Shown here: one piece after another, positions 1 to 24,417 of the stretch | Position numbering within the stretch: position 1 is the stretch's first letter | How the letters are laid out: each line of letters opens with the position of its first letter | Virus record (IMG/VR): IMGVR_UViG_3300018080_000579 | Span: 1-24,417 of that record | Origin: a virus | Direction: 5' to 3' (one strand) | DNA: 24,417 bases | The notes under the pieces: model-generated | Told to the model about the DNA's origin: nothing | Databases searched by the model: none | What the model saw: the letters and a program-made list of their open reading frames with translations, nothing else | Position numbers and translations under genes: made by a program

Positions 1-501
1 ACCCCCAGAAGCAGACCATCCAGTTGTTGCATCCATATCATCAATTATCAATAAAGAATCGTTAAATCCATGATCAAAGTAAATAGTTGTGCCTGCCGTA
101 TAAGCCTCTCTTAAATATGCCAATATTATTTTATCAGAAACATAAGACTCGTTGATATAATCATTGCTTGGAAGAGGATATTCAACACCTATTTTTTCTA
201 AAGCATTTTTTATTGCAACAGCCTCGATGCCGCCACCGCCGCCGCCTGTCGCAAGCGACTCTATATAAATTTTTAAAGCATCAAGAAACTGCTTATTTGA
301 AGTACCATTCTCTAGAGTATCATTTGGAACAACCCCTGCCGCCAACATAACCTGATAGAGAGCATAATAAAGATCTTGCATATGCTCTGCAATAACATCA
401 ACACCATCTTGCGCCCCTGCAGCACTCTCGTTTGTAAACAAACCATATGGCGTATTTGCCCCTGGCGCTTGCGAATTCGGATAAAATTCCATTTTTCTCA
501 T
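1..501 (-). CDS. Tail fibre protein, N-terminal part (cut by window edge)
   Basis: An open frame of 167 codons runs off the left edge of the window, so only the N-terminal part is seen. The start ATG at 501 follows GGGAG with 7 nt spacing; a second in-frame ATG lies three codons later. Residues about 60-80 contain NGTSNKQFLDALK, a pattern common in phage fibre N-termini that attach to the baseplate. Six glycines follow (about 86-91) and look like a hinge. Residues about 154-163 (DDMDATTGWS) look like the beginning of a distal beta-rich domain. The gene follows the gp48-like baseplate gene, the usual place for the fibre in Mu-like tails. The receptor-binding part is outside the window. The fibre assignment is an inference from position and these short patterns. 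Confidence 0.75.
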   Translation of the reverse strand, partial: MRKMEFYPNSQAPGANTPYGLFTNESAAGAQDGVDVIAEHMQDLYYALYQVMLAAGVVPNDTLENGTSNKQFLDALKIYIESLATGGGGGGIEAVAIKNALEKIGVEYPLPSNDYINESYVSDKIILAYLREAYTAGTTIYFDHGFNDSLLIIDDMDATTGWSASGG

Positions 502-519
502 ATTAAATCTCCCTCAATA

Positions 520-1251
520 TTATAATACATCAACCCTTAACATAGCAACTGAATGAACTGGCTTATACTTCAAGATAAACCCTATCAAATAATTAAGTTC
601 TGGCTCTGTTAAAGATATTCTAGTTCCTGGCGTTATCCCCTCAACAATAAACACCTGTTGCCATTCAAAAGAATCTGTTGGCGCTTCAACAACCTCTTTG
701 TTTTTCCCGTCTTGTAATAAAAAACCATTTCCAAGCAAAAGCGTTTTGCCGCCACCGCCATATTGAAGCTTGTTGCCAGCTGGCAAATCTAAAAATTCCC
801 CATATTGACGCTGGCCATATTGAACACCACCAGTTATTTCATCAGTATAATCAACAGAAGGCATGTTTTCTCTCACATACACCATAACCCCAGCAGTTTG
901 CAATATCTGCTCTAAATAACCACGACCTTGAGAGCCATTTGCGCCCCAAGCAGCCTGGATTGCAGCAGCCCTCTCTTGTAGCGTTGCGCTTTTTGACGGA
1001 ATTATGCCAAACTGCTTTTCCCATTGCTTTAAGTTTTGCTCAAGCTGATCATCTGGTATGTTTCCAGCTTGCAAAACTGGAAAAGGCGTATTTGCAAGAG
1101 CAATAAATAAATCTCTTGCAATCTCTGGAACAGATAAAAAAGACTTAATAACCTCTTGGATATTAAACGCATTTAATAGCCAAGCTCTCCCGCTACCTAA
1201 AAGCCTTTTTGATGCCGATAAAAGCCGCCTTATTGTTATTGTTTCTGCCAT
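520..1251 (-). CDS. Baseplate/tail protein, Mu gp48 (YmfQ, DUF2313) type
   Basis: 243-aa protein in the position of Mu gp48, directly after the baseplate J gene. The N-terminal 130 residues, with LLPxS-like LLSASKRLLGSGRAW and a segment ending RGYLEQILQTAG, match the general pattern of the family that joins the baseplate to the fibres. The middle (about 145-190) is Gly/Gln/Tyr-rich (for example QYGGGGKTLLLGNG), and I do not recognise it in Mu gp48; it may be an inserted loop region. The start ATG overlaps the stop of the J gene as TAATG, and no good ribosome binding site is visible, so translation is probably coupled. The family call rests on order plus N-terminal resemblance. Confidence 0.8.
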   Translation of the reverse strand: MAETITIRRLLSASKRLLGSGRAWLLNAFNIQEVIKSFLSVPEIARDLFIALANTPFPVLQAGNIPDDQLEQNLKQWEKQFGIIPSKSATLQERAAAIQAAWGANGSQGRGYLEQILQTAGVMVYVRENMPSVDYTDEITGGVQYGQRQYGEFLDLPAGNKLQYGGGGKTLLLGNGFLLQDGKNKEVVEAPTDSFEWQQVFIVEGITPGTRISLTEPELNYLIGFILKYKPVHSVAMLRVDVL

Positions 1252-2459
1252 TATACAGGTGATCCATTAATGTTAAGAACATCAAGAATAGCCAAGTTTC
1301 CAATAGGGAGAACAACCGATGTTTCTGGATTTGTTAAATAAACAAGCTCTAGCGATGTGAAAGATCCACCATCTTGCGCTGCTAATAAATTTTGAACAAC
1401 TGTTGCAAGCTCAATTTGTGAAATAGTAGCCCCCGCCAAAGAATAGCCAAGCGATGGTATTTCTGGTCGCTTGGTGTCTAAAAATGCAATTAAAGCATCT
1501 TTTATTGCATTTTTTAAATCTGTTGATGGCGTTGGAGTTAATCCTAAAATATTTACAGTAAAAAGAGCCGTTGGCGGATCTAATAACTCAACCGCGGCTG
1601 TCATTGGCCGTCTGTTTTGCACTCCGTTGCCATCACTATTAATTGATTCCGCAACTTCAAAAAGCAATCCAGTTCCTGTTATCGGCTGCTCTAAGCCGCC
1701 AACATATTCTGGAAATGGATTTGGGCTAACACTGCCACCAGGAACACGATCTGTTCCACTACCATCTTTAACTGGATAAACTCTAACTTGGCCAGGCGTA
1801 ATAACATAAACATATGCATCAACAATCTCTGTAACCTCTGTTGACCACTGAAAATAATCAGATGCAGATCCACCTTGCGGCGGATTGCTATATGCGGCTA
1901 AAACCCTTGCTCTATATGCCTTTGTTGATTCATCATCTGAACCAATAGTTACTGTAGATGCAATTGTTGCTGTTTCTGGAACACCTGTTAATGGATTTGT
2001 TAGGTTTATAATAGACCCATTATCTAAATTTCCAATACTTCCTGTTTGCAAAGCAGCAACAGTTATTGTTGCATTACCACCAGAAACAGGCGCATTTGCT
2101 TGCACCTTATAAACAATTCCGTTATCTGGAGATAAGTATGAAGCCTCTGTTGTAATAATGCTGGCTGTTGCCCCTGTAACACTACCCGTTAAAACTGCAG
2201 TATCCCCAACCTGATAATCAATGCCAACTTGCGCCCCCCACAATTTAAGCGCGTCAAGATCCGCTGTTTGAACAAAAATTTGCAAATACTGCCAAGCACC
2301 ATAGCGCCACAAAAGAACAACTACCCCCGCAAAAGCAAAAGCCAAAAACTTTATTGCTGCTTTTTTTAATAGCGGAACAGTCTCCCCTGTCCTTGATTCA
2401 TAATCCGCAATAATCGTATCATATATATTTTGCACTGTTGGTGTATCAAATGGCTGCAT
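1251..2459 (-). CDS. Baseplate wedge protein J (Mu gp47 type)
   Basis: 402-aa baseplate J-like protein. It forms the wedges around the hub in contractile tails. The sequence shows the family layout: a helical N-terminus with a hydrophobic stretch (about 38-60), a beta-rich middle with the frequent Gly/Thr pattern TGSVTGATAS and NPLTGVPETA, then ESTKAYRARVLAAYSNPPQGGSASDY, which is the most typical J signature, followed by a C-terminal beta domain. It starts with ATG 5 nt after a strong AAGGGGAG site. It lies between gp46 and gp48 homologues as in Mu. Length is close to that of Mu gp47 and P2 J-like proteins. Confidence 0.93.
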   Translation of the reverse strand: MQPFDTPTVQNIYDTIIADYESRTGETVPLLKKAAIKFLAFAFAGVVVLLWRYGAWQYLQIFVQTADLDALKLWGAQVGIDYQVGDTAVLTGSVTGATASIITTEASYLSPDNGIVYKVQANAPVSGGNATITVAALQTGSIGNLDNGSIINLTNPLTGVPETATIASTVTIGSDDESTKAYRARVLAAYSNPPQGGSASDYFQWSTEVTEIVDAYVYVITPGQVRVYPVKDGSGTDRVPGGSVSPNPFPEYVGGLEQPITGTGLLFEVAESINSDGNGVQNRRPMTAAVELLDPPTALFTVNILGLTPTPSTDLKNAIKDALIAFLDTKRPEIPSLGYSLAGATISQIELATVVQNLLAAQDGGSFTSLELVYLTNPETSVVLPIGNLAILDVLNINGSPV

Positions 2460-2470
2460 TTTTCTCCCCT

Positions 2471-2881
2471 TTAATTAGTAATTAATCGCGCAACGCCAGC
2501 TTTTTCTCTATCCCAAAAAATAGTGTATTTGTTTTCCCCTTCTGGCTGCGTTAGCGTTATTTCAATCTTGATTGTGTTTACTTCTGGATTTGAAGCAACT
2601 GTTTCAACTGTCGCTGCAACTCCATCATCAACAAACCACTGCAAGGACTTATTAACCTTGCTTTCAATTAAGCGCAAATTATCAAGAGTTATTGGCAAAT
2701 CAAGCGCCTCTTGAACCTCTTCTGTTGTTCTGTCTGGCTCTTCAAGGAATATTTCAGATGGAGAATTTCCAGAAAATAATGATACATAAATTGCAGTTGA
2801 AAACCCGCCATCTGTGGCCAAATCTCCATTATTAAATCGTGTATCCCCACCATCGCCAATATCAACTAATAAGATGTCCAT
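2471..2881 (-). CDS. Baseplate wedge protein, Mu gp46 type
   Basis: 136-aa protein of the GP46/gp25-like wedge family. Residues 8-40 (GDGGDTRFNNGDLATDGGFSTAIYVSLFSGN) match the family start, where an acidic, glycine-rich segment precedes the first helix. The C-terminal half (INTIKIEITL-like beta strands) also fits. It sits between the spike (gp45) and J (gp47) genes as in Mu. Unlike its neighbours it has no Shine-Dalgarno site before the ATG. Instead an extended -10 element ends 6 nt upstream, so a transcript from it could be leaderless. The 46-nt gap before the gene is among the larger gaps in this otherwise packed operon. Confidence 0.88.
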   Translation of the reverse strand: MDILLVDIGDGGDTRFNNGDLATDGGFSTAIYVSLFSGNSPSEIFLEEPDRTTEEVQEALDLPITLDNLRLIESKVNKSLQWFVDDGVAATVETVASNPEVNTIKIEITLTQPEGENKYTIFWDREKAGVARLITN

Positions 2882-2887
2882 ACTTAT

Positions 2888-2896
2888 ATTATAGCA
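2888..2896 (-). promoter_or_regulatory. Possible extended -10 promoter before gp46 gene
   Basis: The minus strand reads TGCTATAAT, a perfect TGn extended -10 plus consensus -10. No convincing -35 is visible about 17 nt upstream. Initiation 6-8 nt downstream would fall on or next to the ATG of the gp46-like gene, giving a leaderless mRNA. In AT-rich DNA such a match can be chance. Confidence 0.35.
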
Positions 2897-2927
2897 TAGT
2901 TAAGCGAAGCATAAAGATATCAAAAAA

Positions 2928-3452
2928 TCAAGGAACAAGGATTTCATCTATTTTTGCACCGCTAATATCAGCTGTTGATGGATTTCCAGGCGTTAATGGC
3001 GCTCCAGTGTTTCCTGGAGGCGATCCCGCTGGATGCGCATGCGCATTATATGCCGTCACAAGCGCATCAAAATCGCTTTTAAGCTGATTAAATGCAGTTT
3101 CTAACTCTGAATACCTAACAGCAAAATCACTTGCACCATTTATCTCAATTATCCCATCATTTCTTAAATAAACATATACTTTGAAAGTTTGGCCATCTGC
3201 AGATGTTGAGTATATTCTTTTTTCCCCAAGATCTGCTATTTTAGTTATTCCGTCCCTATAAAGCAAAACCGCAGTATCTGCCAAATTTCCATTAATTGGA
3301 ACAACAATAGCTTCAACATTTGGCGGCGGATTGTAATCCTCTCCACCCCCATGATATTGTTTTGCTTTGTGATTATCTCCCTTAAAAACCTCAAGAGTGA
3401 TAAATCTTTTACCAGCCTGTAATAATGATTGCAATATATTTGATCTAAACAT
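2928..3452 (-). CDS. Baseplate spike protein, Mu gp45 / gpV type
   Basis: 174-aa central spike of the contractile tail, which pierces the outer membrane. The N-terminal two thirds are beta-rich (an OB-fold is expected), including the strand pattern EAIVVPINGNLADTAVLLYRDG typical of the family. A helical linker (about 113-135) leads into AHAHPAG, whose H138-x-H140 pair recalls the iron-binding HxH of Mu gp45 and P2 gpV. A proline/glycine-rich tail of 34 residues follows, so the HxH is not at the very tip, and its metal role is less certain. The ATG at 3452 has a near-ideal AAGGAG site at 5 nt spacing. The gene lies between hub and gp46, as in Mu. Confidence 0.88.
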   Translation of the reverse strand: MFRSNILQSLLQAGKRFITLEVFKGDNHKAKQYHGGGEDYNPPPNVEAIVVPINGNLADTAVLLYRDGITKIADLGEKRIYSTSADGQTFKVYVYLRNDGIIEINGASDFAVRYSELETAFNQLKSDFDALVTAYNAHAHPAGSPPGNTGAPLTPGNPSTADISGAKIDEILVP

Positions 3453-3461
3453 AGAAACTCC

Positions 3462-4721
3462 TTAAATCATCGGCAAATAGTCTATGCTATCGCCAGTATA
3501 AACAGCTGGTATCGTGCAAGTCAATATAGCCTCGTATTGCCCTTTATTCAAAATTAGCTGAACAGATTCAATAATAAATGTTCTTCTCTCAAAAATTCCG
3601 TTTTGTGGTGATTGAATATCAACAAATTCCCCTGGTTGATATCGAACCCCCTCTGGAGTATACCAATCATCAACTGGTATTGTTAATTTAAACGCGCTAG
3701 AAACCTCTCTTAACATGCGCCATTTGGCAATATCGGCAGCCAAGCCCTCCGAAACATTTGGCATATTTACGTTTTTAAATATATTTAATGGCAACAAAGA
3801 GTTTTCAGCAGTACCTAAAATATTATTTGATCCATATTGAGAAAACAAATTATATTCTTTTGATAAAATCTCATAATTATAAACAGCAGCTATCCCCTCA
3901 AGCCCCTCTGTTTCACCATCTATAAAAGCCGCTATTGGTGGCTTTTGCTCTGCTCTAAATAAACATAACCCACCATCTGCAGTATCCCTAACAATAACGC
4001 CTCTGCTTTGGCAAATTCTAACCAAAAAATCAAAAGCATTTTCCATAACTCCAACAGAAACTCCAGATTGATCCCCATCATCAAAAACAATGTTTGAAAC
4101 ATTGCTTTCAACAGCAACTTTTATATTAAACAATCCAGCAATGCGCTCTGCAATTTGCTTTAATGTTTGCCCTGCAGAAAATTCTAGCGGAAAATTATTT
4201 GGCGCTATATCAGATCTAACCATTGTATGTACCGTAGATTTATACAATATTGTAATTCCCTTAAATGCCTTTGAATAAACTGGAGCTGGCGACATAGTGT
4301 ATCCTGTCAACAACTTTGTATTGTTTGCAATTATCTTGAATGAGCGGCCAAATTTAAAAGCATCTCTGTGAAAAGTATTAACAACTGGATCATAGCCGCA
4401 AACAATCCCTCCGCCACGCAAACCAGCAAGCGGCTCAAAATATTGGAAGTTATCAAATAACTCAAGATTTGTATCTGCAATAGTAATTGAAAGTGATTTT
4501 AGTTTCCCTGTATCTGTTTTAAACTCAACTATTTGCGATTTATCATCTGGCTTATCATCTGGAATTTTAATTGTTTTTCCAACAGGAAATATTGGCAATT
4601 CATCGAATGGCGGCAAATTATTTATTTTAATAATTTCACTTGCAAGCCTTGGATCTCCAAGCTCTTTTCTAGCAATTTTTTGCGGCGTATCTCCGAATTG
4701 AGCCTGATAATCTTTAAACAT
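3462..4721 (-). CDS. Baseplate hub protein (Mu P/gp44, gpD type) with N-terminal LysM
   Basis: 419-aa hub protein that would form the ring between tube and spike. The first 55 residues look like a LysM or tail protein X domain: a YQAQFGDTPQKIARKELGD start, a middle II-x-INNL, and an end PVGKTIKIP. In P2 this is a separate gene (X) and Mu P, as I recall it, lacks it. The rest resembles the gpD/P fold: LKSLSITIADTNLELFDNFQYFE opens the first beta domain, TAGYTMSPAPVYS-like and GQTLKQIAERIAGLFNIKVAVE segments follow, and SVGVMENAFDFLVRICQSRGVIVRDTADGGLCLFR is the most diagnostic stretch. It overlaps the upstream gene by 8 nt, and its ATG has no strong ribosome binding site, so coupling is likely. 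Confidence 0.88.
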   Translation of the reverse strand: MFKDYQAQFGDTPQKIARKELGDPRLASEIIKINNLPPFDELPIFPVGKTIKIPDDKPDDKSQIVEFKTDTGKLKSLSITIADTNLELFDNFQYFEPLAGLRGGGIVCGYDPVVNTFHRDAFKFGRSFKIIANNTKLLTGYTMSPAPVYSKAFKGITILYKSTVHTMVRSDIAPNNFPLEFSAGQTLKQIAERIAGLFNIKVAVESNVSNIVFDDGDQSGVSVGVMENAFDFLVRICQSRGVIVRDTADGGLCLFRAEQKPPIAAFIDGETEGLEGIAAVYNYEILSKEYNLFSQYGSNNILGTAENSLLPLNIFKNVNMPNVSEGLAADIAKWRMLREVSSAFKLTIPVDDWYTPEGVRYQPGEFVDIQSPQNGIFERRTFIIESVQLILNKGQYEAILTCTIPAVYTGDSIDYLPMI

Positions 4722-5991
4722 AAACTACTAGCTCTCTATTTCTTGGAATCAAAAGCAATTCATCGCCTGTCAATTTATTTGTTTCAATTACAAAATCAAG
4801 AGCCGCAACTTCATCTTCAATAAATTCATCTGGATAATATTCAATAGCCAAATTAATTGCAGTTGTTTCTTGCTCTAAAATTAAAACAACTTCTTTTTTC
4901 AAGTCAAAAGCAACATCAACTAGGTTTCCAGCAGCATCTTGAGCCAAATCATTTAAAGGCGTATCAAGCGAACCATCTTGAACAAACCTATCTTCAATCA
5001 GAATGCTTGGATCATTAAATGAATCTTGGATATCATCAACCGCCGCTCTGTATGTATCGTGAATGTTTTGCAGCTCTTCAACCGCGCTTATCGCCTCGCT
5101 AGTTGTTTGATATGTTGATGATGATAAACTTGCAGAAACTGCAGAAACTGCAGCTCCACCAAAAAAAGCAGCATTAATTGATTGATTCCTGCCATCATTG
5201 CTTTTTTCAATATCATCCGTTGTGCTTGGAAATACTTCATTAATTAAGCTTTTATATTTATCTACAACCGCAACAACATCATCAACAAATTTTGTTGGCA
5301 AGCTAATCAATGTTGCAGTTTGTTTTGCAAGCGTTTCTGCATCATCTTGTATTTCATCAATATTGTTTAAAATGTTTTCAACAGTAGCATCAAATTGCGC
5401 AACAGCATCTTGCTCACCCTCAATCAATGGCCGCAATAAAGCATTAACAGAATTAACCGCACTTGTAAAAACCCCAGTTATTCCTGTTAACTCTTTTTGA
5501 TTGTTTATTTTCAACGAATTAAAAGTTCCAGCTGCAGCACTGTTTACATTTGCAGATTTCTCAAGCAGCTGCGCTAATTGAGACTTGCCGCCAATTGGCG
5601 TTGTTTTGCCAGTACATTCAACAAAATCAATATCAACTTTTGTTACAGCAACATCATTTACAACGCTATATGATCTTCTAACTGTATTTGTATGGCAACG
5701 AATCTCATTACCATATGGCAACTGAACAAAAACCTCTCCAGTATTTGCTGCAGAAGCAAGAAACTTTGTTGCATCTATATCATGATCATCTCCAGCAAAT
5801 TCAAGGCTCAAAGGAAGCTTCCTTAAACTAACACCATTATCATTAACAACTGTTGATTTTAATTTTCCAACACTATCTTTTTCCTCTAAAAAATGACTAA
5901 AGGTTTCTTCAAAATTCCTAGCCAGTGGCTTATAAGCTTTTTTGTCTGGAAATGTTATTTTTACTTCATGTTGCCTATCTTCATATGTCAT
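4714..5991 (-). CDS. DNA circularisation / tail protein N (Mu gp43 type)
   Basis: 425-aa protein of the Mu N family, placed between tape measure and hub. The N-terminal 125 residues are the conserved domain: DxxFxV-like start, PDKKAYKPLARNFEETFSHF, LSLEFAGDDHDIDATKFLASA, and ANTGEVFVQLPYGNEIRCH followed by VVNDVAVTKVDIDFVE. The name comes from the reported role of Mu N in circularising injected DNA; structurally it is a baseplate component. The long C-terminal part is helical, acidic and poorly conserved. The start ATG is preceded by AGGGGTG, directly overlapping the end of the tape measure gene. Confidence 0.87.
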   Translation of the reverse strand: MTYEDRQHEVKITFPDKKAYKPLARNFEETFSHFLEEKDSVGKLKSTVVNDNGVSLRKLPLSLEFAGDDHDIDATKFLASAANTGEVFVQLPYGNEIRCHTNTVRRSYSVVNDVAVTKVDIDFVECTGKTTPIGGKSQLAQLLEKSANVNSAAAGTFNSLKINNQKELTGITGVFTSAVNSVNALLRPLIEGEQDAVAQFDATVENILNNIDEIQDDAETLAKQTATLISLPTKFVDDVVAVVDKYKSLINEVFPSTTDDIEKSNDGRNQSINAAFFGGAAVSAVSASLSSSTYQTTSEAISAVEELQNIHDTYRAAVDDIQDSFNDPSILIEDRFVQDGSLDTPLNDLAQDAAGNLVDVAFDLKKEVVLILEQETTAINLAIEYYPDEFIEDEVAALDFVIETNKLTGDELLLIPRNRELVVYV

Positions 5992-6000
5992 GATTCACCC

Positions 6001-7500
6001 CTATTGCGCCATGCCCATCGCCATGTTGTTTACATTAATATTTGAAGTTGCAGAAGTTGCAACATCCGCCGCTGTTCCCTCTTGAGCTGAAACATTTACA
6101 TCAATAACTGCTTTTTCTGGCCTTGAGCCACCTGTTGCAACTAGCCTTGCGGATTGCCCAGCCTCTGCCCTTGCGCTTGCTGCTCCAGCATTAATGCTCT
6201 CGCGAATACCCTTAACGGCCTCAAACGCGCCTTGAACTTTTTTGCCCACACCTGGTATTTTAGACAACATAAAAAGAAGCCCTTGAATTGGCAGCAAAAA
6301 CCAATTAACAATTAATTGACCAATTGAAAATAACCCAGCTTTCATAAAAGAAAACAAAACCTTAAACGCATTTTTAACACCGCCAACCCTTTTGGCTAAA
6401 AGGAAAAATCCAGCAACCAACGCGCCAACAACCAAAACTACTGCCCCAATAGGGTTTGCAAGCATCGCCAAGTTAAACTTGAGCTGTGAAGCTGTCATTA
6501 TTTTAGTAGCAATCGCAACTGTTTTTGAAATAGTTTCATATGCCATCAATGTAAAATTAAGAACCTTGACAACAGCAATAAACCCCCCAACCCCAATTGC
6601 CAAAACCTTAAAAACATTTCTATTTTTCCAAAGAAATTTCATTATACTAACAAGCCGCTCAAATCCAGCAGTTAAATTTTTAAGTATGTTTCCCTTATTA
6701 ATCGCAACAAAATCGGCAATCTTGTTTAAAACCTTTGTCATTGCTGGCAAGAACCCACTCAATACAGTTATCTTCAATCCTTTAAAAGCTGCATTCATGT
6801 TTGTTTGGGCATCAATAAATTTTTCGGCCTGTTTTGAGGCCTCTTCACTCATTACAACCCCAAGCCGCCTTGCTTCTTTTCTTAGCTCTTCAATAGCCGC
6901 TGTTCCGCCCTCTGTAACAGTCAAAAGCTCAACACCAGCTCTACCAAAGGCCGCTTGCGCAATTGCTGTTTTGTCCATTACATTTTCGGTTTTGTCAAGA
7001 GTATTAACAAGAAACGCAAAAGCCTCTTCATTGTTCTTTGCATTTTTAAGCTGCTCAAGCAACACTGGATTTGTTTCTTTTAAAACCATTTTCAAAGATC
7101 CAGTATTTGCGCGTAAATCACCAATATTTTTATTTAATTTTTGAAGCCCTTTTCTTAATGTCTCACCAGAAACCCCTTGTCTATCTGCAGCAAATTCAAG
7201 CTCTTGCAGTGTCTCTGCAGTTATCCCGATCCGCCGCGAAGTCTTGGCGTATTCATCGCCAAGAATGGCTATACTCTCTATGGATTTAAAAACTTGCCGC
7301 CCCATAAGCAAAGCAGCCGAGCCAACAGCTGCAAAAGCCGCAACCCCCACTTTCATAAATTTATTGACTCCAGCATTAAGCCCGCGCATTCCGCGACCAA
7401 AGCGCGATGTAAACAAAGCAGATTGCTTTGCTGATTTCTTGAACATCGGAGTTAAGCCATCTTTGGCCTTAAAAGCTGTTAATATCTGCATTAAGTTCAT
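6001..7500 (-). CDS. Tail tape measure protein
   Basis: 499-aa tape measure, which sets tail length and is ejected with DNA. The N-terminus is basic and helical. Residues about 50-65 are hydrophobic, and a helical region with the family pattern TSRRIGITAETLQELEFAADRQG (about 86-110) follows. Strongly hydrophobic segments occur at about 295-330 and 345-370, and again near 385-410, as expected for the membrane-interacting part. It is short for a tape measure; at the known 1.5 angstrom per residue the tail would be of the order of 75 nm (inference). It follows the frameshifted chaperone genes, the conserved order. The ATG has GGGGAG at about 8 nt. Confidence 0.93.
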   Translation of the reverse strand: MNLMQILTAFKAKDGLTPMFKKSAKQSALFTSRFGRGMRGLNAGVNKFMKVGVAAFAAVGSAALLMGRQVFKSIESIAILGDEYAKTSRRIGITAETLQELEFAADRQGVSGETLRKGLQKLNKNIGDLRANTGSLKMVLKETNPVLLEQLKNAKNNEEAFAFLVNTLDKTENVMDKTAIAQAAFGRAGVELLTVTEGGTAAIEELRKEARRLGVVMSEEASKQAEKFIDAQTNMNAAFKGLKITVLSGFLPAMTKVLNKIADFVAINKGNILKNLTAGFERLVSIMKFLWKNRNVFKVLAIGVGGFIAVVKVLNFTLMAYETISKTVAIATKIMTASQLKFNLAMLANPIGAVVLVVGALVAGFFLLAKRVGGVKNAFKVLFSFMKAGLFSIGQLIVNWFLLPIQGLLFMLSKIPGVGKKVQGAFEAVKGIRESINAGAASARAEAGQSARLVATGGSRPEKAVIDVNVSAQEGTAADVATSATSNINVNNMAMGMAQ

Positions 7501-7524
7501 AAAATAATCTCCCCACTTATTTTA

Positions 7525-7773
7525 TCACTTTTTGAGTGATTTATTAAGCTGTTGTGTTTGAACATTCAGCTTTTTAGCCTCGTTTTCTTCTGTTTTGCTA
7601 ATATCGATAAATATATCAGAATAATAAATAATGTCCTTAATAGACATTTCTTGAATATATGGAATTTGAGCCGCTTGCTTGACAAGCAGTATTTTTTCCC
7701 GCTCCCTAGCAATGGTCAATGATAACTTAATTCTACCCGCGCAAAGAATTGCCCCTGCAAGCGGGGCTGTTAT
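7525..7773 (-). CDS. Tail assembly chaperone, -1 frameshift extension (GT/E' type)
   Basis: This is the downstream half of a frameshifted gene, not an independent gene. From the slippery site the -1 frame reads open through ITAPLAGAILCAGRIKLSL and on to a stop at 7525, adding 82 residues to the 153-aa chaperone to give a 235-aa fusion. An independent start would need a TTG at 7719 that has no ribosome binding site. In lambda (G/GT), P2 (E/E+E') and Mu the long form is made at a low ratio, and its extension recruits the tape measure while tube subunits assemble. Placement directly before the tape measure gene fits exactly. Confidence 0.85.
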   Translation of the reverse strand: MTAPLAGAILCAGRIKLSLTIAREREKILLVKQAAQIPYIQEMSIKDIIYYSDIFIDISKTEENEAKKLNVQTQQLNKSLKK

Positions 7774-7779
7774 AAAAAA
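7751..7779 (-). promoter_or_regulatory. Programmed -1 ribosomal frameshift signal
   Basis: On the minus strand the heptamer T TTT TTA (7779-7773) is in the correct phase of the 153-aa chaperone gene (codons CTT TTT TTA). A TAA stop follows at once. Five nucleotides after the heptamer a hairpin begins: GCCCC (7767-7763), a 7-nt loop, and GGGGC (7755-7751). P2 uses the closely similar T TTT TTG at the same gene position. The stem is short, only 5 GC pairs. Confidence 0.85.
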
Positions 7780-8231
7780 AGTTTAGTTATCGCGTTTGCA
7801 AAATAAAGATCATTTCCAGACAACTTTTTTAAAAGCTTTTGTGACATATCTTGAACAAGAAATGCCATTGCTGCAACCATTTGATCAACCTCTGAATGAT
7901 AGCTTTCAAAGCTTTTCATGGTGTTCATATCAATATCTTTAACATGAAAAACAACTTGCTTCTTTTCAGATTCTTCTGTTTTTAATGGTTTTTGCAAATA
8001 CAAAACAATTTTCTTATCCTCTTTTTTATAATCAATTTTCCCAAGCATCACGCCCGCAAGCAGCCAATTAGCCAAAGCTTTTTCTGCTTTTTCAACTGCC
8101 ATATCCTGGATGTCTTTTGTTTCTGTTTTTCCCCCAACTATATCTTCTACATCATAAATGCAAATATCTGCCTTTATTTGATCGACGATTAATTGAGCAT
8201 CTTCTTTTGAGATTTTAATTTCTGGCTTCAC
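7770..8231 (-). CDS. Tail assembly chaperone, short form (Mu gp41, lambda G type)
   Basis: 153-aa acidic and lysine-rich protein lying between tail tube and tape measure, where contractile-tail phages carry the assembly chaperone. I do not recognise strong sequence motifs; helical segments such as AVEKAEKALANWLLAGVMLG and HSEVDQMVAAMAFLVQDM are seen. The call rests on position, size and the frameshift signal at its end. The start is a GTG at 8231. A GGGA lies about 11 nt upstream, after the stop of the tube gene. It ends in TTT TTA TAA, the slippery site followed by stop. Confidence 0.83.
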   Translation of the reverse strand: MKPEIKISKEDAQLIVDQIKADICIYDVEDIVGGKTETKDIQDMAVEKAEKALANWLLAGVMLGKIDYKKEDKKIVLYLQKPLKTEESEKKQVVFHVKDIDMNTMKSFESYHSEVDQMVAAMAFLVQDMSQKLLKKLSGNDLYFANAITKLFL

Positions 8232-8252
8232 GCTGTAGCACTTCCCTTCTTA

Positions 8253-8645
8253 TTATAATTGTTCAAATTTTCCGTTTCTAGCCTTGATTTCAAACTCTTC
8301 ACTGGTATTGCCATTCATTGAATTGCGCTGAATGCCATCTTCTGACGATGCAATAATTTGACCAGCGCCACCATATGCAGCTCCATTTGAATCTGTAAGA
8401 ACAACATCAAGGGATTCTAAAGCTGCAAGCTCTAACAATGAATCAAACTTTGAATCATCCTCAATATCAACAATAACGCCAGCAATTCTGCCAGGTATTG
8501 GCCTAAAGTGACCTCTAGTTGATCCGTTTCCGTAAGTTGTAGATTCTGTTGCTACCTTACCGCCCTTTGTAAAACTAACCTCTGTATCGCTTGGTACATT
8601 AAATTTTATACCATTCATTGAAATTTCAGTTATTGATCCGCTCAT
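8253..8645 (-). CDS. Tail tube protein (Mu gpM type)
   Basis: 130-aa tail tube protein, one of the most abundant virion proteins. The N-terminus SGSITEISMNGIKFNVPSDTEVSFTKGGKVATE and the segment HFRPIPGRIAGVIVDIED match the Mu-type tube pattern, as does the ending SSEDGIQRNSMNGNTSEEFEIKA. It directly follows the sheath gene. The leader reads CAATAAT-AAAAGGGGGA before the ATG, and the TAA of this stretch is the stop of the sheath gene. Size agrees with the usual 115-150 residues. Confidence 0.92.
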   Translation of the reverse strand: MSGSITEISMNGIKFNVPSDTEVSFTKGGKVATESTTYGNGSTRGHFRPIPGRIAGVIVDIEDDSKFDSLLELAALESLDVVLTDSNGAAYGGAGQIIASSEDGIQRNSMNGNTSEEFEIKARNGKFEQL

Positions 8646-8663
8646 GTAGTTATCCCCCTTTTA

Positions 8664-10181
8664 TTATTGACCAGTTCCAACTGCGAAAAAGTTTACTATA
8701 TCATAAACCCTTCCAGAACCAGGTATGAAAAATCTATTATTAATATTAACTCTGTTTGGATTAACATCATCATATTCAACTGTGCTGCTTGCTTTCGCAT
8801 AAGCTGGATTTGTAACCCACGAATTCTTAACATATTCATCTATTCTAGCGTCAAGAGTTGCTTTAAAGTCTGATTTTTTTCTTGCAGCTGGATTCTCGCT
8901 TGAATCTTCATCTGCAATTAAAACAACTGCTCTATACTGTTCACCCTCTCTAAAAACTAAAATTTGGTCATTTGCAATTTGAGCAACCTTAGTTGCAACA
9001 GTATCTTCTTTTTGCCAATCGCCCAATCCAGACTGTGGATTTGTTGGATGGTAAAGAGTAAAAACATCTTGCAGCTTGTAACCAGAAACACCGCCGCCAA
9101 CAGGAATAACATTTGCTATACCAGCTTTTAGCATGGTGTCTCTTGCTGTAAGATTTGGGAAAGTCAAGTCAAAAGTTCCAGGAATAACAACATTAATTGC
9201 ATCATCTCTTCTGCCATCACCAAAAGCAACCATTGCATCAACATCAACATTTCCAGTTGATCCATCCTCAATATAAAGCTTGCCAGTATAACAAAGTGCA
9301 ATTTGCGAAATTGTAGGAACGCGCAAAGCCTCTCCCCACGCTTGAATATCATCAAGGTTTGAATCAGCCTCAAACTGGTTAACAACACGCGTTGCCTTAA
9401 ACTCTTCTGTTAATTGAGCAAGCGCATCTTCTAAATCAACCACGCCAGCACCGCCAGAAATTGCAACTAGCGCAAGAGTAACGCCATCTTGAGTTGTAAT
9501 AGCATCGCCATTTGCATCAACCGCCGTGAATACAGCCGCACTATCTGCGCCCTTCCACTTCATTGTTAACGTAACAACACCCGCCGCATTCGCAGCAGTA
9601 AAAGGCGCTTCAACAGCATCCGTTATTGCAGCAACAATTGCATCGCCAATTTCAGTTGCAGATTGACCGCTTAAAACTGTAACCGCAATTGCGTTTTGGT
9701 TATAACCATCAAACTCAAGCCCTCTTGGTGGCTTTGCTGGATTAACTTGTGCATTATTTGTAATTTGTTTACATGCAGATGCAGCCGCTTCAACATTTTG
9801 CTCATTATAAACAATAAAAAATGTAAAATTACCAGTAGCTGCTCCAGTAACAGTTATTGTGCCTGTCCCTGCAGTTGACGTTCCAGGATCTGGAATTGGT
9901 AAAATGTTTACAGGAACAATTGCATTGTCTCCATTTGCTGGAAACATTTTTTGAGCTGCTAAATGTAATGGTGATCCATAGCCATATTTATCGCCAACAC
10001 TTTCAGCATCAAAAACTTGCTCTGGAACATAATCAGTAACTGTTTTGCCAGTTTGATATTGTGCCATAATTGCAATTTTTTCTTCGCGAGCCGCAGCTGC
10101 TTGCTCTAAAATATTTTGTCTAAATGAAATTCCAGTAACAGAAGCTTGCTGATTTGGATTTATAACCTTAACTATTGTCAT
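8664..10181 (-). CDS. Contractile tail sheath protein (Mu gpL type)
   Basis: 505-aa sheath protein that surrounds the tube and contracts during injection. The N-terminus ends in VTGISFRQNILEQAAAAREEKIAIMAQYQTGK. The middle is a beta-rich protruding domain with many Ala/Thr/Gly residues (about 100-240). The C-terminal half has VDAMVAFGDGRRDDAINVVIP, FTLYHPTNPQSGLGDWQKEDTVATKVAQ and an end DVNPNRVNINNRFFIPGSGRVYDIVNFFAVG, the usual strand-donating tail. The ATG is preceded by GGGGAG from the end of the 56-aa gene. It lies upstream of the tube gene, the universal order. Confidence 0.94.
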   Translation of the reverse strand: MTIVKVINPNQQASVTGISFRQNILEQAAAAREEKIAIMAQYQTGKTVTDYVPEQVFDAESVGDKYGYGSPLHLAAQKMFPANGDNAIVPVNILPIPDPGTSTAGTGTITVTGAATGNFTFFIVYNEQNVEAAASACKQITNNAQVNPAKPPRGLEFDGYNQNAIAVTVLSGQSATEIGDAIVAAITDAVEAPFTAANAAGVVTLTMKWKGADSAAVFTAVDANGDAITTQDGVTLALVAISGGAGVVDLEDALAQLTEEFKATRVVNQFEADSNLDDIQAWGEALRVPTISQIALCYTGKLYIEDGSTGNVDVDAMVAFGDGRRDDAINVVIPGTFDLTFPNLTARDTMLKAGIANVIPVGGGVSGYKLQDVFTLYHPTNPQSGLGDWQKEDTVATKVAQIANDQILVFREGEQYRAVVLIADEDSSENPAARKKSDFKATLDARIDEYVKNSWVTNPAYAKASSTVEYDDVNPNRVNINNRFFIPGSGRVYDIVNFFAVGTGQ

Positions 10182-10187
10182 AATTTA

Positions 10188-10358
10188 TTACTCCCCACTA
10201 TTATTTGCTGTAGATGATTTTCGGCCTTTTTTACTTGAACCGTTTTCATCATCTTCTTTTTTTTCTTCTTCACCTTTTGCAGAAGAAACAGTTTCAAGCT
10301 TAGAAAGCGTTTTCATTGGAACGCGTTTTTTAAAAAGATTATTTGCATTAAATATCAT
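10188..10358 (-). CDS. Small charged protein before the sheath gene (Mu gp38 position)
   Basis: A 56-codon frame starts with ATG at 10358 behind a perfect AAAAGGAG site, 6 nt spacing. Its stop TAA lies 6 nt before the sheath ATG, and its last codons supply the GGGGAG site of the sheath gene. The protein is MIFNANNLFKKRVPMKTL followed by a Glu/Lys/Asp/Ser-rich, probably disordered tail. Mu-like phages commonly carry a small gene between tail terminator and sheath (Mu gp38, DUF2635), but I see no clear sequence match, so only the position is shared. A second in-frame ATG is at codon 15. Function unknown. Confidence 0.75.
   Translation of the reverse strand: MIFNANNLFKKRVPMKTLSKLETVSSAKGEEEKKEDDENGSSKKGRKSSTANNSGE
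10201..10213 (-). repeat. Leader element copy, variant (before sheath)
   Basis: The minus strand reads CTACAGCAAATAA followed closely by GTGGGGAG before the sheath start. It is related to the ACTACAGCAATAA copies before the decoration and capsid genes with one extra A. Here it lies inside the end of the 56-aa gene, so coding constraint may explain part of it. Confidence 0.45.
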
Positions 10359-10369
10359 AATAACTCCTT

Positions 10370-11044
10370 TTACGAATTATAACTTATTTGAATAAAGGGG
10401 TCAACATTTCCGCCATCAATTCCCAGGCCAATATACAGCTCTTCAAGATCAACAGATTCAACACCTTCAAAGCGCTCTGTTGTTCTAAGCCTAAAAGAAA
10501 CCTCTATCCCCATAATAACTTCTGCTTCATTTTCTGTTTTTGGCGTTTCAACCCTTTGCCATCCTTCAAGAACTGGAACTTCAATTAAACTGCCAGCTCT
10601 TTTTTTCCAATTTGGTGCTGCGCATAACATATTTATTACTTGCGAAACCAAATATAACAATCTTTGATTTGCGTTTTGATCTGCAGTATATTCTGGAATG
10701 CCCTCTGCTTCATCCGCCTCTGTAGACACGCCAAGAGCAAAGCAACTTACTTTCAAGAAAACATTTTCTTTATATTTGCCAACAGATCCATATTGATTTT
10801 CTGTTGGATATGCCGTGTTCTCAATGTTAATTGCAACAGCTGGCATATTTTCCGCATCTATTATTGAAAAAGTATCTTTATAAACTATAAAATTAACTTG
10901 TTGCTCAATCTCTTCTGCAGTCAATTCATATGGAGGCGCTGCAGCAATGACCTTTTGTGCTTCAACCTCTTCATTCAAAAGCTGTGCAACAAAATCTTTT
11001 ATAACAACAAACTGCATTGGCTGGATTAATTGTTTAAGTGTCAT
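10370..11044 (-). CDS. Probable tail terminator / completion protein (Mu gp37 position)
   Basis: 224-aa protein between the head-tail connector and the sheath gene. In Mu this place is held by gp37, which caps the tail at its head-proximal end. The sequence has a helical N-terminus (TLKQLIQPMQFVVIKDFVAQLL), a central alternating beta pattern (AVAINIENTAYPTENQYG), and a helix YLVSQVINMLCAAPNWKKR followed by strands with EVIMGIEVSFRLRTTERFEG. The order helix-strand-helix-strand resembles terminator folds, but I do not recognise a strict family motif. GGGGAT lies before the ATG, which is directly after the stop of the previous gene. Confidence 0.6.
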   Translation of the reverse strand: MTLKQLIQPMQFVVIKDFVAQLLNEEVEAQKVIAAAPPYELTAEEIEQQVNFIVYKDTFSIIDAENMPAVAINIENTAYPTENQYGSVGKYKENVFLKVSCFALGVSTEADEAEGIPEYTADQNANQRLLYLVSQVINMLCAAPNWKKRAGSLIEVPVLEGWQRVETPKTENEAEVIMGIEVSFRLRTTERFEGVESVDLEELYIGLGIDGGNVDPFIQISYNS

Positions 11045-11048
11045 TTAT

Positions 11049-11495
11049 CTAATCCCCTAAAGTTCTCGAAATTTTAGCGCCTTTTTTTGCAGCTTTTCTT
11101 AACTGCAATTCAAGCCTATAAACGCCAAGTGTTTTATCCCTAGCAACAGAAGAAATTCTATATTCTTTTGAACCTTCATAATTCCAAAATGTCAACTTCC
11201 AATTTTCTTTAACAACTCCAAGCGTTACGCTATTCATGTTAAGAAAAAATTCAGCGCTATCCGCCATAATCGGCAGCCCCTCTGCATCAAGAGCCAATCC
11301 AATTTGATCTGGCAAGCCTCTCAATTCATCCGCTGCATCATAATTTTCATTATCTTCTGGAAGTGTCGCACCCTCACCCTGTTTATTGCCCGCCGTATCC
11401 TCTAAAATGCATCTAACAGAAAATGGGCTGCCATCAATAAGCAACCCATTTTGGTGATTTTTGATAAGATCAAATCCAGCGCCTATGTTACTCAC
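11049..11495 (-). CDS. Probable head-tail connector / head completion protein
   Basis: 148-aa protein directly after the major capsid gene. The start is GTG at 11495, about 10 nt after AGGA. The N-terminal third is polar with NHQNGLLIDGSPFSVRCILED. The C-terminal part alternates strands (WKLTFWNYEGSKEYRISSVARDKTLGVYRLELQLRKA), typical of the small beta-barrel stoppers such as lambda FII. I infer a head closure or stopper role from position and strand pattern. It is the only candidate connector between capsid and terminator, so the adaptor role may be filled by gpW-like protein elsewhere in the operon. Confidence 0.55.
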   Translation of the reverse strand: MSNIGAGFDLIKNHQNGLLIDGSPFSVRCILEDTAGNKQGEGATLPEDNENYDAADELRGLPDQIGLALDAEGLPIMADSAEFFLNMNSVTLGVVKENWKLTFWNYEGSKEYRISSVARDKTLGVYRLELQLRKAAKKGAKISRTLGD

Positions 11496-11507
11496 TGGAT
11501 TTTATTC

Positions 11508-12614
11508 CTATGTTAATGCGCTTGATATTGTAGCAAATGCATCAATTTCAGTTGGTATAGCAAGCGGAGCTGCTTTCATACCATAGTTAATGCCTTGGAA
11601 GCTAACCATATCTGGCTGCGCATAAGGAACTCTTGCACCTTTAACAACTTTTGGATTAAAGTTTTTAACGCCAAAGTTGTTGTTAAAAAATCCATTAGTT
11701 GAAAAATCATTTGTTTCAACACCAGCGTAAACCATGTCAAAACGAATATCAGAAGGGAACAATACTGCAGATCCTGACGGAATATAAGTAGTTTCATCAC
11801 CTTCATTTGCAAGCCCATATCCAACAGGAATTTTATATCTATCACTAAAGCTCCAAAGGAATACATTGTAGCCAGCAATAGAGAATTTTCCGTGATATTT
11901 AAGGCCGCTCATGTTAACCTCTTCTGGCATAACAATTTGTGATCTCTTAAATAATTGAGGATCTTGATAGTCTGCAGATGTAGACTTGACAGCACCAATA
12001 ACATATTCAATAAGCTTTGGATCACAAACCATATTGATTTCATTAATATGTCTCTTAGCGTCTTGCTCAATTACATCAATTTGAGCTTCAATATCAGCAA
12101 AAATTGTTGGAGATGTATCATCCCACTTAGTTGAAGGAACTTTGTCATGCGTTGCCTTTTTATTAAAAGAGATAACATCACCATTGATCAATGTTACTTG
12201 ACCAAGGAAAAGTGCATCATGACACTGCTTGATTTCAGCTCTATCAATAAGGTGTCCAAGCTTAACAAGGTTTGAAGCCATTCTTTCAGCTGTTTTAACA
12301 TTTGATAATGGAGCATATTCAGTTGAACCTGGCATTCTTTGAAACATATCTTCTGCTTTGAAGTCTGTATATTCATTATAGAATGGAGGTTGATATTCTT
12401 TATTTGCAAACAAATCAAATTTGTTATAGTTACCACCAGTATTTCGCTCAACATTGATTGCAACTTTTCTCTCGTTCCTAACAATGTCAAGGTCAAGAGT
12501 AAGAGTATCACTCATATTTGTTGATGGAGTTTTAAAGAATGTTCTTATCCCAGCTTTTGGTGCTGACTTTTCCTCGAACATTTTCATTACGGCTTTTCTA
12601 AATAGTGGCTTCAT
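11508..12614 (-). CDS. Major capsid protein, lambda gpE type
   Basis: 368-aa HK97-fold major capsid protein of the lambda gpE family. Typical features are an N-terminal RTFFKTPSTNMSDTLTLDLDIVRNERKVAINVERN, the following FDLFANKEYQPPFYNEYTDFKAEDMFQRMPG which resembles the gpE segment with its conserved PP-Y-E, AERMASNLVKLGHLIDRAEIKQCHDALFLGQV, and a late GYNVFLWSFSDRY. Lambda gpE has 341 residues. It starts at an ATG after AAGGGGA. Immediately upstream is the decoration gene, the lambda order D then E. A shared 13-nt leader element lies before both genes. Confidence 0.93.
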   Translation of the reverse strand: MKPLFRKAVMKMFEEKSAPKAGIRTFFKTPSTNMSDTLTLDLDIVRNERKVAINVERNTGGNYNKFDLFANKEYQPPFYNEYTDFKAEDMFQRMPGSTEYAPLSNVKTAERMASNLVKLGHLIDRAEIKQCHDALFLGQVTLINGDVISFNKKATHDKVPSTKWDDTSPTIFADIEAQIDVIEQDAKRHINEINMVCDPKLIEYVIGAVKSTSADYQDPQLFKRSQIVMPEEVNMSGLKYHGKFSIAGYNVFLWSFSDRYKIPVGYGLANEGDETTYIPSGSAVLFPSDIRFDMVYAGVETNDFSTNGFFNNNFGVKNFNPKVVKGARVPYAQPDMVSFQGINYGMKAAPLAIPTEIDAFATISSALT

Positions 12615-12634
12615 TTTTTTCCCCTTTTTTTACT

Positions 12635-12647
12635 TTATTGCTGTAGT
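12635..12647 (-). repeat. Shared 13-nt leader element, capsid copy
   Basis: The minus strand reads ACTACAGCAATAA, identical to the copy before the decoration gene, then AGTAAAAAAAGGGGA before the capsid ATG. It is wholly non-coding. A role in translation or mRNA stability is possible but inferred. Confidence 0.6.
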
Positions 12648-12654
12648 CTACTTA

Positions 12655-13137
12655 TTAAGTTAAAGATGCTCCGTTATCTAAGAAAGTTTGCTCTTGTCCT
12701 TTTCTCAAAATAACACCAGCGCTTCTTAATACTTCCCTGAATGTTCCAAGCGTGATATCAGTTGATGCATCGCCTGTAGCAATAACAACATTTGAATCAA
12801 AATCGTCTGAACCATTTACAAGAGTTAAGTTATCTTCATCAACTTCACCCTTAACACAAACTTTAACATTTGCCTTGTCAACTGGAGAGCCAGTTGAGTT
12901 AACAAGATCTTCTGCAAGAACAACAACTGGTTTTTGTGAACCACTTGTTCCAGTGCTATCTGATCCCTCATAATCTTTTGATGTAACATTCTGCCCTAGA
13001 ACAGTACCCTTTGAAAGAGTTGTTGTTGCTGGAACAGTAACTGTTACTCTATCAAATTTAAGATCTCTTAAAAAGATATTGCTTGTTTCATAAGCAGTGA
13101 TCGCTGGATTTGTTCCTGTTGTATTTTCTTGTGGCAT
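12655..13137 (-). CDS. Capsid decoration protein, lambda gpD type
   Basis: 160-aa head decoration (stabilisation) protein. It fits the HDPD/gpD family: the N-terminus carries a flexible polar arm, then FDRVTVTVPATTTLSKGTVLGQNVTSKDYEG (beta barrel entry), PVVVLAEDLVNSTGSPVDKANVKVCVKGEVDEDNLTLV (the family core), and a C-terminal FREVLRSAGVILRKGQE helix. Lambda gpD is 110 residues, so this one has a longer arm. It is placed between protease/scaffold and capsid genes as in lambda. The ATG is preceded by GGGGAG and by the 13-nt leader element. Confidence 0.92.
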   Translation of the reverse strand: MPQENTTGTNPAITAYETSNIFLRDLKFDRVTVTVPATTTLSKGTVLGQNVTSKDYEGSDSTGTSGSQKPVVVLAEDLVNSTGSPVDKANVKVCVKGEVDEDNLTLVNGSDDFDSNVVIATGDASTDITLGTFREVLRSAGVILRKGQEQTFLDNGASLT

Positions 13138-13157
13138 GTTAATTCTCCCCTTTTAAA

Positions 13158-13170
13158 TTATTGCTGTAGT
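13158..13170 (-). repeat. Shared 13-nt leader element, decoration copy
   Basis: The minus strand reads ACTACAGCAATAA followed by TTTAAAAGGGGA before the decoration ATG. It is identical over 13 nt to the capsid leader copy, and both lie in gaps between genes, so the identity is not due to shared coding. Confidence 0.6.
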
Positions 13171-13173
13171 TAA

Positions 13174-13563
13174 TTATTTTGCTGCAGAAATTTCTCTACC
13201 AGACAAAAATGCTTCAACATTTTCATCGCTATCGTTTTCCATAGGATCTGCATCATCGTTTTCTTCTGGCTTTGCCTCTGGCTCAACCTCTGGAGCTGCT
13301 TCTGGCTCACTATCAACATTGTCTGGATTTTCTTCTTCTGCATTATCAACAATACCTTTTTTCATTCTTGACTCAAGGTAAGTTGCTTGAACATCTTCAT
13401 CAAGAAAAGATTTTCCAGTCTTAATATTTTCAATAACCGCTTCTGGCGCTGCATCAATAAATTTTAAATGCGCAGAAACTCTCTTTTGTTCTTTTTCAAT
13501 TGCTGCCTTTTCAATATTGGCAACTAAATCTGAATGATCATTTCTTAAAGTTTGTAAGTCCAT
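13174..13563 (-). CDS. Scaffold protein from in-frame internal start (lambda Nu3 type)
   Basis: Within the protease gene, codon 267 is an ATG at 13563 preceded by AAGGAGA with about 8 nt spacing, one of the best ribosome binding sites in the window although no gene boundary is present. It would produce a 129-aa protein identical to the C-terminus of the protease: a helical region (about residues 1-70) and a Glu/Pro/Asp-rich acidic tail. This copies the lambda C/Nu3 design, in which the scaffold is made from an internal start of the protease gene. The protease fused to a scaffold domain would then target itself to the prohead. Confidence 0.75.
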   Translation of the reverse strand: MDLQTLRNDHSDLVANIEKAAIEKEQKRVSAHLKFIDAAPEAVIENIKTGKSFLDEDVQATYLESRMKKGIVDNAEEENPDNVDSEPEAAPEVEPEAKPEENDDADPMENDSDENVEAFLSGREISAAK

Positions 13564-14361
13564 CGGTTTTTTCTCCTTGACATTATTTTCCGTAATTTTA
13601 ACCGTTTCTTTTTCAGTTGTCAAATCTTTTACAGCCTCTTTTTTTGCAACAGAATCTGGCAACATCGCAGCTGCTTTTTGCAAGTCTTTAAGCTCTATTG
13701 TTTGTTGCGTTAAATCTTTTTTCATGCTTTCAAATCTTGCATGAGCATTTATTAAATTGCTTTCTTTGTCTCTCTCTTCATCTGGACATGGATTGCTTGG
13801 CTCATTACCAGCACCACTTGCAGCGCTTGCGCTATTGTCTTTTTTGTTTTTATCTGAAACATTCTTTGGTGGCAAAAGTTCATCAATAAAACCAGCCTCC
13901 AGTATCTCGCCGCCAAAAAACCAAGTCTCTTCATCCATCCACTCGCCAATTTGCTTTTGATCTTTTCCAGTTTTTCCAATATATTCTGTTTGTAAATGAA
14001 GAGCCATTCTTTTTAAAAAGTCTGCATTTTCTTGCATTGCCTGATAATCGCCACATGCACAATTTAATGGATTATGAATCATATAGATAGCATTGTTTTC
14101 TGCAACAACTTTATCACACGCCAAAGGAATGATACTTGCCATGCTTGCGGCAAGCCCAATAATGCGCGCTGTTTTTTCCCCACTATAATTTTTTATTTCA
14201 TTAAAAATAGCAAGGCCATCAACAACAAATCCCCCAGGACTGTTGATGTTAAACTGAACGGGGCGACCATTCGCCTCTTTTAATTTTTCTTTTATAAATT
14301 GTGGGCTGATTCCCATCCCCCAAAATTCACCAATCGCATCATCTATATCAATCTCAAACAT
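13174..14361 (-). CDS. Prohead protease (ClpP/S49-like, lambda gpC type) with scaffold tail
   Basis: 395-aa protein. Residues about 1-163 form a ClpP-fold serine protease: NINSPGGFVVDG (oxyanion region), nucleophile S73 in GLAASMASI, H96 in YMIHNP, and D143 in WMDEETWFFGGEILEAGFID as probable third member. The middle (about 165-265) is Lys/Glu-rich linker and coil. The last 129 residues are a scaffold-like domain with its own start. It would cleave the scaffold and itself in the prohead before DNA entry. The start ATG follows GGAGGG closely. The lysis-type genes, not the portal, are directly upstream. Confidence 0.92.
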   Translation of the reverse strand: MFEIDIDDAIGEFWGMGISPQFIKEKLKEANGRPVQFNINSPGGFVVDGLAIFNEIKNYSGEKTARIIGLAASMASIIPLACDKVVAENNAIYMIHNPLNCACGDYQAMQENADFLKRMALHLQTEYIGKTGKDQKQIGEWMDEETWFFGGEILEAGFIDELLPPKNVSDKNKKDNSASAASGAGNEPSNPCPDEERDKESNLINAHARFESMKKDLTQQTIELKDLQKAAAMLPDSVAKKEAVKDLTTEKETVKITENNVKEKKPMDLQTLRNDHSDLVANIEKAAIEKEQKRVSAHLKFIDAAPEAVIENIKTGKSFLDEDVQATYLESRMKKGIVDNAEEENPDNVDSEPEAAPEVEPEAKPEENDDADPMENDSDENVEAFLSGREISAAK

Positions 14362-14393
14362 TGTTCCCTCCAGTTGCTTCTATAATAACACAA

Positions 14394-14771
14394 CTAAAAT
14401 AATAATCCCAACAAAAACACAGGCTGTCCAGTTCCAGCGGCCAAAGCCCCCCACGCTGCGCCCTTGACCTCTTCATCTGTTACGCCAACATGCCATCCAA
14501 GCCAATTTATAATAGGAACCTCAAAAAGATATTTTCCAACACCGTTTTTGCTTTTTTCTTTTTCCAGCTTAACCTTGCATTTTTCCTCTTGAATCTCCAG
14601 CTCTTTTTCTGCCTTTATTCTTTTAACAGTTTCTTTTTGCTTCTCTTCTTTTTGTTGCTGATATTTTGAAGCGGCCTCCATCGCTTGGGATTTCCAATCT
14701 ACAGTTTCAGCACAAAGACTATTCAGACTTATCAACAGGGCTACTAATAATAGCGATAGTTTCACTTTCAT
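14394..14771 (-). CDS. Spanin-like protein: signal sequence, coiled coil, hydrophobic C-terminus
   Basis: I choose the ATG at 14771, which follows GGAAAGGA at 8 nt, and not the TTG six codons upstream. The 125-aa protein begins with MKVKLSLLLVALLISLNSLCAE, a signal peptide or N-terminal anchor. Residues about 30-75 are a Lys/Glu/Gln-rich coiled coil. The last 35 residues include GAAWGALAAGTGQPVFLLGLLF, which could be a membrane segment. An anchor at each end with a coil between is the layout of a unimolecular spanin (u-spanin), but C20 is not in a proper lipobox (LNSLC). It could also be an i-spanin (Rz) whose partner is elsewhere. It lies at the end of the lysis-type genes, the usual place for spanins. 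Confidence 0.6.
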   Translation of the reverse strand: MKVKLSLLLVALLISLNSLCAETVDWKSQAMEAASKYQQQKEEKQKETVKRIKAEKELEIQEEKCKVKLEKEKSKNGVGKYLFEVPIINWLGWHVGVTDEEVKGAAWGALAAGTGQPVFLLGLLF

Positions 14772-14829
14772 TTGGCTTTTCCTTTCCAAAAAATATAAAT
14801 TTTATAAATTTCCAAATTGCACTTAACAT
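14719..14829 (-). CDS. Possible 36-aa peptide overlapping the spanin start
   Basis: An ATG at 14829 comes one nucleotide after the stop of the CPBP gene (TAATATG) and opens 36 codons. The first half, MLSAIWKFIKFIFFGKEK, is an amphipathic or short hydrophobic helix with lysines; the second half is polar. It overlaps the spanin gene in another frame over 53 nt, and the spanin ribosome binding site lies within it. There is no Shine-Dalgarno site, so it would need coupling. Overlapping frames are common in lysis cassettes, yet this may be chance. Function unknown. Confidence 0.3.
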   Translation of the reverse strand: MLSAIWKFIKFIFFGKEKPNESETIAIISSPVDKSE

Positions 14830-14830
14830 A

Positions 14831-15364
14831 TTAAATACAATTATACCAGACTAACAAAATAATCCAAATAAATGGCGCTCTCAATAGTTGATGGCCATTG
14901 TCATATAGATAGAGATTCTTTTTGCCCTCATTAATAGTGACCTTGTTTAAAATCTGAACCGCATAGATTGACATTGCGTGAAAAACAATATTGCTACCGT
15001 TAAGCCAAAAATACTTTGCGCAAACCGCACCAAACAATGTTAATCCTATTGTTAACAATGATATTTCTGCAACTGTTCCATACTCTCCACCGCCCCGATA
15101 CATTCCCCACAAAAAATGAGTTAATGAGAAAAATAACGCAGATCCCCACAATGCAATTTCGTTTCCAGCAAGCGGCAAAAGCAACTTGAAATAAATCAAA
15201 TATCTAAAAACCATCTCTTCAAAAATAGCAACAGGAATTGCAATTGTAAATATATCAAGCAAACAGGATTGCCAACCGCTATTAAACTGGTATTTTGTTA
15301 CTTTGAAAATCTGCATCAACAAAGCATATCCAATTATTACTATAAAAATTAAAAACGGATTCAT
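14831..15364 (-). CDS. CPBP-family (CAAX-like) intramembrane metalloprotease
   Basis: 177-aa polytopic membrane protein. It shows the three CPBP motifs in order: EExxxR (E49-E50-M-V-F-R54), FxxxH (F79-S-L-T-H83) and a third histidine H129 in SNIVFHAMS. These residues lie in hydrophobic segments at about 36-62, 70-90 and 103-135; there is an N-terminal segment (about 3-18) and a last one (about 163-177). Known members process prenylated proteins, or act in bacteriocin immunity and peptide maturation in bacteria. The ATG overlaps the holin-like gene by ATGA, with AAGGTGG in front. I know no standard role for such a protease in phage lysis. Confidence 0.82.
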   Translation of the reverse strand: MNPFLIFIVIIGYALLMQIFKVTKYQFNSGWQSCLLDIFTIAIPVAIFEEMVFRYLIYFKLLLPLAGNEIALWGSALFFSLTHFLWGMYRGGGEYGTVAEISLLTIGLTLFGAVCAKYFWLNGSNIVFHAMSIYAVQILNKVTINEGKKNLYLYDNGHQLLRAPFIWIILLVWYNCI

Positions 15365-15615
15365 TTCTTGACCACCTTTTTTGCAGCATCTGCAATTTGT
15401 TTAAATACTTGAGAATTACTTCCTTTTGCTGTAACAGCAACTTGATATGCAACAACTGTTGCAAGAACCGTACTCATAAAAATATAGCAAGAATTTGTTA
15501 CTTCAACACTGCCCCAAACATCATGCCACACAACCAAGCAACTCAATGTTACAACTAACAAGGTTAGAAAAAATCTTATTGAGCCAAAAACACATTTGAT
15601 AAATTCCATCAACAT
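15361..15615 (-). CDS. Holin-like two-segment membrane protein
   Basis: The ATG at 15615 follows GGAGG at 7 nt, and overlaps the stop of the upstream gene, so I prefer it to the TTG one codon before. The 84-aa protein has two hydrophobic segments, about 10-30 (VFGSIRFFLTLLVVTLSCLVV) and 42-62 (NSCYIFMSTVLATVVAYQVAV), and a basic C-terminus (AADAAKKVVKK-like). This is the size and layout of class II holins. It sits directly after the endolysin candidate. No strict holin family motif is recognised, so the name is an inference. Confidence 0.6.
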   Translation of the reverse strand: MLMEFIKCVFGSIRFFLTLLVVTLSCLVVWHDVWGSVEVTNSCYIFMSTVLATVVAYQVAVTAKGSNSQVFKQIADAAKKVVKK

Positions 15616-16151
15616 CAATATACCTCCACATCTAAAATTGTGTTGTTCTCAAACCATTGCTTAAATACATTTAAAAGCCTAACAGCATGATCAAGATTTT
15701 CTGGCTGTAAACCAAAACATCCAAGAGTTCCTTCAATACCATTAATTGGATCGTCAAAATGGATGGCAATACCAGTCATTCCAATAGAGCGCTCTTTTTC
15801 TTTTGGCGTTGCATCTTTGCTTAACGAAATAAACTCAAGCGGAACTTGAAAAGACAAGCCAAATGCTCCCATTCTCTTAAAATGCTCTGGATCTGTTTTG
15901 TCATATTGAATAAATTTATAACCTCGATAAATCCCTCGCGGCGCATATCCTCTGCCCCATCTGCCAGAAATAAACCTACACTCTAGACCTTTAAAATAGA
16001 GCGTTCCCCACTCTTCATTATCATCTTGCGGCTGCTCTTTATCATAACGAATATAAACTTTGTTGTTGTCAAAAGTTTCTTTTTTATCACCAAAAATTGT
16101 TCCTATTAAGCTTTTAAAAAACGACACTATATACCCCCAAATTTTACGCAT
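15615..16151 (-). CDS. Probable endolysin, L,D-transpeptidase-like fold
   Basis: 178-aa protein. Residues 3-20 are hydrophobic (IWGYIVSFFKSLIGTIF) and could be an amphipathic anchor or signal-arrest segment. The rest matches the plan of L,D-transpeptidase-like phage proteins and DUF5675/DUF2778-type enzymes: strand EWGTLYFKGLECRFI, then YAPRGIYRGYKF (the G-x-Y loop), and the active-site pattern IAIHFDD (H131) followed by GTLGCFGL (C145). Such enzymes cut or exchange peptidoglycan crosslinks, so I infer the cell-wall degrading function. It overlaps both neighbours by a few bases. No other endolysin candidate is found in the window. Confidence 0.55.
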   Translation of the reverse strand: MRKIWGYIVSFFKSLIGTIFGDKKETFDNNKVYIRYDKEQPQDDNEEWGTLYFKGLECRFISGRWGRGYAPRGIYRGYKFIQYDKTDPEHFKRMGAFGLSFQVPLEFISLSKDATPKEKERSIGMTGIAIHFDDPINGIEGTLGCFGLQPENLDHAVRLLNVFKQWFENNTILDVEVY

Positions 16152-16767
16152 ATGCTAATTTTCTAAAATAAGTATCCCAAGTATTTATAACCATAACTTC
16201 AAATGCTTGCAACAACCTATTTAATGTATCTGTCCTTGAGCCGTTCAATCCTTCACTATTATAAATATGGCAAATTAACTCAAGCTCTGTTGTGTACTTT
16301 GGCATTAACAATTCAGAAGTTTCTTTCATTAACTGGACTTCATATTGATAGCCCTCTTTGATTAAACGCTGCCAAGTGCCATTCATTTGCGATGTTGTGA
16401 TCTCTAAGATATCTTGAAAGTTCTTTTTTTCAGACTTTTTTAAATTTTGTTTATCATTAAAATAATTCATATACTTTTGAATAATAATAGATGTGCTGTT
16501 TTTCGCTGCAGTAATTATATGGTTTACTTTTTTTCTCTTTTCACTACTCAAATTATCTTCAAACTTAATAAGATATCTTTCAACTTTTTCAATGATATTA
16601 TCTTTTTTTTTGGAATTCTCCCTGAATGTTTTCGCTTCCCTATCGTGATGATCCCACTTTTGCTTATTTAGCCTACCCATGAACACCAGAGAAACGCCTA
16701 TTGCAAGTCCAATTGGTGCTGGCTGATTGATATATAATGTATAAAATTCCCCTAATTCTCTCAACAC
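16144..16767 (-). CDS. Unknown helical protein with N-terminal membrane segment
   Basis: 207-aa protein of unknown function. The start is a GTG at 16767 after GGGGGA at 9 nt. One hydrophobic segment (about 16-31, APIGLAIGVSLVFMGR) is followed by a strongly charged, helical region with coiled-coil character (about 35-140) and a C-terminal helical part. It overlaps the endolysin candidate by 8 nt (ATGCGTAA), so it belongs to the same block. An N-terminal anchor and helical domain could suit a lysis regulator, an antiholin or a superinfection exclusion protein, but nothing in the sequence decides. Confidence 0.8.
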   Translation of the reverse strand: MLRELGEFYTLYINQPAPIGLAIGVSLVFMGRLNKQKWDHHDREAKTFRENSKKKDNIIEKVERYLIKFEDNLSSEKRKKVNHIITAAKNSTSIIIQKYMNYFNDKQNLKKSEKKNFQDILEITTSQMNGTWQRLIKEGYQYEVQLMKETSELLMPKYTTELELICHIYNSEGLNGSRTDTLNRLLQAFEVMVINTWDTYFRKLAYA

Positions 16768-16791
16768 TTCTTTTGATCCCCCTGTTTGCTG

Positions 16792-18450
16792 TTAAAAAAG
16801 TTCCTCCCACCTTATGGCCAAGTCGACATCTCCGCTTGTTCCGCCTGGTGTTGATATTATAAATGTTGCAGTGTCGTTTGGCTGCAAGGTTAACGCTAAC
16901 TCTTTTACTATTTCAAAAAAGGTGTCAAGCCGACCCATCGTCCAGTCTAAAAATGTTTCCCCAGTTGCATCTGAAACAACTAGATCCGTACTAACCTCCA
17001 AAACGGAATCTGCGCTAACGTCATTCCATGTCTCACCACCAACCAATGGTGCGTTTTTTAATATTTTCCATCCTACAATTTTGTTAAGGTCTGTTGCTGC
17101 AGAAATTAAATCCAATACTGCAGGAATCCTATTTTCTATTCCGCTATATGTGCTTTTATTTCTAAAGCCAACCAAGGTATCTATCCCAGAAGTAATTGCC
17201 TGTAGCCCCAAAGAATAATTGAACTTTCTTGATCCAGGATCTGTTTCTGCACCATCAACAATGCCAGCCGTTAAACTTCCTGTTGAAAAAACAAGATCTG
17301 TTGTATTCCCAGCATTAACAGCCTCTGCCCTGACAGGCAAATTTGTTTGTGTAATATGAGTTATTGTTTGGGTGTTTGGATATTCAATGCGGCCAATATT
17401 TCGCCAAACCCCAGATGAATCAAGAACAGAAAAGTTTATAGTTGCAAAGCCAAGATATCCAAAAGTTATTGCATATACATTTCCTTTTGTTGGATCAAAT
17501 ACCTCCAGGGGAAACACCTTTGTTATATCAACTACTTGCTGATAATCAACGCCCTGTCTCCTGCGGCCAACTACAAATTCAGTTTCATTGTACCCAAGAT
17601 AAAACCCATCATTGCTATCAAACAGCCCTGCATATTGGTGCGAACTTGCAACCCCTTGGGAAAAAACGCCCGTAAAATAACAATATGCCTCATGGCCAGG
17701 AATATATCTTAAATATGTATTACTCTGGATTGTAACCGCGCCGTTGCTATCTGTTCCTGTATTAATTGTCAATAAAGAGTTGGCAACATTTGCCGCGCCA
17801 GACCCGACAATAGTTGTTGTTGCATCATCGCTGGCAAGCCCATATTGAAATTGAGCCGCAATTGTCGGCTTTCTCATCCCAACTAGCCTATCGCCAAATA
17901 CACTATTAAGCGCAGTTCTTTTATTGTGATCTGTATCATTAACATGTATTGGGTTTGATTCATTGTCTGCATTAACAACAATTTCGCTCATTTTTGGAAT
18001 AAAAATATTTGTTATTCCAACGCGATCTGCAGTATGAAACTCTATCTTAACAGCATTCATTCCAACTGGAGCGCCAAAGCGAACAATTTTGCTTGTCAAC
18101 TTTGTGCTATCGCTAGATTCATCAAATATTGGAACTTCGCCACCACCAGACGTTACAGCATAAATTTTAATATTACTAAAGTTTCCACCCTCTGAATTGC
18201 CAAAAGCTATGCTTGGGAAAACAGTGCTTCTCTGAAAATGAACAAGCAGGGTTTTTGGGTTATCAGAAGAATCATTATAAACTTCTGAATGCAAATCGTT
18301 AAAAAAGTCGCAAACATCCCCAGTCCAGCCAGATATATCACTTCTCTCTTTGTCTATGTCCTTACAATAAACGCTGTCTCCATCTGTTGGAACTGGATTT
18401 TGCAAGTCTGCTCTTTGTTTGCCAAGTTTTTTTACTGAACTTCTTTCCAT
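16792..18450 (-). CDS. Probable virion appendage protein (head fibre or similar)
   Basis: 552-aa protein rich in beta, Thr, Ser, Gly and Asn. The N-terminal 150 residues have a beta-sandwich-like pattern (ALLVHFQRSTVFPSIAFG-type strands). About residues 225-395 contain a region with YIPGHEAYCYFTGVFSQG, DSNDGFYLGYN, then DPTKGNVYAITFGYLGFATINF and NAGNTTDLVFSTGS, a pattern I associate with jelly-roll-type domains of phage surface proteins. The end (LALTLQPNDTATFIIST) is also beta. It could be a head fibre, neck appendage or receptor-binding accessory. Its place between portal and lysis cassette is unusual for tail fibres. It begins 3 nt after the previous stop. Confidence 0.55.
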   Translation of the reverse strand: MERSSVKKLGKQRADLQNPVPTDGDSVYCKDIDKERSDISGWTGDVCDFFNDLHSEVYNDSSDNPKTLLVHFQRSTVFPSIAFGNSEGGNFSNIKIYAVTSGGGEVPIFDESSDSTKLTSKIVRFGAPVGMNAVKIEFHTADRVGITNIFIPKMSEIVVNADNESNPIHVNDTDHNKRTALNSVFGDRLVGMRKPTIAAQFQYGLASDDATTTIVGSGAANVANSLLTINTGTDSNGAVTIQSNTYLRYIPGHEAYCYFTGVFSQGVASSHQYAGLFDSNDGFYLGYNETEFVVGRRRQGVDYQQVVDITKVFPLEVFDPTKGNVYAITFGYLGFATINFSVLDSSGVWRNIGRIEYPNTQTITHITQTNLPVRAEAVNAGNTTDLVFSTGSLTAGIVDGAETDPGSRKFNYSLGLQAITSGIDTLVGFRNKSTYSGIENRIPAVLDLISAATDLNKIVGWKILKNAPLVGGETWNDVSADSVLEVSTDLVVSDATGETFLDWTMGRLDTFFEIVKELALTLQPNDTATFIISTPGGTSGDVDLAIRWEELF

Positions 18451-18452
18451 TA

Positions 18453-18770
18453 TTACAGCCCATCATCGGCAATGACAACATCGCCAAGCGACCCTTTAAC
18501 ATAAGTTTTTCGAGTGCTTACAGCTTCAATAATTTGCCCTGTAAAGTCAAACGGTATTGCGCCAATATCATTTGTGTTTACAGTGTTAACAAGAATCCTT
18601 GAATCTTCACCTTTTCTTGGATCAACTTTTGATTCAACAGTAATTGTTCCCTCTGGACATTCAATATATTCATCCTCTGGAGTAGGTGTCATTGCAGCCT
18701 TATCCTCTGCAGAATACTTGCTATCAGCTAGATCTTGAGCAGATCCAAAAAAATAAATCGTTCTGCCCAT
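18453..18770 (-). CDS. Small unknown protein, probable head-module
   Basis: 105-aa acidic protein with no family that I recognise. The first third is helical and polar (AQDLADSKYSAEDKAAM), the rest probably beta (GTITVESKVDPRKGED, FDFTGQIIEAVSTRKTYVKGSLGDVVI). It begins with MGR like its upstream neighbour and is separated from it by only 3 nt. It may be a small partner of the 552-aa protein that follows after 2 nt, for example an attachment or chaperone protein. That is inferred only from adjacency. Confidence 0.7.
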   Translation of the reverse strand: MGRTIYFFGSAQDLADSKYSAEDKAAMTPTPEDEYIECPEGTITVESKVDPRKGEDSRILVNTVNTNDIGAIPFDFTGQIIEAVSTRKTYVKGSLGDVVIADDGL

Positions 18771-18773
18771 TTT

Positions 18774-19385
18774 TTATTTCTCTTTTTTAGATTCTTTTTT
18801 ATAGCTTGGGTTTGGAAGTCTTTTTAAGCAGATTTTGTTTTGACACTCAAGCCACTGTTTAGTTTCCTTCATTTCAGTTAAACAAGATGGACAACGCAAA
18901 GATTTTTTTGGCTTGTTCTCCCTCTCGCTCATTTTAAGGGCTTTTTTTGTTTCAGATTCACCCCTAAGATCAAGATTTTGTTCTTTTATTTCATCCTCTT
19001 CTGTTTTTTCAGAATCGGCCTTTTCTTTATCATCTTTACCAACAAGCTTTTTAGCAGCATCGCCAATTTTGCCAAGAATGCTTTTGTTTTCTTCTGAATT
19101 TTCAGATGAATTATCATCACCATTTTCAGTTGAATTATTTTCAGAAGATTCTGTTGCTTCTGGAGCATCTTCTTTTATAAGCTTTTCAATCTCTTCAATC
19201 AAAACTTCTTTTTTCAAAGTTTCAGCATCTTTAATTTCTGCAATTTGAGCAACTGCAACTAAATCTGCTTGTTCCATATCAGATAATTTTTTATCAGCCA
19301 AAAGCTCTTTGATATCAGACGCTTTTTTATCCTCAACCAAATTTTTCGCTGCTTCATCACTTTTGTTATTATCATTTCTTCCCAT
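18774..19385 (-). CDS. Acidic, low-complexity protein with C-terminal zinc ribbon
   Basis: 203-aa highly charged protein. Residues about 22-72 are helical with repeated Leu/Ala and Lys/Glu, resembling short HeH/SAP-like or Rho-N-like phage domains (SDIKELLADKKLSDMEQADL). Residues about 73-160 are Ser/Glu/Asn/Asp-rich and probably disordered. Residues 165-186 hold C165-x2-C168 and C181-x4-C186, likely a zinc-binding knuckle reminiscent of Mu Com-type fingers, followed by a basic tail. A role in nucleic-acid binding or translation control is possible. A strong GGAGGT site and an extended -10 element precede it. Confidence 0.7.
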   Translation of the reverse strand: MGRNDNNKSDEAAKNLVEDKKASDIKELLADKKLSDMEQADLVAVAQIAEIKDAETLKKEVLIEEIEKLIKEDAPEATESSENNSTENGDDNSSENSEENKSILGKIGDAAKKLVGKDDKEKADSEKTEEDEIKEQNLDLRGESETKKALKMSERENKPKKSLRCPSCLTEMKETKQWLECQNKICLKRLPNPSYKKESKKEK

Positions 19386-19415
19386 TGTAGTTACCTCCAG
19401 TATTTATTGACATAA

Positions 19416-19424
19416 ATTATATCA
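19416..19424 (-). promoter_or_regulatory. Possible extended -10 promoter before the zinc-ribbon gene
   Basis: The minus strand reads TGATATAAT in the 42-nt gap after the portal gene: a perfect -10 with the TGn extension. No good -35 is seen. Initiation near 19409 would give a leader of about 24 nt with GGAGGT. It could drive the appendage and lysis block separately from packaging genes. Confidence 0.4.
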
Positions 19425-19427
19425 TAA

Positions 19428-21233
19428 CTAAGTATTTTTATCTTCATCATCTTCATTAATTTCATCAACGTCACCATTATTTCCATTATTTGTTTTTGTC
19501 TCTTGGGGAGATGATATGCCTAGCTTTTCAACCATCTCTTGTTCCTTTTGAATCTTTGCAAGAGTGTCTGCATAATCCTCTCCATATGTCTCTTCAACCA
19601 TTGAGGACATTGAGCGGCCACTTATTTCTTTTAAAACTTTAACTGTATTTGCTTCTTTTAACGGATCAACATGCGGCAATGCTTTGCCAATAAATCTTGC
19701 ATTTGTATATGCAGATAAAATTATTTCATCTTGAGCAAGCAATGCCTTTATGTATCCTGGAACTTTAATATCATACTGCAGTGCTGTTAACATAAAAAAT
19801 GTATCATAATAAGGCTTATAAAAATTATCATTTAATGATTGTCGCCAATTCAAAAGCGCTCCACCCTCAAACAACTTTGCAGCCATTCTTGATGCTGAAA
19901 AATTATTTGTAAAAACCATCAATGCAACTTCCCAAGGAACATCCAGCGCTGCACAAATATATTTTGCATTTGCATCATAATAATCTTTATAACTTGCTGG
20001 CGGCCTAGATGTGTCCCACTTGTTAACCTTTTGATCTTTTCCAAGGTTAATCACATTTCCGCCAGTGTTTTTTGCAAAATTTTCTGCTATTTGATCTCCA
20101 TTTAATTTACTTGAACCATCATAATCAACGCGCTCAACACCTGTTGTGTTTCTATTAACAACCTTTGGCTTCATTGGATTTAACCCTGTGCTTGATTGCC
20201 CATGCTCAATAAATCCAATTATCTTTGCTGATTGTTCAGAGTTTAAAACTTCTGATCTTGAATATCTTCTTAGCAGCTCCGCCTTTTCCATAACAACGCC
20301 AAGCATCGGCATCCCACGCGTTTCACCAAGGCGATACTCGTTTCCATAAAGAAGCCATGCTGTTCTTCTGCCAGTTTTTTCTCCCCAAGCTGGAACAAAT
20401 ACTGGAATTGTATTAACCACATCTTCTTTTTTCTCTTCATCTGATTTTCCAGAATCATTATCATAAACAGGCTTATCTGTTATTTGAGAAACATAATATC
20501 CAACATGCGTTCCGCTAGAATCAACCTCAACCCCATTAATTACCCTATGCCCAGCTGGAACTTTTCTTTTTTCGGTTTTGCCATCTGGCAACTTAACTTC
20601 AATTTCTTCTGGCATTATTGTTTTGTCAAAACAAAACAAACCAGGATCACAAACATTTGCTCCATCAACTATTTGTATTTTTGAAACGCCATCTATAACC
20701 CTATTTATTATTAAAACATCTCCACCAACTAAGGCATTATAAAGAGCTGTTTTTGCAAGCTTATGAAGAGTTCGTTCACTTGTAGTGTCTGACAATTTTT
20801 TATTCTTTGAATTAACCTTGAACAAATCTTCAATAAAATCAACAAGATCTTTTTTTGATTGATCTGTTCCAGTATTGACTCCAAGAGATTTTAGCAACCT
20901 AAACATTGGCTCTGCTTGTAACTTTAGACCGTCACCAATAACAAAAGAAATTAACCTTCTCACAACCATTGCAGCAAGTTCATCTTTAGCCATTGCCGAC
21001 CAACTGCGCTCTCTTAGCGTGTAATAATCAAGCGTTGTAACATCTGGATATGCCATTGATCCAGATATTGTTGCTCCTGTATATTGTGATCCATAGGAAT
21101 TACCAAAAAACAAACCAAGCATATTTGCATATGCCGCAGCTTGTTCTTTTTGGGTGTTTGGGGTGCGACCAGCGCCCCCCAAACGAGTTACCGAAGTAAC
21201 TACAGCGTGCTTCATTTTACCAAATATATTCAT
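19428..21233 (-). CDS. Portal protein, lambda gpB family
   Basis: 601-aa portal of the lambda gpB family, the dodecameric channel through which DNA enters the head. Near the N-terminus DYYTLRERSWSAMAKDELAAMVVRRLISFVIGDGLKLQ is the family hallmark; QIVDGANVCDPG, TGRRTAWLLYGNEYRLGETRGMPMLGVVMEKAELLRRYSRSEV and YICAALDVPWEVALMVFTNNFSASRMAA are also typical. The C-terminus is acidic. Lambda gpB is 533 residues, so this one is somewhat longer. The start overlaps the stop of the gpW-like gene by one base (TAATG). Confidence 0.95.
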   Translation of the reverse strand: MNIFGKMKHAVVTSVTRLGGAGRTPNTQKEQAAAYANMLGLFFGNSYGSQYTGATISGSMAYPDVTTLDYYTLRERSWSAMAKDELAAMVVRRLISFVIGDGLKLQAEPMFRLLKSLGVNTGTDQSKKDLVDFIEDLFKVNSKNKKLSDTTSERTLHKLAKTALYNALVGGDVLIINRVIDGVSKIQIVDGANVCDPGLFCFDKTIMPEEIEVKLPDGKTEKRKVPAGHRVINGVEVDSSGTHVGYYVSQITDKPVYDNDSGKSDEEKKEDVVNTIPVFVPAWGEKTGRRTAWLLYGNEYRLGETRGMPMLGVVMEKAELLRRYSRSEVLNSEQSAKIIGFIEHGQSSTGLNPMKPKVVNRNTTGVERVDYDGSSKLNGDQIAENFAKNTGGNVINLGKDQKVNKWDTSRPPASYKDYYDANAKYICAALDVPWEVALMVFTNNFSASRMAAKLFEGGALLNWRQSLNDNFYKPYYDTFFMLTALQYDIKVPGYIKALLAQDEIILSAYTNARFIGKALPHVDPLKEANTVKVLKEISGRSMSSMVEETYGEDYADTLAKIQKEQEMVEKLGISSPQETKTNNGNNGDVDEINEDDEDKNT

Positions 21234-21550
21234 TAATAACTACCCCAAAAAACAGATTCATCTCTTAATGCCGTCCAGTTAGTACCACAAAATGCTTGAA
21301 CTAATTCATTGTATAGGCTCAAAATGTTGCGATAATCTTTTATAAGAGCCGCCATGCTATCAACCCGCACTGTCTGAACTGTTTGGCCAGTGTTGATTGT
21401 ATAATTAACAACAGATCCGCCCTGGATCTGCTTAACCATCGCTGGTATAAACTCACTAAGCAACGAATGAAGCCCAGCAATTTGATCTTCAATTGTTTTG
21501 CATTGATCTAATATTTCAGAACTAGCAGCTTGTAATGTACAGTAAGTCAT
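21233..21550 (-). CDS. Head-tail joining protein, gpW-like
   Basis: 105-aa protein between terminase and portal genes, the place of lambda W. The part about residues 48-90 (VVNYTINTGQTVQTVRVDSMAALIKDYRNILSLYNEL) resembles the gpW pattern of a short hairpin followed by a helix. gpW is 68 residues; this protein has an additional helical N-terminal part (about 1-45). The position and the C-terminal pattern support the name. No Shine-Dalgarno site is visible before the ATG. Known gpW binds below the portal and stabilises packaged DNA. Confidence 0.65.
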   Translation of the reverse strand: MTYCTLQAASSEILDQCKTIEDQIAGLHSLLSEFIPAMVKQIQGGSVVNYTINTGQTVQTVRVDSMAALIKDYRNILSLYNELVQAFCGTNWTALRDESVFWGSY

Positions 21551-21581
21551 GGCGATATTGTACCATAATTAATATTAAATA

Positions 21582-23612
21582 TTAACTTTTGGTTTTCCCT
21601 TCTTTTTCTTCTAACAATTCAGCCTGTAAATGCTCAAATACAACGCTGCTATCAACCTTTGGCTTTCCATGAGCATCAACCAATTCAAATTCAAGCAAGC
21701 ATGTTCTCTCTATATAATAATCGGCTGCAGCAATGCAATAAACAAAAGTATCAAAAGCCTCATTTCGGCGACCGTCTGATTTCCATTTATATCTGATAAC
21801 ATTTCCAACTTGCTCTTTTACTTTTTTCTCTGCAGTTAATTGATGAAGATATTTTTCAATTGATTTATTTTTCATATCACTAAACACATTTGGAAACTCT
21901 GCCCAACCATGCGGATAATCTTCAAACTCACGCCACTCCCTTGATAGCCAACTACTTAATTTATTTTTATAAAGGTTAACATATGGCTCAACCAATATTA
22001 AACCATAATCATTTAATCTAGTTGTTTTTAGCTCGTTTCTGGTTTTTGCAGTATCATCTTGCCCCTTCAAAGGAAAAAATAAATCAAATTCAATATCTTT
22101 GTTTGAATCTCTGCAAAACTCATATACAGTGTGTGTTCTTGCACCATCCGAGCTATCAACAACAATTAATTCAATTAATCTTGGATTTGACCAACCACCA
22201 CCAGGAAAACGCTCTTCACTAAGGGCTTTTAATTTTTTCCAAGGCTCACTTGATTTATCTCCAGTATCACCATGCCATACACGATAATCAACTGTCCAGT
22301 TTCTATAGCGATCACCAAAGGCTTTAATCTCAACCTCCAGCCTGTCATGCTGAACATCACATGCGGCAACCACAAATAATGCCCCCTCTTGCAGCCTATT
22401 TGGAGCGAAGTTTTTTCGCCTTGGATATACATTTGTTTTGACAATTGAAGCAGTCTTATCATCGAACGGAACGCCCTCATTCATGTTTTTAAATGTTTTA
22501 AGCTTAACAGGATCTTTTTTTGATTCAAGAAAATCTTTTACAACTTCCCACCATTCCTTTGCTGGTGAATAAAACGATGATAAATGATAGCTTCTAAAAT
22601 ATGGAACTTTACTTTTTGCAGTAGGAAACCATTGCCCCTTAATATTCATCTCTCTTTTATGATATTCCTTTATAATGCCAGCACAAAACTTGCATTTATA
22701 CCCAACGCTTTTATAATCTCCAGCCTTGCACTCTGTGCTATTAAAAACAAATCCATATGGTTTATGATTAATATTGTTCTTTTTATCAAAAACCTGGTGT
22801 TCATCTGAATATTTTCCGCCATTATATCTAAAGAAAACCAGCACTTGACGTTTTCCGCAATGAGGACACGGCACGAAATAGCGCCGCTTATCTCCCATTT
22901 CATAATATTTTTCAATTTTTGTTTCTTCTTTAGTTGTTGGAGTTGAAATATATCCTATCTTTTTTCCCTTACCAAATGAATCTGTTCTTTTTTTTGCCAA
23001 ATCAATCGGGCTACCCTCACCACCAATATCATTTGGATATCCATCAATTTCATCTAATAACAATATTTTAATAGACATAGAGCGCAAATCGGCTGGATTA
23101 TGTGAACCAGCCAACCGCAAAAAGCCTCCAGGAAATTCAACCATTGTTGCAGTATCACCTTGCCGCCTTGAGTTTCTTGTTGAATTATCCGCTTTGATTT
23201 TATCTTGCAATCCAGAATTATTAATCATAGACGCTATACGAACATTTTTAAATTCTTTTAATAATCCCTTATCAGCAGAAACAAGCATCATTGGAGCTGG
23301 AGAATAATCCATTCTATAGCCAATTGTGTTTAAAAATATTCCATCTGTAAAACCAAGCTGCACGCCCTTCATAATAGCAACTTCTCTTACATCGCTATTA
23401 TCAGCAAAACAATCTGCAATCTCTCTTGTATATGGAGTATAATCAAATGAAAATTTTCCTGGCCTTGATGTTTCCTTTTTTGTTAAATATCTTTTGTTTT
23501 CAGCCCATTCAGAAATGCTTGGCAAAATCTTACTTGGTATTGCTGAACGCAACATTCTAAAAACTTTTTGAGCTTGCGCAGAAGCATCAACTCCAAAATC
23601 AACATCACTCAT
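21582..23612 (-). CDS. Terminase large subunit, lambda gpA family
   Basis: 676-aa packaging motor and nuclease. The ATPase part has a variant P-loop MKGVQLGFTDG (81-91; compare lambda gpA KSARVGYSK), and Walker B ILLLDEID with D187-E188. A zinc ribbon is seen as C249-x2-C252 and C307-x2-C310. The nuclease part begins near 413 with VVAACDVQHDRLEVE, in which D419 is the probable first metal ligand; later FDTFVYCIAA resembles the last nuclease motif region. Length is close to lambda gpA (641). It overlaps the small subunit by 8 nt (ATGAGTGA). A cos-type packaging is implied by the family but no cos site can be shown in the window. Confidence 0.95.
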   Translation of the reverse strand: MSDVDFGVDASAQAQKVFRMLRSAIPSKILPSISEWAENKRYLTKKETSRPGKFSFDYTPYTREIADCFADNSDVREVAIMKGVQLGFTDGIFLNTIGYRMDYSPAPMMLVSADKGLLKEFKNVRIASMINNSGLQDKIKADNSTRNSRRQGDTATMVEFPGGFLRLAGSHNPADLRSMSIKILLLDEIDGYPNDIGGEGSPIDLAKKRTDSFGKGKKIGYISTPTTKEETKIEKYYEMGDKRRYFVPCPHCGKRQVLVFFRYNGGKYSDEHQVFDKKNNINHKPYGFVFNSTECKAGDYKSVGYKCKFCAGIIKEYHKREMNIKGQWFPTAKSKVPYFRSYHLSSFYSPAKEWWEVVKDFLESKKDPVKLKTFKNMNEGVPFDDKTASIVKTNVYPRRKNFAPNRLQEGALFVVAACDVQHDRLEVEIKAFGDRYRNWTVDYRVWHGDTGDKSSEPWKKLKALSEERFPGGGWSNPRLIELIVVDSSDGARTHTVYEFCRDSNKDIEFDLFFPLKGQDDTAKTRNELKTTRLNDYGLILVEPYVNLYKNKLSSWLSREWREFEDYPHGWAEFPNVFSDMKNKSIEKYLHQLTAEKKVKEQVGNVIRYKWKSDGRRNEAFDTFVYCIAAADYYIERTCLLEFELVDAHGKPKVDSSVVFEHLQAELLEEKEGKTKS

Positions 23613-24189
23613 AGTTTTTAACCGTCATTTTATCAAGCTCAACTTTTAAACTTTGCTCTGCATGGTCAATTGAGTGTTCAATATTAGTTCTCATTTCTTT
23701 ACTTATCTTTTCAATTATGGCTTGCCTTGCATGCTCTCCCTTTGTATTTACAATATCAATTAATTCATCTGCAACATTTTGTGGATATTGAATTAAAGAA
23801 TTAAAGAATGTTGAAAAAGTAGACTGTATAACATGCCTTACAACAATAGTTGATACTAGCTCTTTTTTGGCTTGCGCAAGCTTTATTTCTAATAGTTTAT
23901 TATTTTTTTCTGCAGCAAGAGTTTTTTGCCTAGTATGCTCAAGCTCCGCTTGCGCCCTTGTTCCTGGAACTGGTGGTAAATTCTTTTCAACATAAACTTT
24001 TTTTGAATCAGTTTCTTTTGTTTTGTTTTTATCAATCATTGAATCAATCAGCTCTTTATTAGCTGGATTATTTGTATCAATTTTTCGATCTTCATTTAAA
24101 ACAAGTTTGCCCTGCTTTACAAGAGTATTAATTCTTTGTTTAGAAATACCAACGTGCCGCGCAAGAGCGGACTGGCTTTTAATAGACAT
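23605..24189 (-). CDS. Terminase small subunit, Nu1 type
   Basis: 194-aa DNA-recognition subunit of terminase. Residues about 3-32 form a helix-turn-helix (SQSALARHVGISKQRINTLVKQGKL), as in Nu1-type proteins. The middle is Lys/Asp-rich, and from about 80 on a long helix (AELEHTRQKTLAAEKNNKLLEIKLAQAKKELV) matches the Nu1-type oligomerisation region. It is directly upstream of the gpA-like gene as in lambda. The ATG at 24189 follows GTGGGGAT. It is the first gene of the operon behind the best promoter in the window. Confidence 0.87.
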   Translation of the reverse strand: MSIKSQSALARHVGISKQRINTLVKQGKLVLNEDRKIDTNNPANKELIDSMIDKNKTKETDSKKVYVEKNLPPVPGTRAQAELEHTRQKTLAAEKNNKLLEIKLAQAKKELVSTIVVRHVIQSTFSTFFNSLIQYPQNVADELIDIVNTKGEHARQAIIEKISKEMRTNIEHSIDHAEQSLKVELDKMTVKNYE

Positions 24190-24239
24190 TTAAAATCCCC
24201 ACATTTTTTGATTCCCCCCGCGTACACGATGGACAAATC

Positions 24240-24267
24240 TTTATAACATTTTATCATAAAACGTCAA
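24240..24267 (-). promoter_or_regulatory. Probable sigma70-type promoter for the late operon
   Basis: On the minus strand TTGACG (24267-24262), a 16-nt spacer and TATAAA (24245-24240) form a near-consensus promoter. A start at about 24233 would give a leader of about 44 nt before the terminase small subunit. No other promoter of this quality is seen for the 24-kb operon. Confidence 0.6.
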
Positions 24268-24293
24268 CTATTGACAAAAGGCATTTTTGAAAT
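24263..24293 (+). promoter_or_regulatory. Possible divergent plus-strand promoter
   Basis: The plus strand has TTGACA (24271-24276), 17 nt, then TTTAAA (24294-24299 by count). Its -35 and that of the minus-strand promoter form the palindrome GTCAA-CTA-TTGAC (24263-24275). No plus-strand gene of size follows within the window, so any target lies outside. Confidence 0.35.
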
Positions 24294-24308
24294 TTTAAAA
24301 TGCAGAAT

Positions 24309-24348
24309 TTGCCATCAAAACGGCTTGTATTGCCATTCTGTGAATGGC
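24309..24348. repeat. Small repeats upstream of the promoter (operator candidate)
   Basis: TTGCCAT occurs at 24309-24315 and 24330-24336, spaced 21 bp, two helical turns. The second copy is part of a perfect 7-bp inverted repeat with a 3-nt loop, GCCATTC-TGT-GAATGGC (24332-24348). No T-run follows on either strand, so a terminator is unlikely; a regulator binding site is possible. Confidence 0.4.
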
Positions 24349-24417
24349 TAACCTAAAATAGTAAACAACAATCTCAACCTTGGGGACTATATTTTATTCG
24401 GCGTGCGGAGCATTAAC

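Follow-up and report, generated by a model that had tools for sequence, protein, structure and literature searches.

What role might a membrane protein of the CPBP protease family play in the late operon of a phage? The question arises from the window analysed here, a 24,417-base virus record from a contractile-tailed phage, in which all genes lie on the minus strand and encode, among others, a terminase, a portal, a ClpP-type head protease, a decoration protein, a major head protein, a tail sheath, a tape measure and baseplate proteins. The original prediction described a CPBP intramembrane protease with all three family motifs inside a lysis cassette, between holin-like and spanin-like genes. 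Our analysis partly supports that reading and refines it at several points.

The 177-aa membrane-protein ORF proved to be real, and its strand, which the original prediction had not given, is minus, with an ATG start codon at 15364. Comparison with the homologue on a second viral contig (L283), which shares 54% identity over residues 6-174, gave identities of 0.56/0.71/0.46 at the three codon positions, and 44 of the 94 identical residues are coded by different codons; both patterns indicate that the frame has been selected as protein. The assignment to the CPBP family was confirmed by two profiles. In the Pfam search, PF02517 (Rce1-like) matched the protein with E = 1.9e-6 and 28.5 bits, above the curated cut-off of 22.4 bits, and our own CPBP profile, built from 30 cellular domains, retrieved it with E = 3.4e-9 as the sole match among the 29 window proteins. 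Family membership, as judged by profile, stands.

The catalytic residues named in advance (E49, E50, H83 and H129) are all present, and R54 and F79 complete the first two motifs, EExxxR (E49-E50-M-V-F-R54) and FxxxH (F79-S-L-T-H83). These motifs and the His of the third are also kept in the L283 protein. The third motif, HxxxN (or D), is incomplete because the Asn expected four residues past H129 is Ile133 (H129-A-M-S-I133); L283 also has HxxxI, so that the claim of all three motifs was slightly too strong. HxxxN occurs in all cellular CPBP sequences inspected, a biased sample comprising only the best-scoring ones, and its Asn has been described as part of the oxyanion hole (PMC11980579). With HxxxI in place of HxxxN, full catalytic competence does not follow from family membership.

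In other respects the protein resembles the glutamic intramembrane proteases of the CPBP/Rce1-like family (PF02517), such as MmRce1 and the myxosortase MrtX: it is a multi-helix membrane protein, scores above the Pfam cut-off and shares EExxxR, FxxxH and the third His. It differs from them in its short length and in approximately 11-13 extra residues between H83 and H129, while the two phage proteins together are set apart by the Ile at the Asn position, by a conserved C-terminal DNGHQLLRA stretch and by their location in phage late operons. A single-sequence AlphaFold2 model of the window protein was helical with low confidence (pLDDT 52), and a PDB sequence search with it returned no match.

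Table. Genes of the inserted block of the window, listed in the direction of transcription.
Feature	Coordinates	Strand	Basis
105-aa protein, encoded first in the inserted block	18453..18770	(-)	No family match; absent from relatives
Virion structural protein, phrog_1645 type	16792..18450	(-)	phrog_1645, E=7.4e-27; in the same insertion
207-aa protein	16144..16767	(-)	Long charged helices behind a moderately hydrophobic N-terminal stretch
178-aa protein, candidate peptidoglycan peptidase	15615..16151	(-)	N-terminal amphipathic helix; PxGxY...IH...GCxGL motifs
Holin candidate, 85 aa, two hydrophobic segments	15361..15615	(-)	Hydropathy, sequence
CPBP/Rce1-like membrane protein, 177 aa	14831..15364	(-)	PF02517 match; own CPBP profile; 54% identical homologue L283:4028-4564
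Tiny ORF, 36 aa, MLSAIWKFIKFIFFGKEKPN...	14719..14829	(-)	ATG one base past the CPBP stop; overlaps next gene
Exported protein, spanin-like candidate	14394..14771	(-)	Cys-containing, signal-like N-terminus; charged, helical central part; hydrophobic C-terminal end

The genes around the CPBP gene are tightly packed. The predicted ATGA overlap with the upstream gene is present, formed by the stop of the ORF at 15361-15618 and the CPBP start at 15364. This upstream ORF is listed from a TTG at 15618, and the ATG of the 85-aa protein overlaps the preceding gene's stop by a single base (TGATG). The gene for the downstream exported protein is listed from a TTG at 14789, and its ATG at 14771 is preceded by the ribosome-binding-site-like GGAAAGGA. 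Further upstream, the 207-aa gene, which had no significant match in family searches, overlaps the next gene by 8 bases.

The holin-like and spanin-like character of the flanking genes holds for hydrophobicity and position, but not for profile matches: the best match of the 85-aa protein was to the phrog_6918 holin (E=0.087), and the best spanin profile in the PHROG search of the window was the phrog_312 Rz-like spanin (E = 0.13), neither of them significant. Profile searches likewise yielded no significant endolysin, holin or spanin family match among the neighbours of the CPBP gene, in which respect the window differs from canonical phage lysis cassettes. The 178-aa protein is a candidate endolysin, since its pattern PxGxY...GIAIH...GTLGCFGL recalls cysteine peptidoglycan peptidases; the pattern appeared in 0 of 20,000 shuffles, a figure to be read with the fact that it was picked post hoc, after the sequence had been viewed. 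Searches of Pfam, PHROGs, NCBIfam and PDB gave nothing significant for this protein, and its predicted structure reached a pLDDT of 44. A DUF5675-type identity was considered but found no support: the profile match was confined to the IH...GC stretch and was not significant (P = 0.095).

The lysis setting gains its support indirectly, from the setting of the L283 homologue. This protein was detected in a scan of viral contigs with a small mixed CPBP alignment, is the sole close homologue found, and scores 21.2 bits against PF02517, just under the cut-off. Outside the CPBP protein, no proteins of the window match those of the L283 phage; judged on this comparison, the two phages are unrelated. 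In L283, the genes for large virion-type proteins are followed by that of an M15 endolysin and by a 59-aa hydrophobic ORF; the CPBP gene comes next, with a tiny ORF, the gene for an 87-aa exported protein, an uncharacterised gene and a RusA-type gene behind it. The 118-aa M15 protein matches Peptidase_M15_3 (E = 6e-16) and phrog_894, annotated 'lysis, endolysin' (E = 1.7e-19), and on these profiles is certainly a bona fide endolysin. The ATG of the 59-aa ORF overlaps the endolysin stop by a single base, and the ORF ends one base before the CPBP ATG. The tiny ORF (4666-4815) occupies the same place as that of the window and is followed by the 87-aa protein (L283:4703-4966), with a signal-like N-terminus and a hydrophobic C-terminus. 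With its M15 endolysin, and with genes for small membrane or exported proteins flanking that of the CPBP protein, L283 resembles canonical lysis cassettes.

The window presents a parallel order: the candidate peptidase at 15615-16151, the 85-aa protein with two hydrophobic segments, the CPBP gene, the tiny ORF and the exported protein with a hydrophobic end. Both loci thus share one succession: a small hydrophobic ORF precedes the CPBP gene, which is followed by a tiny ORF and then by the gene for an exported protein whose tail is hydrophobic. The small hydrophobic ORFs of the two phages drew no significant profile match. Pairwise comparison of the flanking proteins revealed no homology save in the downstream exported pair (14394-14771 and L283:4703-4966), whose weak similarity has a score reached by 2% of shuffles. 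Since the flanking proteins are not detectably homologous, the shared order seems to reflect genes of like role coming together repeatedly, not the inheritance of a single block. In two unrelated phages (n = 2), then, members of one CPBP subfamily are surrounded by genes with apparently matching roles, and the position of a close relative behind a genuine cell-wall-cutting enzyme in L283 suggests that phages may use this type of protein for host exit. The lysis setting that had been proposed is therefore supported indirectly, by the homologue that adjoins lysis-type genes, but not by a recognised endolysin, holin or spanin in the window itself. Similarly, the one other phage with a relative of the gene, L283, shows it linked to lysis genes (n = 2), while the whole-phage relatives of the window lack the gene.

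Taken together, we consider it a little less than an even chance (about 45%) that this CPBP subfamily member is an accessory factor for phage lysis or envelope exit that acts proteolytically on a partner encoded by a neighbouring gene. Synthesised late and translated along with the small hydrophobic protein encoded upstream, the protein would reside in the inner membrane. Its most likely target would be a membrane-anchored partner encoded alongside it, either the holin-like protein or the downstream exported protein. Cleavage of this partner, inside the membrane or beside it, would control whether the envelope fails and at what point. The location in a late operon, on the same strand and with overlapping genes, speaks for a role in the final stage of infection. 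Under this reading the window neighbours would be a holin and a spanin, and the CPBP protein would presumably be needed for lysis. A precedent for the choice of partner is myxosortase, a CPBP protease whose substrates are exported proteins carrying a membrane helix at the C-terminus (PMC11980579). The downstream exported proteins of the window and L283 both have a hydrophobic tail, neither has a proper lipobox, and a myxosortase-type partner was not recognised in 14394-14771 or L283:4703-4966, which have no Cys just before the hydrophobic tail and no Arg-rich, MYXO-CTERM-like end.

On this reading the window protein would be proteolytically active: the kept Glu, Arg and His favour cutting, while the lost Asn calls for caution. 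The missing Asn also leaves room for a non-proteolytic role, in which a pseudo-protease would hold or orient a peptidoglycan hydrolase or holin at the membrane. Such a role has been described for SpdC (LyrA) of Staphylococcus aureus, a membrane CAAX-protease homologue that acts as a scaffold for the glucosaminidase SagB (PMC10581084). By that description, the likeness lies in a CAAX-protease homologue working with a peptidoglycan hydrolase; the SpdC system differs in being cellular and in its housekeeping cell-wall role. The break of HxxxN in both phage proteins and the position of the L283 gene two genes behind that of a peptidoglycan peptidase agree with a scaffold, but at 54% identity the two phage proteins still share both catalytic Glu, the Arg and both His, which a mere scaffold would not need. 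While sequence cannot tell cutting from scaffolding of a lysis protein, we regard the scaffold as rather unlikely.

The preferred reading, an accessory lysis or exit protease, must also be weighed against the origin of the locus. Relatives of the window terminase (41-53% identity) were found on contigs mostly binned as gut Gastranaerophilales/Melainabacteria, as well as on IMG/VR contigs, and are syntenic with the window. In the five examined closely, the portal gene precedes that of an acidic protein with a terminal zinc-ribbon motif, resembling window 18774-19385, with the head protease gene immediately after it. Between these last two genes the window carries seven extra genes over approximately 4.4 kb (14394-18770), which are absent from the examined relatives and had no BLAST match in any relative fetched. 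The virion protein of this block is related to one whose gene immediately follows that of the portal in Sulfitobacter phage phiGT1, and the 105-aa gene probably belongs with it. The lysis genes of the relatives themselves, a lysozyme (PF00959, E = 1e-46) or an amidase (PF01520, E = 4e-44), lie downstream of the tail-fibre region. The window stops about 500 bases past its gpI equivalent, in an open ORF, and this lysis-gene zone lies beyond it; the window alone thus does not show that the inserted block is a lysis cassette, and the block may not be a lysis module at all.

The insertion could accordingly have brought in a gene unrelated to lysis, serving immunity, superinfection exclusion or host-membrane stress, and the CPBP family does include bacteriocin-immunity proteins. 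Against such cargo speak the shared strand and tight overlaps within the late operon, which point to late rather than lysogenic expression, and the L283 homologue, which adjoins an endolysin gene and is not in a cargo island. Membership of a known anti-phage defence family was rejected, as the PADLOC search returned no match for either phage CPBP protein. We consider lysis-unrelated cargo unlikely. It is very improbable that the CPBP protein is itself the membrane-permeabilising agent, a holin or pinholin with leftover catalytic residues: it is a small multi-helix membrane protein and in L283 lies close behind the endolysin, a possible place for a holin gene, but both phages have a separate small hydrophobic ORF directly upstream and the active-site residues are kept.

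The phage proteins so far appear to form a subfamily found in viruses alone. A profile made from the two members had no match at E <= 1e-9 in either of two sets of cellular genomes (395 and 386). Two further scans yielded no third member, and neither a search of phage records with the single CPBP protein nor single-protein patterns run on viral contigs yielded a homologue. PF02517 itself was present in 80 of the 188 cellular genomes of the relatives' class, in none of the 50 virus records with related terminases, and not in the genome with the nearest terminase relative (G001). Cellular-type CPBP matches in phage records all fell in unannotated records. The literature search, which scarcely covered subscription journals, found no paper on a CPBP protein in a phage lysis cassette, and its matches pairing CPBP with phage terms were unrelated.

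Phage lysis is understood in terms of holins, endolysins and spanins. A membrane-protease-family protein recurring at the same position in two unrelated phages would extend this scheme by a regulatory or scaffolding component, and the phage proteins would offer a simple, self-contained setting for learning the targets of prokaryotic CPBP proteins that lack assigned roles. More speculatively, some phages might possess an intramembrane glutamic protease dedicated to the role of lysis switch, timing the burst by cutting a holin or envelope-spanning protein encoded next to it; we hold this to be doubtful, and if true it would represent a new class of lysis component.

Several further features of these sequences were observed. 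Proteins of the phrog_1645 type, here in an insertion of a gut-type phage, are otherwise found in cyanophages, a haloarchaeal virus and phage phiGT1. Two contigs titled Bacteroidales and Rickettsiales (L091 and L092) carry terminases of the Gastranaerophilales-phage group, possibly through binning errors or a wider host range, and the head protease of L090:14268-15359 and the terminase of L092:4659-6693 are each split over two ORFs, possibly owing to prophage decay or sequencing errors. The 772-aa terminase of the L283 phage (L285:3479-5797) resembles Marinitoga phage terminases, with only approximately its first 390 residues matching (57%); an intein, a fusion or missed divergence are candidate readings of the remainder. 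An IW...F(F/L)FG(K/R/D)-type amphipathic pattern, with a score that is not significant, recurs in 14719-14829, in L283:4666-4815 and at the N-terminus of 15615-16151; it could serve as a membrane-binding leader or be due to chance. In L283, an inverted repeat, GGGCTAC...GTAGCCC, separates the CPBP gene from the tiny ORF (4564-4666).
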